From Archaeoglobales archaeon (GTDB taxonomy: Archaea; Halobacteriota; Archaeoglobi; Archaeoglobales; Archaeoglobaceae), in the NCBI GenBank assembly GCA_011605865.1, contig JAAOZI010000012.1:1-64000 (forward strand): DNA of 64,000 bases, in the 5' to 3' direction. Shown here one piece after another: positions 1-64,000 of the stretch. The stretch's first letter is position 1; each line of letters begins with the position of its first letter. The notes beneath the pieces were generated by a model. It worked only from the letters and a program-made list of their open reading frames with translations. It did no database searches and had not been told where the DNA came from. Both the position numbers and the translations under genes were made by a program.

Positions 1-239
1 AACATTGAGAAGAGGGCTTTAAGGTTGTTGGGCCTATCTGGGGGATCTCTGACCGCCCCGACTGCCCCACAGATGACAGATGTATTCCCGAACAGATGCG
101 GGGAACCGAACCGCCCTTTCAGGGCGGGGAGGAGGTCAGCAGGCCCATTGAAACTCCAGTGCCTACACCCCAGTCTTTACACCAGCTGCGACAGCTGACC
201 AAGAAGGCTGGTGGAGGAAAGAAGATAGAGGTCGAATAA
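1..239 (+). pseudogene. C-terminal remnant of a TnpB-like (IS200/IS605 OrfB) protein, frameshifted, cut by window edge
   Basis: Frame 1 opens with NIEKRALRLLGLSGGSL, which resembles the end of TnpB proteins just after the RuvC-III region, and runs to a stop at 196-198. The better tail (GEEVSRPIETP to KKIEVE, stop 237-239) lies in frame 3. The two join if one G is added to the G-run near 126-129, so this is a single-base frameshift or a sequencing error. The gene enters from beyond the left edge, so nothing can be said of its catalytic part. TnpB is the RNA-guided nuclease of these transposons. The family call rests on the short tail and on the element-end motif it carries. Confidence 0.55.
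111..139 (+). repeat. IS200/IS605-like right-end motif inside the TnpB tail
   Basis: A CGCCCTTT block followed by GGGGAGGAGGTCAG is shared, with small changes, with minus-strand sequences at 27524-27580 and 56651-56710, each also next to TnpB-like debris. CCGCCCT/AGGGCGG can form a short hairpin. The recurrence beside TnpB remnants suggests a transposon end recognised by a Y1 transposase. No TnpA gene is in the window. Confidence 0.5.
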
Positions 240-335
240 ATTATTTTTTGTTGTATTTTTTGTCTGTGAAGAAAATACTCAGAAATTTCGCTCTGCTGTG
301 CAAATTGCGAAAGAAAAATTTAAAGCAAAATAGAT

Positions 336-1940
336 TTAAGAAAGAATGCTTTCAAAGACCTTTTCATCGACCTTGTGAATCATGGGTATTCCGGTAACTT
401 CGCTTGCAAGCGGTGACAACGCCGCGAGATCTTCTCTGCTGACTAAGTCCAGCCTGAACTTTCTCATTCCCGCGAGCAGCTGCTTCATGCCAACGCTTAT
501 TCTGTAGAGGTAGCTGTAAAGCCCAACTGCACTCCATGGAATCTCATTTCGAGCTTTTCTCCAAATTTGGCCTTGAATTCGCCACTCAAGGTAAAGAACT
601 TCTCAGGCTTGTCTCCGTATACCTCAGTAAAGCTCTTTGGCAATTTTCCTTCTTTTGCGAGCTTTACAAAGTATTCTGACTTCATTACAGCAGTCAGTGG
701 CGCTCTTGCAGTTGTTACAGTCTTAATCATTAGTCCGTCTCCGAAGTTGCTCATTGCAATTGCTTTAACAATCTGCGTTTCGTTTATGAAGCCACCGGCA
801 ATGCTAATGTCTGGAACGTATTTGTGCTTCTCCTTCAGGATTCTCGCTGCCTTTAGCACAAGGGCTTCGAGGTATACTGTTGGAATTCCCATTTCATTCA
901 TCATGGGTACTGGGCTCATTCCGGTTCCGCCGCCTGCCCCATCGAAGGTTATATAATCAACCTCAGCTTCGCTGGCAGCCCTCATTTGCCAGGCAACATC
1001 GGCTGGGCGGTAAGCCCCTGTCTTTAAAGTCACGCTCTTAGCTCCTAAATCCCTTATCTCTTCAACAAATTCGACCAATGACTTCTCCGTCGGCATTCCT
1101 ACACGGCTGTGCCTTTCAAAGCCATCAATTATTCCATCTTTAAAGGCCTGCTGAACGGTCGGATCCTCTGGATCGGGAAGAACAATGTATCCCCTCTTCT
1201 TCAGTTCTATCGCTCTCTGCAAATCCCTCACTCTTATCTCTCCACCTATCGCTTTAGCTCCCTGTCCCCATTTTATCTCCACGGTGTCGACTTCGAGCTT
1301 CGAGACGGCGTATTCGTAAACGCCAAAGCGACTGTCTTCGACGTTTACTTGCACAACTATGTCCCCATACTTTCCGTCCCAGAACTCCCTGAATTTCTTC
1401 ACCCTTCTCTCCATTTCTGGCGATCTAACGACCTTTCCGTTCTTAAACTCCGACTTTGGATCGACTCCGCAGACATTTTTCGCCAATGATTAGGATGCAT
1501 CCAGCAAGCGCCGCTCCAACAGCAAGCCCGTCCCAGTATTTTCTTGCAACATCTGTAGATCCAAAGGCACCCATGGCCAGCGGGAGCTTCACCCTTGTCT
1601 TTCCGATCTTCGATTCCAAGGTTACGTTTGGAAAGATTGCCACGTCCGGGTCGGGAGCAATTCCTTCTGCACCCCCTAAGCCTCGCAAGCAGATTGAAGT
1701 GCGACCAATCCAAGCCGTAGTCCTTCAGAGATGAAGCGGTACTTTCGCCGAAGTATCTCGTCTCCGGGTATAGGGCCTCGTTTGCCCTGAATGTCGACAG
1801 GGCTATCTCGCAGATGAAGGGCAGTCGCTTATGCAGATCGGGCACATTCCGCTCTGCGGATTCACATCTCTAACTCTCGTTCTCGTTCCGGTTGTGGACA
1901 TCGCGTTCAGATAAGCCGAATTTTTCTGAACTCTCTCCAT
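336..1940 (-). pseudogene. FMN-dependent glutamate synthase domain protein (archaeal GltB type), broken by about four frameshifts
   Basis: Read in pieces on the minus strand, one continuous protein appears. It starts MERVQKNSAYLNAMSTTGTR (start 1940, AGGTGG just upstream) with a Cys pair in SGMCPICISDCP, then LYPETRYFGESTASS, then GAEGIAPDPDVAIFP, then the long FMN-barrel segment 497-1486 with GGGTGMSP. A C-terminal piece (YRISVGMKQLLAGMRKF) ends at a stop at 336-338. Frame changes fall near 1820, 1670, 1487 and 515, each repaired by one base. The family is the glutamate synthase large-subunit FMN/Fe-S domain, which makes glutamate from glutamine and 2-oxoglutarate. Either a decayed gene or error-rich sequence; the protein text is otherwise well preserved, so decay would be recent. 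Confidence 0.8.
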
Positions 1941-2021
1941 CTTTCCACCTCCGCTTCGTCGCCTGAGGCTCCAAAAGCATAAAAATTTCACGGTCATATA
2001 CATTTAATACTAACTAATACA

Positions 2022-2034
2022 ATTATATATAGAG
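2022..2034 (+). promoter_or_regulatory. TATA-like box ahead of the AbrB/arsenic-type gene cluster
   Basis: TTATATATA lies about 35 nt before an ATG at 2062 and is the only strong TATA-like element before the plus-strand cluster. Assigned by eye from archaeal TATA spacing. Confidence 0.4.
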
Positions 2035-2061
2035 AGATAAGTGTCTATAGGCATATATTGC

Positions 2062-2396
2062 ATGACTCGAAAGCTAAAAGAAAAGGCTGATTTGGTTAGG
2101 GTTGAGGAAAATTGGAAAAATCAGAAAATTTTAAAAAATCAGAAAAAACTGATTACATGGAATGCAAGGTTTGGAATCTCGAAGCCCTAGTTAGCATAGA
2201 TCAGCGGGGACAGATAATTTTGCCAAAGGAGCTCAGGGAAAAGGCAGAGCTGAAAGCTGGAGATAAGCTCGCGATTCTCTCAGCCTGCGACGAAAATCAG
2301 AAAATCTGCTGTCTCATCTTCATCAAGGCAGAAGTCATCGAAAAGATCGCAGTTGAAAGACTAACCCCGATATTAAAGTCGATTTTCCAGAGGTGA
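2062..2396 (+). CDS. AbrB/SpoVT-type swapped-hairpin regulator, possibly frameshifted near its start
   Basis: The clear domain is ALVSIDQRGQIILPKELREKAEL with KAGDKLAIL, the AbrB/MazE DNA-binding fold, followed by a Cys pair (ICC) as seen in small archaeal proteins placed beside metal or permease genes. The in-frame start for this part is TTG 2112. An ATG at 2062 (MTRKLKEKADLVRVEE) would give a better N-terminus if one A were added in the A-run near 2108, so the true start may be 2062 with a frameshift. It precedes the ACR3 permease by 4 nt and is probably co-transcribed; a role in controlling that operon is inference. Confidence 0.6.
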
Positions 2397-2400
2397 TTGA

Positions 2401-3448
2401 ATGGAGAAAAAGAGGCTGGGTTTAATTGAGAAGTATCTCACTCTCTGGATATTTCTCGCAATAATCCTCGGAATTGCTTTAGGCTACGTATATCCTGATA
2501 TCTCAGCCATTCTGGCAGCGATGAGCGTCGACACAACTTCCATCCCGATAGCCATCGGCCTTATTCTGATGATGTATCCGCCGCTTGCGAAGGTTAAATA
2601 CGAAGAGATGGGGTTAGTATTTCGAAATCTGAAACTTCTTGGCTTTTCTCTTACGCAGAACTGGATCGTGGGGCCAGTAGTTATGTTTCTGCTAGCAATA
2701 GCCCTCCTCAGGGACATGCCCGGGTTCATGATGGGAGTTATCCTTGTTGGTCTAGCGAGATGCATAGCAATGGTGATAGTCTGGAACGAGCTTGCAGAAG
2801 GTGACAGGGAGCTCGCTGTCGGGTTGGTTGCATTCAACGCAATCTTTCAGATACTGTTCTATGCGGTGTATATCTACATCTTCATAACTCTGGCCCTCAC
2901 GAATTTGGGGCTTGCAGAAGGTGTGAGTGCGGAAGTTTAGCATCTTAGATGCTGCCAAGACAGTCTTCATATATCTTGGTATCCCGTTCATTGGCGGTGT
3001 GGTAACAAGGTATGCAAGCTTCAGGTTCAAAGGCAGGAATTGGTTTGAAAACGTTTTGGCGCCGAAAATCAGCCTAATAACTCCAGTAGCGTTGCTTTTC
3101 ACAATTGTCGTGATGTTCTCGCTTAAGGGTGAATACATCGTCGAGCTTCCCTACAATGTCCTTAGGGTTGCCATTCCGCTCGCGCTGTATTTCCTGATCA
3201 TGTGGTTTGCAACATTCTTCATAGCCTATAAACTTGGCGTTGATTATCCGAAGACAACAGCCGTTGCTTTCACAGCAGCGAGCAACGACTTCGAACTGGC
3301 TATAGCGGTCGCGATAGCGATATGGGGCATTCAGAGTGATCAGGCCTTCGCAACGGTTATAGGTCCTTTAATTGAAGTCCCTGTGCTGATAAGCCTCGTT
3401 AACGTTGCTCTTAAGCTCAGGGCAAAGCTTTATGCTGCAGGGAGCTGA
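2401..3448 (+). pseudogene. ACR3-family arsenite efflux permease, one frameshift
   Basis: The first part (2401-2940) contains the ACR3 hallmarks [21 protein letters not shown] and [13 protein letters not shown], the latter with the conserved Cys of this family. The second part (from about 2930 to 3448) contains LFTIVVMFSLKGEYIV, FTAASNDFELAIAVA and IGPLIEVPVLI. The halves join as SAEV-SILDAAK if one T is removed from the T-run at about 2936-2938. The intact protein would be about 349 residues with ten membrane helices, usual for ACR3, exporting As(III) from the cytoplasm. The next gene starts inside its last codons, which indicates an operon. Confidence 0.85.
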
Positions 3449-4494
3449 ACTGGAAGCTTTAAAGCTTATAAACGCAGGTATTTCGGCGCTTGCTGAATAC
3501 GTGGCCTTGCACGTGCTTACATGCTTAATACCAGCGTTTCTGATAGCTGAAGCGATAATGGCGATGGTGAACAAAGAAGTCCTTCTCAGCTATCTCGGAA
3601 CTAGCGCTTCGAAGCTGAAATCATTTCCGGTCGCAATCTTCTCCTCGTTCCTTCTTGCAGTTTGCTCCTGCACAGTGATACCTATTGCTAGCGGGATCTA
3701 TCACAAGAGCAACCTCCACCGCGATGATAATTCTCTGGACGGCACCAGCGGCAAATATCCTTGCTCTTGTATATACGGGAGCAATTCTCGGAGTTGAAAT
3801 GGCACTTGCAAGGCTTTTAACCGCTATTTTAACATCTTTTGTCATTGGAATAACCCTTTTTGTCATATTCGACAAAAAAATCGCCAGCGAGGAAAGAGTT
3901 TCATTCAACGGTAAAATCTTGGAAAAAAGGGCCGTTTATCTGCTCCTTCTGCTGATCATCAGCCTTCTGATTCCAAACTATCTCGGAGTGGGCAGAAGCT
4001 ACGAATTCAAGGTCGCCATCTTTGCACCACTCATCGCTTTGGCCTTGGCTTATGCTTTCAGAGCTTTTGAAAAGGAGGGGCTCAAGCTATGGTTCATGGA
4101 AACCTGGTTTTTCGTTAAGCAGATGATACCGCCGCTTTTAATCGGCGTCTTCGTCGTGGGAGTTGTAGGGGAATTGCTGAAAGAAACCGAACTGGTTTCA
4201 ACATACTTGGGCGGAGAAGGCTTGCAGCAGAGCTTTCTGGCCTCAATAATCGGAGCCCTGAGCTATTTCGCAACACTAACCGAGGCCCCGTTTGTGAAAA
4301 TGCTTATAGAACTCGGAATGGGAAAGAGAGCTGCAATTGCTTTGCTTTTGGCAGGTCCAGGTATTAGTTTGCCGAACATGCTTGCAATAGCTAAGCTTTT
4401 TGGAGTTCGCAGGGCAGCGGTTTACGTCTCTCTTATAGTTTTATTAGCAGCCCTTGCGGGCTGGTTTTTGGGGGGTGATAGTATATGGATGTGA
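3432..4494 (+). pseudogene. UPF0718/DUF318 (YraQ-like) permease, one frameshift
   Basis: Start ATG 3432 overlaps the ACR3 end. The N-terminal part reads to LLAVCSCTVIPIASGIYH, the Cys-rich CSCTVIP motif of the family. The rest resumes in another frame as RATSTAMIILWTAPAANIL near 3710 and runs to 4494, with the second family repeat ALSYFATLTEAPFVKMLIELGMG. One missing base near 3705 accounts for the break. The family has about eight membrane helices and unproven substrates; it is often found beside redox-active thioredoxin-like proteins and arsenic or metal genes, as here. Confidence 0.8.
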
Positions 4495-4718
4495 AGGTTG
4501 TAGGACCAGGCTGTGCGAGATGCAAGACAACTTTGGAGCTTGTTAAGAAGGTCGTGGAGAGGGAGAAGATAAACGCAAAGGTGGAATACGTAACCGACAT
4601 GAAGAGAGAGGTCGAGCTTGGGATCATGGCAACTCCTGCCGTGATCGTTGACGGAAAAATCGTGGTCCAAGGGAGAATCCCGTCCGAAAGCGAGATAGTT
4701 AAAGCGCTAAAGAAGTGA
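4485..4718 (+). CDS. Thioredoxin-like redox-active disulfide protein (MJ0307-like small type)
   Basis: A 77-residue protein with the active site GPGCARC at residues 8-14 and a conserved cis-Pro region (MATPAVIVDGKIV). This is the small archaeal thioredoxin/glutaredoxin-like family. ATG 4485 overlaps the permease stop by 10 nt, so the two are translationally coupled. It is the one clearly intact gene in the 1-5100 stretch. Pairing with a UPF0718 permease is common; supplying electrons to a permease partner or a metal-thiol step is inference. Confidence 0.85.
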   Translation: MDVKVVGPGCARCKTTLELVKKVVEREKINAKVEYVTDMKREVELGIMATPAVIVDGKIVVQGRIPSESEIVKALKK

Positions 4719-4722
4719 TAAA

Positions 4723-5094
4723 ATGGAGATAAAGGATCTTCTTCCATGCATAGCAGATCCTAACAAGTACCGCGTTATAGGGAGAATTGATGTGGAGAAT
4801 CTCAAGGAAGTGGCCCCCTATCTCGCCAGAGTGCTCCCCAATGCAAGCTACAATGCGAAGGAAGGATGGATCAGTTCTCGATGTATACAACTATCTACCC
4901 AAAACAAACTGCAAGAAATGCGGTGATGCAAGAAATGCGGTGAGCAGACCTGCATGGCCTTTGCCGTTAAGCTTTTGAATGGGGAAAAAGACATAAAGGA
5001 CTGCAAACCCCTGTTTGAGGAAAGGAAGTACATGGGCATCCGCGAGACGCTTATAGCCCTTCTTTCAGCTGCCGGCTATGACATAAACGTTTGA
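4723..5094 (+). pseudogene. Small Fe-S cluster domain protein (PF04060-like), broken by a 17-bp duplication and a frameshift
   Basis: The start ATG 4723 gives MEIKDLLPCIADPNKYRVIG. The frame is lost near 4862-4870 and resumes as SVLDVYNYLPKTNCKKCG. After removal of one copy of a perfect 17-bp tandem repeat (4910-4943) it continues EQTCMAFAVKLLNGEKDIKD-C to a stop at 5092-5094. The CxxCxxxxC...C pattern is the Fe-S domain also found in the gamma subunit of acetyl-CoA decarbonylase/synthase. It follows the thioredoxin-like gene by 4 nt. Function unknown; likely an accessory redox protein of the operon. Confidence 0.7.
4910..4943 (+). repeat. Perfect 17-bp tandem duplication inside the Fe-S gene
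   Basis: The unit TGCAAGAAATGCGGTGA occurs twice in a row (4910-4926, 4927-4943). It encodes the Cys-Lys-Lys-Cys-Gly turn of the cluster-binding loop. Because 17 is not a multiple of 3, the second copy shifts the frame. A true slippage duplication or an assembly artefact are both possible. Confidence 0.9.
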
Positions 5095-5121
5095 ACTGCA
5101 CAAAATGTTTTCAGAAAAGTA

Positions 5122-5205
5122 CGCCGGGGGTGGGATTTGAACCCACGCGGGCAAAGCCCAGTAGATCTCGAGTCTACCGCCTTAGCCGGACTCGGCAACC
5201 CCGGC
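5122..5205 (-). tRNA. tRNA-Ser (CGA)
   Basis: Minus-strand cloverleaf with acceptor GCCGGGG/CCCCGGC, anticodon stem GTAGA/TCTAC around loop CT-CGA-GA, a long variable arm (GGGC TTT GCCC) as in class II tRNAs, T-arm GTGGG-TTCAAAT-CCCAC and discriminator G. No intron and no encoded CCA. Confidence 0.95.
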
Positions 5206-5307
5206 AACAATTCAAACTGCAAAAAGCAATTTATAAACCTTTTGACCTTTAAAGAAAAATTGAGCCAACGCAAAAGCTCCCGAGTTTAATCATGAAGAGT
5301 TCAATAG

Positions 5308-5382
5308 CGCCCGGGCCGGGATTTGAACCCGGGGCGTGGGCTCGACAGGCCCACATGTTGGGCCGGGCTACACCACCCGGGC
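5308..5382 (-). tRNA. tRNA-Asp (GTC)
   Basis: Minus-strand cloverleaf with acceptor GCCCGGG/CCCGGGC, anticodon loop CT-GTC-GA on stem TGGGC/GCCCA, T-arm CCGGG-TTCAAAT-CCCGG and discriminator G. No intron, no encoded CCA. It lies about 100 bp upstream of tRNA-Ser on the same strand. Confidence 0.95.
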
Positions 5383-5466
5383 TTGAAATTTGTTGCACTG
5401 ACGATTTTTAAATCTTTGCAAATGCAAGACAAAAAAATATTAATTCTCACAACATAAAGGTTTCCG

Positions 5467-6045
5467 ATGTTTAAATGTCACGTCTACAACTGGAATGATA
5501 TCGAGAGGCTTTGTAGGGAACTTGCAAGAAAAATAAAAGCTAGCGATTTTAAAGTTGATGCGATTGTCGCAATTGCAAGGGGGGGCTGGGTTCCTGCTAG
5601 GATTCTTGCAGATTTGCTTGGTGTTAGAGAATTGCACAGCGTGAAAACAGAACACTGGGGGATAGTGGCGACTGTTACCGGTAAGGCGACTATAACACAA
5701 CCTCTGAATACAAGATTTGACGGAAAAAATGTGCTCATTGTGGATGACGTTGTGGATACTGGGGAAACGATGAACATAGTCAAGGATCACGTGCTATCAT
5801 TAGGGGCCAAAGAAGTTAGAACTGCAGTTTTAGACTATAAGAAGACTTCTTCATTTGTTCCAGACTACTTCGGATCGGAGATGGAGAGCTGGAAATGGAT
5901 TGTCTATCCATGGAGTATTAGAGAAGATGTTAAGGGTCTCATAGCAAAAAAAGGTGCCAGAAACTTTGAAGAAGCTCTAAATGTTCTTAAAGAATTTGAA
6001 ATAGAAATCGAAGATGATATCCTCAGAGAGATTATCGAAGAATGA
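5467..6045 (+). CDS. Type I purine phosphoribosyltransferase
   Basis: A 192-residue cytosolic enzyme with the PRPP loop VLIVDDVVDTGET at about residues 89-101 and the upstream VAIARGGWVPARILAD segment that contacts the substrate. Enzymes of this type transfer the phosphoribosyl group of PRPP to a purine base. The Gpt/Hpt-like class fits best, but the base specificity (hypoxanthine, guanine or xanthine) cannot be read from sequence alone. It overlaps adenine deaminase by 32 nt: the deaminase would make hypoxanthine that this enzyme could salvage to IMP. Confidence 0.85.
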   Translation: MFKCHVYNWNDIERLCRELARKIKASDFKVDAIVAIARGGWVPARILADLLGVRELHSVKTEHWGIVATVTGKATITQPLNTRFDGKNVLIVDDVVDTGETMNIVKDHVLSLGAKEVRTAVLDYKKTSSFVPDYFGSEMESWKWIVYPWSIREDVKGLIAKKGARNFEEALNVLKEFEIEIEDDILREIIEE

Positions 6046-7696
6046 GCTTAAGAGACTAATTTCTGTAGCAAGGGGAAAAGAGAGAGCAGATTTAGTAATA
6101 AAAGGAGCTGAAGTTGTCAACGTACTTACGGAGGAAATTTATCCGGCAGATATAGCAATATGCGCAGATAGGATAGCAGGAATTGGAAACTACAGTGGAA
6201 TAAAGGAGATAGATGCTAAAGGACTATACGCTGTTCCAGGGCTAATAGATGCCCATACACATGTTGAGATGAGCATGCTTACGCTTTCAGAATTTTCAAG
6301 ACTGGTCGTGCCAAGAGGAAACACGTGTATAATCGCTGACCCGCACGAAATTGCAAATGTTTTGGGTAAAAAGGGGATAATTTACCTTCTCGAAGAAGCG
6401 AGGATTGCACCAATAAGGTTCTACTGCATGGTTCCTTCATGCGTACCATCCTCTCCTCTTGAGACTTCGGGGGCATATCTGGGTGTTGAAGAACTCGAAG
6501 AACTCCTCAGCATTGAAGGTGTCATAGGCCTTGCAGAATTCATGAACTATCCGGCAGTCCTAGATCTCAGAGATGATGCAATTGAGAAGATAATAAAAGC
6601 TAAAATAGTAGACGGGCACTGTCCAAGACTTTCCGGAAAAGACTTGAATGCGTACATTTCAGCTGGAATTCTTTCCGATCATGAAAGTACAGAATTAAAT
6701 GAAGCAGTAGAGAAACTGAGGCTTGGGATGAGAATAATGATCCGAGAGGGGTCGGCAGGCAGAAATCTAAAAGCCCTAAAAAAGATTGCCGGAAATAGAT
6801 ATACGATGCTCGTAACCGACGGGGATAGAAGTGTAAAAGATTTGCTCAATGAAGGTTATCTTGACAGTGTATTCAGAAGGGCAGTTGCCGAAGGGATCGA
6901 CGAAATGAAAGCTTTGCAAATGGTTACCCTAAATCCGGCTGAATATTTCGGAATAAAAGCTGGTCTGGTCTCACCAGGAAGATTTGCAGATATAGTTCTT
7001 CTTCGGAATCTAAGAAATTTTGATGCTGAAAGGGTTTTTGTTGGAGGTAAAAAGCCAGAATTTAAGTTCTATAAATATCCAGAAGAAGCAACAAGCTCCG
7101 TTAAAGCCAGAAAAATATCAAAAGAGGATCTCATCATAAAGAGTGGAATTGCAAGAATTATTGAAGTTCTGGACGGTGAAATTATCACTGAAGAGAGCCG
7201 GGAATTCGTAGAAGGAATAAACGTTGAAAGAGATATTCTCAAAGCGGTTGTTATTGAAAGGCATAAATTTAGTGGTAGAATAGGAAAAGCCTATGTCAGG
7301 GGATTTGGATTAAAAAGGGGCGCAATTGCTCAAACAATAGCCCACGACGCTCACAACATAGTCTCAGTGGGAGCGAGCGATGAAGCGATCTGCAACGCTG
7401 TTAACAGATTAATAGATCTCGGAGGAGGAATTGTTGTTTTTGACAGAGAATTCTACGAACTTCCACTCAGAATTGCCGGACTTATGAGTGACGAAAGTGC
7501 AGAAAAAGTTGCTGAAAAGCTTGAAAAAATTGAAAAAAAGCTAAAAGATCTTGGATGCAAGCTGAAATCTCCCGTAATAACCCTATCCTTTATAGCTCTC
7601 CCAGTAATTCCGAAATTGAAGCTAACAGATCTGGGACTCGTCGACGTTGAGATGTTCAAGATTGTTGAACCCATAATCGATCAGAAGACTTATTAG
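6014..7696 (+). CDS. adeC: Adenine deaminase
   Basis: A 560-residue amidohydrolase converting adenine to hypoxanthine and ammonia. The metal-binding HTHVEM is at residues 81-86, and the AdeC signature DGHCPRLSGKDLNAYISAGI with SDHEST lies near residues 197-223. The C-terminal domain with VSVGASDEAICNAVNRL and GGGIVV is also family-typical. Start ATG 6014 lies inside the phosphoribosyltransferase gene, which implies coupled translation. The two genes form a purine salvage unit. Length agrees with bacterial and archaeal AdeC (about 560-600). Confidence 0.93.
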   Translation: MISSERLSKNELKRLISVARGKERADLVIKGAEVVNVLTEEIYPADIAICADRIAGIGNYSGIKEIDAKGLYAVPGLIDAHTHVEMSMLTLSEFSRLVVPRGNTCIIADPHEIANVLGKKGIIYLLEEARIAPIRFYCMVPSCVPSSPLETSGAYLGVEELEELLSIEGVIGLAEFMNYPAVLDLRDDAIEKIIKAKIVDGHCPRLSGKDLNAYISAGILSDHESTELNEAVEKLRLGMRIMIREGSAGRNLKALKKIAGNRYTMLVTDGDRSVKDLLNEGYLDSVFRRAVAEGIDEMKALQMVTLNPAEYFGIKAGLVSPGRFADIVLLRNLRNFDAERVFVGGKKPEFKFYKYPEEATSSVKARKISKEDLIIKSGIARIIEVLDGEIITEESREFVEGINVERDILKAVVIERHKFSGRIGKAYVRGFGLKRGAIAQTIAHDAHNIVSVGASDEAICNAVNRLIDLGGGIVVFDREFYELPLRIAGLMSDESAEKVAEKLEKIEKKLKDLGCKLKSPVITLSFIALPVIPKLKLTDLGLVDVEMFKIVEPIIDQKTY

Positions 7697-7717
7697 CTCT
7701 TATAGCAATTTTTTTTA

Positions 7718-8680
7718 ATGATTGAAGAAGAAATCCTCGACATACTTGCGGAATTCGGACCTCTAAGTTCCCAAGAAATAGAGAAAGAATTGCAAAACAG
7801 AGGATTCAGTATAACATCAAGAACAGTAAGATACCACCTCAAAAAGCTTGAACAGAGAGGCCTTGTTAATAAAGGAGACCATGGAAAATCACAAATTACA
7901 CTGGAAGGAATAGATTTCCTAAAAGGACTCAAAGCCTTCGAAAGATTGGGGGAGTTTAGCGAAAGGATCGAAATAAACGTTTATTCCAGCGATTTCGACA
8001 TTTACAGAATGAAAGGAAAGGTGCCAACGAATCTGGCAATAATAAAGAAAGAAGAATTTGAAAAGTGTGTAGAAGTTTTAGCAGAAATGGAGGATTTTCC
8101 CTTCATTATCTATAACGGGGTCTTTTTTGCAGATGAGGGGGAGGAGATAGATGGCAAAAAAATCCCGAACGGTCACTTTGGCATCGCAACGATCTCAAAC
8201 ACGTTCTACGACGTCCTTTTAAAATCGGCAGGGATTAACACTTATCCCGAATACGCAGCATTGCTTAGAGTTGAGAACATGGTTCCGAGCAGGATTATGG
8301 AACTGATAAGCTACGTTGGAACAACTATGAGCCCAGGGTGGCTACTTCTTCGTTCAGGTCTGACTTCAGTTAGCTCTGTGTTGAAAAATGGTAGCGGAGT
8401 AATAATCTCGGCCGTTAGAAGTTTTAGCAGATATGCCATAGATATAGCGCTTAGAACAGTTGAAACCGCCAGCTCAAGGGGCTTTAGAGGAGTTCTTGCT
8501 GTTCTTCATCCATCAGACAGACGATTCAGTCTTCCTTTTGGAAAAAGAGCAAGAATCATCACAAGCGCAGGACTGAACCATCTAGCACCCATACATGAAA
8601 TGGGAATTGATATGGAAATAAGAGTAAACGAAGTATTACTCGAGTTCTCAAAATTTAAACCAATTAGCACTATTAAATAA
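7718..8680 (+). CDS. NrpR-like transcriptional regulator (winged helix + one DUF128/NrpR domain)
   Basis: Residues 1-70 form a winged helix (ILDILAEFGPLSSQEIEKEL, RTVRYHLKKLEQRGLV). The rest matches the NrpR effector domain, including VGTTMSPGWLLLRSG and the closing LAPIHEMGIDMEI. NrpR represses nitrogen-assimilation genes in methanogens and is released by 2-oxoglutarate. Characterised M. maripaludis NrpR carries two such domains; here there is one, so it would have to act as a multimer or with a second protein. It lies just upstream of the TRAP transporter operon on the same strand, so a target nearby is possible but not shown. Confidence 0.8.
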   Translation: MIEEEILDILAEFGPLSSQEIEKELQNRGFSITSRTVRYHLKKLEQRGLVNKGDHGKSQITLEGIDFLKGLKAFERLGEFSERIEINVYSSDFDIYRMKGKVPTNLAIIKKEEFEKCVEVLAEMEDFPFIIYNGVFFADEGEEIDGKKIPNGHFGIATISNTFYDVLLKSAGINTYPEYAALLRVENMVPSRIMELISYVGTTMSPGWLLLRSGLTSVSSVLKNGSGVIISAVRSFSRYAIDIALRTVETASSRGFRGVLAVLHPSDRRFSLPFGKRARIITSAGLNHLAPIHEMGIDMEIRVNEVLLEFSKFKPISTIK

Positions 8681-8710
8681 CATATTATTTTGGAGAAACA
8701 TTTCCAAAAA

Positions 8711-8721
8711 ACTTAAATATA
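8711..8721 (+). promoter_or_regulatory. TATA box of the TRAP transporter operon
   Basis: ACTTAAATATA is centred about 25 nt before ATG 8741, the spacing of an archaeal TATA box to a transcription start at the start codon. This decides the start at 8741 over the in-frame TTG at 8735 and predicts a leaderless message. Confidence 0.65.
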
Positions 8722-8740
8722 TGAAAAAACACTATTGACT

Positions 8741-9769
8741 ATGGTGAAAAAAGGGATTGTTGCTATTCTGCTAGTCGTAGCTTTAGTAGCAGTTTTTGCC
8801 GGTTGCCAACAGCCCCAGCCAGCTACTACGCCGACGCCAACCCCTACGCCAACGCCGAAAATAACTTCTCTAACAATAGCATCCGGAACCGTTGGGGGAG
8901 TATATATTTATTATTGCTCAGGGCTCGCCTCCATTTATTCAAAGTATTTGAACATTTCAGCAAATGCGGTTCAAACGAAGGCAAGTGTTGACAACCTGCT
9001 ATACGTTTACAAATCACCAAATGACACAATTGGGATTTCGCTGATCAAGTCCGTTCACGATGCTTGGCACGGGAATCTCGACGCCTTCGAGAAGAAACCT
9101 CAAAACTGGATTAGAGTACTTTGGGTCACCTATGTTACCCCAATCCATATCGTAACAACCTCTGATAGCGGAATAAAAACTGTCTACGATCTAAAAGGAA
9201 AAAGAGTTTCAACAGACGCTCCGGGAAGTGGTACTGAAATAGATGCGCTCGCAATTCTAAGCGCGGCAGGGATAGATCCTTCAAAAGATTTCGCAGTCTG
9301 GCAAAAACTAGGTGCAAAAGAATCCGCAGATGCTTTGCTTGATGGAAAGCTTGATGCTTATTTCTGGAGCGGAACGATCCCAACAGCTTCTGTTTCAGAG
9401 CTCGCAACAAACTTGAAACAGAGAGGAAAACAGATAGCCTTTGTCGCTATTCCAGATGACGTCGCAAAGAAGTTGAACGAAATGTATCCGGGCCTTTATG
9501 TCTCTGATGTTATGAAGAAGGAATACTACGACTCACCAGCTGATGTACAAACAGTTTCGACGCTCAATGTCATATTCTGCCATAAGGATCTCCCGGAGGA
9601 CTTCGTATACATGCTCGTTAAAACCACCTTCGAACATTTGGATGATTTGTACGCTGTGCATCCGGCTGCCAAGCAGACAACAATTCAAAACGCCGTGATT
9701 TACAGGGGAGATGTACCATATCATCCGGGCGCATTGAAATACTATAAGGAAAAGGGAGTGCTAAAGTAA
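8741..9769 (+). CDS. TAXI-family TRAP transporter solute-binding lipoprotein
   Basis: A 342-residue extracytoplasmic binding protein. Its signal peptide (MVKKGIVAILLVVALVAVF) ends in the lipobox AGC, followed by a Pro/Thr linker (TPTPTPTPTP) that tethers it to the membrane. The mature part starts SLTIASGTVGGVYIYY, the TAXI hallmark (usually GTGGVYYP-like), and carries DLKGKRVSTDAPGSGTE. TAXI proteins capture small organic acids such as glutamate, 2-oxoglutarate or other dicarboxylates. The gene begins an operon with DUF1850 and the fused permease; downstream glutaryl-CoA genes suggest a C5 dicarboxylate as ligand (inference). Confidence 0.9.
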   Translation: MVKKGIVAILLVVALVAVFAGCQQPQPATTPTPTPTPTPKITSLTIASGTVGGVYIYYCSGLASIYSKYLNISANAVQTKASVDNLLYVYKSPNDTIGISLIKSVHDAWHGNLDAFEKKPQNWIRVLWVTYVTPIHIVTTSDSGIKTVYDLKGKRVSTDAPGSGTEIDALAILSAAGIDPSKDFAVWQKLGAKESADALLDGKLDAYFWSGTIPTASVSELATNLKQRGKQIAFVAIPDDVAKKLNEMYPGLYVSDVMKKEYYDSPADVQTVSTLNVIFCHKDLPEDFVYMLVKTTFEHLDDLYAVHPAAKQTTIQNAVIYRGDVPYHPGALKYYKEKGVLK

Positions 9770-10153
9770 ATGAAATTGATTTTTTTAATTATTTTTATAT
9801 TATTTGTTCTTTTATCAGAACTGGGAAAGATCATATGCCTAGAAACAAGAGATAATGTTACAAAAATTCCAACAAGCAAACTAGAACTCGAATTCAGACA
9901 TTCTATGTATGGAGGGTGCATAACTTTGTTCGTACAAGTTTCTAATAACAAACTGTTCATAGAAAAGATCTCAAGCGACGATGAAGCCTCGATTTCATAC
10001 TATACTGATCAATACTTCTTTAGAGACGGAAGGTTCTTCGCAGAGATCAAAGAGGAGAGGAGTGAAATTTTGGTAAATGATGGCTGGAAACTGAAGTTTG
10101 GAAACGAAGAGATTGTTACAAAATACTTGACAAAAATATTCATTTGCGGGTGA
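9770..10153 (+). CDS. DUF1850 protein of TAXI-TRAP systems
   Basis: A 127-residue protein with an N-terminal hydrophobic helix (signal or anchor) and the DUF1850 pattern FRHSMYGGCITLFVQVSNNKLFIEK...YYTDQ. Members are found almost only between TAXI-type binding proteins and the fused TRAP permeases. The start codon follows the stop of the binding protein with no gap and the permease follows after 4 nt. It is likely outside or at the membrane; the precise role is unknown. Confidence 0.8.
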   Translation: MKLIFLIIFILFVLLSELGKIICLETRDNVTKIPTSKLELEFRHSMYGGCITLFVQVSNNKLFIEKISSDDEASISYYTDQYFFRDGRFFAEIKEERSEILVNDGWKLKFGNEEIVTKYLTKIFICG

Positions 10154-10157
10154 TCTA

Positions 10158-12199
10158 ATGAGTTTAGCAAGATATTTTGGAGGATTACTGGCATTTTACA
10201 GTATTTTTATTCTCTTTTACCCCGATCTCATTCCATACCTAACTTGGCTTCCAACTAGCATTAGATACTGTTTCGACCAAATTCATCTTATTAGAGGCAT
10301 TCACTTAATGCTCTGCATATCTGCTCTGGCCTTTCTTGCTTACGGCAAAAAAACGAGTTTTTTAGGAAACGCCATATTATCGGTGATGTCTTTACCCTGT
10401 GCAATAATCCTCTCACTTGTAATAAAAAATCCTGCAACCTCTTTTATGATCTTTCTTCTCTGGTTCGCAACATTTCCACTCGATGCGATCTTTCAGCTAT
10501 AAAAAAGCAGGTAAACTGGAAGTTCATAATTCTCCTGCTTTATCTTCCTGCTACTATTTACTTAATAATCGATTATGAAAAAATAATATACAGAATCGTT
10601 TTTCCAACAGATCTAGATGTTCTAGTAGGATGGACAATGATTCTGCTTCTTCTATATGCCACAAACATCAAAATAGGCTGGCCTCTACCGGCAATTGTTC
10701 TAGTCTTCCTCAATTATACCCTCTTCGGTAGCAATATTCCTCCCCCTATAGGCCACAATTTTAGAGACATTCCCCTAGCAATCGGAAAAAGCTGGATGGA
10801 AACGGAAGCAGGAATATTCGGTTTGCCACTTGGGGTTTCTGCAGGGTATATAGTTTACTTTACAATTCTCGGCGGCGTTTTGCAAGCAATAGGTATAACC
10901 AAATTTATATCCGAATTTGCCTCGGCTTTTCTAGGTAGATCTCCTCAAGATGTTGGGAGAGCTACAACTGTCTATTCCGCTGTTATGGGAATGGTTTCCG
11001 GCTCAGGTGTTGCTGTCACAACTACTGTTGCAACAACGATGCTCCCCTCGTTCAGAAAGGCTGGTTATGATGACAAATTTTCCTCAGCCTTCATAGCTGG
11101 TACGGGAACGGCGGCGCTAATAACTCCGCCAGTTCTAGGAGCTGCAGCCTTCATAATGATGGAAGTGATAGGGGTAGACTACAAGACTTTAATAGTGATG
11201 ACAATTCTACCGGCTCTCCTTTATTATCTATCCCTCCAGATTTATCTCGAGCTATTCACAAAAAAGCATAGGTTAACCAAACTAAGTGATGTTGAAAAAA
11301 GAAGGAAAAAGGATGTTATAAGGGAACTTTACATGCTACTACCGATTGCAATTCTGATCTATATGATTTTCCAAGGCTACACGATCGCAATGTCTGCTGT
11401 CACAGCGATATTTGTCTCTTGTCTAATCGGTTTAGTGAGGAGAGTAAAAATTCGAGATCTCCTGAAAGGTTTTAGCGATGGAGCTCTAGATGTGATACCA
11501 GTTGCCCTAGCGTGTGCGTGCGCTGGAATAATCCTGCATTCACTCCTAGTTACGGGACTTGGGATGAAAATAGAAGAGATAGTGCGCTTCATAAGTGCTG
11601 GAAATTACTACATATCCCTACTTCTTCTTGCAATCTTTACCCTTATTCTCGGTATGGGCGTACCACCAACTGCAAGTTACGTTATAGTATCAGCTTTGGT
11701 AATTCCGGCAACTGTTAAGCTTGCAATAGCACAAGGATTTCCTGAGGTTGTTGCCCACTACAGCGTTCACGTTTTTGCCTTCTATTACGCAATCCTTGCA
11801 GACGTAACCCCTCCCGTTGCACTCGCAGCTTATGCGGCAGCAGCTGTAGCAGGACAAAATCCCCTCAGAGTTGCAGTTGTCGCAGCAAAAATTGCCATAA
11901 TAAAGTACCTAATAGCCTTTTCATTTGTATTAGCTCCTGCTGGCTCTGCTTTGCTTATCGTTCTACATCTTAACAATCCGGCAGAAATAGTGATAAGAGC
12001 AGTCCTAATATCTGTTTCTGTAATCGCAATTAACAGTGCAACAGTAGGGTACTTCAGGAGAAATCTGAACATTTTAAAGAGAACGGTTCTCTTTGTTGCG
12101 GGAATCATGCTAATAATCCCACTAACGCTCACTAATGTTCTAGGATTAATTCTAGTGGCTTTGATGCTTGTTCCAGAGTTTCGTAGAAGTCCTAGTTAA
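10158..12199 (+). pseudogene. TRAP transporter fused 4TM/12TM permease, interrupted by a frameshift
   Basis: The first part (10158-10502) has several membrane helices and stops at TAA 10500-10502 after FPLDAIFQL. Translation in another frame then gives KKQVNWKFIILLLYLPATIY and TDLDVLVGWTMILLL, followed by the DctM-like core to 12199 (SAVMGMVSGSGVAVTTTV, GTGTAALITPPVLGAAAFIM, GMGVPPTASYVIVSALV). No ATG, GTG or TTG lies in frame between 10502 and 10637, so two separate genes is a poor reading. Adding one base just before the TAA restores a protein of about 680 residues, the normal size for fused TAXI permeases. Extra A in the A-run alone would not remove the stop. Confidence 0.8.
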
Positions 12200-12229
12200 T
12201 CTATTTTTTGGTCATTCATTGCCGAAAAA

Positions 12230-12243
12230 CTTATTAAATAAAA
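12230..12243 (+). promoter_or_regulatory. TATA-like box before the glutaryl-CoA dehydrogenase gene
   Basis: TTATTAAATA lies about 30 nt before ATG 12268, with a GGTGA ribosome site 6 nt before the ATG. It suggests that the catabolic pair can be transcribed separately from the transporter operon. Confidence 0.45.
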
Positions 12244-12267
12244 TTCAAAAGAATCTTCGGTGAGAAG

Positions 12268-13452
12268 ATGTTTAGAGGTGTTGACTTCTACGGGATAGAT
12301 GAACTCCTCACAGAGGAGGAGAGGCTTATAAGAAATTCTGTAAGAGAATTCCTAGAAAAAGAGATAGCCCCATTGGTTGCCGAAGCATGGCATAAAGAGG
12401 AGCCGCTAAATTTTAGAGAAATTGGAAAAAAATTCGGCGAACTAGGAATGCTAGGGCCTTTTATTCCTGAAGAATACGGTTGCCCGGGAATGAACTACAC
12501 ATCCTTTGGTCTCATCTGCCAAGAAGTGGAGAGAATCGATAGTGCCCTGAGAAGCTTCGTGGCAGTCACATCTGGTCTTGTGATGTATCCAATATGGAAA
12601 TTCGGGAGTGAGGAACAGAAAAAGAAGTATCTTCCAAAACTCGCAAAAGGAGAAATAATAGGCTGTTTTGGGATGACTGAACCCAACGTTGGTAGCGATC
12701 CGGCCAGCATGGAAACAAACGCTAGAAAGGAAGGAGACGAGTGGATTCTTAACGGAACCAAGACTTGGATCAGTGAAGCGGAAATTGCAGATATAGCAAT
12801 CGTTTGGGCAAGAGATCTCGGAGATGGAAGAATAAAGGGCTTCATTGTCGAAAAAGGAATGAAAGGATTCAAACAGTCAGCTATTAAGAAAAAAGGCTCG
12901 ATGAGGGCTGGTGACGTTGGAGAGCTTTATCTGAGTGACTGCAGGGTTCCAGAAGAGAACAGGCTGCCAAATGCTATCGGCCTGAGACCCGCTCTCAGTT
13001 GTCTCGATCAGGCGAGATTTGGTATTTCTTGGGGCGCAATAGGCGCGGCAATGGATTGCTACGAGACAGCATTGAACTATGCAAAAAACAGAAAACAATT
13101 CGGGGCCCCCATCGCATCCTATCAGCTAATCCAAGCTAAGCTTGTGGATATGCTAACAGAGATAACAAAAGGACAACTCGTTGCTTGGAGGCTCGGAAAA
13201 CTGATGGATGAAGGAAAAGCAACTCCAGAACAGATATCATTTGCAAAGAGAAACAATGTAAGAGTTGCGAGATTCTGTGCACGGACAGCAAGAGAAATAC
13301 TCGGAGCTAATGGAATAAGTCTCGATTATTCGCCGATAAGACATATGGCAAATATAGAGAGCGTTTACACGTATGAAGGGACAGATGACATTCACACCCT
13401 AATTCTCGGTAGATACATAACTGGAATTCAGGCATTCAGGAGGGAGTTGTGA
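12268..13452 (+). CDS. Glutaryl-CoA dehydrogenase-like acyl-CoA dehydrogenase
   Basis: A 394-residue FAD flavoprotein. It carries GCFGMTEPNVGSDPASMET (FAD and substrate loop), WILNGTKTWIS, RKQFGAPIASYQLIQ, and YEGTDDIHTLILGR with the likely catalytic base Glu370. The ARFGISWGAIGAA and NGTKTWIS context resembles glutaryl-CoA dehydrogenases, which oxidise and decarboxylate glutaryl-CoA to crotonyl-CoA, more than straight-chain enzymes. Whether this one decarboxylates cannot be settled by eye. It is followed after 1 nt by a class III CoA-transferase, which fits activation of free glutarate. Confidence 0.8.
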   Translation: MFRGVDFYGIDELLTEEERLIRNSVREFLEKEIAPLVAEAWHKEEPLNFREIGKKFGELGMLGPFIPEEYGCPGMNYTSFGLICQEVERIDSALRSFVAVTSGLVMYPIWKFGSEEQKKKYLPKLAKGEIIGCFGMTEPNVGSDPASMETNARKEGDEWILNGTKTWISEAEIADIAIVWARDLGDGRIKGFIVEKGMKGFKQSAIKKKGSMRAGDVGELYLSDCRVPEENRLPNAIGLRPALSCLDQARFGISWGAIGAAMDCYETALNYAKNRKQFGAPIASYQLIQAKLVDMLTEITKGQLVAWRLGKLMDEGKATPEQISFAKRNNVRVARFCARTAREILGANGISLDYSPIRHMANIESVYTYEGTDDIHTLILGRYITGIQAFRREL

Positions 13453-13453
13453 T

Positions 13454-14638
13454 TTGAAACCATTTGAGGACCTACTAATTCTAGAATTAGCACAGGCTGT
13501 AGCTGGGCCTTATATTGGAACCCTCCTTGCAGACCTTGGAGCCGAGGTTATACACATAGAAAGACCAAAGATCGGCGATCTTGCTAGGCATTGGATACCT
13601 ATAAGAGGGGATCTAAGCTTTTATTTCGCAGTCGTGAACAGAAACAAAAAATCCATGACACTAGATTTAAAGAGTAGTGAAGGAAGGGAAATTTTTCTAA
13701 AGTTAGCAGAGAAAGCAGATGTTATAATAGAAAACTTCGTACCTGGTGTCGTTGAGTCTCTCGGCGTTGGCTACGAAGTTGTGAAAAAAATAAATCCAAA
13801 AGTCATCTACTGTCACGTTTCAGGATTCGGTCAGGATGGTCCATATCGCGATCGACCTGCCTTTGATCAGCTGATACAGGGAGAGGCAGGGATAATAAGC
13901 TACACTGGTACAAAAGAGACCCCCTGCAAGATAAATGTACCAATTACAGATATCCTAGCAGCAATGTATGGAGTTTACGCCATTCTCGCCGCTCTTTTGC
14001 GCAGAGAGAGAACGGGAGAAGGGGCTGAAATAGATATTTCGCTCTTTGATTGCGCAGTTACCATGATGACCAATCTGATGAATATGGTCCTAGTAGAGGG
14101 GATGAAGGACGAGGATTTGAGAATGGAGACAAAATATTTCCTTGCAACACCCTACGAACCGTATCCAGCCGGCGACGGAAAGCTCTTAAATATAGTTGTG
14201 GCCACAGAATGGCACTGGGAAGCTTTTTGCAAATCCGTGGGTTTGGAAAACCTGCTAAAAGATGAGAGATTTAAAACAAACCAGCAGAGACTTAAGCATA
14301 GAGAAGAACTTGAGAAGATCATAATTGAAAAACTTAAGGAAAAATCAAGAGACGAATGGATAGAAATCCTTTTAAAGGCTGGAGTTCCGTGCGGAGCAGT
14401 TAACGAGATAAAAGAAGTGATAAACCACCCACAGACTATAGCCAGAAATGTAATTGCCGAAATCGATTATCCCGGACTGGGTAAGATAAAAACCTTTAAC
14501 AATCCTGTAAAGATATCTGGAATCCGATTTTCGGTCCAAAGGCCGCCTAAACTAGGCGAGCATACAGAAGAAATTCTTAAAAAGCTGGGATACTCGACTG
14601 AGGAAATAAAAAAGCTCAAAGAGAAGAATATAGTATGA
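13454..14638 (+). CDS. Class III CoA-transferase (CaiB/BaiF family)
   Basis: A 394-residue enzyme starting at TTG 13454, 1 nt after the dehydrogenase stop. The family start LELAQAVAGPYIGTLLADLGAEVIHIERP, the VNRNKKSMTLDLK segment and the catalytic aspartate in RPAFDQLIQGEAG (Asp138) are present. These enzymes move CoA between carboxylic acids through an aspartyl-CoA anhydride. Its gene pairing is that of succinate/glutarate CoA-transferases beside glutaryl-CoA dehydrogenase in other organisms. Substrate assignment is therefore an inference from context. Confidence 0.82.
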   Translation: MKPFEDLLILELAQAVAGPYIGTLLADLGAEVIHIERPKIGDLARHWIPIRGDLSFYFAVVNRNKKSMTLDLKSSEGREIFLKLAEKADVIIENFVPGVVESLGVGYEVVKKINPKVIYCHVSGFGQDGPYRDRPAFDQLIQGEAGIISYTGTKETPCKINVPITDILAAMYGVYAILAALLRRERTGEGAEIDISLFDCAVTMMTNLMNMVLVEGMKDEDLRMETKYFLATPYEPYPAGDGKLLNIVVATEWHWEAFCKSVGLENLLKDERFKTNQQRLKHREELEKIIIEKLKEKSRDEWIEILLKAGVPCGAVNEIKEVINHPQTIARNVIAEIDYPGLGKIKTFNNPVKISGIRFSVQRPPKLGEHTEEILKKLGYSTEEIKKLKEKNIV

Positions 14639-14650
14639 TTATGAGGGCAA

Positions 14651-14661
14651 GGTATAAATAA
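14651..14661 (+). promoter_or_regulatory. TATA box of the KaiC-like gene
   Basis: GGTATAAATAA is centred about 26 nt before ATG 14682 and supports that ATG rather than the upstream in-frame GTG 14676. Confidence 0.6.
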
Positions 14662-14681
14662 CTTCGCGACAAAGAGTGTCA

Positions 14682-15389
14682 ATGGAAAAGCTCCTATTTA
14701 AGAAAGGTATATCTACTGGAATTTCTCTTCTTGACAAGAGATTAGATGGCGGGCTACCTGCTGGTAGCTTTGTATGCCTTTATGCCGATCCCATTGCAAT
14801 GCCGGAAACTTTCCTTTATCATTTGGCAAGTTCATCTAAAAGCTACTACATAACAACAAACCGCCCGGCTAAATATGTCATAAGAGATATGGAAATTTTG
14901 CGATTTAGAACGAAGGATATTACATTCATCGACGTATTTTCACAGTATTTCCTAAATGAATATGGGCAGTTTGTTGTCGAAGACAGATACAGAGACAAAG
15001 AAATCTTCGATTTTCTAGCCGATAGATTCCAAAGCATGAATAATAATGAAGACTACGTCGTCGTTCTCGACAGCCTTTCATTCTTCCTAAACCTACAAGT
15101 GGAGTGGGGCCTCAAAGAATGGTTGTTGAATAGGCTTTATTCCATCGCAAAGGAAAAAAATACTGTAGTATGTGCTTATATGATCAAAAAATTCCATCCA
15201 GAGAACATCGTTTACAGAGTCCTCGATCTATCAGACGTGGTTATGAACGTTGAAGCAGAAAGAATTGGAGAAAAAATTGTAATGAAGTTTGCTCTCCCAA
15301 AGATTAGGGGTAAAAAGCCGATAACCGAGTTCTACAGGTTCACAATCGATGAAGGAATACAGATAGATACTTCAAGAGATATTGCCTAA
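14682..15389 (+). CDS. RecA/KaiC-like protein without a functional P-loop
   Basis: About 235 residues with the KaiC-type opening FKKGISTGISLLDKRLDGGLPAGSFVCLYAD. Where a KaiC protein has GxPGTGKT, this one reads YADPIAMPET, so the Walker A lysine and glycines are missing. A Walker-B-like VVVLDSLSFFL is kept near residue 126, as is a KaiC-like C-terminal strand region. Such inactive homologues occur in archaea next to active KaiC or GvpD-like proteins and may act as partners or sensors. No active paralogue is in the window. Transcribed alone from its own promoter. Confidence 0.7.
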   Translation: MEKLLFKKGISTGISLLDKRLDGGLPAGSFVCLYADPIAMPETFLYHLASSSKSYYITTNRPAKYVIRDMEILRFRTKDITFIDVFSQYFLNEYGQFVVEDRYRDKEIFDFLADRFQSMNNNEDYVVVLDSLSFFLNLQVEWGLKEWLLNRLYSIAKEKNTVVCAYMIKKFHPENIVYRVLDLSDVVMNVEAERIGEKIVMKFALPKIRGKKPITEFYRFTIDEGIQIDTSRDIA

Positions 15390-15409
15390 AAAGCAAGTGA
15401 GCCATCCCA

Positions 15410-15548
15410 CATTTAAAGGCGAGGCTTCCGTGTTAAGGCTTTAACGCTTCTTTATCCGGTTCAAAGCCAAGCTCCATGTCTCTGTTAAAAGGGCTACGTT
15501 GCAGCCTCATCTTGGGCAACTGAAGGGCGAGGTTTTCGGTTATAAAAA
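15410..15548 (+). repeat. Dispersed two-ended repeat, copy A (MITE-like)
   Basis: The left part (TTTAAAGGCGAGGCTTCCG then GTTAAGG and CGCTTC) matches 27331-27385 and the minus strand of 55861-55923. The right part (TGAAGGGCGAGGTTTTCGG followed by TTATAAAA) matches the minus strand of 55756-55785. The middle is poorly conserved. No open reading frame. A short non-autonomous element mobilised by an IS200/IS605-type transposase is the working idea. Confidence 0.55.
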
Positions 15549-15574
15549 ACTGAGATTTTTAGAGAACCTTTTAA

Positions 15575-16321
15575 CTAGCATTCGCATTTGAAGCTGAGAT
15601 CAGCGACACTATTCTTTAGAATTCCGATCTTCTCTATTTCCACTTCGACTAAATCCCCTTTTTTAAGCATTCCAACACCGGCCGGTGTTCCGGTTGCAAT
15701 TACATCGCCCGCCTCCAGCGTCATTATTGAAGATACAAATTCCAGTAAAGTAGGGACGTCGAAAATCATACATGAAGTGCTGGATTTTTGCTTAACTTCC
15801 CCATTAACCCTTGTCTCAATTTTAAGTTTCGAGATGTCATCGATCTCCGCTATATATGGGCCTATAGGTGCAAACGTGTCAAAACTCTTAGCTCTTGTCC
15901 ATTGCCCATCTTTTACTTGCAGATCTCTTGCGGTCACATCGTTAAAACAAGTGAAACCTAGAATGTAGTCAATGGCCTTCTCTTTCGAAACATTCTTGCA
16001 CCTCTTTTTTATAACAACCGCAAGTTCACCCTCATAGTCGACTCTCTTTGCAGAATTAGGAATCACTATTGAATCCCCATCGCCTATTACTGCAGTTGGA
16101 GGTTTAAGAAAGATTATGGGTTCGTCCGGAATTGGCAATCCGAGTTCTTCTGCATGATCTGTATAATTCAAGCCAACAGCAATTATCTTGCTCGGTCTTA
16201 CGGGCGGAAGAAACTTCACAGCGCCAATTGGAAATTCCAATGATTCAAAAACAATTTTATTCTTCTGAAGCTCAAAGTATCCCTCGTAAATATTTCCATA
16301 TGCAATAAATCTGCCAATCAT
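15575..16321 (-). CDS. Fumarylacetoacetate hydrolase-family enzyme
   Basis: A 248-residue protein of the FAH superfamily, metal-dependent enzymes that hydrolyse or decarboxylate beta-diketo or oxo-diacid compounds. Visible family motifs are IIAVGLNYTDHAEELGL, IFLKPPTAVIGDGD, VDYEGELAVVI (metal ligand Glu), FNDVTARDLQ and GDVIATGTPAGVG. The substrate is not predictable. The start overlaps the macrodomain gene by 4 nt, the last gene of a four-gene minus-strand set. Confidence 0.88.
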   Translation of the reverse strand: MIGRFIAYGNIYEGYFELQKNKIVFESLEFPIGAVKFLPPVRPSKIIAVGLNYTDHAEELGLPIPDEPIIFLKPPTAVIGDGDSIVIPNSAKRVDYEGELAVVIKKRCKNVSKEKAIDYILGFTCFNDVTARDLQVKDGQWTRAKSFDTFAPIGPYIAEIDDISKLKIETRVNGEVKQKSSTSCMIFDVPTLLEFVSSIMTLEAGDVIATGTPAGVGMLKKGDLVEVEIEKIGILKNSVADLSFKCEC

Positions 16322-16845
16322 ATCAGCACTCCGACTTCCTTCTTAAAAGCCTCAACTTGTTCCTTGTTTATATCCACAAAGATGACTTTTTTCAGTCTAG
16401 TCCCGGATTCTATGTGTTTTCTCAACTCCTCTACCATTATCTTCGCAACCAGATCTTTCTGCAATCCACCAACTCCGGTTCCTAATGCTGGAAATGCTAT
16501 GCTCTCAATTCCAAGTTCTTCAGCTTTTTTCAGAGCGGCTTTCATTGCCAGCCTCACTTTTTGTTCGTCTGTTTTGAAGTCGAGCTCCATCGTTGGAGCA
16601 TGAATCACGAACTTTGCCTTCAATTTTCCGGCTGAAGTTACAACTGCTTCTCCAATTTTTATGGGTCCCTTTTTTACAGCTTCCTCTTCTATTTCCTTTC
16701 CCCCAGCTCTCTTTATAGCTCCTGCCACTCCTCCACCCATGTAAAGATGCGTGTTTGCAGCATTGACAATTGCATCGACTTCAAGTTTTGTTATATCCCC
16801 ATGTACGACTTCAATAGCAACCCCTCGGAACATAGAAATACTCAA
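16318..16845 (-). CDS. Macrodomain (ADP-ribose-binding) protein
   Basis: A 175-residue single macrodomain. Motifs are VHGDITKLEVDAIVNAANTHL, the glycine loop MGGGVAGAIKRAGG, and the second loop AFPALGTGVGGLQ. These bind ADP-ribose, and many members remove ADP-ribose from proteins or nucleic acid ends. The start may be the Met at 16833 (MFRGVAIEVV) rather than 16845. It sits between an SF1 helicase gene (4-nt gap) and the FAH gene (4-nt overlap), so it is co-transcribed with both. Confidence 0.9.
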   Translation of the reverse strand: MSISMFRGVAIEVVHGDITKLEVDAIVNAANTHLYMGGGVAGAIKRAGGKEIEEEAVKKGPIKIGEAVVTSAGKLKAKFVIHAPTMELDFKTDEQKVRLAMKAALKKAEELGIESIAFPALGTGVGGLQKDLVAKIMVEELRKHIESGTRLKKVIFVDINKEQVEAFKKEVGVLI

Positions 16846-16849
16846 TTGC

Positions 16850-18457
16850 TCAGCTAAAAAGCTTTCTCCATTCCAAATATCCGTCCCGCTGTTTTACATA
16901 GTTCAAAAATCTCGAAAGGAGTAGATTTTTACCTTCAAGATTTTTAGCATTTCCTATTGCAATAAACTTGCTCCTCGCTCTTGTTAGTGCTACATTGAAA
17001 AGCCTTTTATCAGACGGAAAATAGAAATTCTTCGTTGCTGTTATAGAATAAATTATGACCTCCTTTTCTCTTCCCTGATAACTATGGACCGTGCTTACTT
17101 CGCATCCAATTCCAAAATCCTCAAGCATCTGACTTATCAGTTCTCTTTGCCTCACATAAGGAGTTATTATTCCCACCTCGTTTTCATCCAAGACGCTGAC
17201 CAGTTCATCACAAATTTCGACCACTATTTCAGCCTCAACTTCGTTTATCTTCGAAGATCCAACTTTTCTTTCTTCACCCTCGCAATCTATAAAAACGAGG
17301 GGTCTCATGGGATCACCAATTTTCGGAATCGTAGTCTCTATTTTCGGAATTTTGATATTTCTACACCTCTCGTCAATTTCAAGTCTGCCGTATATTTCTT
17401 TAGCCGAAAAATAGATTATTTCAGAATTGCATCTATAATGTTTTCTAAGCCAAAGAGCTTTTCGGTACTTTTCGTATAAATGATTGAAAGCTGAAAACTT
17501 GTATGAATTCGGAATGTTTATTTCGTAAACGGGAGGAAGCTGGTATGGATCCCCGACTACAACCGCTTTTTTTGCCTTTTCTAGAGCTATTAGGGCTGTC
17601 GAAAGGCAAGTGTTGCTCGCCTCGTCGATTATAACCGTATCAAAATTGAAGTTTCTAACAACACTCATAGCTCCTTTTAGAATTGTCGCTCCAACCGTTA
17701 TCTTTCCCTTTTTGAGAATTTCTTCCTGCATTCTAATTATTTCCCTGTAGGCATTAGCTATCCTACTCGCAAAATCCTCGTAATTCTTAAAATCTATTTG
17801 AGAGAGAATTCTAGCTTCCAGACTATGTTTCTTAGCATCATCAGTTATCTTAGAGGGGTGGCCAATCCTTATAGCTTTTTCCAACTTTTCGAGAACATTG
17901 TCTACAGCAACATTCGTATTAGAAGTTACCCATACTCTCTCGTTCTCGGACAAGAATTTTGCACTTTCGGCAATGAACGTAGTTTTCCCAGAACCTGGTG
18001 GTCCAATTACAAGTAAAATTTCACCCTCCTCAAGCGAGCAAGCTGCCGAGTAGCATTCCTTCTGCCATTTATCTAACCAAGCAGGAGCTTCAACATTCTT
18101 TTTTCCGCTCCAGTATTCAAAATTGAGAATTTCATCCATTCTTTCTAAGGCTTCTCTCCTTAGTGCCAGACTCAGCAGGTTCTCCGCTTCGATTATTCTT
18201 TCACCCTCCATCCTCTCAAACTCCTTTACGGCCAATACAAATCCATTTCTTGTCTTCCTAGCATCTACAACAAAACCAAAAGGAAAAATTCCGTCTTCAA
18301 CCCAAGCAACAGAGTTGCCGGGTTGTATCGCTCCAGATGATAAAATAACAACTATATCCCCCTTCCTTACTATAACTTCGGCTTCATAAACTTCCTTTTC
18401 TAGCAACCTTCTTTCAATCGTTTTCTCGATTTTCTCAAGTATTTCAGAAAGATTCAT
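16850..18457 (-). CDS. Superfamily 1B helicase of the Upf1/IGHMBP2/DNA2 type
   Basis: A 535-residue helicase. The N-terminal 120 residues form a beta-barrel-like region, then Walker A GPPGSGKTT at 152-160, SNTNVAVDNVLEKL, Walker B VIIDEAS, VVVGDPYQLPPV, a linker with LRKHYRCNSEII, and motifs V/VI VSTVHSYQGREKEVII and FNVALTRARSKFIAIG. Upf1-like enzymes move 5' to 3' on RNA or DNA. It is short and lacks an added nuclease domain. Its end and start overlap neighbouring genes (radical SAM upstream by 4 nt), so one operon. Confidence 0.88.
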   Translation of the reverse strand: MNLSEILEKIEKTIERRLLEKEVYEAEVIVRKGDIVVILSSGAIQPGNSVAWVEDGIFPFGFVVDARKTRNGFVLAVKEFERMEGERIIEAENLLSLALRREALERMDEILNFEYWSGKKNVEAPAWLDKWQKECYSAACSLEEGEILLVIGPPGSGKTTFIAESAKFLSENERVWVTSNTNVAVDNVLEKLEKAIRIGHPSKITDDAKKHSLEARILSQIDFKNYEDFASRIANAYREIIRMQEEILKKGKITVGATILKGAMSVVRNFNFDTVIIDEASNTCLSTALIALEKAKKAVVVGDPYQLPPVYEINIPNSYKFSAFNHLYEKYRKALWLRKHYRCNSEIIYFSAKEIYGRLEIDERCRNIKIPKIETTIPKIGDPMRPLVFIDCEGEERKVGSSKINEVEAEIVVEICDELVSVLDENEVGIITPYVRQRELISQMLEDFGIGCEVSTVHSYQGREKEVIIYSITATKNFYFPSDKRLFNVALTRARSKFIAIGNAKNLEGKNLLLSRFLNYVKQRDGYLEWRKLFS

Positions 18458-19458
18458 ACGAGATTTGTGAGCTTCTTACTAGCGATACTATATGCCCTTT
18501 TCATCTCCCCCACGGTCAGCCTTCTAGCGATTTCTGGGTACTCATAAGCCTTGTAAGTAGGGTAATACTGAAACATAAGGTTAAATCTCACATCCCTTCC
18601 AAGATTCTCCGAGACCCACTCAACAACCTTGCTTGTGCAACATTCTATGTGCTCTGGCATTACAAGGTGCCTTATCAGCAATTCACCATTTTCCTTTGCC
18701 CTTAAAAAGTTTCTCTGAACGACTTCCATATATCTCGGCACCTTTGAGTACCTTAGCGCGCACTTATCATTGCCATATTTGAAATCTCCGAGCCAGACAT
18801 CCACAAAGTCTTCTATTATTTCAGCAAGTTCGTTGCTGTGGTACATATTTGAGTTCCAAACAACAGGAATGTTCGACTCAACATAAAGCAAAATTTCAGC
18901 TATTGTGTGAGCGTGCTGATCAGGGTTTCCACCGACGAAATTCACATTTCTACTACCCTGCCTGTATCTTCTGTCAATTATATACGCCAGTTCCTTAGGA
19001 TCCGCGATAAAATCATCGCTGTAAACTATGTCATAGTTCTGACAAAAAACACAGGCAAAGGTGCACCTATTGAAAAAAATTGTGTGCGAAGGAATTAGCT
19101 CAGGCTCCTCACCCATGTGCAGAAACTCGCTGCTGAAATAGCTAACAACCCCACACTTGCAAAATCCTTTTTTCTCATACCTATTTACTTCGCATCTTCT
19201 CTCACAAAACTTGCATTCCTTGAGCATCTCGAAAAGTATGTCTCTCTTTAGATGAAGAAAGGAATATTCTTCGGGCCTCTCTTTAAGAATTTCAACATCA
19301 TTTAAATATTTTCTGAACTCTTTCTTCAAACTAGAATGTATTTCCATCTTCTCTTCAAAACTCTCGGCTTTTTCGGCCGGTATTCTCTTCGCTATCTGAA
19401 ATTTCGCGACAGCCTCGCCAGAATTTATCGCGGTATACCTCTCAAGTCCCCTAACCAC
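18454..19458 (-). CDS. Radical SAM protein, PflA-like with extra cysteine cluster
   Basis: A 334-residue protein. Radical SAM motif CTFACVFC (Cys132, Cys136, Cys139) followed by QNYDI. Upstream are five cysteines (82, 85, 89, 100, 102) in KFCERRCEVNRYEKKGFCKC, which can hold a second metal centre, as in the COG1313-like uncharacterised PflA relatives. The strand order NFVGGNPDQHAHTI and VVWNSNMYHS is typical. The partner protein or substrate is unknown; no glycyl-radical enzyme lies nearby. First gene of the set that continues into helicase, macrodomain and FAH genes. Confidence 0.85.
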   Translation of the reverse strand: MVRGLERYTAINSGEAVAKFQIAKRIPAEKAESFEEKMEIHSSLKKEFRKYLNDVEILKERPEEYSFLHLKRDILFEMLKECKFCERRCEVNRYEKKGFCKCGVVSYFSSEFLHMGEEPELIPSHTIFFNRCTFACVFCQNYDIVYSDDFIADPKELAYIIDRRYRQGSRNVNFVGGNPDQHAHTIAEILLYVESNIPVVWNSNMYHSNELAEIIEDFVDVWLGDFKYGNDKCALRYSKVPRYMEVVQRNFLRAKENGELLIRHLVMPEHIECCTSKVVEWVSENLGRDVRFNLMFQYYPTYKAYEYPEIARRLTVGEMKRAYSIASKKLTNLV

Positions 19459-19505
19459 GTAAAAAATTGGTTAAAATAGAGATAAATTCTTTGCCCTCTC
19501 CCTTC

Positions 19506-20384
19506 TCAATAGCCTATTTCTTTCAATCTTTCCTTAAGAATTTCTGCTGATTTTCTGAGCTTTTCTAGGTCTTCCTTGCTCAAATTAAATTCTAAAATTT
19601 CCACCCCATTCTTCCCAAGTCTAACTGGAACACCGATTGCTACATCCTTTATCCCATACTCCCCCTGAAGGACGACGCTGCAGGGCATGATTTCTTTTGT
19701 ATTTTCAACTACAGCTTTTATCATCCTGAAAATAGAGACCGCCGGGCCAAATATCGTTGCCCCTTTTCTTTTTATTACTTCAGCGGCAACTTCTCTTGTG
19801 GCCTTCTCTGCAGCTTCCAAGTCCGCTCTCTCTATTTTCGAGATACTTCTAGCTATGAACATGCTATCTCCATGTTCTCCAATAATCCAAGCTCTTTCGA
19901 ACTTCGCATTCATGTCATGCAAAACTCTTGCAAGCCTTGAGGAATCCAGAACGTTTCCCATACCAAAGACTTCATTTCTACTTTTTCCACTCTCTTTCCA
20001 AGCCACGTAGGTCATCAGATCCATCGGATTCGTCACCATTAGAATCTTACTCTCAGGAGAAACTTCAACAATCTTTTTTGATACGTCTCTAATTATTCCT
20101 GCATTCTTTGTCGCCAAGTCGAGTCTCGTCATCCCAGGTTTCCTTGCAAATCCAGCTGAGACGATGACTATTTCACTTCCTTTTAGTAGCGAGTAATTGC
20201 TACCTCCATATATTTTTGGATATTTTCCGATCGCTGAAGCCGCATGCGAGAGATCAATCGCTTCTCCAACAGCCAAATCTTCGGCTATATCAACCAGCGC
20301 AATTTCGTCGACTTCTAAATTCATTAAACAAGTAAAAGCGGTAACACTTCCGACCCTCCCAGCACCCACAAAACCTAGTTTCAT
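19506..20384 (-). CDS. mdh: Malate dehydrogenase
   Basis: A 292-residue NAD(P)-dependent enzyme of the lactate/malate family, interconverting malate and oxaloacetate. Rossmann motif GFVGAGRVGS at the N-terminus, the mobile loop with ARKPGMTR (the Arg of malate-specific enzymes), VTNPMD and the catalytic His in GEHGDS are all present. The text is very close to the Archaeoglobus enzyme as I recall it. It stands alone on the minus strand between the thioesterase and radical SAM genes. Confidence 0.95.
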   Translation of the reverse strand: MKLGFVGAGRVGSVTAFTCLMNLEVDEIALVDIAEDLAVGEAIDLSHAASAIGKYPKIYGGSNYSLLKGSEIVIVSAGFARKPGMTRLDLATKNAGIIRDVSKKIVEVSPESKILMVTNPMDLMTYVAWKESGKSRNEVFGMGNVLDSSRLARVLHDMNAKFERAWIIGEHGDSMFIARSISKIERADLEAAEKATREVAAEVIKRKGATIFGPAVSIFRMIKAVVENTKEIMPCSVVLQGEYGIKDVAIGVPVRLGKNGVEILEFNLSKEDLEKLRKSAEILKERLKEIGY

Positions 20385-20397
20385 GACATTACCTAAT

Positions 20398-20832
20398 TCA
20401 CAAATCTTTAAACTTTACTGAATTTTCACCTCCTAAATCGCGAATATAGAAAGTTGCGGTTGCAACGGCTAGCGTTTCACCCTTCTCATCCAAAAGTTCT
20501 CCAAAACCAACAGCAACTTTGGATCCAATATAAAGCGGTCTTGCAACTGCTCTAATTCTTCCCTTTTGCAGCGGCTTTAAATAATGAATGTTTAGCTGGG
20601 AGGTAACAGCAACCTTCCCCTTAAGGACTAGTTCTCTATTTATATTAAGTCCAATTGCCGAATCTAAAACGCTCGCCGCAACACCTCCATGGGCAACGCC
20701 AAGTGCTTGCAAATGCTTTTCCTCAACTTCCAAGATAATTGCAATCCTTTCTCCTAGCTCTATTTTCATTCCGAGGAGTTTATACCAAGGTGCACTGCCA
20801 ACTTTTTCGACAAATTTTTTTATTAACTCCAT
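20398..20832 (-). CDS. PaaI/YdiI-type hotdog thioesterase
   Basis: About 144 residues from ATG 20832, chosen over 20850 because a TATA box lies 24 nt before it. The hotdog signature HGGVAASVLDSAIGLNINREL is clear, with YLKPLQKGRIRAVARP after it. These enzymes hydrolyse acyl-CoA thioesters in the cytoplasm; the acyl group is unknown. The gene is divergent from purE with a 49-bp gap. Confidence 0.85.
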   Translation of the reverse strand: MELIKKFVEKVGSAPWYKLLGMKIELGERIAIILEVEEKHLQALGVAHGGVAASVLDSAIGLNINRELVLKGKVAVTSQLNIHYLKPLQKGRIRAVARPLYIGSKVAVGFGELLDEKGETLAVATATFYIRDLGGENSVKFKDL

Positions 20833-20847
20833 AAGAAGCACTATACG

Positions 20848-20863
20848 CAAATTTTAAAAACCT
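20848..20863. promoter_or_regulatory. Single TATA element apparently serving two divergent genes
   Basis: The near-symmetric AATTTTAAAAACC is centred about 24-26 nt from both start codons: ATG 20832 (thioesterase, minus) and ATG 20882 (purE, plus). No second TATA-like sequence is present in the 49-bp gap, so both leaderless messages would have to use this one box. Confidence 0.55.
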
Positions 20864-20881
20864 TACATTTACCAAAAAACG

Positions 20882-21355
20882 ATGTCTACAAGAAACCCGA
20901 AAGCTGTCATATTGATGGGTTCAAAAGCGGATCTCGATTTCTGCAAGCAAATAGCAGAAAAGTTGAAACTTTTCAGCATAGAAAGCGATTTAAGAATAGC
21001 ATCCGCACATAAAACCCCGGAACACGTCTTAAACATTCTAAAAAGCTATGAAGAGGATCGAGTTGTTTTCATAACAGTTGCTGGAAGAAGTAACGCCCTG
21101 AGCGGTTTTGTAGATGCAAACACCGATAAACCGGTGATAGCGGCACCGCCGATAAAAGATAACTGGATAGATCTTTTCTCCAGCATCAGAATGCCTTCAG
21201 GAGTCGCTTCCATGCTCGTTCTCGAAGCCGAAAATGTTGCGCTCGCTGTTGCAAAGATCTTCGCCTTAAGCGATGAAAGAGTTCGAAGAGCTGTAATAGA
21301 TTACCAAAAAAGAAAGAAAGAGGAGATCTTAAAGTCTGATGAAGAGGTGAAATAG
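20882..21355 (+). CDS. purE: Phosphoribosylaminoimidazole carboxylase, class II PurE
   Basis: A 157-residue enzyme of de novo purine synthesis. ILMGSKADLDFCKQI and RIASAHKTPEHV are the PurE start. The loop reads VAGRSNALSGFVDANTDKPVIAAPP and then WIDLFSSIRMPSGVASMLVL, which resembles the animal (class II) enzyme that carboxylates AIR directly with CO2, not the bacterial class I mutase (AGGAAHLPG loop) that needs PurK. It is followed 1 nt later by purC, the same pair that is fused in animals. Confidence 0.85.
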   Translation: MSTRNPKAVILMGSKADLDFCKQIAEKLKLFSIESDLRIASAHKTPEHVLNILKSYEEDRVVFITVAGRSNALSGFVDANTDKPVIAAPPIKDNWIDLFSSIRMPSGVASMLVLEAENVALAVAKIFALSDERVRRAVIDYQKRKKEEILKSDEEVK

Positions 21356-21356
21356 G

Positions 21357-22358
21357 GTGGGGAGTGTTAAGGATCTAATTGTAATAAAAGAACCCTCAGA
21401 AAAGTTAGGTGAAGGCATTTTCGAATTTTCTGATAGATTTTCCGTATTTGATTACGGTGAAATGCCGGACAAGATCGAAGGAAAAGGATGTTCCTTATGT
21501 CTTATTTCGGCCTTCTTTTTTGAAAAAATAGAAGATAAGGGTATGAAAACGCACTATCTTGGATTAATCGAAAATGAAAAGCTGAAGAGATTTGACGAAC
21601 TGGAAGGCGTCACTAACAAAATGCGTATAAGACTTGTAAGGGTGATTAGACCGAAAAAGGAGAATGGTTACGACTACTCAATATTCAAGAGAGAGAGAGG
21701 AAACTTCCTTTTACCGTTAGAAATAATATACAGAAACAAAATACCCGAAGGTTCTTCTTTGCTCAGAAGAATTGAAAAAGGGGAGGTATCACCAAAAGAT
21801 TTTGGACTTAAAGAGATAAGAGCAGGAATGAAATTAGAGAGACCTATTATCGATTTCAGCACCAAGTTGGAGGATATAGACAGATATTTGAGCTACGAGG
21901 AGGCAAAGAATATAGCGGGTCTTAGTGATTCAGAGTTTGAAGAACTGAAGAATATTACACTCGAAATAAATGAATTGATAACGAGAGAGACTTCAAAAGT
22001 TGGATTGGAAAACGAAGATGGAAAAATAGAAATGGCTTTCGATGTCGATCGGAATTTCATGATAGTTGACGCCGTTGGAACACCAGACGAGTGTAGATTC
22101 AGTTTTGATGGTTTTGAAGTAAGTAAAGAGTTTCTCAGAATCTACTACAGAAAAACTGAATGGTTTGAGAGAGTAAAGAGATACAAGGGCTTACCCAACT
22201 GGAGAGAACTCGTTGGAAGACCACCTGAACTGACTAAAGATATAAAAAGGTTAAGCTCACTCATCTACAAATCTCTCTGTAACGAGATTACCGGAAGAAA
22301 ATTTTTCGACGTTCCAAAGCTTAAGGAAATCGTTAAAGAATTTAGGGAAATGCTATGA
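21357..22358 (+). CDS. purC: SAICAR synthetase
   Basis: A 333-residue enzyme joining aspartate to CAIR. Starts at GTG 21357 with AGGTG upstream. SDRFSVFDYGEMPDKIEGKG, RLVRVIRPK, FLLPLEIIYRNKIPEGSSLLRR, KLERPIIDFSTKLE and FDVDRNFMIVDAVGTPDECRF are PurC motifs (PF01259 fold). Longer than the bacterial enzyme (about 240), as in many archaea. The end overlaps carA by 4 nt. Confidence 0.92.
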   Translation: MGSVKDLIVIKEPSEKLGEGIFEFSDRFSVFDYGEMPDKIEGKGCSLCLISAFFFEKIEDKGMKTHYLGLIENEKLKRFDELEGVTNKMRIRLVRVIRPKKENGYDYSIFKRERGNFLLPLEIIYRNKIPEGSSLLRRIEKGEVSPKDFGLKEIRAGMKLERPIIDFSTKLEDIDRYLSYEEAKNIAGLSDSEFEELKNITLEINELITRETSKVGLENEDGKIEMAFDVDRNFMIVDAVGTPDECRFSFDGFEVSKEFLRIYYRKTEWFERVKRYKGLPNWRELVGRPPELTKDIKRLSSLIYKSLCNEITGRKFFDVPKLKEIVKEFREML

Positions 22359-23425
22359 AGGCCGCACTCGCACTTGAAGATGGCACATATGTAGAGGGAA
22401 AGGCCTTCGGGGCAGAAAAAATAGCTACGGGGGAAATAGTTTTCTGCACTTCCATGACGGGCTACGTGGAAGCTTTGACAGATCCGAGCTACAAGGGACA
22501 AATTCTAATGATGACGTATCCCTTAATTGGCAACTACGGAGTTTGCAAGGAGGACTTCGAAAGCGATGGGGTAAAAGTTGAGGGATTCGTTGTAAAAGAG
22601 CTTTGCAAAAAACCTAGCAATTATAGGAGTGAGATGACTGTAGATGAGCTTCTAAAAAGTTACGATGTCGTAGGAATTGAAGGAGTCGATACACGAATGC
22701 TAACAAAGAAGATCAGAGTTTACGGCTCAATGAAAGCCGCAATTGGCATTGATGTTGAGAAAGAGAAGCTGATAGAGATTGCAAGGAATCAACCGTTTAT
22801 ATCGGACATCGATCTCGTTGACAAGGTATGCGTAAAAGAACCAAAGAGATTAGATGTTGGCGGAAAGTTCGAAGTCGTGCTGATAGATTGTGGGGTCAAG
22901 ATGAGCATAGTCAGGCAACTCCTGAAGAGGGAGATAAATGTCACCCTAGTTCCATTCAACTTTCCGGCTAGGGAAATATTGGAAATGGATCCCGATGGTG
23001 TTTTTGTTTCAAATGGTCCAGGAGACCCGGCAAGGGTTAAAGAGTCGATCGAAACAATAAGAAATATTGCCGGAAAATTGCCACTGGCAGGAATTTGCCT
23101 CGGCCACCAGTTAACAGCCCTTGCTTTCAAAGCAAAGACCTTTAAGTTGAAATTTGGACATCACGGAAGCAATCAACCAACAAAAGATCTCGAAACAGGT
23201 AGAGTTTTTATTTCAAGCCAAAATCACAACTTTGCTGTAGACGAAAAAACGCTACCCAAGGATTTCATAGTAACACAGATAAATCTGAATGACAGAACTG
23301 TAGAAGGTTTGAAACACAGAGAACTACCGATAATAACGGTACAGTACCATCCGGAAGCAGGACCGGGGCCGCATGACACATATTTCTTTTTCGACAACTT
23401 TGTCAAAATGCTAAAGGAGTGGTAG
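22355..23425 (+). CDS. carA: Carbamoyl-phosphate synthase small subunit
   Basis: A 356-residue glutaminase subunit that delivers ammonia to CarB. N-terminal domain [34 protein letters not shown]. The class I amidotransferase domain has FVSNGPGDP, the nucleophile Cys in [10 protein letters not shown], and the His/Glu of [13 protein letters not shown]. Overlaps purC and is 1 nt ahead of carB. Confidence 0.96.
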
Positions 23426-23426
23426 A

Positions 23427-26400
23427 ATGCCGAAAAGAGAGGACATAAATAAAATAATGGTCATAGGAAGCGGCCCAATTGTAATAGGCCAAGCGGCAGA
23501 ATTTGATTACTCCGGAAGTCAAGCCTGCAAAGCTCTAAAAGAAGAGGGTTGCAGAGTTGTATTGGTCAACTCCAATCCTGCAACAATAATGACAGATCCA
23601 GAAATGGCAGACAGGATATATATAGAACCCCTAACCCCTGACGTCGTTGCAAAAATAGTTGAGAGAGAGACTCCGGATGCCATACTGCCCACTCTTGGCG
23701 GACAAACTGCGCTAAACTTGGCAATTCAGCTCGACGAAATGGGTATACTCGAGGAATACGGAGTAAAGTTAATAGGAGCAAACGCAGAAGCGATAAGAAA
23801 AGCTGAGGACAGAGAGCTCTTTAAGCAATGCATGCTGAAAATAGGTCTAGAAGTGCCTAGAAGTAGAAGTGTTTATGACGTCGGTTCCGCACTAGAGTTT
23901 GCTGAAGAAGTCGGATATCCTGTGATAATAAGACCGGCCTTCACTTTAGGCGGAACTGGTGGGGGAATAGCCTACAACAAAGAGGAACTTAAAGAAATAG
24001 TTTCCAAAGGGCTAAGACTTTCACTAATAGGTCAAGTACTAGTTGAAGAGAGCGTTATAGGCTGGAAAGAGTTCGAACTGGAAGTCATGCGTGATCTGGC
24101 TGACAATGTCGTAATAATCTGTTCGATTGAAAACTTCGACCCGATGGGCATCCATACTGGGGATAGCATAACAGTTGCTCCTGCACAGACACTTACGGAT
24201 TACGAATACCAGAGAATGAGAGATGCTGCGATTGCAATAATAAGAGAGATAGGCGTTGAAACCGGCGGTAGCAATATACAGTTCGCGATTAATCCGGAAA
24301 ATGGAAGAATGGTTGCGATAGAAATGAACCCTAGAGTATCGAGAAGTTCGGCTCTCGCTTCAAAAGCGACGGGATTTCCAATTGCAAAGATAGCGGCAAA
24401 ACTTGCAATTGGCTATACTTTGGATGAAATCCCCAACGACATCACAAAAGAGACTCCTGCAAGCTTCGAACCAGCTATCGACTACGTCGTTGTTAAAGTT
24501 CCGAGATTTGCATTCGACAAGTTCCCAACTGCGAATCAAGTTCTTGGTACTCAGATGAAAAGCGTTGGAGAGGTTATGGCAATTGGAAGAACTTTTGAAG
24601 AGGCTTTGCAGAAAGCCCTAAGAAGTCTAGAAATTGGAAGATACGGACTTGGTTGTGATGGAAAAGATAAAAAAGTTACAAAAGAAGAAATAATAAGAAA
24701 ACTCAGATTTCCGAGCCATGATAGGGTCTTCTACATACGCTATGCCTTTCAGCAGGGATTTACGGTGGAGGAAGTTTACAGATTGACTCAAATAGATCCT
24801 TGGTTCCTAGAAAAGATAAAAAATATAGTGGATTTTGAAGAAAAACTAAAAGAGCTTGCAAAAAAGTACAGACTAGAAGAGATACCAAAAGAAATTTTAA
24901 AAGAAGCTAAAAAGCTCGGATTTTCAGACAGACAAATTGCACATATCTTTGGTATTAAAGAGTTTGAGGTTAGGAGAATAAGGAAAGAGAAAGGTGTTAA
25001 GCCTGTATACAAAATGGTCGACACATGCGCTGCTGAGTTTGAGGCAAAAACACCATATTACTATTCAAGCTATGAAGACGAGAATGAGGCAATTCCTACA
25101 AAGAAGAAAAAGGTGATGATTCTCGGATCAGGACCGAACAGAATTGGGCAGGGAATAGAATTTGACTACTGCTGCGTCCATGCTGTATTGAGTGCCAAGG
25201 AGGAGGGTTATGAAACGATAATGGTCAACTGCAATCCCGAAACCGTTTCAACCGATTACGACACATCAGACAGACTATACTTCGAACCTATCACCTGCGA
25301 AGACGTTATGAACATTTACGAGAACGAACAACCTGAAGGTGTTTTTGTACAGTTCGGAGGTCAAACACCACTTAATATATCCAAGGATCTGGAATACTGT
25401 GGTGCGAGAATAATCGGGACTTCAGTCGATTCTATTGACATAGCTGAGGATCGAAAAAGGTTCGACGAACTTTTAGAGAGACTCGGAATTCCTAGACCAA
25501 AAGGGGGGATCGCCTTTAGTATAGAAGAAGCGAAGAAAGTCGCAAAAGAGATAGGATATCCTGTTCTCGTGAGACCTAGCTATGTACTTGGCGGAAGAGC
25601 TATGAGAATTGTTTACGATGAAAAAATGCTCGAAGAAGTTGCAAACGAGGCGATAGAGGTAAGTGAGGCGAAACCAATACTCATAGACAAATTCTTGGAA
25701 GATGCCATAGAAGTTGAAGTAGATGCAATTTGTGATGGCGAAGAAGTCTTTATACCAGCCATTATGGAGCACATTGAAGAAGCGGGCGTGCATAGTGGAG
25801 ATGCGGCCTGTGTCATCCCACCAATTTCTTTGTCGAAAGAAATAATGGAAACAATCGAAGAGTATACCAAAAAAATCGCATTAGAATTGAAAGTTGTTGG
25901 ACTGATAAATGTGCAATATGCCGTTAAAGATGGTATTGTTTACGTACTTGAGGCAAATCCAAGAGCGAGCAGAACGGTTCCATTCGTAAGCAAGGTAACA
26001 GGAATACCTCTTGCAAAGATAGCAACAAAAATAGCGCTTGGTAAAAAGTTAAAAGATTTCAACCTCAAAAAACCCGTGCTGAAGCATATTGCGGTAAAAG
26101 AGGCCGTTTTTCCTTTTGCAAAGCTTCCAGGCGTTGATGTTGTTCTTGGTCCGGAAATGAAGTCGACAGGAGAAGTGATGGGCATCGATTACGACTTTGG
26201 ACTGGCCTACTATAAAGCAGAACTAGCTGCCGGGATGCGTTTATCGTTAGAGGGGAACGTCCTGCTCAGCGTAAAGGATGCAGATAAACCAAAAATTGTT
26301 AAAATTGCAAAGAAATTCATAGAACTGGGTTTCAAGATATTCGCTACTGAGGGGACCGCTAGATATTTGAAACAGAATGGAATCGAGGCCGAGCTGGCTT

Positions 26401-26663
26401 TAAAAGTGAGTCAAGGAAGACCGAACGTCGTAGATATGATAATAAATGGTCAGATACAGTTAATAATAAACACCCCAAGCGGAAAAACAGGAAAAACAGA
26501 GGGCTATGAGATTAGAAGGACTGCAGTTGAGTATGGAGTGCCATATATTACTACAATTCCGGGTGCAATCGCAGCTGCAAAGGCGATCGAAGCCATTAAG
26601 AAAGGAGAAATAACGGTTAAGTCGATCCATGAGTACCATGAAGAAGTTCGAAGACTATCTTGA
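23427..26663 (+). CDS. carB: Carbamoyl-phosphate synthase large subunit
   Basis: A 1078-residue enzyme making carbamoyl phosphate for pyrimidine and arginine synthesis. Two homologous ATP-grasp halves are visible: [20 protein letters not shown] at the start and [19 protein letters not shown] near residue 565. Each is followed by its own ATP-grasp signatures ([23 protein letters not shown]). The C-terminal domain [28 protein letters not shown] is the allosteric MGS-like part. Full length. Confidence 0.97.
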
Positions 26664-27321
26664 AAATCTCGTAAAACTCGATATAGACAGAGACTTAAGA
26701 GCTGGAAAACCTGAAGCCGTATTTGGCGAAGGGAAACCGGTTGAGGTATTAGTCAGAATAGCAGAAGAGTATAAGAAAAAAGGGAAGCCAGCGTTGTTCA
26801 CAAGACTCAGCAAAGAACAAATGACGGCCTTGAGATCGATGGGTGCCGAAATAAACGAGACGGCTAGGACGGCAACATTTGGAAAAGCTGAGAAGATTAT
26901 TGGGAAAGTTGCAATCGTAACAGCTGGGACAGCTGATATAGGTGTTGCAGAGGAGGCAAGAGTTACAGCAGAGTTTCTAGGCTTAGAAGTTCTCCGATTT
27001 TACGATGTCGGAGTAGCGGGTCTACACAGAATCGTCGAACCGGTTAGAATTATAAGGGAAAATAACGTTGACAGCGTCATAGTAGTAGCTGGAATGGAGG
27101 GTGCGCTACCATCAGTTATAGCAGGCTTGCTGGATATACCAGTTATTGCAGTTCCGACTTCAGTAGGATATGGAGTCCATTTAAAGGGCATTTCTACACT
27201 CTTTGCAATGCTCCAAAGCTGTCCTTCGGGAGTTGCAGTTGTTAACATAGATAATGGTTTTGGAGCAGCAGTCTTTGCGTATCTGATTTCGAGAGTTAAA
27301 ACAAAATCGAACATAAGATAA
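26629..27321 (+). CDS. larB: LarB-like pyridinium-3,5-biscarboxylate mononucleotide synthase (PurE-related)
   Basis: A 230-residue protein whose C-terminal half is PurE-like ([65 protein letters not shown]). LarB carboxylates and hydrolyses nicotinate adenine dinucleotide at the start of nickel-pincer cofactor synthesis. The start at 26629 lies inside carB (35-nt overlap); ATG 26638 is an alternative. No larC or larE is in the window, so the rest of the pathway, if present, is elsewhere. Confidence 0.82.
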
Positions 27322-27330
27322 TCAAAATTC

Positions 27331-27385
27331 GTTTAAAGGCAAAGCTTCCGGAGTTAAGGGGCTTTGCGCTTCCTTATCTGCCGGT
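27331..27385 (+). repeat. Dispersed repeat, copy B (left part only)
   Basis: TTTAAAGGCAAAGCTTCCGG, then GTTAAGGGGCTTTGCGCTTCC and CCGGTTTGGG, aligns with 15410-15465 and with the minus strand of 55861-55923. GCAAAGC and GCTTTGC can pair into a hairpin. The right part seen in copies A and C is missing here; instead IS200/IS605-type debris follows. Confidence 0.55.
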
Positions 27386-27523
27386 TTGGGTAAAAAGAGC
27401 ATTTTCGCCAAATAAGAAAAGGAAAAGAAATTTTGGGGTCAATGGATATCGATGTTGAAATTTTAGGTCTTTGAGTAAATGAAAATTGGAAGTTGAGGTC
27501 GTTGAATAATTATAACATTGAGT

Positions 27524-27580
27524 CTGACCTCCTCCCCGTCCTAAAGTGCAAATTTTTCTGCAAGAGCAGAGAGGTTTAGG
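27524..27580 (-). repeat. IS200/IS605-like right-end remnant
   Basis: On the minus strand: AACCTCTCTGCTCTTGCAG, a short spacer with GCACTTTAG, then GGGGAGGAGGTCAG. It aligns closely with 56651-56710 (minus). The neighbouring TnpB fragment is on the opposite strand, so this end and that fragment do not belong to one intact element. Confidence 0.55.
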
Positions 27581-27634
27581 ATTGCATCTCCCTCTTCAGA
27601 AGGCCATAAACGGCAGGCTCAACAGTTAGGGCTT

Positions 27635-27870
27635 TAGAAAGTTTCAGAGCATCGTAGACTACAAAGCAAGGCTTGCGGGATTGAACGTGAAGTATATTGA
27701 GGCCGATTACACTTCAAGCCTGTGCCCGATATGTGGGGAAAAATTAAGCCCGAATGGGTAGGCAAATGAAATGCTCCGAATGCGGATTGGAGGAAGATAG
27801 GGATGTCATAGCTGTGAAGAATACCAGATGGATGCAGGAGCTTCCGTTCACCCCGAAGGCCCTCCCATGA
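27635..27870 (+). pseudogene. TnpB (IS200/IS605 OrfB) C-terminal fragment, frameshifted
   Basis: Translation gives SIVDYKARLAGLNVKYIEA, SSLCPICGEKLSPNG, then after a +1 change RQMKCSECGLEEDRDVIAVKN, and degrades after that. CPIC and CSEC are the zinc-ribbon cysteines of TnpB, and DRDVIAVKN carries the RuvC-III aspartate. The N-terminal two thirds are absent. This is the relic of an RNA-guided nuclease gene of a transposon. Confidence 0.8.
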
Positions 27871-27946
27871 AAAGAGGAGGGAAGGGATGAAAGTTAATGC
27901 TAGACCGGAACGGAAGATATCGATTGTTGGTACTTCACTAATTAAA

Positions 27947-27957
27947 AAATTTATATA
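27947..27957 (+). promoter_or_regulatory. TATA box of the MscS-like gene
   Basis: AATTTATATAC is centred about 26 nt before ATG 27979, consistent with a leaderless message. Confidence 0.6.
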
Positions 27958-27978
27958 CAGTACCCAAAACAAAATTTT

Positions 27979-28605
27979 ATGAGCGAAAAGGATACGATCA
28001 GTTCTGCCCTCACTAGGCTTGTCGTTTACGTCATTGTTGCCGTTATCATACTCGGAATTCTAAACTGGATATTCCACTACTTCATCCCAGAGACTGTGGC
28101 AAGATATCCCCCATTGCGCAGTTTGGCTATGATTTCAGATTTTGCACCCTATATCTTTATAATAGTTTCACTTGCAATTGGCTGGATGATAATCTCTTCA
28201 ATTGCTTCGCTCCTATACGCTATGAGTGAACCAAAATACGGAGCATCTACGGCTGCAGCGATTAGGAGCCTAGTAAAAATCCTCGGGCTAGGAGGACTTT
28301 TTGCATCAGTAGCTGGTGGTGTCGCTGGCGGGGCGACAGGAGTTGCCCTTGGCGGCTTTATAGGCCTAGTTGTTGGGTTTGCAACTCAGCAAGTACTCGG
28401 ACAAGCAGTCGCCGGACTTTTTATACTTCTCGCAAGACCTTTCAAGATCGGCGACAATGTAGATATAGCCGGAGAAAGTGATGTAATCATAAAAGACATA
28501 GGAACGATGTTCACAGTAGTAGAGAGAAAAGATTCCAATACTGTTTTAATTCCGAGCACGATGATTATAGGGCAGAAAATAGTGATCAGGAGAAAATCTC
28601 AGTAG
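27979..28605 (+). CDS. Short MscS-like mechanosensitive channel protein
   Basis: 208 residues with membrane helices near 12-34 and 50-75, then a Gly/Ala-rich pore helix (GGLFASVAGGVAGGATGVALGGFIGLVVGFATQQVLGQ) and ARPFKIGDNVDIAGESDVIIKDIGTMFT, the start of the MscS beta-domain. The protein stops soon after PSTMIIGQ, so the C-terminal vestibule of typical MscS (about 290 residues) is missing. Known MscS channels open under membrane tension. The role of this short form is not known. Confidence 0.75.
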   Translation: MSEKDTISSALTRLVVYVIVAVIILGILNWIFHYFIPETVARYPPLRSLAMISDFAPYIFIIVSLAIGWMIISSIASLLYAMSEPKYGASTAAAIRSLVKILGLGGLFASVAGGVAGGATGVALGGFIGLVVGFATQQVLGQAVAGLFILLARPFKIGDNVDIAGESDVIIKDIGTMFTVVERKDSNTVLIPSTMIIGQKIVIRRKSQ

Positions 28606-28622
28606 AAATTTTTATTTATTTA
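28606..28622. terminator. T/A-rich gap between convergent genes
   Basis: ATTTTTATTTATTT separates the stop codons of the convergent MscS-like gene and cbiX by 14 bp. T-runs at such places act as archaeal terminators; assigned from composition only. Confidence 0.35.
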
Positions 28623-29003
28623 AAAAATTCTCAGAGCAGAATTCACTATAGCAAGTGTTACTAGGTAATCTTCACCGATTGGTTCGCAGATCACTATTTT
28701 TTTACCGTCGAAAATTCCCTCTTTTCTACCTCTTCCTTTCGGAAAACCGAGCATTTCAGGCAAATCTTCCGTCACGTGAAGTCCGTAAGATATGAACAAT
28801 GGAACCACATAGATCACATCGCTTTTCATACTCCTTATTGCCTCATCGGGCGACGGCTTTCTTTTTCGAGCGGCAAAAGCAATTCTTACTTCATCAAACA
28901 ATCCCGATCTCTCTATTCTTTCCCTATGCTTCTCCATTACTTCTCTATAATGATCAAGCTGACTGCCGTGGCCAACTATCAATAAGCCCCGCAATCTAAT
29001 CAC
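28620..29003 (-). CDS. cbiX: Small sirohydrochlorin cobaltochelatase CbiX(S)
   Basis: 127 residues, half the length of bacterial CbiX, as in the archaeal CbiXS class. [18 protein letters not shown] carries the metal-binding His near the N-terminus, and [22 protein letters not shown] has the second His. It inserts Co2+ into sirohydrochlorin (or precorrin-2), the entry step of anaerobic cobalamin synthesis. The sequence is nearly that of the A. fulgidus protein as I recall it. GTG start overlaps cbiE by 8 nt; last gene of the operon. Confidence 0.94.
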
Positions 29004-29538
29004 CCACGTAAATTATCACGTTGTTCGATTCTACCTTGAGATCTGAAGCCAAACCTTTCTTAATCTTTTCTCCAGAGCAAATGTCCTCAATTATTACGAT
29101 CTGCTTATCTCCAAATACGGAAAGATCGAAATTTTTGTCTGTGAGGATTAAAAGATCTCTTTTCCCAATTTCGAACCTTTTACCATGAGCGTTAACTACC
29201 AAGACCTCACAAAGGTCGATTCTAAGCTTTGAAAGCGCGAGTTGAACACTCGAAATTCCCGGCTCTATTTCTGCTTTTCTAAAGAACTTTCCTAAACCAG
29301 CAACCATGGGATCTCCAGTCGAAAGAACTGCAACATCTCTTTTCTCTCCCTCTTTCTCTATTTCAGCATAAACCTCTCTCGAGAATTTCTTTAAAAGAAC
29401 TTTTTCTCCTCTTATCCACTTTTCAGCTAATTTTAGAGCTCTCTCACTTCCATAAACAACTTCAGCACTGAAGATCATATCCTTTGCCCTTTCTGTGATC
29501 TGCCCCTCACATATCCCTACTCCAATAATCCTCAACAA
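28996..29538 (-). CDS. cbiE: Cobalt-precorrin-7 C5-methyltransferase
   Basis: 180 residues of the tetrapyrrole methylase fold: [50 protein letters not shown]. This is the C5-methyltransferase. The partner C15-methyltransferase/decarboxylase CbiT is not fused here, as it is in CobL, but is found in the divergent operon fused to CbiO (35248-36441). The start overlaps cbiD by 32 nt. Confidence 0.88.
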
Positions 29539-30373
29539 TCAGATCAACCTCCGCTCCAAATGATTTTGCTTTCTTAAACAAATCTTCATCTCCAGCCCAT
29601 TTCTTGAGTAAACCCGGATATCCCACAATTATCTTCTCGCCATCGTGAGCGGATAGTATCTCATCGAGGTGTAGGCCAAAGACAAAAGGCTGAAAATCTG
29701 GATATTTTTTTCTCACATATTCCCAAGCTCTTCTCCCAGTTGCAATCGCAATTTTTCTATACCTCTTCGCTATTTCGATTTTTACATTAACTAATTCCTT
29801 ACACCATGGTTCAACAAAACCCGTCGTCCCCAAAATCGAGATTCCTCCTTTTATCCCAAGTTCCTCATTCTTCGTTTCCCTTGCTACTTCTCTACCATTA
29901 GGCACTTCAATCAGAACTCCTCCCCTGTATCCGGTTAATTTACAAACTCTTTCTAAGTTTTTAATAATCTGCTCCATTGCCGATCTGCTAACAGCTTTTT
30001 TACCTTTCTTTTCTCCAATGCCCTCTCCGAACTTTATCCCATTCCCTCCTACTTTTGCAAAGAACTCCAAACCATTAGTTACGTCAAATTCATGGTCCCC
30101 AGCAAACTTCTCAGCAACCGCAAAACCGTTCTGTGCCTCAACGTCTAACCTAACGTTTATTCCAATCGGAGTTGAGACTACTACAGTATCAAAATCGTGA
30201 TTAAGGGAAGCAACAGCTGCGACAACAGCAGCAGAAGCGGTGGTTGCGGTTGTTATACCCCTTCTTATAAAACCGTCTTTTTTCAAGATAAACAGGCCGC
30301 TTTTAACAAGAGAATCTTTTCCAGCACACCATTCCTCGGGATATTCGTAGAGTTCAATCGGATCTACCAGCAT
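29507..30373 (-). CDS. cbiD: Cobalt-precorrin-5B C1-methyltransferase
   Basis: 288 residues. The CbiD signature RRGITTATTASAAVVAA with a Gly/Thr-rich start is present, as are VSTPIGINVRLDV, GNGIKFGEGIG, EVPNGREVA and LGTTGFVEPWC. CbiD adds the C1 methyl group before ring contraction products are trimmed; it is unique to the anaerobic pathway. Somewhat short (bacterial CbiD about 370). Overlaps both cbiE and the cbiH-cbiC gene. Confidence 0.92.
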   Translation of the reverse strand: MLVDPIELYEYPEEWCAGKDSLVKSGLFILKKDGFIRRGITTATTASAAVVAAVASLNHDFDTVVVSTPIGINVRLDVEAQNGFAVAEKFAGDHEFDVTNGLEFFAKVGGNGIKFGEGIGEKKGKKAVSRSAMEQIIKNLERVCKLTGYRGGVLIEVPNGREVARETKNEELGIKGGISILGTTGFVEPWCKELVNVKIEIAKRYRKIAIATGRRAWEYVRKKYPDFQPFVFGLHLDEILSAHDGEKIIVGYPGLLKKWAGDEDLFKKAKSFGAEVDLIVEDYWSRDM

Positions 30374-31664
30374 ATTCTACAAGGCAGTTCAAGATTGCAA
30401 CGCAAATGTTGCTCCCCCCTCTCGTTCCCTTTGTCGTTATCGATGGTATCTCGAGGCTTGAAATCAGTTGCTTGGATTCTTCAGCATTCACAAAACCAAC
30501 CGGTGTGGCGACGATGAATCTCGGTTTTCTAAATTTTGAAATCTCGTAAAGTGTAATCGCTGCAGAAGGGGAATTTCCTATTCCAACAACACTACCTTCA
30601 ATCAATTTTTCCAAGCTCTTGAGACCAGAAGATGTTTTGGTGTCATCTCCATTTGCAAAATCTACAGCGCAGATAGAGCTAATTCTAAGCCCAAACTTTA
30701 CCATCCTAACATCAACTATAATTCTGCTCCCTTTCTTTATTGCCTCAACACCCTCCCAAGGATCTCCGTTGAACTGTATCGCATCCTTTATACTAGGATC
30801 ACCAGTAGTAGCGATGCACCTTCGCAGAATCTCTTCCCTCAACCCGTCTCCTGGGACTATATTCTTAAGTATTTCCGAACTTCTCTCAACTATCTCCAAT
30901 GCGCCCCTAGTTATCCCACCCATCTTTTTTGCCTCATACTTTCTCGGGGTGAACATCTTTCCGTTTTTAACGATTGTTTCATAATTGGGGATTATTAGAG
31001 TCGTATTCATGTCAACTAAATCGGGGTTTTCCGTCAACTCGCTCACCCTTACTATAGAGATACTCTGCCCCTCACGAAATGCGTTTTTTACAACTCCAAC
31101 AAAAAGATCTCCCCTTTCCTCCATTACAAGCCTTAACGCCCTTCTTAGGTTTTCCTTTCTAGAATAGCTTGAAGGATTGTATATGGCTATTACGAATCCA
31201 CCACGCAGAGCATATAATAGTCTAGATTCTATCACATTCCAAGGAACTAGAAGATCGCTTAGACTTAAAACAACATGATCCCCGCTTATGGGGCAACCTA
31301 GTAAAGCGGAAGATGCACTACTCGCAGTAACTCCAGGAATAACCTCAATTTCGATATCTTCCCCCTTTTTCATCAAAAATTCAAAAACAAATGGCAGAAT
31401 TCCATAAACGCTCGGATCTCCACCGCTCACTAGAGACACAACGCTTTTCTTGGCTAGCTCGACTGCAATTTCAACTCTTTTCATTTCCTCTCTCATCCCA
31501 GTTGTGATCAGTTTTTTACCCTTCGCAAATTCTTCTATTTCTTTAACGTACTTTTCATACCCCACAATATACTCGGATTCCTCTATAGCCTTGAGAGCTT
31601 TTAGGGTTAGAAGTTCCCTTCCGGCTCCTATCCCAACCACGTAGAGCTTACCTCGCGATCGCAA
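30354..31664 (-). CDS. cbiHC: Fused cobalt-factor III C17-methyltransferase / precorrin-8 methylmutase
   Basis: About 436 residues from TTG 31664, chosen because GGAGGTG lies 7 nt before it. The N-terminal domain (to about 235) is CbiH/CobJ: GKLYVVGIGAGRELLTLKAL, SGGDPSVYGI, EVIPGVTASSASSALLG, AIYNPSS. The C-terminal domain (about 245-436) is CbiC/CobH: RGALEIVERSSEIL, RRCIATTGDPSIKDAIQF, VATPVGFVNAEESK, GTRGGSNICVAILN. One polypeptide thus performs ring contraction with C17 methylation and the late methyl migration. The steps are not consecutive in the pathway. Confidence 0.9.
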   Translation of the reverse strand: MRSRGKLYVVGIGAGRELLTLKALKAIEESEYIVGYEKYVKEIEEFAKGKKLITTGMREEMKRVEIAVELAKKSVVSLVSGGDPSVYGILPFVFEFLMKKGEDIEIEVIPGVTASSASSALLGCPISGDHVVLSLSDLLVPWNVIESRLLYALRGGFVIAIYNPSSYSRKENLRRALRLVMEERGDLFVGVVKNAFREGQSISIVRVSELTENPDLVDMNTTLIIPNYETIVKNGKMFTPRKYEAKKMGGITRGALEIVERSSEILKNIVPGDGLREEILRRCIATTGDPSIKDAIQFNGDPWEGVEAIKKGSRIIVDVRMVKFGLRISSICAVDFANGDDTKTSSGLKSLEKLIEGSVVGIGNSPSAAITLYEISKFRKPRFIVATPVGFVNAEESKQLISSLEIPSITTKGTRGGSNICVAILNCLVEYAGRSD

Positions 31665-32364
31665 TAGTAACACCTCCAAAAACCCTTTTTGGCAACAAAA
31701 GCCTTTTTTCCCTCGCAAAAAACAGTGCACAACCTTCTGCTACATTTTTAACACCTATCCTTTTCGCACTTGTTTCAGGTAGATCCATCTTGTTCAGATC
31801 ATCTTTTTTTACAAACAAAAGAGGTTTCCTTAAAGTCTCTGCCACCTTAACTATCGCACTTCCTTCCTTTCCCTCAACAGTGGCTATAACCCTTATATCA
31901 CCTACGCTCAAACCCAACTCTTCAATTGCTTTCTCAATCGCATTCATTATATCATTTTCATTCGCATTTTTCCTAAATCCCACGCCCACGCAAACGCCAT
32001 CCCCAAACTCCATCGAAGTAGTTATAACTGGCTCGATCCCAAGTTGGGACAAAAAGATTGCAACCTCATTCCCATATCTATGACCACCCAGTAAAACGAT
32101 AGCATGCTTCAGAGGTTTATCCAAAACTACCACAGCCGGATCTAGCCACTTGCTTCTTAGATGTTTTGATATTCCACGGATGATAATCCCGGAAGCTATG
32201 TAGGCTACAATACAATCGAATTTCATTAATTCTCGCCATATATCTCTTCTGTAAGTCACAAATTCCACATAATATGCCTTTCTTAGAAAATCAACAATAT
32301 TTTTCAGCTTATCAACATCCTTCTCGAAGCAAAGAACCGCTATACAAATGCGATCTGCCTTCAT
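31648..32364 (-). CDS. cbiG: Cobalt-precorrin-5A hydrolase
   Basis: 238 residues. CIVAYIASGIIIRGISKHLRS and DPAVVVLDKPLKHAIVLLGGHRYGN are the CbiG core; the C-terminal part (GVGFRKNANENDIMNAIEKA, FVKKDDLNK) is the second CbiG domain. It opens the lactone and releases C20 as acetaldehyde. Shorter than many bacterial CbiG. The start overlaps cbiF by 53 nt and the end overlaps cbiH-cbiC. Confidence 0.9.
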   Translation of the reverse strand: MKADRICIAVLCFEKDVDKLKNIVDFLRKAYYVEFVTYRRDIWRELMKFDCIVAYIASGIIIRGISKHLRSKWLDPAVVVLDKPLKHAIVLLGGHRYGNEVAIFLSQLGIEPVITTSMEFGDGVCVGVGFRKNANENDIMNAIEKAIEELGLSVGDIRVIATVEGKEGSAIVKVAETLRKPLLFVKKDDLNKMDLPETSAKRIGVKNVAEGCALFFAREKRLLLPKRVFGGVTIAIAR

Positions 32365-33040
32365 ACCCTAGCAAAGCTTTACCTATTATTATCACTGCCG
32401 TTCTTCTTATCCCTTCGCTCTTCATCCTATCCACCAATTCTCCAAGCTTGCAGAAGAATTTCTTTTCGTTTTTTTGAGTTGCTCTATAAACAACTGCACA
32501 AGGTTCCTCGAACCCCCTAACTTTCCCTACCTTTTCAACAATGTAATCAATTTTTCCGGCCCCGAGAAGTATCACCAAAGTTAGGGGTAATTTTGCAAGC
32601 TCTTCAAGATAATCCTCTTCGAGGGTGTCTCCCTTTGGTCTTACTATAGCAATCCCGGCAAGATCTGGAGAAGTAAGCTCAACACCCAAACACGCTGAAG
32701 CTGCAAAAACACTGCTGACTCCGGGAATTATCTCGGATTCTATACCTCTTTTTTTCAGCTCTCTTATCTGTTCCCAAAGTGCTCCAAAAACGCTCGGATC
32801 TCCGCTTTGAAGTCTCACAACAGTTTTTCCATCTCTAACAGCTTTTTCGATCAAGTCAATAATTTCTTCTAAACTCATTCCATGGCTGTCAATTTTTTCA
32901 GCCTTAAAGTCATCTAAGGCCTCTCTTTCTATTATAGAGCCAGGATATATTATTACGTCTGCACTTTCAAGCAATTTCCAGGCTTTCACAGTCAAAAGTT
33001 CCTTGTCCCCAGGACCGAATCCCACAAAGTACACTTTCAT
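32312..33040 (-). CDS. cbiF: Cobalt-precorrin-4 C11-methyltransferase
   Basis: 242 residues of the SAM tetrapyrrole methylase family: VYFVGFGPGDKELLTVKA, IIYPGSIIE, VRLQSGDPSVFGALWEQ, EIIPGVSSVFAASACLG, ELTSPDLAGIAIVRP. The last motif is typical of CbiF/CobM. Overlaps cbiL by 4 nt. Confidence 0.92.
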   Translation of the reverse strand: MKVYFVGFGPGDKELLTVKAWKLLESADVIIYPGSIIEREALDDFKAEKIDSHGMSLEEIIDLIEKAVRDGKTVVRLQSGDPSVFGALWEQIRELKKRGIESEIIPGVSSVFAASACLGVELTSPDLAGIAIVRPKGDTLEEDYLEELAKLPLTLVILLGAGKIDYIVEKVGKVRGFEEPCAVVYRATQKNEKKFFCKLGELVDRMKSEGIRRTAVIIIGKALLGYEGRSHLYSGSLLREGC

Positions 33041-33624
33041 AATTTCGCAACTACTATGCTGAAATAATCAGCCTTTTCAGGTAATTCTCTTTCTGTTCTT
33101 TCTTCTTCCATGAAAAGTCTTTCGAGAAACCAGAAATTCCTGAACCCCTCACTAACGAGTCTCTCTCCAATCTCTCTTGGATTTTTAGCCTTCATAACAA
33201 CAACAACATCAGGTTTTTTGAATTCTGGAGTTGTTATAAGCATACCTCTCTCTACAAACACTTTTGCCTTTGCCAATGCACTTGAAACACTTGTAATACC
33301 CGGGACTATCTCAACATCATAGTTTGGGTCAAGCCTCAAAACTTCGCGGTACAAATGATGAAACGTGGAATACAGCATCGGATCTCCCAAACAGCAAAAG
33401 GCAACATCATTCTTTTTTTCCACGATTTCTTTTGCAAGATTTTTAGCAACGTCGGAACCTTTTCCCATTTGGAATTCCACGATTCTCGAATTTTTTATGT
33501 CTTTTATCAGTTCATAAGCCATTTTTCCAGGAACTATCACCTCCTCAACCTCCTTAATCACTTCCACAGCCTTGAGGGTGAGCAACTTCTTGTCCCCAGG
33601 ACCTAAACCGACCGCATATAACAT
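33037..33624 (-). CDS. cbiL: Cobalt-factor II C20-methyltransferase
   Basis: 195 residues, short for CbiL (about 230). LYAVGLGPGDKKLLTLKAVE, CCLGDPMLYSTFHHLYREV and EIVPGITSVSSALAKA are CbiL/CobI motifs. It is the first gene of the seven-gene minus-strand operon. The ATG at 33624 lies about 26 nt from a TATA box at 33645-33654, so the message looks leaderless. Confidence 0.9.
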   Translation of the reverse strand: MLYAVGLGPGDKKLLTLKAVEVIKEVEEVIVPGKMAYELIKDIKNSRIVEFQMGKGSDVAKNLAKEIVEKKNDVAFCCLGDPMLYSTFHHLYREVLRLDPNYDVEIVPGITSVSSALAKAKVFVERGMLITTPEFKKPDVVVVMKAKNPREIGERLVSEGFRNFWFLERLFMEEERTERELPEKADYFSIVVAKL

Positions 33625-33644
33625 GCTACAAATTGCCCTTACGC

Positions 33645-33688
33645 TAATAAAATTTTTTGTAGTTTTTGTTCCGAAAAGTTTAAATAAA
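33645..33688. promoter_or_regulatory. Divergent promoters of the two cobalamin operons
   Basis: Within the 94-bp gap, AATTTTATTA (minus strand, 33645-33654) is spaced for the cbiL start and TTTAAATAAAAT (33679-33690, plus) for cbiM. A GGTGA ribosome site precedes cbiM ATG 33719. No cobalamin riboswitch core is seen and the gap is too short for one, so regulation by a protein is more likely. Confidence 0.55.
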
Positions 33689-33718
33689 ATTACTTTGAAG
33701 TCAAGTCAAGGTGATTGG

Positions 33719-34363
33719 ATGCACATAGCCGAGGGTTTCTTACCTCCACAATGGTGCGCTTTTTGGTACATTTTCTCGACGCCTTTCCTAATCTACGGGG
33801 CGATGAAAATTAAGTCCAAAATTACCAATAGGACGGACAAAGTTCTCCTTGCAGTATCAATCGGGTTTATCTTCGTCTTGTCCGCCATGAAAATGCCCTC
33901 AGTCACCGGAAGTTGTTCACATCCAACTGGGACCGGAATAGCCGTTGTTTTGTTCGGACCGGCGATTACAGCAGTTCTTTCTGCTATAGTTTTACTTTAT
34001 CAAGCTCTACTTCTGGCCCACGGGGGAATAACAACACTCGGAGCAAATATAGCTTCAATGGGAATAATAGGCCCGTTCTTTGGATGGATTGTATATAGAA
34101 TTGCAAAAAAGAATAGGAAAATAGCTGTTTTTGCAGCAACTGCTGTTGCTGACGTGATGACATACGTTGTTACGTCCATACAGCTCGCGTTGGCATTTCC
34201 AGCAACTCAAGAAATTGGAGGTATAATGGAATCTGCAATTCGGTTCCTCGCAGTATTTGCAATCACTCAAATTCCCATTGCAATTCTAGAATCTTTCTTA
34301 GCTGTAGCGGTCTTTGATCAAGTGGTTAAAAGACTTGAAGCAGGAGAGGTGAGTAGGGCTTGA
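33719..34363 (+). CDS. cbiM: Cobalt ECF transporter S-component CbiM
   Basis: 214-residue membrane protein. The mature N-terminus MHIAEGFLPPQWCAFWY provides the Co2+-binding His2 of CbiM/NikM, which fixes the start at ATG 33719. Also GSCSHPTGTGIAVVLFGP and LAHGGITTLGANIASMGIIGP. It binds cobalt and works with CbiN, CbiQ and CbiO. The position facing the cobalamin operon supports cobalt over nickel. Confidence 0.94.
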   Translation: MHIAEGFLPPQWCAFWYIFSTPFLIYGAMKIKSKITNRTDKVLLAVSIGFIFVLSAMKMPSVTGSCSHPTGTGIAVVLFGPAITAVLSAIVLLYQALLLAHGGITTLGANIASMGIIGPFFGWIVYRIAKKNRKIAVFAATAVADVMTYVVTSIQLALAFPATQEIGGIMESAIRFLAVFAITQIPIAILESFLAVAVFDQVVKRLEAGEVSRA

Positions 34364-34563
34364 TTTTTGCTCTTTTGAGCTGGATCGGTGCAGATGAGAT
34401 TGCACAGGAGGTAATAAAAGAGATAAATCCAAACTTCGAACCCTGGTTCAATCCAATATTTGAACCAACAGGAGAACTCGAGGGCTTTCTTTTCAGCGTT
34501 CAGGTCGCAATTGGCGCCCTGATCCTAGGATACATCATCGGACGCTTGCATGGAAGACCTTGA
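34360..34563 (+). CDS. cbiN: Cobalt transport accessory protein CbiN
   Basis: 67 residues, TTG start overlapping cbiM by 4 nt. GADEIAQEVIKEINPNFEPWF and EGFLFSVQVAIGALILGYIIG are the conserved core of CbiN, here with a short N-terminal helix and a C-terminal helix. CbiN helps load CbiM. Short relative to bacterial CbiN (about 90-100). Confidence 0.85.
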   Translation: MIFALLSWIGADEIAQEVIKEINPNFEPWFNPIFEPTGELEGFLFSVQVAIGALILGYIIGRLHGRP

Positions 34564-35260
34564 GAGAATACAAATTAGGGCTAGAAAACTCATATCGGGA
34601 AATATCAACGTTTACTTTTCTCTTTCAGCCCTTTTGATTGCACTGATTTCTGAAAGAGTTCAGCCAATCTGTATAGTAATTTTTTCACTTCTCTCAGTTT
34701 ATGCGGTTGGAAGAAACTATTTAAAAATTGTTGAAATACCGTTTTTATTTATTTTACCGGGAATTCTAGTTATACTCTTTACCATAGACGGTAAAACTGT
34801 TATCGAGCTATGGATTCTAAGAATCACAGATAAGTCCATCGAATTAGCTATTTCCACGGCTCAGAGAACCGTCGCAACTTTAAGCGTTCTATTCTATCTG
34901 ATTTCAACAACTACGATGCCGGAATTCGTTTCTGCTCTGCGAAAAATTAGGTTACCAAAATTCTTGGCAGAACTGATGTTTCTAAGTTACAGAACAATTC
35001 AAATCCTCTACGGAGAATTGAAAAGATTCGAAACTTCAGCAAAAATTCGACTTGGCTACTCAAACTTTAGAATCTCACTTTTAACGACTTCTTTGTTAGC
35101 AAAAACTTTATTCATAAGGGCAATGGAAAGAGTAGAGAAAACTTCCCTCGCGATGGAACTGAGAGGCGAAGAATTTCCAGAAGTAAATACAAAAAGCAGA
35201 GGATTCTTGCTATCGCTTCTTCTGATTTCTCTAATGGTGTCGATTGCATGCTTGAAGTGA
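34550..35260 (+). CDS. cbiQ: Cobalt ECF transporter T-component CbiQ
   Basis: 236-residue membrane protein with about five helices. The coupling-helix motifs are visible: STTTMPEFVSALRKIRLPKFLAELMFLSYR and MERVEKTSLAMELRG (the Ala-Arg-Gly-like site that docks to the ATPase). It overlaps cbiN by 14 nt and cbiO by 13 nt. Confidence 0.9.
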   Translation: MEDLERIQIRARKLISGNINVYFSLSALLIALISERVQPICIVIFSLLSVYAVGRNYLKIVEIPFLFILPGILVILFTIDGKTVIELWILRITDKSIELAISTAQRTVATLSVLFYLISTTTMPEFVSALRKIRLPKFLAELMFLSYRTIQILYGELKRFETSAKIRLGYSNFRISLLTTSLLAKTLFIRAMERVEKTSLAMELRGEEFPEVNTKSRGFLLSLLLISLMVSIACLK

Positions 35261-36441
35261 AAGATCTTTGGTTTAAGTACGAAAAAGACTACGTTCTCAA
35301 AGGTATAAGCTTCAAGGCAGATAGGGGCGTTACGGTTATAATGGGAAGAAATGGTTCGGGAAAAACGACGCTTCTCCTAAATCTAATTGGGATACTGAAA
35401 CCCGATAGAGGGAAGATTATAATCGACGGGAAAGAACTCAAATATGACAGAAAGAGTCTGAAAGAGTTGAGAAAAAAGGCTACTTTGGTTTTTCAAAATC
35501 CCGATGACCAAATAATCGCCCCAACAGTCTGGCAGGAAGTAGCTTTTGGAGCAAAAAATGCAGGAAAGGATTTTGAAAGACTTTCAAAAGAAGCGATAGA
35601 GATTTGTAACCTAAAAGGATTGGAAAATTTCCCATGCTCGATTTTAAGTGGTGGAATGAAAAAATTACTCACAATAGCTTCAGCTATCGCAATGGACCCC
35701 GAGATAATCCTCATGGATGAACCTACAGCCGGACTCGATGGTGTTGCATTCAGAAAATTAGTAAATATTATAAAAATTCTAAAAGAGAAAGGGAAAACCA
35801 TCCTAATCTCCACCCATGATTACGATCTTGCGAGAGAAGTTGGAGACAAGTTCATTTTCCTAAACGATGGAAAAGTTGTTTACGAAGGTAAAGGGATCAG
35901 AAAAGATATTGCTAGAAAGATAGGCGTGAGGTTGGGGGAGATGGAAGTTAAAAAGACAAAAGATGAAATAATAGGAATCGTATTCTCTAAGTTTAAACCA
36001 AAGGGTGATGAAGTATTTGCAGACATTGGTTGCGGAACTGGAAGCGTTTCTGCATTCTTTGCAAGGTTTGTTAAAAAAGTATACGCTATAGATGAGAATA
36101 AAGAAGCCTACGAGCTTGCTAAGGAAAAATTGAAGAACCTCGAGAACGTTGAAGTGCTCCAAATGAAAGGAGAAGACTTTTTAAAGAAATACGATTGCGA
36201 TTTTGTCTTTTTTGGTGGAACAAGAGATATAGATAAAATGCTTGAGGTCTGTAGAGCCAAAAAGATCGTTGTAAACGCCGCTAGGATTGAAGTAGCGATA
36301 GCTGTAATGAACAAAATGAGGGAACTCGGAATCTTCAAGGAAATGATAATAGCAAACATTTCAAGAAGTTACGAACTGGCAAATGCAACTGCATTTAAAA
36401 GCGAGAACCCCGTATTCATAATCTTTGGCTCAAGAGAATGA
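35248..36441 (+). CDS. cbiOT: Fusion: cobalt transporter ATPase CbiO + cobalt-precorrin-6B methyltransferase CbiT
   Basis: 397 residues. Residues 1-225 are an ECF ATPase: Walker A GRNGSGKT 33-40, Q-loop Gln83, signature LSGGM 133-137, Walker B ILMDEP 154-159, switch His190. Residues 232-397 are a class I SAM methyltransferase of the CbiT type: EVKKTKDEIIGIVFSKFKPK, ADIGCGTGS 258-266, AIDENKEAYELAKEKL, FFGGTRD. CbiT methylates C15 and removes the C12 acetate carboxyl. No stop or frameshift separates the domains. CbiE lacks a CbiT domain and no other cbiT is seen, so this domain fills the pathway gap. A Met232 codon after GGGGGAG could allow internal initiation. Confidence 0.9.
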   Translation: MLEVKDLWFKYEKDYVLKGISFKADRGVTVIMGRNGSGKTTLLLNLIGILKPDRGKIIIDGKELKYDRKSLKELRKKATLVFQNPDDQIIAPTVWQEVAFGAKNAGKDFERLSKEAIEICNLKGLENFPCSILSGGMKKLLTIASAIAMDPEIILMDEPTAGLDGVAFRKLVNIIKILKEKGKTILISTHDYDLAREVGDKFIFLNDGKVVYEGKGIRKDIARKIGVRLGEMEVKKTKDEIIGIVFSKFKPKGDEVFADIGCGTGSVSAFFARFVKKVYAIDENKEAYELAKEKLKNLENVEVLQMKGEDFLKKYDCDFVFFGGTRDIDKMLEVCRAKKIVVNAARIEVAIAVMNKMRELGIFKEMIIANISRSYELANATAFKSENPVFIIFGSRE

Positions 36442-37413
36442 TACTGATACTCCACCGTCAAAGTTAAACTTTGGAAAGTTTCTTCTTTTTGTGTTCATCA
36501 ATCCATGCGCTAAAATTGGTAAAGCTATTGTTGCATCAACGAAAACTTGTACCTTCTTGCTTCTGCAGCTTATCTTACCCCAGCTTATACCTTCCTCAAA
36601 CGTGCAACCACTAAGTCCGCCGAATTGTGGCGAATCCGTTGTTATTTGAATTGCATATTCGTGCCCAGCAACCTCATAGTTTTTGAGTCTCGCAACTACT
36701 TCTGTTTGCTGTATAAAGTTTTTAGGAACTCCGCCACCTATATAGATAACGCCGGTTTTACCTGATTTCGCTACGATCTCCGTTAATTCTTCCACATCTT
36801 TTATTGTATCCACTATACATCTCCTTGATGCTAGAGATGCACCTATACCGATGGAACTGTCAGCAATTGCAGGACAGAAAATCGGCACACCTACATCATA
36901 GGCGGAAATTACGATAGAATCCTCCTTTGCAACTTTTCTTATCTTCTCAGCTATTCTTTCTATTATCTCTCGTGAGGAAAGAACTCCTTCGGTTTCCTCA
37001 AATATCCGGCTAATCATGAAATCTATTTGGTTAAACTCTCTCTCATGGGCAAAAATGTCATATATCCTGTCTATACCTTCCCTAAAAAGTTCCACATCAT
37101 TTGCAAACTCGCTTCCAATGTAGTGCTTGAACCCAAGGGCCTCATGGATATCATGAAAGAGATTGGCTCCGGTCGAAACTAGAACATCAATAAATCTGTT
37201 TCTTATAAGCCAGGATATCACTCTTCTCATTCCTGCTGGAACCATTGCTCCAGCAAGACCCATTAAAATTGTTATCTTTTCTTCTTCAAGCATTTCAAGC
37301 CAGATCTCAAATGCTTCGCCAAGTTTTCTACCTTGAAATCCGGTCTTGCTCATTGACTTTAAAAGATCAAAAAAATTTCTGTCTTTAACTTCTATCGGAG
37401 TTGTAGGAATCAT
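36430..37413 (-). CDS. dys: Deoxyhypusine synthase
   Basis: 327 residues. Uses spermidine and NAD to modify a lysine of aIF5A. GLAGAMVPAGMRRVISWLI, VDVLVSTGANLFHDIHEALG-like text (DVLVSTGANLFHDI), IYIGGGVPKNFIQQTE, TTDSPQFGGLSGCTFEEGISWGKI with the catalytic Lys in SWGKI are all present. It overlaps the arginine decarboxylase gene by 4 nt and is convergent with cbiO-cbiT (12-nt overlap at the 3' ends). Confidence 0.95.
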   Translation of the reverse strand: MIPTTPIEVKDRNFFDLLKSMSKTGFQGRKLGEAFEIWLEMLEEEKITILMGLAGAMVPAGMRRVISWLIRNRFIDVLVSTGANLFHDIHEALGFKHYIGSEFANDVELFREGIDRIYDIFAHEREFNQIDFMISRIFEETEGVLSSREIIERIAEKIRKVAKEDSIVISAYDVGVPIFCPAIADSSIGIGASLASRRCIVDTIKDVEELTEIVAKSGKTGVIYIGGGVPKNFIQQTEVVARLKNYEVAGHEYAIQITTDSPQFGGLSGCTFEEGISWGKISCRSKKVQVFVDATIALPILAHGLMNTKRRNFPKFNFDGGVSVSFS

Positions 37414-37973
37414 ATAACGAATACAGCTGCTGCCAAGACAGTTGTGTATTCATTTTTACCAACTTCCGCGCTTACAGTAACGTTGAAAGTTTTCGCAGGT
37501 TCGATATCGAATGCTGTCCTTAGCATGTAGGCCGCCATTTCTTCGGCATGTTTCCCCTCTTCGCCATTGCAGAAACCGTGGTACTCTGTAAGGTATCCGT
37601 TTAAATTCGGATTGTCAGGGATTGCAACACCGACGCTTGCAAAGATTCTTTTTCCCGTCTCACAGCTAGTCATTCTTGACATAACACAGAAAACGATCTG
37701 CCCGGGATATAGATCCTTTAATCCTTCCTCCTTTGATACTATCTCGCATCTAGGTGGATAGATACTACTGACTGTCACTAAGTTGAACTTCTCTATTCCT
37801 GCATCCCTTAGTGCGAGTTCAAAGCTCACAAGTGGATCTGGATGTCTCCCAACTCCGCAGGTAAAGAAAACCTTCCTTGGCACTAATCTACTCTCACTGA
37901 CCAATCCAAAGCCCGAAAACTTCATCCCATTATGTTTATACCTATCCAGACTCGACTCAGACATCTCCAACAT
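37410..37973 (-). CDS. pdaD: Pyruvoyl-dependent arginine decarboxylase
   Basis: 187 residues, processed to two chains by self-cleavage at Ser69-Ser70 in NLVTVSSIYPP, which creates the pyruvoyl group. GRHPDPLVSFELALRDAGI, PGQIVFCVMSR and the EYHGF segment (about 130) with a conserved Glu follow the family. It makes agmatine, the first step to polyamines. Start may be 37973 or Met4 (37964). TATA-like AGTATTTAAGC at 38004-38014. Coupled with deoxyhypusine synthase, which consumes the polyamine end product. Confidence 0.93.
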   Translation of the reverse strand: MLEMSESSLDRYKHNGMKFSGFGLVSESRLVPRKVFFTCGVGRHPDPLVSFELALRDAGIEKFNLVTVSSIYPPRCEIVSKEEGLKDLYPGQIVFCVMSRMTSCETGKRIFASVGVAIPDNPNLNGYLTEYHGFCNGEEGKHAEEMAAYMLRTAFDIEPAKTFNVTVSAEVGKNEYTTVLAAAVFVI

Positions 37974-38374
37974 GTCTGTTCACAGAACACTTTAGTATTA
38001 AATGAGTATTTAAGCTTTTCTATTGTCTCTCGCGTGCAAACAGAATCATCTTGCATAAAAGTCATTTAATTCGAAAAAATCCTGTTTTAAACTAAATTGG
38101 TTTTTTTTATTTAATTAAAAAATAGTAATTTAATGTCTCATTTAAATGAACCGAGTTATCCGCAACTCATTTTAAAGCGAAGCAAATTCCAAAAGACTTT
38201 GCTTTTAAAATTTTTTTAAGGAAAGTCCTATAAAAAATCATTCGCTCGGACTTCCAGCCCTCATGAACCCCCCAAATAAAGATTGGATGCAGAATTTCGA
38301 TTTTCTTGAGCTAGAAATTTTGATACTTCGATTCAAAGCAAAAAAATTATATCTTCAAGATTTTCATAACTTTA
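37974..38374. other. 401-bp intergenic region between divergent genes
   Basis: Holds the promoter of the arginine decarboxylase operon (about 38004-38014, minus) and a TATA box for the prenyl synthase (38345-38355, plus). A hairpin of TTTTAAAGC (38170-38178) with GCTTTTAAAA (38201-38210) sits in text resembling a decayed copy of the dispersed repeat. A small GC-richer patch at 38245-38275 is unassigned. No open reading frame with support. Confidence 0.5.
38345..38355 (+). promoter_or_regulatory. TATA box of the prenyl diphosphate synthase gene
   Basis: AATTATATCTT is centred about 25 nt before the GTG at 38375, which supports that GTG as a leaderless start. Confidence 0.55.
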
Positions 38375-39241
38375 GTGATTGAGAGTTGGGAAGAATATTT
38401 GCTGTTTGAAAAGGAACTGAAATGTTTCGTTGAAAAAGTTGAAGCTAACTCTAAAATAAAGAAAGCCCTAGAGTACGTAATCTACGCTGGAGGTAAGCGA
38501 GCAAGGCCGCTAATAGTTTTAATAAGTGGCAAGATGTGCGGCGGAAATTATGATAGACTAAAAAATCTTGCAATTGCAGTGGAACTGATACATACCGCAA
38601 GCCTTGTACATGATGATATTATTGACCGAGCAAAAAGTAGGAGGAATAGAAAACCATTGCATATAGAATACGACACCGCTTTAGCTCTAGTTTTTGGCGA
38701 TTGGCTTATTTCGAAATCTGTAGAACTTACATCAGTCTATGGTGAAGAAGTAGTTAGGGAATTGGCCAGAGCTGGGGCGATGATGAGTGAAGGCGAAATA
38801 ATGGATTACTATAGCACTAAGGAAGACTTTACCGAAGATGACTATTTTGAATGTATAAAGAAGAAAACTGCTATGCTCTTTGCATATTCAGCAAAAATAG
38901 CCTGCAAGGTTGTATCAAGAGACTCAAAAGCTGCTGAGAAGCTATACGAATATGGTTATAATCTCGGAATAGCTTATCAACTTGTTGACGATCTTCTAGA
39001 GTATCTTAGAGCCTTGAAAGATAAGAGCTCCGAGATAGAATCCATAACTTTGCCACAGATATACGAGAAAAACTTTGGAAAAGATGCTGCAGTCGAAAAA
39101 GTTCTTTCAAAGATAAGAGAGTTCTCAAAAAGAAGTCTCTCTAGTTTGGAATATTTTCCAAACGTCAATGAAAGGAAAAAACTAGAAAAAATAGTTCAAT
39201 ACATGACTGAAGATATTCTAAAAAGCTGCCTACTTTCTTAG
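38375..39241 (+). CDS. Polyprenyl (geranylgeranyl-type) diphosphate synthase
   Basis: 288 residues, GTG start. YAGGKRARPLIVLIS, the first Asp-rich motif VHDDIID (DD at 80-81, D84) and the second motif QLVDDLLEY. The second motif has DDxxE in place of the usual DDxxD. It elongates allylic diphosphates with isopentenyl diphosphate to give archaeal lipid or quinone side chains. Bulky residues before the first motif set product length and cannot be scored by eye. Convergent with the PHP gene, 12-nt overlap. Confidence 0.88.
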   Translation: MIESWEEYLLFEKELKCFVEKVEANSKIKKALEYVIYAGGKRARPLIVLISGKMCGGNYDRLKNLAIAVELIHTASLVHDDIIDRAKSRRNRKPLHIEYDTALALVFGDWLISKSVELTSVYGEEVVRELARAGAMMSEGEIMDYYSTKEDFTEDDYFECIKKKTAMLFAYSAKIACKVVSRDSKAAEKLYEYGYNLGIAYQLVDDLLEYLRALKDKSSEIESITLPQIYEKNFGKDAAVEKVLSKIREFSKRSLSSLEYFPNVNERKKLEKIVQYMTEDILKSCLLS

Positions 39242-39865
39242 CTTTTTAAAAAGCCTTTCATTGTTCTTAAGGACATATTGGTAATTCTTAACTCCGGCTC
39301 CCTTTAATATTCTAACTGCGGTCTCGTTCTCTATTATGTCAGAAGGAGAATGCATATCCGTGTTTATAACCAAATCGCAGGAGAATTCCTCTGAAATTCT
39401 CGCAATATGCCCATTCGTTAAACAATGGCCTTTTCTTGCGGAGATTTCTAGATATATACCATTCTCTCTAGCTTTCTCAGCTTCTTCCTCGCCAATAATG
39501 CCCGGATGGGCCAATATATTTATCTCCTCCTCAAGAGCAGAAGAATTCGTACCCGGCAATACCGGTTCGGCAATCGTCTCTCCGTGTACAATCACTATCT
39601 CTGCACCCTCCTTCCAAGCTAGTTCAACGGCTTTTCCTATTAGTTTTGGGGGTACATGGGTAATTTCTACACCTATCAGAAAATCTATCTCGTATTCAAA
39701 CTCTTTAAGCTTCAATAAATTTTTTAGAATTAGCGGTATGGTTGAAAAATCTGCATGGTCTGTAATCGCAACTCCTTCGTTCCCTTTTGCAGCCATTCTT
39801 CTTATTATCTCAGAGGGAATCAATTCTCCGTCGCTGAAAACCGAATGGGTGTGTAGATCGAACAT
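39230..39865 (-). CDS. PHP-domain phosphoesterase (histidinol-phosphatase-like)
   Basis: 211 residues. MFDLHTHSVFSDGELIPSEI gives the HxH metal site, AITDHAD the second, with IGVEITHVPP, NILAHPG and NTDMHSPSD completing the PHP metal ligands. Such proteins hydrolyse phosphate esters such as histidinol phosphate or act on nucleic acid ends; the substrate cannot be called. Monocistronic or with no obvious partner. Confidence 0.85.
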   Translation of the reverse strand: MFDLHTHSVFSDGELIPSEIIRRMAAKGNEGVAITDHADFSTIPLILKNLLKLKEFEYEIDFLIGVEITHVPPKLIGKAVELAWKEGAEIVIVHGETIAEPVLPGTNSSALEEEINILAHPGIIGEEEAEKARENGIYLEISARKGHCLTNGHIARISEEFSCDLVINTDMHSPSDIIENETAVRILKGAGVKNYQYVLKNNERLFKKLRK

Positions 39866-39901
39866 GAGAAAAAATTAATACAGAGATAATAATCTTTTCC
39901 C

Positions 39902-40189
39902 ATGGGAAATATCAGAAGACTCGTCCTTGATGTCTTAAAACCTCATTCACCGTCGGTTGTCTTCTTCGCTTCAAAGCTCAGCGAACTTCAGAATGTTGAA
40001 GGTGTAAACATAAGTCTCTCAGAGTTAGACGTTGAAACAGAATCGGTAAAGATAACCATAGTCGGAACCGACCTCGATTTTGAAGAGATAAAGAGAATGA
40101 TTGAAAGTCTTGGAGGTGTTGTCCATAGCGTTGATGAGGTCGTAGCTGGCAAAAAGATTGTAGAATCCGTTAAGACCGAACAGGATTGA
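39902..40189 (+). CDS. DUF211 small archaeal protein
   Basis: 95 residues with a ferredoxin-like pattern: IRRLVLDVLKPHSPSVVFFASKLSEL, GVNISLSELDVETESVKITIVG, DLDFEEIKRMIESLGGVVHSVDEVVAGK. This matches the DUF211 family, conserved in archaea and structurally ACT/ferredoxin-like, without known function. It stands before thiC on the same strand but each seems to have its own promoter. Confidence 0.8.
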   Translation: MGNIRRLVLDVLKPHSPSVVFFASKLSELQNVEGVNISLSELDVETESVKITIVGTDLDFEEIKRMIESLGGVVHSVDEVVAGKKIVESVKTEQD

Positions 40190-40225
40190 GCAAAAATTTT
40201 TTTATTATGACCACAACTTCGTACA

Positions 40226-41494
40226 ATGGCCCTAATAGAGGATGCAAAAAAGGGAAAGAAAGACGAGTTCGTTAAAAAATGCGCAGAAGAGGAAGGATTA
40301 GAAGTTGAAAAACTTCTCAGACTGATCGCTAAAGGTCAAGTTGTAATCCCGAGAAATGTTTTGCGTGAAATAAAACCTAAGGCCATAGGTTTCCTTTGCT
40401 CCACAAAAGTGAACGCAAATGTTGGTACATCTGAAGAGTACATCAACGTTGAAGAAGAAATCGAAAAAGCCATAATTGCCCAGAAATACGGCGCAGATGC
40501 GGTAATGGATCTCTCAACTGGTGGAGACCTGAGAGAGATAAGAAAAAAGATAATGAAAGTTGTTAAGGTTCCTTTTGGAACCGTACCGATTTACGAGGCT
40601 GCTAGAGATTGCAAAAGAATTGGTGACATCAGCGAAGACGACTTTTTCAGAGTTGTTGAAGAGCATGCAAAAGATGGCGTTGATTTCATGACAATCCATG
40701 CCGGGGTAAATTGGACCAGTCTAGAGACGCTCAAAAAATCTAAAAGAATTCTCGGCGTGGTGAGCAGAGGAGGTGCGATAACGATAGGCTGGATGCTCCA
40801 AAACGAGAAAGAGAACCCATACTATAAAAATTTCGATTACTTGTTGGATATTCTCAAAGAATACGATGTTACTATAAGCCTAGGTGATGCCTTTCGACCA
40901 GGATGCATTCACGATGCAGGAGATAGAGCAAAATACATGGAGTTCATCGTTCTTGGAGAACTAGTAGAAAAATGTCGAGAGAAAGGAGTCCAGTGCATCG
41001 TCGAAGGGCCTGGACACGTTCCATTAGACTTGATAGAGCCTTCGGTAAAAGCGATGAAAAGTGTGACGAATAACGCTCCCCTCTACCTTCTTGGTCCCTT
41101 AGTAACAGATATCGCAGCGGGTTATGACCACATAGCTGGAGCAATAGGAGCCGCAATAGCAGGAATGGCTGGAGCCGACTTCATCTGCTATATAACACCT
41201 TCAGAGCATCTTGGACTTCCTACGGTTGAAGACGTAAAGGAAGGAGTAATAGCAGCAAAAATTGCTGCACATGCCGTAGACTTGATCAAGGAGGGTCAGA
41301 AAGAGAGAGCGAGAGCCTTGGATTATGAAATGTCAATTGCTAGAAAAAAGCTGGATTGGGATAGACAGTTTAAACTGTCCCCGGATGAAGAAAGAGCTAG
41401 AAAAATTTGGGAAAGAAGAAAAGCTAGGGGAGATTACTGCAGCATGTGCGGAAATCTCTGCGCTATAAAACTAGTTGAAAGTTTTTTCAAATAG
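40226..41494 (+). CDS. thiC: Phosphomethylpyrimidine synthase
   Basis: 422 residues. Radical SAM enzyme that converts AIR to HMP-P in thiamine synthesis. VNANVGTS, ADAVMDLSTGGDL, FGTVPIYEA, TIHAGVNW, VEGPGHVPLDLIEP and the C-terminal cluster motif YCSMCGNLCAIK (CxxCxxxxC) are present. A T-rich TATA-like TTTTTTTATTA about 25 nt before the ATG points to a leaderless message, so no room exists for a TPP riboswitch. Confidence 0.96.
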   Translation: MALIEDAKKGKKDEFVKKCAEEEGLEVEKLLRLIAKGQVVIPRNVLREIKPKAIGFLCSTKVNANVGTSEEYINVEEEIEKAIIAQKYGADAVMDLSTGGDLREIRKKIMKVVKVPFGTVPIYEAARDCKRIGDISEDDFFRVVEEHAKDGVDFMTIHAGVNWTSLETLKKSKRILGVVSRGGAITIGWMLQNEKENPYYKNFDYLLDILKEYDVTISLGDAFRPGCIHDAGDRAKYMEFIVLGELVEKCREKGVQCIVEGPGHVPLDLIEPSVKAMKSVTNNAPLYLLGPLVTDIAAGYDHIAGAIGAAIAGMAGADFICYITPSEHLGLPTVEDVKEGVIAAKIAAHAVDLIKEGQKERARALDYEMSIARKKLDWDRQFKLSPDEERARKIWERRKARGDYCSMCGNLCAIKLVESFFK

Positions 41495-41566
41495 CGGGCT
41501 CGCCGGGAGTCGAACCCGGATCTGGGGTTCCGGAGACCCCAAGGATATCCGCTACCCCACGAGCCC
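41495..41566 (-). tRNA. tRNA-Arg (CCG)
   Basis: Minus-strand cloverleaf: acceptor GGGCTCG/CGAGCCC, anticodon loop CT-CCG-GA on stem GGGGT/ACCCC, T-arm CCGGG-TTCGACT-CCCGG, discriminator G. No intron. Its 3' end abuts the thiC stop codon on the other strand. Confidence 0.95.
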
Positions 41567-41586
41567 CCTAAGTTTATTCTCGCATA

Positions 41587-44205
41587 GTGCAAAAATGTTT
41601 TATCCTTTCTGTAGAAATTCCATTGGTGGATGAGAAGCTGAAAAAAGCCTTGGAGTCTGTCGGTATCTACGAGTTAACAGAACTCCAGCAAAGGGCATTT
41701 GATACGATCTACTTCGGAAAAAATACACTTATTGTCGCTCCAACTGGTAGTGGTAAAACCGAAGCTGCCATGATTCCAATATTTCAGAAGATGCTTGAAA
41801 AAAGAAATCCTGGATTCTGCACGATTTATATAACCCCGCTAAGAGCTTTAAACAGGGATATGCTGAGAAGGTTGAAAAAAATCGCTGAAATGCTTGAAAT
41901 GAGTGTAGACGTTAGGCATGGAGACACAAAGGAGAGTGAAAGGGCAAAACAGAGTAAAAAACCTCCAGAGATACTTATAACAACACCAGAAACGTTTCAA
42001 ATTCTATTTCTCGGTAGAAAACTAAGAAATGCTTTAAAAAATGTAAAATTCATTGTAATCGATGAAATACACGAACTGATAGATACCGAACGCGGTGTCC
42101 AGCTTCTAGTTGCAATAGAGAGACTAAAAGAGATTGCAAAATTCCAAATAGTGGCTCTATCCGCAACAATAGGCGAGCCGGAAAAAATAGCTGAAATTGT
42201 TGGCTGTTCGGAAGTAATTTCAGGGGGAACAGAAAAAGAGTACGAGTTCAAAGTTCTAAAGCCTGAAAACGAACTTGAAACGATAAAGAACATAGTCGAT
42301 TCACATAACTCTACGCTGATCTTTGTAAACACCCGTCAAACCGCTGAAGCGCTGGGGCTGCAACTGAAAAAGATTCTGAAAGTAGAAGTTCACCATGGAA
42401 GTCTTTCAAGGGAGGCAAGAGTTTCTGCAGAAGAAGCGTTCGCAAAAGGGGAGTTGAAAGCCCTGATATGCACTTCTTCCATGGAACTAGGAATCGACAT
42501 TGGACACGTTGACGCAGTAATACAGTTCAGTAGCCCCAGACAGGCGATAAGACTGGTTCAGAGAGTTGGCAGAAGCGGACATGGGCTGGGAAGAAAATCT
42601 GTAGGGTATATAATAGCGAACTCCTTCGATGATATTCTTGAATCTGTTGCAATAATTGAAAGAGCCAAAAAGGGAGAACTCGAAAAGCCAGATCTTCACA
42701 TCAAAAGTCTTGACGTCCTTGCAAACCAAATATGCGCAATCGCAATTGAATATGGTAGAATCAGAGTCGAAAAAGTATATGAAATAGTAAAGCGATGTTA
42801 TTTCTATAGAAATCTCAGCTTTGAGGAGTTCAACGAAGTTTGCAGATACCTGTCCGAAATATGGAGGATATTTTATGACGGAGAGGAGATAGCTCCGAGA
42901 GCGAGAACGAGGAAGTATTTCTATGAAAACATATCCATGATTCCTGATGAAAAAAGCTACCGCGTCATAGACGTGACCACCGGAAAGATGATCGGTAATC
43001 TGGATGAGAGTTTCCTTTCAACTTTTAGCGGGGAAGTTTTTGCGATGAAAGGTGAATTGTGGAGAATCCTAGGCGTCGATAAAGAAGTTGTAAAAGTTGA
43101 ACCGGCTAATTTGGAGGGTGAAATACCATCCTGGACCGGGGAAGAAATACCCGTACCATTTGAAGTTGCTCAGGAAGTTGGAAGGCTAAGAAAGCTAGTC
43201 CTTGAAGGTTTTTCTTTGTCATTTTGTGATGAAAACTGTAGAAAGTTTGTCACAGAAAAAATTGCTGAACACGGAGAGAAATTTGCAGTTCCGAGTGGTG
43301 ATCATGTGGTAATCGAAGGTTCTGGCAAAAATGTTGTGATCAATGTTTGTTTTGGCCACAAAGCGAATGAAGCTATAGGGAGAATTTTAGCCCTAATCCT
43401 CTCCCTAAAAAAGGGAACAAACGTTTCAATAGAGATAGACCCTTATAGAGTAAAGATATACCCAGCAAACCCTGAAGAAGTAAAAGAGGCAATCTTAAAA
43501 GTTGATGACGTTGAGAACCTTGCTGAAAGAGCTATAATAGACACGAGGCTAATGCAGTGGAAAATTGTAAAGGTTGCGAGAAAATTTGGTTTCTTTGACA
43601 AAGATGAAGACCTGAGCAGAATAAACCTGAGAAACCTCATAATAAAACTTAGAGGGACACCAATTTACAAAGAAGCACTAAGGGAGATCTTCGTTGAAAA
43701 CCTAGACATTGAGAGGGCCAAACTTTTCTTTAGGGAATTTGGAAAAAAAATAAAATTTTCGGTCTACAACACTTTTACTCCCATCGGAGTCGAGTCTAGA
43801 GATAGATTTCCGGACATTCTGCTTACAAGACCCTCAGAAGCCGTTTTGAAGGCATTTAAAGAAAGGTTAATGAACGAAACTTGCAGAGTCCTCTGCGTAA
43901 ACTGCGGAGCAAATTACAGAGAGCTGGCCAAGAATTTGACTTTAAAATGCATAAAATGTGGAAGCAGCATGATTGCAGTAGTAAGCGAAAAGAAAAAAGA
44001 GATGAAAAAAGAGGAGATATTCAGAATCGCAAATCTCATTGCAAGTTATGGAATGCGGGGAGTATTCGCAATGCTGACTTATGGAATTGGTTTTGAAACT
44101 GCAAAAAGAATCCTCTCAAAATTCTTCGAAAACGAAGATGACTTCTTTAAAGCTCTCCTTGATGCAGAAAGAAACTATATAAGAACAAGAAAATTTTGGG
44201 ACTAA
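41587..44205 (+). CDS. Lhr-like (aLhr2 type) superfamily 2 helicase with C-terminal zinc ribbon
   Basis: 872 residues counted from GTG 41587. Walker A APTGSGKT 51-58, ITPLRALNRDM, ITTPETFQILF, VIDEIHEL, ALSATI, FVNTRQTAE, STSSMELGIDIGHVD-like text (CTSSMELGIDIG) and QRVGRSGHG are the Lhr helicase motifs, followed by the winged-helix and Lhr-specific domains. Near the C-terminus CVNCG...CIKCG forms a zinc ribbon. The start is unsure: TATA-like TGTTTTATC at 41595-41605 would better fit a leaderless GTG at 41626. Family members act on replication forks and RNA-DNA hybrids. Confidence 0.88.
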   Translation: MQKCFILSVEIPLVDEKLKKALESVGIYELTELQQRAFDTIYFGKNTLIVAPTGSGKTEAAMIPIFQKMLEKRNPGFCTIYITPLRALNRDMLRRLKKIAEMLEMSVDVRHGDTKESERAKQSKKPPEILITTPETFQILFLGRKLRNALKNVKFIVIDEIHELIDTERGVQLLVAIERLKEIAKFQIVALSATIGEPEKIAEIVGCSEVISGGTEKEYEFKVLKPENELETIKNIVDSHNSTLIFVNTRQTAEALGLQLKKILKVEVHHGSLSREARVSAEEAFAKGELKALICTSSMELGIDIGHVDAVIQFSSPRQAIRLVQRVGRSGHGLGRKSVGYIIANSFDDILESVAIIERAKKGELEKPDLHIKSLDVLANQICAIAIEYGRIRVEKVYEIVKRCYFYRNLSFEEFNEVCRYLSEIWRIFYDGEEIAPRARTRKYFYENISMIPDEKSYRVIDVTTGKMIGNLDESFLSTFSGEVFAMKGELWRILGVDKEVVKVEPANLEGEIPSWTGEEIPVPFEVAQEVGRLRKLVLEGFSLSFCDENCRKFVTEKIAEHGEKFAVPSGDHVVIEGSGKNVVINVCFGHKANEAIGRILALILSLKKGTNVSIEIDPYRVKIYPANPEEVKEAILKVDDVENLAERAIIDTRLMQWKIVKVARKFGFFDKDEDLSRINLRNLIIKLRGTPIYKEALREIFVENLDIERAKLFFREFGKKIKFSVYNTFTPIGVESRDRFPDILLTRPSEAVLKAFKERLMNETCRVLCVNCGANYRELAKNLTLKCIKCGSSMIAVVSEKKKEMKKEEIFRIANLIASYGMRGVFAMLTYGIGFETAKRILSKFFENEDDFFKALLDAERNYIRTRKFWD

Positions 44206-44516
44206 GATTTGAGCTTTTTTCTAATTTCCTCTATCTCTGTCTCCAACTGAGATAACTCTACAAATTTAAACTCCTTCTCCGGTACCCCAGCTAACCTCCA
44301 AAAAAGCCTTGCAATCACAGGCATAAGTTTTCCTGCGTATCCCGGACTATGAGGAAGAAGTTTTGCAGATAGATCTCCGAGAAGCTCGAGTTGTTCTCTT
44401 TCAAGTTGCTCCAGTTTTAGACTCGCTTCTCCAAGTAAATATATAGCCGAACCCAGAATTTTTTCTCTGAGAGCGTAATACTTAGCCGCCTCGCTCGAAA
44501 TTCTATGAACCCCCAT
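44202..44516 (-). CDS. Hypothetical protein, helical
   Basis: 104 residues, not recognised. It has a long helical pattern: YYALREKILGSAIYLLGEASLKLEQLEREQLELLGDLSAKLL, and a C-terminal coiled-coil-like LETEIEEIRKKLK. A middle segment with HSPGYAGKLMPVIARLFWRLAGVPEKEF looks conserved in character. It overlaps the end of the helicase gene by 4 nt on the opposite strand. Codon pattern is like its neighbours, so a real gene is likely. No function is proposed. Confidence 0.6.
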   Translation of the reverse strand: MGVHRISSEAAKYYALREKILGSAIYLLGEASLKLEQLEREQLELLGDLSAKLLPHSPGYAGKLMPVIARLFWRLAGVPEKEFKFVELSQLETEIEEIRKKLKS

Positions 44517-44704
44517 AATAATTTTTTATTACAAGATATTTAAAAGTTTCGAGTCTTCCCCATTACCTTAAATTTTAAATTGGATATAACAAAAAAGTTA
44601 TCCGCTTAGGCTAGAGTTACCTATCCAAAGGCGAGCTTTCAGTAGAAAATTTTGGTGGCTCAAACTTATAGAAAGTTTTAAAATTTCTGAATATTAATTA
44701 TTCT

Positions 44705-45364
44705 GTGATAATAGTTGATGTTCATGAACCGGAATTTCTTAAAGGAGTTGCCGACAAAGTACAGGATTTGGTAATCGATTACTGGATAATCGGAAACAGA
44801 TGTCACTATGTAGTAGAAAGAAAGACTTTTTCTGATCTAATAAGCAGCCTACTCGGCAGAGCAGAAACAAAAGTAAGAGAAAGAATTTTTGAACAGTTAG
44901 AAAGATTAAAAGAGTTCAAAGAAAAGCTAGAGAGTCAAGGAAAAAAAGTATGCCCAATTCTAATCATCGAAGGAGAATTAGATAGCAGAATAACCCTCGA
45001 GCAATGGTTCGGAATCCAAGCGAAAGTTGCAGAAATGGAAATTGGTCTGATCAGAACAGAATCGATTAACGAGACCATGATTTGCCTCAAAACACTTGAA
45101 AAAAGGGCCGGAAAAGATTTAGTAGACTTACCGAAAATTCCGATCTCCAAAAGCCTAAGAGACTTGAAAACAGAAGCTTTGCATGTTCTAATGGCAATAA
45201 GCGGAATCGGGGAAAAGAAGGCTATTAAACTACTTGAAAGATTCGGGAGTCTTAAAAACGTTTTCAATTCGAGCGAGAGCGATTTAAAGAGAGTAGTTGG
45301 AGAGAAACTGGCGAAACATATGAAAGAGCTATTTGAACAAAGATTCTCATCTGGATTTGACTAA
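44705..45364 (+). CDS. Short XPF/ERCC4-type nuclease (nuclease + HhH, no helicase)
   Basis: 219 residues, GTG start. IIVDVHEPEF, then VVERKTFSDLISSL with the ERKxxxD catalytic core at residues 38-44, a nuclease domain to about 130, and helix-hairpin-helix repeats in LMAISGIGEKKAIKLLERFGSLKNVF at 164-190. It cuts branched or flap DNA. Most euryarchaea have the long Hef form with an SF2 helicase; this is the short crenarchaeal-type layout. No PCNA-binding motif is obvious at the C-terminus. Convergent with cofH, 4-nt overlap. Confidence 0.88.
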   Translation: MIIVDVHEPEFLKGVADKVQDLVIDYWIIGNRCHYVVERKTFSDLISSLLGRAETKVRERIFEQLERLKEFKEKLESQGKKVCPILIIEGELDSRITLEQWFGIQAKVAEMEIGLIRTESINETMICLKTLEKRAGKDLVDLPKIPISKSLRDLKTEALHVLMAISGIGEKKAIKLLERFGSLKNVFNSSESDLKRVVGEKLAKHMKELFEQRFSSGFD

Positions 45365-46383
45365 TCTAGTATCCTATAAAGAGTGTCCCTCTGCTTTGGA
45401 ATTCTCCCGGCTCTTCTTATCAGTTCTCTGAGCTCATCCGGAGTTAGGAATTCGCCTGAAGTTGCTCCTGCAGATTTTGATATGTTTTCCTCTATTAAAG
45501 TCCCTCCCAAATCATTAGCACCAAAGTTAAGAGCCGCTTGTGCAAGCTTTATGCCGAGCTTTACCCAAGATGCCTGGATGTTCTTGATCTCTGGATAAAG
45601 AAGAATTCTCGAAATCGCTATCACAAGAAGATCTTCGAATCCGCTAGCTCCTTTTGCCCTCAAACCAAGTTCATTGTTTTTCCACATAAAAGATAGCGGA
45701 ATAAATTCCGTAAATCCTCCGGTCTCCTGCTGGATCCTCTTAATAAGAAGTATATGCTCTATTCTCTCCTTCCAGCTTTCCACATGTCCGTACATCATTG
45801 TTGCAGTAGTTGGAATACCCACACTGTGAGCCTCCTTTATTATTTTAACCCATTCAGCTGTTTTCAGCTTTTTTGGACATATTTCGCTTCTCACATAATC
45901 GTTCAAAATTTCAGCTGCTGTTCCTGGCATCGAATCTAGACCCTCCCTTTTGAGCATTTTTAGAACTTCAATTGTTTCCATTTTACTGTTCCTTGCCATA
46001 TGATAAATCTCCATTGGTGAAAAAGCATGGATATGAATACTTCGAGAGACTTCTCTCACGGCTTCCAGTATAGAAATGTAAAAATCTATCCCCGCATTCG
46101 GAAGTAAGCCTCCTTGGATGCAAACTTCTGTGCAACCGAATTCAACAGCCTCCTCTACTTTTCTCTTTATTTCTTCCAGTGAGAGTCTGAATCCCTTCCT
46201 GTTTCGGAAGGCGCAAAACTTGCAATCATTTATACAGACGTCTGTAAAATTTATGTTCCTGTTTACAACAAAAGTAACAAAATCCCCAACCGCTTTTTTT
46301 CGGAGTTCGTCCGCAATCTTGAAAGTCTCATATGGATTCTCTAAGAGCTTGAACGGATCTAGAACGAGCATATCCATTTTCAT
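45361..46383 (-). CDS. cofH: FO synthase subunit 2 (CofH)
   Basis: 340 residues. Radical SAM motif CINDCKFC (Cys50, 54, 57) followed by AFRNRKGF, then GCTEVCIQGGLLP, HIHAFSPMEIYHMA, GLDSMPGTAAEIL and GANDLGGTLIEENIS. CofH joins a tyrosine-derived radical to the ribityl-uracil precursor of FO, the F420 chromophore. Overlaps cofG by 56 nt. Confidence 0.95.
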   Translation of the reverse strand: MKMDMLVLDPFKLLENPYETFKIADELRKKAVGDFVTFVVNRNINFTDVCINDCKFCAFRNRKGFRLSLEEIKRKVEEAVEFGCTEVCIQGGLLPNAGIDFYISILEAVREVSRSIHIHAFSPMEIYHMARNSKMETIEVLKMLKREGLDSMPGTAAEILNDYVRSEICPKKLKTAEWVKIIKEAHSVGIPTTATMMYGHVESWKERIEHILLIKRIQQETGGFTEFIPLSFMWKNNELGLRAKGASGFEDLLVIAISRILLYPEIKNIQASWVKLGIKLAQAALNFGANDLGGTLIEENISKSAGATSGEFLTPDELRELIRRAGRIPKQRDTLYRILD

Positions 46384-47359
46384 CAGAATACACCTCTATT
46401 AGCTCATTCAAAGCACTTCCATACAATTTAAGCTTTACGAATTTTGGATATACAGGCAATCTTTCCCTAAGAACAAATTCTTGACCTAATTTTTTCTTTA
46501 AGCTTTCTATCGACGGCCACGGTGCTTCGGGGTTAATATAATCTGGCGTAACTTCTGAAATTCCCCCAAGATCATTTGCACCAGCCTTCAAAAATGGATA
46601 AACATCTTCAACCAGATTTGGAGGAATCTGAATCGCTATATCATCTGGTAAAATTTCCCTCGCTAGCTTTACGACTTTCAGCATCTCCTCCAAGCTTGGT
46701 TCCTTCCAATTCTCCATTTTTGTCCCTTTTTTAGGCTTAAAGTTCTGTATTATTACCTCCTGTATATGCCCAAATTCATCATGCAGATCCGCGATGACTT
46801 CAAGCGAATAAGCCCTATCGTATTCTTTTTCCCCTATTCCAACCAAAATACCAGTTGTAAATGGAATGCAAAGTTTTCCAGCTTCTTTTATCGTTTTTAT
46901 CCTTTTCTCCGGCTTTTTTCCAGGACTCTCAGAGTGACATTCGAGTTCTACTGCCTGCTCAAGCATAAGTCCTAGACTGGCGTTCACGGGCTTAAGTTTC
47001 ATTAGTTCCTCTCTATCCAAAACTCCAGCATTAGTGTGGGGAAGAAGGCCGTGTTTTATCGCAATTCTATTCATTTCAACCACATAATCTATAAAGCTTT
47101 CATAACCCATTAATTTCAGAATTTTTCTAAAACCTTCATAAACGTCCGGTTTTTCCCCAAATGTGAACAGAGCTTCTTTTGCATCCTTTACCATAGAAAA
47201 AAGCTTTTCAACTTCTTCTCTTTGCATAATATCTACTTTATCTCTCCTAAAACCACAATACCAGCATTTATTTCTGCAAGTTCTGGTCAGGGGCACGAAA
47301 ACGTTTTTTGAATACGTTACGATCACATAACTTGATCTATTCCCGACTAAAAAAATCAT
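46328..47359 (-). CDS. cofG: FO synthase subunit 1 (CofG)
   Basis: 343 residues. Radical SAM motif CRNKCWYC (Cys28, 32, 35) with GFRRDK, LFTFGEKPDVY, LLPHTNAGVLDREEL, LGLMLEQ, FTTGILVGIGE, VIIQNFKPKKGT and GANDLGGISEVTPDYINPE-like text. CofG completes FO with CofH. The two subunits are encoded back to back with overlap and are likely translated together. Confidence 0.96.
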   Translation of the reverse strand: MIFLVGNRSSYVIVTYSKNVFVPLTRTCRNKCWYCGFRRDKVDIMQREEVEKLFSMVKDAKEALFTFGEKPDVYEGFRKILKLMGYESFIDYVVEMNRIAIKHGLLPHTNAGVLDREELMKLKPVNASLGLMLEQAVELECHSESPGKKPEKRIKTIKEAGKLCIPFTTGILVGIGEKEYDRAYSLEVIADLHDEFGHIQEVIIQNFKPKKGTKMENWKEPSLEEMLKVVKLAREILPDDIAIQIPPNLVEDVYPFLKAGANDLGGISEVTPDYINPEAPWPSIESLKKKLGQEFVLRERLPVYPKFVKLKLYGSALNELIEVYSDENGYARSRSVQALRESI

Positions 47360-47439
47360 CGGAATGATTTGGAATAATTTTGTATCCAGTGAAAATCAAA
47401 CGAAAGTTATTTTTACTACATATTAGAACTACATATAAT

Positions 47440-48423
47440 ATGGAGATAGAAACAAGAAAACTGCAGCTAATCGGTGGTTCAAGCTACATGATCAGTCTAC
47501 CAAAAGACTGGGTAAAAGCAAATGGACTTAAACAGGGTGATGAAATCGTACTAGAAATCGAAGATAGTGTAATAACGCTCTACCCAAAAGGTTTCAAAGA
47601 AGACATCAAAATTTCAAAAGTTGAAATAACAGATTTAAAAAGATATGATGAAAAGTTCCTAAAAAGGTTCCTCTACGCCCTCTACATCCAAGGAATTGAT
47701 GAAATAGTGATAAAAGATAAAAGAGTGACCCCAAAATTGATAGCGAAGATAAGCGAAATCGTGAAATCCATAATAGGCATTGAAATAATAGACACCAGAG
47801 ACAAGATCGTATTAAGATGCCTTACAATCACAGATTTCGACGTCTACGGTGTCGTCAAAAGAATGAGCCAAATAGTGCAGACGATAATAGAGACGATAAT
47901 AGATGCTATAGTAAAACGAGATTATTCATTCCTCTCCGAGCTCAAAAACCTAGAGGAAGATACCGACAGGCTCTACCTTCTAGCAGTTAGACAGGAGCAC
48001 AGACTCGTTAAGGAGTTTTCAAGTCCAGCAAAATGGAATGAATTGAGGCTGATTCTAGGAATAAGAACGGTGGCAAAACTAATAGAGGAAATAATTGACA
48101 ATTTAGAAGATTTTTCAAAACTTCTGGCAAAAATGAACGAAGTTGAGCTTGAGCTTTCTAAGCAGTTTCTAATGGAGCTTAATAATGCATTCGAGCTAGT
48201 ATCCAAAGCGTATTTTGAATCCAATGTAGAGCTTTCGGAGGATTCTATACAGCTCCTAGAGGATCTGGAGAACAGAATTATTGACAAAATGAAGACAAGT
48301 CCGCAAATGAGCATATATCTTTTGAGCATATGCAGACACATAAAGTCTATAGGTGAAATAGCGCTCAACAAATCTGTAAGAGAGTCTCTAGAAGAAATCA
48401 AAGAAAAGGAGCAAAAAGCTTAA
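47440..48423 (+). CDS. PhoU-family protein with N-terminal AbrB-like domain
   Basis: 327 residues from ATG 47440, 27 nt after a TATA-like TTATTTTTAC. The first 45 residues (ETRKLQLIGGSSYMISLPKDWVKANGLKQGDEIVLE) form an AbrB/MazE-type DNA-binding domain. The rest is two PhoU-like three-helix bundles (LEEDTDRLYLLAVRQEHRL is the metal-binding PhoU signature). Archaeal proteins of this layout are assumed to control phosphate uptake genes, none of which are nearby. Confidence 0.85.
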   Translation: MEIETRKLQLIGGSSYMISLPKDWVKANGLKQGDEIVLEIEDSVITLYPKGFKEDIKISKVEITDLKRYDEKFLKRFLYALYIQGIDEIVIKDKRVTPKLIAKISEIVKSIIGIEIIDTRDKIVLRCLTITDFDVYGVVKRMSQIVQTIIETIIDAIVKRDYSFLSELKNLEEDTDRLYLLAVRQEHRLVKEFSSPAKWNELRLILGIRTVAKLIEEIIDNLEDFSKLLAKMNEVELELSKQFLMELNNAFELVSKAYFESNVELSEDSIQLLEDLENRIIDKMKTSPQMSIYLLSICRHIKSIGEIALNKSVRESLEEIKEKEQKA

Positions 48424-48446
48424 TTCTTTAAGGTAGAGAAAACTTT

Positions 48447-49415
48447 ATGGGAGAAGAAGTTCATGATCTCGAAGATATTCCTGGAGTTGGCCCTGAAACA
48501 GCAAGAAAGCTAAGAGATGCAGGATTTACGACGATCGAAGCTATTGCTATTGCATCCCCTGCCGAAATTTCTTCAATTGCTGGAATTGGTGAATCGAGTG
48601 CAATGAAGATAATACAACATGCGAGAAAGATGGCAAGCATTGGTGGCTTCGAGAGTGGTGAGAAAGTCCTCGAAAGGAGAAGGAACGTGAAGAAGATCAC
48701 AACTGGAAGTCGAGAATTGGACAGCCTTCTTGGCGGAGGAGTAGAGACGCAAGCGATAACGGAATTTTTTGGAGAGTTCGGTAGTGGAAAAACCCAGCTC
48801 TGTCATCAACTAGCTGTAAATGTTCAGTTACCTGAAGAGAAGGGTGGTCTAAACGGCTGCGCAATTGTGATTGACACAGAGAATACATTTAGGCCAGAAA
48901 GGATAATTCAAATGGCTCAAGCAAAAAATCTAGACCCGAACGAGGTTTTGAAGAATATCTATGTAGCCCAAGCCTATAATTCAAGCCATCAAATGCTCCT
49001 AGTTGACAACGCGAAAGAGTTAGCTGAAAAGTTAAAGAAAGAGGGAAAGCAAGTGAGACTTCTTATAGTGGATTCTCTCACATCTCACTTCAGAGCAGAA
49101 TACGTTGGAAGGGGAACCCTAGCCGACAGACAGCAAAAACTAAACAGACATATGCACGACCTCATGAAGTTTGGCGAGCTCTTCAACGCAGCCGTCGTCG
49201 TTACGAACCAGGTCATGGCAAGACCAGACGTACCCTTTGGAGATCCAACAAAACCGGCGGGCGGGCACATCGTTGCGCACACAGCAACTTATAGGGTATA
49301 TCTTAAGAAGAGCAAGGGAGACTTGAGAATTGCTAGACTTGTTGATTCTCCGCATCTACCCGAGGGAGAGGTAGTCTTTAGAGTCAGTGAAAAAGGAATA
49401 GAAGATCAAAAATGA
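48447..49415 (+). CDS. radA: DNA repair and recombination protein RadA
   Basis: 322 residues, the archaeal Rad51/Dmc1 recombinase. N-terminal HhH domain ([21 protein letters not shown]), polymerisation motif region near 66-80, Walker A GEFGSGKT 109-116, Walker [11 protein letters not shown]1/L2 loop region with [19 protein letters not shown]. Full length with no intein. It catalyses strand exchange. Two genes downstream is a SWIM-domain protein. Confidence 0.97.
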
Positions 49416-49551
49416 TCTTTCCCATGTTAAAACATAGTCTTAGGCCCGCATCATTTTCATTACTCAAAATGAACTCCAGGATTTGCTGATTGGGTTCAAC
49501 TAAAAACACCAAAAAACTGAAAATACTTATATTTTCGCACCAAATGGGGTC

Positions 49552-50115
49552 ATGGAATTCTACAGCGAGAGGAGGCTACAGAACTGGGTGGATAAGATAA
49601 ACGAGCTAAAGGTTAGCGAAGAGGATCCTACAACACTTTTAGTATTTGATCAAATGCTCGAAGATGTAATCATCGCCTGCTTCAATATTATAAACGCAGT
49701 TAAGAGAAGGGAAATTAAGAAAACGGAAGCTTTGAACGAGATTAAAAAAATTAAAAATATATTCAATAAAAATTTTGAATTTAATTCTGAGCTGAAGGAA
49801 GATTTATTCTTCCTCACAAAAGAATCCGTTAAAGCTGTACTTGCATCCTTTGAATACTTCCTCGAAGGAAAATTCAGCAAGAAAGACCTAAAAGAGCTCA
49901 TAAAAGATGCAATTGAGAGTGAAAAAAAAGGAAATCTCGATTTAGCATTCGACATGATTGCTCGAGCTGGCGCAAAAATTATCAAAGGAGAAAGTCTTCC
50001 CGAGCTCAACATACCGGACGATAGCGAGATAATTGGCTGGATAGACGGAATCGATGCAATATCAACAACTTTAGAGCTTTCGAGGATCGATGTCTCACAA
50101 ATTTCTGAAGAGTGA
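49552..50115 (+). CDS. DUF2150-like archaeal protein
   Basis: 187 residues, soluble and helical: FYSERRLQNWVDKINEL, VFDQMLEDVIIACFNIINAVKRREI, FFLTKESVKAVLASFEYFLEGKF, IIGWIDGIDAISTTLELSRIDVS. This resembles the DUF2150 family of euryarchaea as I recall it; the function is unknown. A TATA-like ACTTATATTTTC about 25 nt before ATG 49552 suggests a leaderless start. The end overlaps the SWIM gene by 26 nt, so the two are coupled. Confidence 0.65.
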   Translation: MEFYSERRLQNWVDKINELKVSEEDPTTLLVFDQMLEDVIIACFNIINAVKRREIKKTEALNEIKKIKNIFNKNFEFNSELKEDLFFLTKESVKAVLASFEYFLEGKFSKKDLKELIKDAIESEKKGNLDLAFDMIARAGAKIIKGESLPELNIPDDSEIIGWIDGIDAISTTLELSRIDVSQISEE

Positions 50116-50425
50116 GGTAATCGAAGCAGCAAAGAAAGGGGTTGGATACGAACTCTACAAGGCCCTATTCCTGAACTATGGAAAAAGAGGAGAGAAAGCT
50201 TTCCATTATATCTATCAACGAAGGGTAAAAAAATATCTAGACTTCTTCGTGGTCGTTGGCAGAGAAGAGTACATAGTCGAGGAATTCTTTTGCACATGTC
50301 CTGATTTCCAGATAAACCTGAAAAGCAGGAGTCCCTGTGCCCATATAATTGCGGTTGAAGTTGCGAAGCTGCTAAAGTGTTATGATGAAATAGATACCTA
50401 CTATATGGATTTCCAGAAAATTTAA
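50090..50425 (+). CDS. SWIM zinc-finger protein
   Basis: 111 residues. The SWIM motif is FCTCPDFQINLKSRSPCAHI: Cys68, Cys70, Cys83, His85 (CxCx12CxH). The N-terminal 60 residues are helical. SWIM proteins of the Sws1 type work with Rad51 paralogues in eukaryotes, and archaeal members have been noted near radA; this gene is about 670 bp downstream of radA, coupled to the DUF2150-like gene. A role in recombination is an inference from that. Confidence 0.85.
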   Translation: MSHKFLKSEVIEAAKKGVGYELYKALFLNYGKRGEKAFHYIYQRRVKKYLDFFVVVGREEYIVEEFFCTCPDFQINLKSRSPCAHIIAVEVAKLLKCYDEIDTYYMDFQKI

Positions 50426-50447
50426 AATACTATCTCACATTTCCACT

Positions 50448-51566
50448 GTGGATGTTATAGTCGCGGGAATTGGTATTGCGGGCGCTTTTGCTCTGAGAAG
50501 TCTTTCGAGATCACTAGAAGTCTTGGGTATTGACAAACGTGAAAAACTCGGATATCCTGTTAAGTGCGGAGAAATTATACCCACAAAAAGGGAGATGAAA
50601 AGACTTCTGCCAAACTTGGAGGACTACAGCCTTTTTGATTTACCGAAGAGATTCGAAAGTAACAGAACCGATACCATCTCATTTTTCTTACCCAACGGAA
50701 AAAGTTACGAAATCGACTTTGAGTTTCACGTTGTCAGGAGAGATGAGATGATACAAACAATTGCTGCAGAAAGCGGACACAGAATTGAAAGAGAAGTCAT
50801 CCTAGGTTATAAAAATGGCACTCTAATAACAAACAGAGGAATGAAGAACCCGAAGGTTTTGATAGCATGCGATGGGGCAAACTCAAGAATTGCAAAAGAT
50901 CTTAATCTCTGGAGCTACGAGATATCTTCTGCCAAACAGTATGTTATGAGAAACGTTGAGTGCGATGAAAAAACAGTATACATGTTTCTTGGAAAAGCTA
51001 TAAGTCCAGGGGCCTATGCTTGGATAATACCCAAAGGAAACGGAGTTGCGAATGTCGGAATCGGTTTTAGGCAGAAATATTCAAATGAAAGTATTCACAA
51101 GGTCCTTGACAGGTTTGTAAAGGATTTCCCTTATTCCTCACAATTCCTAAAAAAAGCGGAAATTATCAGCAAAGTCGGTGCAATTGTTCCGATAGACAGA
51201 CCATTTGAGAGAGCTGTGCATGGAAAGGTAATCTTCGCAGGGGATTCTGCAAGCATGATAATAAGCCATACCGGAGGTGGAATTCCAATCTCGATGATAG
51301 CCGGTGACTTAGCTGGGAAGGTAGTTAATAATTTTTTTGACGGAGGAAAACTTGAAGAATACGATTTTCTCTGGAAAAAATATCTCGGAAAAAGACTTTC
51401 GACTGCTTATCTTTTCAGAAAACTATGGGATCTATTTGCCGAAAGAGATGAACTGTTTATAAAGGCCGCAAAATTTCTGAGCAACAAAGACTTAGAAAAA
51501 ATATTGCACTGTGAGGTGCCTTGGAAAATAAAGCTTTTTTACCCATTTCTACGTCTCTTCACTTGA
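50448..51566 (+). CDS. Geranylgeranyl reductase-family flavoprotein
   Basis: 372 residues, GTG start at 50448 with TTTAAAATA 24 nt before it. FAD-binding [19 protein letters not shown], then GYPVKCGEI (conserved PxxCG-like), [31 protein letters not shown], and [21 protein letters not shown]. These proteins reduce the isoprenoid double bonds of archaeal ether lipids or of other prenyl chains. The exact substrate is not readable. Convergent with the amidase, 8-nt overlap. Confidence 0.88.
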
Positions 51567-52920
51567 TCTTCGGTTTTATTTTCTGCCAAGGCGAAATATC
51601 CTGAAATGCCTTTGAAATCTGGAGAACTCTAAGATCCTCATACTTCCTTCCGGTTATCTGCATACCTATAGGCAGCCCATCTTTGCTGAAGCCCGCCGGA
51701 ATTGAAGCGGAAGGTTGTCCGGTAAAGTTAAAAGGATACGTGAACGGCATCCAGCCTATCGGAGTTGTCGGTTTCCCCGCAATCTCATCCGGGCCTATTT
51801 TTCCAATTTCAAACGGTTTTACAGCAGTAGTTGGTGTTATCAAAAAATCATAACGTTCAAAAACCTTTCTAAGCTCTCTCCATAGTTCAAGCCTCTTTTC
51901 CTCTATTTTGATGTAGTCTCTATAACTGAAAACTTCAGCCATCGGCAAAAAGGATAAATAAGGCGGATAAGCAACTTTCCTCCATTCATCGAGCTTATCG
52001 GAAATAAAGGAGACAAATTCCAAGACAACTTTCATTGTCAATTCGGTCTCCAAACACGGAACATTTATCTTCACTTCTTCAACTTCTCCAAATTTCTCGA
52101 GCCTGAATGCAGCTTTTCTCACAACTTCTTCAACTTCAGGATCCACTATGGCATAGCCGAGATCCGAGGAGTAAGCTATTTTCACGTTGTCAATTGGCTC
52201 TTCCAAGGCCTTAAAATAACTTATTCCATCGTCTGGTAGCGAATTTATATCTCTAGAATCCCACCCTTTCACGAAATCAAGCATTAATGCTGTGTCTTCA
52301 ACGAATCTCGTAAGAAAACCTTCACATACTAAAGAATTGAACACAGGCAAAGAAGGATACCAGGGGATTCTTCCAAAGGTTGGTTTCAGACCATAAAGCC
52401 CGCAGAAGCTCGCTGGAATTCTTATACTACCCCCACCATCGTTTGCCGTTGCAACTGGAATCATTTCGGAAGCGACCGCTGCCGCACTTCCACCGCTTGA
52501 ACCGCCAACGGTCTTTGTAAGATCCCAAGGATTTCTAGTGACACCAAAAAGAACATTATCCGTATAAGCTATTAGACCGAATTCGGGAAGATTTGTCTTA
52601 CCCAATATAATAGCTCCAGCTTTTTTAAGCCTTTCAACAAGTACAGAATCTTCCTTTGGAATATAATTTTCCAGTAACTTTGAACCATAAGTCGTCCTAA
52701 GACCTTTTGTGTCTGTATTATCTTTTACAGCAATCGGTAAACCTCCCAACGGTTTATCTTTCGCCTCCTTTGCTTCTTCAATTGCCTTGGGATTCAGGGT
52801 GACAAATGCGTTTATTTTTGGATTCAACTCTCTTATTCTTTCCAGACACATTCCAACGAGTTCATCAGCTCTCATTTCCCCTCCTTTAAGCTTCTCTACC
52901 AATTCGACAAGTCTCTCCAT
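51559..52920 (-). CDS. Amidase signature-family enzyme (GatA-like)
   Basis: 453 residues. Catalytic triad visible as Lys66 in IAVKDN, cis-Ser in [15 protein letters not shown] (about 141-142) and nucleophile Ser165 in [10 protein letters not shown]. The C-terminal part [26 protein letters not shown] is typical. It could be GatA of the tRNA amidotransferase or a separate amidase; no gatB or gatC is adjacent, and its sequence is not closer to GatA in any feature I can see, so only the family is called. Confidence 0.85.
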
Positions 52921-52976
52921 AAAATCACCTTAAATAATTGAAAAGAAATCTTTAAAAGTTTTTCCAAATTGATTGT

Positions 52977-54398
52977 ATGCTTTCGAGAATTGAAGCCGAA
53001 GTACTAGCAAAAGCTGAAATTGGAAAAGTCTACAGCATCGAGGAATTTTCAAAAATTACCGGCTTGAACAGAGATGCCGTTATGAAAGCCGTGTATCTCC
53101 TCAAGGAAAAAGGTTTTGCAGATGTTTTCGAGACTACAAAGAAAAGTTTAAAATTGACTGCTGAAGGGAAAAAATACCTCTTGCAAGGCTTTCCAGAAGA
53201 AAAACTCTTTAACTTGCTTTCCGAAGTCAATGAAATCGAAGAGCTAAAGAAGAGGTTCGGAAAAGACTTCGAAATTGCAATCGGATGGCTAAGAAGAAAG
53301 AAATCCGTAGAAATAGTAAATGGAAAAGTGATAGCAACTGGAAAATTGAGTCTAGATGAGAAAAATGCATTAAGTTCAGTGGAAAGGGGGGAGGAAATAA
53401 GCGAAGAAATGAAAAAGATACTTGAAAAAAGAAAGCTCATCGAAACCGAAGAAAGAAAAGTTCTCAGTTTTGTAGTTCTGAAAAAACCCGAACTTGAGGT
53501 TAGAGAGCTTATTGGAGACCTAACCCAAGAGATTATCGCCACCGGATCCTGGAAAGGAAAAGAATTTGCAAAATACGATATAAAAGTTCCATCAGCTGAA
53601 ATCTACGGCGGAAAAAGTCATCCATATGAAAGAATAATCCAAGAGTGCAGAAAAATATTTCTTGACATGGGCTTCAAAGAAATAAAGGGGAACTATGTTC
53701 AGCTTGCCTTTTGGAATTTCGATGCCCTTTTCCAACCACAAGACCATCCTGCAAGGGACATGCAGGACACATTTTATCTAGACCGATATGAGGAAATAGA
53801 TTTCGAGAACGTCGAAAAAGTCAAGAGAGCGCATGAAGATGGATGGATTACAGGATCAACCGGCTGGAGAGGTAGCTGGAGCATAGAAAAGGCAAAGCAA
53901 CTTGTCATGAGGACGCACACCACAGCAATAACCATAAAATATCTTGCAAAAAATCCAAAACCCCCTCAGAAAGCCTTCTGTATAGACAGAGTCTACAGGA
54001 GAGAGAGTATAGACGCAACGCACCTTCCAGAATTTGATCAGCTTGAAGGCGTGGTTTTAGATAAAGATATTGGATTCAAACACCTTCTAGGCTTGCTAAA
54101 AACGTTCTTCGCTAAAATGGGCTTTGAAAACGTTCGTTTCAGACCCGGATATTTCCCCTACACCGAACCCAGCGTCGAACCTGAGGTTTACGTGGAGGGC
54201 CTAGGATGGATAGAACTGGGGGGTGCAGGAGTTTTCAGAAAAGAAGTAACGGAACCTCTTGGCATTGAAGGAAAAGTCCTTGCCTGGGGCCTAGGTATTG
54301 GCAGGCTCGCAATGCTCAGAATTGGATTAAAGGATTTGAGAAAACTTTACCTTCCAGATCTGAATTGGCTCAGAAGTTTTCCAGTAATAAGAAAATGA
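52977..54398 (+). CDS. pheS: Phenylalanyl-tRNA synthetase alpha subunit
   Basis: 473 residues. The N-terminal winged-helix domains (EVLAKAEIGKVYSIEEFSKI) are followed by the class II catalytic core: HPYERIIQECRKIFLDMGFKEI, AFWNFDALFQPQDHPARDMQDTFYL (motif 2), FRPGYFPYTEPSVEPEVYVEG, and GWIELGGAGVFRKEV, AWGLGIGRLAMLRIGLKDLR (motif 3). It charges tRNA-Phe with PheT, whose gene is not here. TTTAAAAG about 22 nt before ATG suggests a leaderless start. Confidence 0.96.
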   Translation: MLSRIEAEVLAKAEIGKVYSIEEFSKITGLNRDAVMKAVYLLKEKGFADVFETTKKSLKLTAEGKKYLLQGFPEEKLFNLLSEVNEIEELKKRFGKDFEIAIGWLRRKKSVEIVNGKVIATGKLSLDEKNALSSVERGEEISEEMKKILEKRKLIETEERKVLSFVVLKKPELEVRELIGDLTQEIIATGSWKGKEFAKYDIKVPSAEIYGGKSHPYERIIQECRKIFLDMGFKEIKGNYVQLAFWNFDALFQPQDHPARDMQDTFYLDRYEEIDFENVEKVKRAHEDGWITGSTGWRGSWSIEKAKQLVMRTHTTAITIKYLAKNPKPPQKAFCIDRVYRRESIDATHLPEFDQLEGVVLDKDIGFKHLLGLLKTFFAKMGFENVRFRPGYFPYTEPSVEPEVYVEGLGWIELGGAGVFRKEVTEPLGIEGKVLAWGLGIGRLAMLRIGLKDLRKLYLPDLNWLRSFPVIRK

Positions 54399-55048
54399 AC
54401 TCTACTTCTATTTTCGACACTCACTTTTTCTGAACTACTCCTCTTCCTGTTTTCGCTAATTTCTCCCAAGTTTTTATCAAACTTCCAACTCTTCCTACTC
54501 TAAATTTTATAATAAAAATTTTAAAAATATCATAATAGTACCGAAATATACTGTATGGCCAAAAATAAATTCTAAAAAAAATAATATTAGAATATAGAAT
54601 TTATTTCTTTTATTTTATTTGAAAATTTAATTTAATAAACTAATTTATTATATTTTAATTTAAAAATTAAGTTATCTTAAAAAATTTATTCCAGATATTT
54701 TGTAACAAAGATAATGGATTGCCCCCTTCAACTCGTGATCCCCATGACTTTTTGCAGTTAACCTTGGGTAAATTCGCGAAAGTGGCCTTATTCCTATAAT
54801 TTTTGGAATAAACGAATCGCCGAATCCGGGGATTTTAGGATAACCTAAATCAATTATTACAAAAATACTGTAATAAATACATTAGAGCTTAAAATTAAAA
54901 ATCATTTTACATATCATTTTAGACTATATCTTTTAAAAAAATTAAAAAAATTAGAAATTCAATTTTTTAATTTAAAATTGAATTTTAATTAATTGAATTA
55001 TAAATTAAATTGCAAAATGTTTTATAATCCAAGTAATGATGAAAGTGC
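54399..55048. other. 650-bp AT-rich gap with a GC-richer core and stacked inverted repeats
   Basis: Almost pure A/T at 54500-54700 and 54890-55030, flanking a mixed core at 54715-54850. Three short inverted repeats follow one another: TTATTCC/GGAATAA (54788-54794, 54805-54811), TTTAGG/CCTAAA (54834-54839, 54844-54849) and TTATTACA/TGTAATAA (54854-54861, 54869-54876). No protein-coding frame has support. The end carries the pyrK TATA box. Possible roles are a structured RNA, a replication or segregation site, or a regulatory region; none can be chosen from sequence alone. Confidence 0.6.
55017..55028 (+). promoter_or_regulatory. TATA box of pyrK
   Basis: TGTTTTATAATC is centred about 26 nt before ATG 55049, consistent with a leaderless message. 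Confidence 0.6.
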
Positions 55049-55747
55049 ATGCTAGTGAAAGTTGTAAAGGTGGAAAAACACAGTAAAGATATAGCAACTA
55101 TACACATAAACGCGAATTTCAATGCGCTTCCAGGGCAGTTTGCAATGGTTTACGTCCCAGGATACGAGGAAATACCCCTTAGCTTCTCCTCCGAGAAAAC
55201 TTTCACCGTGAAAGCTGTGGGAGAGACCACTAGGGCATTAGTTGAGATCAAAGCCGGTGAGTGGATCGGGGTCAGAGGTGCATTTGGGAGAGCTTTCCGG
55301 CTCAAAGATAACGCACTTATCATCGCCGGGGGCATAGGAATGGCACCGCTAAGGTTTCTGTACATGAAACTTTTGAATAACAATTACAAGGTGCGAGTGA
55401 TATACGGGGCTAAGAGCGTGGATGAGCTTATCTGGAGAGACTTTGAGAACGCCAGCTATGCGACTGAGGATGGTAGTTTCGGATTTGAGGGGACAGTTGT
55501 AGACTTAGTCGAGCAAGAGGTGCTTGAAAAGTACTCCGCAATATATTGCTGTGGAAAAAGTGAGTTATTGAAAAAGCTTTATAGAATTTTTGAGAAAAGA
55601 TTAAAACCGGATACGATCCAATTTTCATTAGAGAAGTATATTAGATGCGGAATTGGCATTTGCGGATCTTGTGTTCTTAAAAACGGACTGCGAGTCTGCA
55701 AAGATGGCCCAGTTTTCAGTATGAGTGAAGTTCAGTCAGAATTTTAA
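55049..55747 (+). CDS. pyrK: Dihydroorotate dehydrogenase electron-transfer subunit
   Basis: 232 residues. FAD domain (PGQFAMVYVPGYEEIPLSFS), NAD-binding LIIAGGIGMAPLRFL, and a C-terminal [2Fe-2S] site RCGIGICGSCVLKNGLRVCKDGP. PyrK passes electrons from PyrD to NAD. pyrD is not adjacent, so the enzyme would be encoded at two loci. Related sulfhydrogenase or GltB-linked subunits share the fold, but the size and cluster motif fit PyrK best. Confidence 0.85.
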   Translation: MLVKVVKVEKHSKDIATIHINANFNALPGQFAMVYVPGYEEIPLSFSSEKTFTVKAVGETTRALVEIKAGEWIGVRGAFGRAFRLKDNALIIAGGIGMAPLRFLYMKLLNNNYKVRVIYGAKSVDELIWRDFENASYATEDGSFGFEGTVVDLVEQEVLEKYSAIYCCGKSELLKKLYRIFEKRLKPDTIQFSLEKYIRCGIGICGSCVLKNGLRVCKDGPVFSMSEVQSEF

Positions 55748-55755
55748 GTGAGCGA

Positions 55756-55923
55756 CTTTTATAACCGAAAACTTGCCCTTCAGGACTGGATGAGAAAAGC
55801 TTAAATAAATAAACATGTAAATTGCAAATACGGCATGTTGGCCCAAGTAGAGGCCATGCCCTAACGGAAAGAATGGGGGAGAGAGAGAAAGCCCCTTAAC
55901 GCCGGAAGCTTCGCCTTTAAATG
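55756..55923 (-). repeat. Dispersed two-ended repeat, copy C (MITE-like)
   Basis: Inverted relative to copy A. On the minus strand it starts TTTAAAGGCGAAGCTTCCGG with GTTAAGGGGCTTT and ends TGAAGGGCAAGTTTTCGG with TTATAAAA. The two ends match copy A (15410-15548), the interior does not. It lies between pyrK and the SCP2 gene and contains no gene. Confidence 0.55.
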
Positions 55924-55983
55924 CTGGATAGCCCCACAGTTAATGGCCTAAAATTAATTAATTAAAAAATGAGGTGATTAGAA

Positions 55984-56592
55984 ATGGCAGTCGTTTTCCC
56001 TTCCAAAGAGTGGATGAGTGAGTTGTTGAAAAAAGTAAATAGCGACGAGCAATACAAAAAGGTCGCAGCAAATTGGGAGGGGGACTATTTGGTATCTGTG
56101 CAGCTGGATTCAGAAGCTCTAAAGGATTTCCAAAATGTAGAGAAACTAAAGGGGTTTCTTGAAATGCTGAACACAATACCAAAGGAAAAAAGAGCTGAAT
56201 TCAAGGGAAAAGCCGAGGAGAGATTTTTAAATAAGCTTGGACTTGATATAAACGATGATTTCTCCAAACTTGACTTCAACGTGATAGCCAAAAAGGTTGC
56301 TGGTATAAAGCCTGAGGAAGTTAGTGGTGCAGCTCTTTACATGTGGATGGACTTCTGGCATGGACAACTAAGAAACCTACTTGTAGTTACACCAAGCGAG
56401 AGAGCAAATGCAAGATTTAAGCTCTCTGGGCCGTATGCCGTATTCAAACAGCTGGTATCCGGAAAAGCAGATGCTATAACTCTCATAGTGGGAGGCAAGT
56501 TAAAACTCCAAGGTGATCTAGCATACATGATGAGAAACATGGCAGCTGTTAGGAGATTTACGGAATTAATGGCATCTATCCCCATCATTTAA
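55984..56592 (+). CDS. SCP2 sterol-binding-domain protein
   Basis: 202 residues, GAGGTGATT ribosome site 4 nt before the ATG. MAVVFPSKEWMSELLKKVNSDEQYKKVAANWEGDYLV is typical of archaeal and bacterial SCP2-type proteins, and the C-terminal part YAVFKQLVSGKADAITLIVGGKLKLQGDLAYMMRNMAAVRRF is the SCP2 fold with its hydrophobic ligand groove. Binds an unknown lipid or acyl-CoA in the cytoplasm. Flanked by repeat copy C and a TnpB remnant. Confidence 0.82.
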   Translation: MAVVFPSKEWMSELLKKVNSDEQYKKVAANWEGDYLVSVQLDSEALKDFQNVEKLKGFLEMLNTIPKEKRAEFKGKAEERFLNKLGLDINDDFSKLDFNVIAKKVAGIKPEEVSGAALYMWMDFWHGQLRNLLVVTPSERANARFKLSGPYAVFKQLVSGKADAITLIVGGKLKLQGDLAYMMRNMAAVRRFTELMASIPII

Positions 56593-56650
56593 ATATTTTT
56601 GGCAAAAAGTTTTTGATTCGCTGAAATATTCTCCTACCATCTTTGCAGTT

Positions 56651-56710
56651 CTGACCTCCTCCCTGCTCTAAAGGGCGAATGTCGCTGCAAGAGCAGGGAG
56701 GTTTGGGATT
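56651..56710 (-). repeat. IS200/IS605-like right-end with an 11-bp hairpin
   Basis: CCTCCCTGCTC (56658-56668) and GAGCAGGGAGG (56691-56701) are perfect inverted arms around a 22-nt loop. On the minus strand the end reads CGCCCTTTAGAGCAGGGAGG followed by AGGTCAG, matching 27524-27580 and 111-139. It is directly downstream of the TnpB fragment in the right orientation. Confidence 0.65.
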
Positions 56711-56872
56711 ACATCTCCCCGTTTTCGGGATTTAGTCCCTGGCCATTCTTGGCCAATTACCCCTATCCTTTTCAGGACTCGGGGTGAACGGACGAAGCCT
56801 CCACATCCATCTGGTACCTGCTTCACTGCTATGACATCCCTATCCTCTTCTAATCCGCATTTTCTATAAAAC
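56668..56872 (-). pseudogene. TnpB C-terminal fragment
   Basis: The open minus-strand frame reads KFYRKCGLEEDRDVIAVKQ, then SPRVLKRIGVIGQEW and GDVIPNLPALAATFAL before a stop at 56668-56670. CGLEEDRDVIAVK is shared exactly with the fragment at 27635-27870 and holds the RuvC-III aspartate. The other two thirds of the gene are missing, and the fragment abuts the end of the prenyltransferase-repeat gene. Confidence 0.78.
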
Positions 56873-56878
56873 TTTACG

Positions 56879-57700
56879 CTAGAAAGAAGCAGTTTCTAAC
56901 CCTACCTTTTTCAACACACTCACAGCATAGAAGGTATCTTCAAATGTTGATATACCGATTTCCGATCTGGAAAATCCTCCATTCGAATTTTGACATCTCA
57001 GAACAAATTCGACTGTTTGTTTTGGATATCTTAAACGTTCCCCAAACAAAGCGAGCGTTGACACACCATAGTACACGTGCTCCATATAGGGTCTAGTACC
57101 CTCAGGTACAGACGTGAAACCTCCATAAGGCTTTTCACATTCTCGTACGTATTCAACGGTTTCCTTAAGCGAATCAACCTGATAACCCAAATTGTACAAT
57201 GAGGCAACAGCATAATAAGTTGAATTTAAATTCGAACGACCACGCATACTAAAACCCCCATCATCGTTTTTAAAACTCAGCAACCAATTTGCAGTTCTTT
57301 TACAGTCGATCTCAATTCCAGCTATCCTTACAAGCTCCGTGAGCATGAATATAGAGAGAAACTCTGAAGGGACTTCGAAATAAATGTCCTCGATTCTGAG
57401 CTCGCCTCTAGTAGCTGGTAGAGAGAGGATGAAATCCCTAAGAAGTTTTTTGTCTGGTTCCCTTTTGCAGATTTGAAGAGCTTTGACCACGTAATAATAC
57501 TGATAGAGCCCCTCCGGAACAAAATTCTCCAGCCATTTTATAGTTTTTTCAACATTAGGTAATCGAGCTCCAAGCATCTCCAAAATGCTTAGGCCATAAT
57601 AAGTATCTTGAGCATTTGATTCCGTACCTTGGCAAAATGTATAACCGCCATCTTCGTTCTGCCTTCGGATGATATATTCTACAACTCTCTCAGCCCACAA
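56879..57700 (-). CDS. Prenyltransferase/squalene-oxidase repeat protein
   Basis: 273 residues, TTG start. It has repeated QW-like motifs: RRQNEDGGYTFCQG, FKNDDGGFSMRGRSNL, CEKPYGGFTSVPEG and CQNSNGGFSRSEI, each followed by TYYAVASLYNLG-type helices, which build the alpha/alpha toroid of prenyltransferase beta subunits and terpene cyclases. The DxDD motif of squalene-hopene cyclases is not seen and the protein is half the length of a cyclase. Function unknown; a prenyl-binding role is only a family inference. Confidence 0.8.
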   Translation of the reverse strand: MWAERVVEYIIRRQNEDGGYTFCQGTESNAQDTYYGLSILEMLGARLPNVEKTIKWLENFVPEGLYQYYYVVKALQICKREPDKKLLRDFILSLPATRGELRIEDIYFEVPSEFLSIFMLTELVRIAGIEIDCKRTANWLLSFKNDDGGFSMRGRSNLNSTYYAVASLYNLGYQVDSLKETVEYVRECEKPYGGFTSVPEGTRPYMEHVYYGVSTLALFGERLRYPKQTVEFVLRCQNSNGGFSRSEIGISTFEDTFYAVSVLKKVGLETASF

Positions 57701-57796
57701 GCTAAACGTTTGACATCAAAAGCTGTTTATTAGTTTTTTCATTCAAAAGCCAAAAACACTTCAAGAAGAAATCAAAGAAAAGAAAACAAAAAATAA

Positions 57797-57869
57797 TAGC
57801 CCCGGCCGGATTCGAACCGGCGTCGCGGGATCCAGAGTCCCGCAGGATTGACCACTACCCCACGGGGCT
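57797..57869 (-). tRNA. tRNA-Gln (CTG)
   Basis: Minus-strand cloverleaf: acceptor AGCCCCG/CGGGGCT, anticodon loop CT-CTG-GA on stem CGGGA/TCCCG, T-arm GCCGG-TTCGAAT-CCGGC, discriminator A. No intron. Confidence 0.95.
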
Positions 57870-58015
57870 CTCTGTTAACCTGAATCAGGTCCCATCAGCA
57901 GATTTCGTTGCTTTCGAGGCGAACGATAAAGTCAATCTATCGATAGCATAATCCTGTAAATCACAGCTAGCCTTTTCCCTCCTGCGCATAGGGCTGAAGT
58001 TACCCTGGTTTTTAG
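57870..58015 (-). ncRNA. Unassigned GC-rich island, possible structured RNA upstream of tRNA-Gln
   Basis: A 145-bp stretch richer in G/C than the flanks, directly 5' of tRNA-Gln. On the minus strand a TATA-like GTTTAAATAAATA at 58028-58040 would start transcription near 58010. Short inverted pairs occur: AGGG/CCCT near 57999-58014, CTGT/ACAG near 57953-57966, TATCGATA, and ACCTGA/TCAGGT (57878-57890). It does not match RNase P, SRP RNA or a C/D box pair that I can recognise. An ACA triplet lies near its 3' end, as in H/ACA guides, but no convincing long stem was found. Confidence 0.35.
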
Positions 58016-58178
58016 AGGTGATATATTTATTTAAACTTTTCTCATCTCCGAGGTTTTTCAGTTGTAAAGTCTACACTTGAATACTCTCAAGCAAATTAGT
58101 ATCAAATATCAAATACATACGCACATTATCAAAATTCATCCAACATAAATTTTTTAAGCCCAGTAATCAACTTTTTTT

Positions 58179-59189
58179 ATGCTCCTAATCTTCGATCCGC
58201 TATATCTGGTATTAGCTATCCTCGGATACGCAGTAATGTTCCTATTGGCAGGTACAGTAGCACCAAAAGTAGCTGGGAGAGTTGCTGGAGTTTTTTCATT
58301 GTACACATCAATGATACTGCTACTACTGCTGATTGTGGGTGTGTCTGCAGGAATCATCTACGCCATAATAAGCTTTGCAAACATTACAGTAGACATCCTA
58401 GCTCTAGTGATATTCGTAGTTCTCGTGAACCTTATAATCTACTTTATATCCCCCTACATGATCAACATCAGCTATGGAGCAAGGCCTAGCACCGAATTGC
58501 AGGAGATCGTAAATAGAGTTGCATCTAGACTTGGAGTAAAAGCTCCAAAGGCCGTTGTTGTCAGCAGTCCTCCAAATGCGTTCGCATATGGAAACATACT
58601 CACAGGGAAATACGTTGCCGTCTCGGATTCGCTTTTGAACATGCTCTCAAGGGATGAAATTGAAGCCGTTGTCGGGCATGAGATAGGGCATCACAAACAC
58701 AGAGATAATCTATTCATGCTTTTCCTAGGGATTCTACCCTCTATTATCTTTTACTTGGGCTACATGCTCATTCACTCCGCTTCCTCTTCACGCAACGAGA
58801 ATAGGGGAGCTCAGCTTGCGATATTAGGCATCGCAGCTGTGGTCGTATCCTTTGTCATTCAAGTTCTTGTTTTGGCGTTCAGCAGGCTAAGGGAGTACTT
58901 TGCAGATACTGAAGGTGTCAAGGCAACTAGCAAGGACTCCATGCAGAGAAGTCTTGCAAAGATTCACTTCTTCTATCACCGCTATCCCTCCGCAAGTGAG
59001 GTATTGGCTGAGAGCAAACTGAAGGCTCTATTCATTTATGCGCTCGTCAACACGATAGCGAGCCCGTTTGTTACGAGAGCCGACATTGAAAGACTAAAAA
59101 GAGAGAAAGTGTCTCCAATCGAAGAATTTCTCTCTACACATCCACCAATTCCGAAAAGGTTAGCCTTTATAGATAGCTTAAGGTTTTAG
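58179..59189 (+). CDS. htpX: HtpX-like membrane metalloprotease
   Basis: 336 residues. N-terminal membrane helices (about 9-40 and 44-66, 72-95), then PKAVVVSSPPNAFAYG, the zinc site HEIGHHKHRDN (HExxH), two more helices near 185-235 and the third ligand in FSRLREYFADTEGV. It degrades damaged membrane proteins with its active site in the cytoplasm. TTTTTTAAG about 26 nt before the ATG suggests a leaderless message. Confidence 0.93.
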   Translation: MLLIFDPLYLVLAILGYAVMFLLAGTVAPKVAGRVAGVFSLYTSMILLLLLIVGVSAGIIYAIISFANITVDILALVIFVVLVNLIIYFISPYMINISYGARPSTELQEIVNRVASRLGVKAPKAVVVSSPPNAFAYGNILTGKYVAVSDSLLNMLSRDEIEAVVGHEIGHHKHRDNLFMLFLGILPSIIFYLGYMLIHSASSSRNENRGAQLAILGIAAVVVSFVIQVLVLAFSRLREYFADTEGVKATSKDSMQRSLAKIHFFYHRYPSASEVLAESKLKALFIYALVNTIASPFVTRADIERLKREKVSPIEEFLSTHPPIPKRLAFIDSLRF

Positions 59190-59688
59190 CCTCCCCGTTC
59201 TTTTTTTGAGTTAGTTTTTTAACTGCCCCAATTCTAACAAGCTCAACAGCATTTGCGATTTCCAAGAGATCTTCAAAGCTCTTACTCCTTATCCTAAACT
59301 CCCTCCCATAATCTACGGTTATTGCCAAAAAGTAAGATCTAGTAAGCTTCCACCAGTAGATGAGCAGAAACGAGATTCCAAGCATCGCAACTGGTAAAAC
59401 AAAAAATATCATGGCTGAGAGAAAAGAATCAATCCTCGGAACGAATGAGAGTAGGAGAGATGATGCGGCAAGCAATATCATTCCGGATAATAGGTAGCCA
59501 ACTTTGTTATCTTTCTGTATTTTTAAGTTTTTTATCGCCGATACGTGGGTTATTTTCACTTCCTCCGAACTCTCAAATAAAATTCGCTCTTCAGTTATCC
59601 TCACCCTGCCTTTTTTTGCTTTCAAATCATTTTCGACAGTATAAACATTTGTCTCGAAGAGAACCTTCTCCGGTACAACAATCTCCAT
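59167..59688 (-). CDS. Hypothetical membrane protein with a PH/GRAM-like N-terminal part
   Basis: 173 residues from ATG 59688, 26 nt after a TATA-like ATTTTATCTT; the longer frame begins at 59757. Residues 1-65 form beta-rich text (VPEKVLFETNVYTVENDLKAKKGRVRITEERILFES) like PH/GRAM-type domains. Two membrane helices follow (LLSGMILLAASSLLLSF, AMIFFVLPVAMLGISFLLIYWW), then FRIRSKSFEDLLEIANAVELV. Not recognised as a named family. Convergent with htpX, 23-nt overlap. Confidence 0.55.
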   Translation of the reverse strand: MEIVVPEKVLFETNVYTVENDLKAKKGRVRITEERILFESSEEVKITHVSAIKNLKIQKDNKVGYLLSGMILLAASSLLLSFVPRIDSFLSAMIFFVLPVAMLGISFLLIYWWKLTRSYFLAITVDYGREFRIRSKSFEDLLEIANAVELVRIGAVKKLTQKKNGEAKTLSYL

Positions 59689-59788
59689 ACTACGAAAAAA
59701 TTTGGCAAGATAAAATTTTTTTCTTGTAAAAATGGAAGTCAAATTCTGAAATAGCAAAGTTTTAATCCACCAAAAGAGCCTTGAATTG

Positions 59789-61819
59789 ATGAAAGCATTT
59801 TTTTATCCTAAAAAAGTCGCGGTCGTTGGAGCTTCCGCAAAAAAAGGTTCAGTGGGCAATGAAATACTCAAAAATTTAAAAGCCTTCAAAGGAAGTCTAT
59901 ACGCCGTTAATCCAAAATATTCCGAGATAGAGGGAGTTGAATGTTATCCCTCAGTTTCTTCTCTTCCAGAGACAGTTGATCTGGCTATAATCGCCATACC
60001 AGCCCGAACAGTAGCAGACGTTGTTGACGAGTGTGGAAGAAGGGGAATAAAAAACATTATTGTTATCTCAGCAGGCTTCAAAGAAACTGGAGTTGAAGGT
60101 GCAAGGTTAGAAGAGAAATTGATAGAAGTTGCAAAAAAATATAATATAAAACTCCTTGGACCGAATTGCCTTGGAGTGATGAACCCTGAAATAAATCTGA
60201 ATGCAACATTCAGTCCATTCATGCCGAGAAAAGGGAGAATTGCATTCCTAAGCCAATCAGGCGCCTTTATCCTTGCAGTAACCCTTTGGGCTCAAAAAAC
60301 CAAGTTTGGATTCAGCAAAATAGTCAGCATGGGCAATAAAGCTATACTAGATGAGGCAGACTTCCTAGAATATTTTGCTGAAGATGATAGAACAGATGTG
60401 ATCATGCTTTACATTGAGGGCGTTAAAAACGGCAAGAGGTTTATGGAGGTTTCGAAAAAAGTAGGAAAGGATAAACCGATAGTTGTACTAAAGGCTGGAA
60501 AAACTGAAAGTGGGGCTAGAGCTGCTTCAAGTCACACCGGTAGTCTTGCCGGGAGTTACGAGGTATATAAGACGGCATTTGAGCAATGTGGAATTGTAAC
60601 TGCCGAAAACGCCGAAGAGCTCTTTGATTTCTCGTTCGCCTTATCAAAATACAGGAAGATCGGAAAGGTTGCAATAATTACAAACTCTGGAGGACCTGGA
60701 GTTATGGCCTCGGACGCTGTCGAAATATATGGTCTTGAGATGTCAAATTTTAGTATCGAAACCATAAAAGCTCTAAAAGAGCTTCTCCCACCTTCTGCAA
60801 ACTTCTATAACCCTGTTGATGTTCTCGGCGATGCCGATACTGAAAGGTTCATAAAGACACTAAAAATTTTATCCGAAGACCCTAACGTGAACTCTATTAT
60901 CTCCATTCTGGCTCCGACTGCACAAATAGATTTTGAAAGAGTTGTAGATGAAGTTTTAAAGGTAAAAAAACCTATTTTCTGTTGCTTTATGGGATTGGAT
61001 AGCAAAAATGAGGACAGATTAATAGAGAACGGAATTCCAAACTTTTTTGATCCTTCAAGGGCTGTGAGGGTGATGTCTTCTGTCGAAAAATATTCAAAAA
61101 TGAGTTTCGAAAAGAGAGAGGTTCCGAAGTTTGATGTTTCCGAGAAATCAAGAGAAGTTTTCGAGAAAATAAAGAAAAAGTTTGTCGGTATTGAGGGTAT
61201 GGAGCTTCTGGACTGCTATGGAATAAAGATTGCTCCCTTCGGAATTGCTAGGAATGCTGAAGAGGCGCTAGAAATAGCTGATAGAATAGGTTATCCGGTC
61301 GTCTTGAAAATCGTTTCGCCAGATATAGTCCACAAAAGTGATATAGGCGCTATAAAACTCAACGTTACTAGAGAGAACATAAAAAGGAGCTTCTATGATA
61401 TAGTTTCAAGGGTTGAAAGTCTAATGCCTGAAGCAAGAATAGAAGGCGTTATGGTTCAGAAAATGATCTCAGGAGGGAGAGAGGTGATAATAGGATTAAA
61501 GAAAGACCCACAATTTGGTAAAGTTGTGATGTTCGGTCTTGGTGGTATTTATGTCGAGGTTTTCAAGGACGTGTCTTTCAAGATTGCACCGTTGAGCTGG
61601 GATGATGCCTATGATATGATAAAAAAGGTTAAATCCTACCAACTCCTAAAAGGTGTAAGAGGTGAAAAAGGCGTGGATATAGATGCAATTGCGGAAACTA
61701 TTTTGAGATTCACCCAACTGGGGATGGATTATCCAGTTCTTGAAATGGAAATAAATCCACTGAAAGTTTTTGAAAAAGGTTGTGTTGCTATCGACTTTAG
61801 AATGTTTTTGGAGGTGTGA
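59789..61819 (+). CDS. acd: ADP-forming acetyl/acyl-CoA synthetase, fused alpha-beta
   Basis: 676 residues from ATG 59789, with TTTTAATCC 25 nt upstream. The alpha part has the CoA-binding VAVVGASAKKGSVGNEIL, LLGPNCLGVMNP, LSQSGAF and the phospho-histidine motif AASSHTGSLAGS. The beta part from about residue 460 is an ATP-grasp domain (GYPVVLKIVSPDIVHKSDIGA, MVQKMISGGREVIIG, DYPVLEMEINPL). It turns acyl-CoA, ADP and phosphate into acid, CoA and ATP. Acyl preference is unknown; Archaeoglobus has several paralogues. The end overlaps the next gene by 4 nt. Confidence 0.93.
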   Translation: MKAFFYPKKVAVVGASAKKGSVGNEILKNLKAFKGSLYAVNPKYSEIEGVECYPSVSSLPETVDLAIIAIPARTVADVVDECGRRGIKNIIVISAGFKETGVEGARLEEKLIEVAKKYNIKLLGPNCLGVMNPEINLNATFSPFMPRKGRIAFLSQSGAFILAVTLWAQKTKFGFSKIVSMGNKAILDEADFLEYFAEDDRTDVIMLYIEGVKNGKRFMEVSKKVGKDKPIVVLKAGKTESGARAASSHTGSLAGSYEVYKTAFEQCGIVTAENAEELFDFSFALSKYRKIGKVAIITNSGGPGVMASDAVEIYGLEMSNFSIETIKALKELLPPSANFYNPVDVLGDADTERFIKTLKILSEDPNVNSIISILAPTAQIDFERVVDEVLKVKKPIFCCFMGLDSKNEDRLIENGIPNFFDPSRAVRVMSSVEKYSKMSFEKREVPKFDVSEKSREVFEKIKKKFVGIEGMELLDCYGIKIAPFGIARNAEEALEIADRIGYPVVLKIVSPDIVHKSDIGAIKLNVTRENIKRSFYDIVSRVESLMPEARIEGVMVQKMISGGREVIIGLKKDPQFGKVVMFGLGGIYVEVFKDVSFKIAPLSWDDAYDMIKKVKSYQLLKGVRGEKGVDIDAIAETILRFTQLGMDYPVLEMEINPLKVFEKGCVAIDFRMFLEV

Positions 61820-61821
61820 GA

Positions 61822-62859
61822 ATGAAGAAAATATTTGTATCTTCAACGGAAAGCTATTCCGGAAAAAGCGGTGTTGCGATTTCCCTTATGATGATCTTAA
61901 AAGAAAGGGGGTACGAAGTCGGTTATTTCAAGCCATTTGGCCTAAATCCGCTTAAGCTGAAAGATGAAACTTGTGACGAAGACGTTCATTTCATAAAGAA
62001 TGATCTAAATATAGAAGTCTCTTGCCCAATACTTCTAGATAAACCATACATTGATTTCGCTGTTTCAGAAGATCCCCTCAGATTGAAGAAAGAAATACTC
62101 GACGCTTTTTCAAAACTTAAAAAAGATGTTGTTATCATTGAAGGATCCCAAGACTATCAAACCGGGACATCGCTTGGAATCTGCGATATCGAATTGGCAG
62201 AGCTACTCGACTCAAAGGTTTTAATGGTTGCAAAATATTCCAACGATTTTGTGATAGACAAAATCCTCATTGCAAAAAAACTCTTTGATGAAAGGCTTCA
62301 TGACGTCATTCTGAACCAAGTTTCGGGTTATAAAAAGTCCTATATCAAAGCCTTGGCCGAGAACGTTTTTAAAAAGTTCGATCTTGAGATTCTAGGTATA
62401 ATTCCAAAAGATCCATTCCTCATGAGTTTAAAGGTTTCAGAAATAGCCAAAGCCATAGATGGAGAGTTTCTAGTAAAATCGGAGAAGGATGAGGATATAG
62501 AACAGGTAATAGTAGGTGCGATGAGAAGCGAGTCAGCATCTCAACAACTGAGACGGGCGAGAAACTATGCTCTAGTAGTTGGCGGGGATAGAGATGAGAT
62601 CATAAACCTAGCAATTCAAAGTGGAGCAAAGTGCGTAATTGCGACTGGCAACCTGGAACCCTCCGCCATGATTTTGGCTTTGGCCGATAAAAACGGAGTT
62701 CCAATCATTCTTTCAAAGACAGATACTGCAACTACAATGGCAAAAATTCATGAAAACTTCGGAAAAATAAGACTGAGGGGGGAGAAAATAAGGAGGATGA
62801 GAAAACTAATTGAGGAAAACGTAAACTTGGAAAGACTATTCAGAAGCTTCGGGCTTTAA
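61822..62859 (+). CDS. BioD-like P-loop + DRTGG-domain protein (COG0857 type)
   Basis: 345 residues from ATG 61822, preceded by GGAGGTG. N-terminal P-loop domain: FVSSTESYSGKSGVAISLMMIL (Walker A with GKSG), EGSQDYQTG, KVLMVAKY. The C-terminal part (from about 225) is a DRTGG domain: IVGAMRSESASQQLRRARNYALVVGGDRDEIINLAI. This is the N-terminal half of long phosphotransacetylases without the catalytic domain. Overlap with the ADP-forming synthetase gene suggests that it regulates or assists acyl-CoA metabolism; this is inference. Confidence 0.82.
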   Translation: MKKIFVSSTESYSGKSGVAISLMMILKERGYEVGYFKPFGLNPLKLKDETCDEDVHFIKNDLNIEVSCPILLDKPYIDFAVSEDPLRLKKEILDAFSKLKKDVVIIEGSQDYQTGTSLGICDIELAELLDSKVLMVAKYSNDFVIDKILIAKKLFDERLHDVILNQVSGYKKSYIKALAENVFKKFDLEILGIIPKDPFLMSLKVSEIAKAIDGEFLVKSEKDEDIEQVIVGAMRSESASQQLRRARNYALVVGGDRDEIINLAIQSGAKCVIATGNLEPSAMILALADKNGVPIILSKTDTATTMAKIHENFGKIRLRGEKIRRMRKLIEENVNLERLFRSFGL

Positions 62860-63300
62860 AGGTAGCTCCATATATATCTCATAGCTCGCCAAGACAGTTT
62901 TAAAACCGCATTTTTTATAAACCCTTATAGCCCTCCAATTAAGTCGGTCAGTAACCAAGCTTATCTTCTTATAACATACTCTCTTACAGTACTCCACTAT
63001 CGCTTTGACCATTTCGGTCCCTATTCCCTGATTCTGGTAGCTCCTAGTAAGGTAATTGCCAAATCGACAACACCTTTATTACTTTCATCTTCTACTATTG
63101 TTAGGTGACCAACAATATTTCCATTATGTTCTGCAACAATCGAAAAACCTTTTTGCTCGAGATACCTGAGCCAAGTTTCTATCGCAAACCTACCAACCGG
63201 CGGAAGCCCAAGAGATCGATCTTCAGGCTCATAGTTCAAATACATGTTCACGAGTTTTTCCATGTCTTCCGGTTTATAGGCCCTTATTTTAATCTCTCTT
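62836..63300 (-). pseudogene. GNAT N-acetyltransferase, frameshifted
   Basis: The upstream part EIKIRAYKPEDMEKLVNMYLN and GFSIVAEHNGNIVGHLTIV...DLAITL is followed in another frame by SYQNQGIGTEMVKAIVEYCK (acetyl-CoA loop QGIGTE), KISLVTDRLNWRAIRVYKKCGF, ending at a stop at 62836-62838. The frame changes near 63045 by one base. No ATG starts the apparent full N-terminus; Met at 63263 is internal to the fold. The 3' end overlaps the previous gene by 24 nt on the other strand. Substrate unknown. Confidence 0.75.
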
Positions 63301-63340
63301 CCAAGCTTATCCTTAAAAATAATTGTTTCAAAATTTTTAT

Positions 63341-63511
63341 CTAAAATCGTACATCACCCACCATTTTTTAGACTCACAGGCTTCGCAACTGGGAAGAAAC
63401 CCTACCTCCAGATCCCGATTCTTTTTTTTGAATTATCCTGCAAATTTCTCTAACCTTTGTTGCATAATCAACCACAACAACGTTTTTAGTCATAACTTCA
63501 CCAATTTTCAT
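63341..63511 (-). pseudogene. Truncated CBS-domain protein, probable frameshift in an A-run
   Basis: ATG 63511 lies 26 nt after a TATA-like AGTATAATATA. It gives MKIGEVMTKNVVVVDYATKV then REICRIIQKK, the first half of a CBS domain. After an eight-A run near 63424-63431 the 45-residue frame ends with unrelated text at 63374. The alternative frame reads DLEVGFLPSCEACESKKWW to a stop at 63341-63343 and has a CxxC. Neither completes a CBS fold. Either a decayed gene or a sequencing error at the A-run. Confidence 0.5.
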
Positions 63512-63551
63512 AAGTAACATTGCCCAAAACATTATATTATACTTGCGCTTT

Positions 63552-64000
63552 TTATTCTTCTCTGATTAATTTAGCTACAAAGAAACCGGCACAGCGGTGA
63601 ATGTGGGGATAAAGTCTCCTAGCCTTGCTTACGTCAATTTTTGTAAGATTTAGAGCTTTTTCTCCATATTCTATTTCTAGGAGTCTTGCTTTTCTCTTCG
63701 AAAGCAAATACTCGATTACAAATTCATTTTCTTCTGGGGTAAGTGAACAAGTTGAATAAACCAAGATTCCTCCTGGCTTCAAACAGTCAAAAGCTGCAAT
63801 TATTAGTTCTTTTTGTAAATTTGAGCAAAAGACGATATCTCTAACACCTCTATCTGTCTTCCTCGTTGGATCTTTAAAAATTATCCCCTCGCCCGTGCAA
63901 GGGGCATCAAGAAGAATCTTATCGGCCTTTATACCGTATCTTGGGAAGCTCCTAGCATCAATATTCATAATCGCAACGTTCATCGCCCCCATTCTGTTTA
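63552..64000 (-). CDS. NOL1/NOP2/Sun-family RNA m5C methyltransferase, C-terminal part (cut by window edge)
   Basis: The frame is open to the right edge (NRMGAMNV before the first Met). Visible motifs are LLDAPCTGEG (motif IV with the cysteine that releases product), GGILVYSTCSLTPEENEFVIEYLL (motif VI with the nucleophilic Cys in TCS), and RLYPHIHRCAGFFVAKL at the C-terminus. It methylates cytosine C5 in tRNA or rRNA. The N-terminal half is outside the window. Confidence 0.92.
   Translation of the reverse strand, partial: NRMGAMNVAIMNIDARSFPRYGIKADKILLDAPCTGEGIIFKDPTRKTDRGVRDIVFCSNLQKELIIAAFDCLKPGGILVYSTCSLTPEENEFVIEYLLSKRKARLLEIEYGEKALNLTKIDVSKARRLYPHIHRCAGFFVAKLIREE

Follow-up and report, generated by a model that had tools for sequence, protein, structure and literature searches.

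A putative TnpB-family transposon left end as the apparent promoter of an archaeal tRNA-Gln(CUG) gene

Results

A distant promoter upstream of tRNA-Gln(CUG)

We analyzed a 64,000-nt window of genomic DNA from an Archaeoglobales archaeon (GCA_011605865.1, contig JAAOZI010000012.1), in which 309 nt separate a tRNA-Gln(CUG) gene from an M48 peptidase gene (Table 1). This was the only tRNA-Gln(CUG) found among the 38 tRNAs of the assembly, the other tRNA-Gln carrying a UUG anticodon; the assembly is ~84% complete, so the single-copy count holds for the assembled part and a second copy is possible. The promoters and gene content of the genome appear to suit the Archaeoglobus group. GC content is 46% over the 140 tRNA-proximal nt and 27% over the remainder of the intergenic region. 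A preliminary description had presented this tRNA-proximal stretch, here called the island, as a GC-rich structured RNA transcribed together with the tRNA. The term GC-rich proved overstated, as 46% compares with 41% across the window and is a coding-like value.

Table 1 Features of the tRNA-Gln(CUG) region, in window coordinates.
Feature	Positions	Strand	Basis or remark
tRNA-Gln, anticodon CUG	57797-57869	-	tRNA calling with ARAGORN and covariance models
Island, predicted ~137-nt 5' leader of pre-tRNA-Gln	57870-58007	-	No DNA homologue, Rfam match or mini-element-interior alignment
34-codon open frame (MRRREKASCDLQDYAIDRLTLSFASKATKSADGT)	57885-57989	-	Probably meaningless
K-turn-like hairpin with GA/GA beside a 13-layer stem that has one mismatch	57892-57946	-	Function only weakly suggested
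Putative left end (LE), with the promoter, of a TnpB-type IS200/IS605 mini-element	58009-58078	-	nhmmer profile matches
BRE and TATA box, GAAAAG-TTTAAATA	58041-58028	-	Highest-scoring intergenic promoter; predicted start near 58007
TTTAC, in the place of the TTTAT/TTAT target motif that precedes LE in other copies	58064-58068	-	Short motif, compared by eye
M48 peptidase (HtpX-like) gene	58179-59189	+	Divergent, head-to-head with tRNA-Gln; order kept in sister G005

Using a promoter profile built from tRNA genes of the same genome, we found that the TATA motif ends ~19-35 nt before the tRNA in most of the 38. Unlike these, tRNA-Gln(CUG) showed no promoter-like site within 60 nt with this profile. 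Its best site lies ~156-157 nt upstream, and this BRE/TATA element is the sole good promoter between the tRNA and the peptidase gene. Because the single CUG tRNA is presumably needed and must be expressed, it would be read from this distant promoter, which implies a leader of ~137 nt. The TATA-like box noted in the preliminary description is thus confirmed as a sequence feature, and the start that it placed near 58010 agrees with our predicted one. Co-transcription of the island with the tRNA is likewise favored at the level of sequence, given that no nearer promoter was found.

The island as a candidate RNA

The island had no DNA relative in 60 genomes, nor in 55 genomes of the family. Rfam recovered the tRNA only, in line with the earlier remark that no named RNA class is matched, and the covariance-model search advised at that time, run at gathering thresholds and at E values up to 10, gave no match in the island. 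Its self-complementarity, previously singled out, was ordinary (MFE z = -1.04 for the minus strand and +0.26 for the plus strand). The 34-codon frame and other frames yielded nothing significant in 60 genomes, Pfam or PHROGs, and comparison of the island with phage and plasmid DNA gave no meaningful match. Taken with the failure of the guide-RNA features described below, the absence of homologues in these genomes and the ordinary folding make a structured RNA of a new class unlikely.

A decayed tRNA or tRNA-like fragment would suit the position of the island beside a tRNA, but neither cmscan at E values up to 10 nor ARAGORN detected one within it, and we consider this origin exceedingly improbable. 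The preliminary description had set a normal short tRNA leader, or a decayed tRNA or gene, against its own proposal of a new RNA. The leader comes near to our best explanation, although the predicted one is abnormally long, whereas the decayed tRNA falls away at this search sensitivity.

The sole hint of RNA function in the island, and a weak one, is the K-turn-like hairpin, whose score was reached by 1 of 1000 shuffles and by 0.4% of 1826 natural windows; the score was tested post hoc, after the motif had been seen, so its rarity is weak evidence. By reading, the bulge comprises 4 nt rather than 3 nt. The stretch also terminates in AACAGAG, which includes an ACA trinucleotide, and probably forms part of the tRNA transcript. 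Together these features could denote a real small RNA gene, for instance an L7Ae-bound K-turn RNA or an H/ACA-like RNA, that shares the tRNA-Gln promoter and is released by RNase P. In H/ACA RNAs an ACA follows the lower stem, at a distance of about 14-16 nt from the pocket. Here the ACA lies 18 nt from the pocket and no 5' strand pairs to form a lower stem, and an H/ACA guide was rejected. Targets were sought in the rRNAs of congener G007, the genome's own rRNA being incomplete. The best rRNA match of the hairpin around a U spanned only 4+5 bp, a bipartite 23S rRNA target fell when read against actual archaeal 23S, and the 13-nt complementarity of the island to 23S rRNA was equalled or bettered by 21% of natural windows. 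We also rejected a C/D guide, since no C box (RUGAUGA) and D box (CUGA) occurred in order and the only C-like sites, each with 2 mismatches, were wrongly arranged. With PMC4652768 and general knowledge as the structural yardstick, the island resembles archaeal H/ACA guide RNAs in the GA/GA beside the stem and the ACA near the 3' end, but differs in lower stem, spacing and the want of a convincing rRNA target. The island is not kept in congeners either, and we judge a small RNA gene at this position to be very unlikely.

Similarity of the promoter region to a transposon left end

A family search with the promoter included in the query returned many matches, mainly in this genome and in the sister species G006. 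The fetched copies share a repeated LE, TTTATAACCGAAAACCTCGCCCTTCAGGACTGGATGAGAAAAGCTTAAATAAATA, followed in most of them by TnpB zinc-ribbon remnants, and the right end of most carries a GCCTTTAAAGGC hairpin; the corresponding window site reads TTTACAACTGAAAAACCTC-GGAGATGAGAAAAGTTTAAATAAATA. An LE profile made from all copies matched the promoter region at an nhmmer E value of 1.8e-7. Because these copies had been found using the window sequence, we made a new profile from copies retrieved independently, through the TnpB family. This second profile matched the same region at E = 8.9e-5 in 64 kb, where it ranked third after two true relics. The matching segment is short of ~12 nt of the LE hairpin.

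Such a match could also arise if the promoter were LE-like only in being a strong archaeal promoter, with the island as ordinary intergenic or decayed coding DNA that separates the tRNA from a distant promoter. BRE and TATA sequences are constrained, the GC content and open frame of the island look coding, and two LE-like copies sit before ordinary genes. However, the likeness upstream of the promoter core exceeded shuffles for several LE copies and runs on into TTTAYAACYGAAAACCTC. A 23-nt LE core, allowing up to 2 mismatches, had 11 copies in this genome, 4 in G006 and none in the other 8 of 10 congeners, with a reversed-pattern control of 0; these copies sit mostly in IS200/IS605/TnpB mini-elements. 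Given this confinement to 2 of the 10 congeners, the LE core is not a promoter typical of the genus. We regard a likeness between strong promoters alone as unlikely.

TnpB and Y1 transposase sequences both occur in this genome. TnpB zinc-ribbon matches number 32 over 1.27 Mb, and few fall within long open frames. An IS200/IS605 mini-element that looks complete, with LE, TnpB scrap and right end, occupies window positions 55741-56097 (+), directly upstream of and co-oriented with an SCP2-like gene at 55984, and further TnpB/IS200-IS605 relics were observed at 15391-15555 (-), 27329-27386 (-) and 27633-27836 (+). Compared with the mini-element at 55741-56097 and with the copy at tRNA-Ala(CGC) described below, the tRNA-Gln site is alike in its LE, the inward promoter and the orientation towards the next gene, and similar in total length; judged by eye, its short TTTAC would correspond to the TTTAT/C in front of those copies. 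In contrast to them, its LE hairpin is shortened, and the island holds no recognizable TnpB fragment, omega-RNA-like part or right end (GCC-TTTAAA-GGC-type hairpin, TCAC end); a whole-element profile matched the LE part only. No significant alignment was obtained between the interior of the island and either the interiors or the right ends of known mini-elements (against the tRNA-Ala copy, z = 0.76), so the island would consist either of a different or heavily altered element interior or of DNA from another source.

The tRNA-Gln region in relatives

In congeners and across the family, the promoter lies mostly ~20-30 nt upstream of tRNA-Gln. In the sister G005, tRNA-Gln and htpX are 123 nt apart, with a TATA box ~32 nt from the tRNA. 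Because the relatives are short-spaced and the island has no homologue among the genomes searched, tRNA-Gln(CUG) appears to have acquired ~190-210 nt of upstream DNA and to have lost its near promoter. Synteny on the downstream, SCP2 side is not kept in G005, so the comparison supports an insertion from the htpX side only.

Parallel cases at other tRNAs

At tRNA-Ala(CGC) of the same genome (L184, G000:C31:28171-28502), a complete mini-element, from LE to right end, stops ~4 nt before the tRNA (profile E = 2.4e-56). The only good promoter of this tRNA lies within the LE of the element, with none nearer. By reading, removal of the element would bring the TATA-like GAAAGTTTAAAAA on its left to a distance of ~20 nt from the tRNA. 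Measured from the LE motif, the tRNA lies 219 nt away here and 211 nt away at tRNA-Gln(CUG).

In G006, an LE and TnpB relic lies directly before tRNA-Gly(CCC) (L129/L153, G006:C1:6093-6290) and the usual promoter is gone, whereas 8 congeners have a TATA box ~20-25 nt upstream of this tRNA. The G006 flank ends in GTGGCAAAGTTTAAAAC, which resembles the native GTGGCAAACTTTATAA of G007, suggesting that the element inserted at the native TATA; the alignment support is modest and varies by relative, 3 to 278 of 300 shuffles being equally good. At tRNA-Arg(GCG) of our genome (L207, G000:C29:14060-14390), ~50 nt starting with AACTGAAAAACCTC, the sequence that also begins the LE in the window, lie between TATA and tRNA; they are probably a very small vestige of an element of this family.

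The next downstream gene is co-oriented in ~12-13 of 14 LE copies, as if these copies behaved like mobile promoters, within the limits set by ascertainment and small numbers. The co-oriented genes behind LE copies (L162-L176) include Hsp20, CaiB-like, FAD oxidoreductase and SCP2 genes as well as tRNAs.

Discussion

We propose, with a probability of about 0.72, that a TnpB-family mini-element or remnant inserted upstream of tRNA-Gln(CUG) and replaced its promoter, leaving the island as a leftover leader. The proposal draws on the LE match, the lack of a promoter-like site near the tRNA, the short native spacing in relatives and the matching layout at two further tRNAs, all read from sequence. 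A small element of IS200/IS605 type would have landed just upstream of the tRNA and displaced its native, close-set promoter, while its LE would have brought a strong, inward-facing archaeal BRE/TATA promoter. Transcription would then begin near 58007, cross the ~137-nt island and enter the tRNA. RNase P, which has the established activity of removing leaders from pre-tRNA, would presumably cut this one away, and the island itself would be functionless. Counting against the proposal are the partial LE hairpin, the unexplained K-turn-like hairpin, a possible second tRNA-Gln(CUG) in the missing part of the genome and the island interior, which does not align with known mini-elements and so lends no support to a complete element at tRNA-Gln.

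More broadly, it is conceivable, though we offer this tentatively, that a family of IS200/IS605 mini-elements in this archaeal genus repeatedly lands in promoter regions and brings replacement promoters, and that it has taken over the transcription of several single-copy tRNAs and a number of protein genes in this way, leaving long leaders such as the island. Such repeated landing might arise because the TTTAT-like target and the archaeal TATA box are similar in sequence. If the proposed insertion is correct, an apparently single-copy tRNA has a transposon end as its sole recognizable promoter, with two parallels in the same archaeal genus, and an element can survive insertion into the promoter of a vital gene by restoring what it broke. 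It would also follow that an "orphan" GC-rich stretch in front of a tRNA can be the scar of a transposon and not a new RNA.

We found no description of tRNA promoters replaced by a transposon end in the literature searched, the coverage of which was incomplete. Insertion sequences are already known as mobile promoters in prokaryotes, a subject that PMC9208149 discusses with reference to earlier work; in such cases the end of an insertion sequence becomes the promoter of a neighboring gene. The arrangement proposed for tRNA-Gln(CUG) is alike in this respect. It differs in that the gene concerned encodes an archaeal tRNA that is apparently single-copy, and in that the event recurs at other tRNAs.
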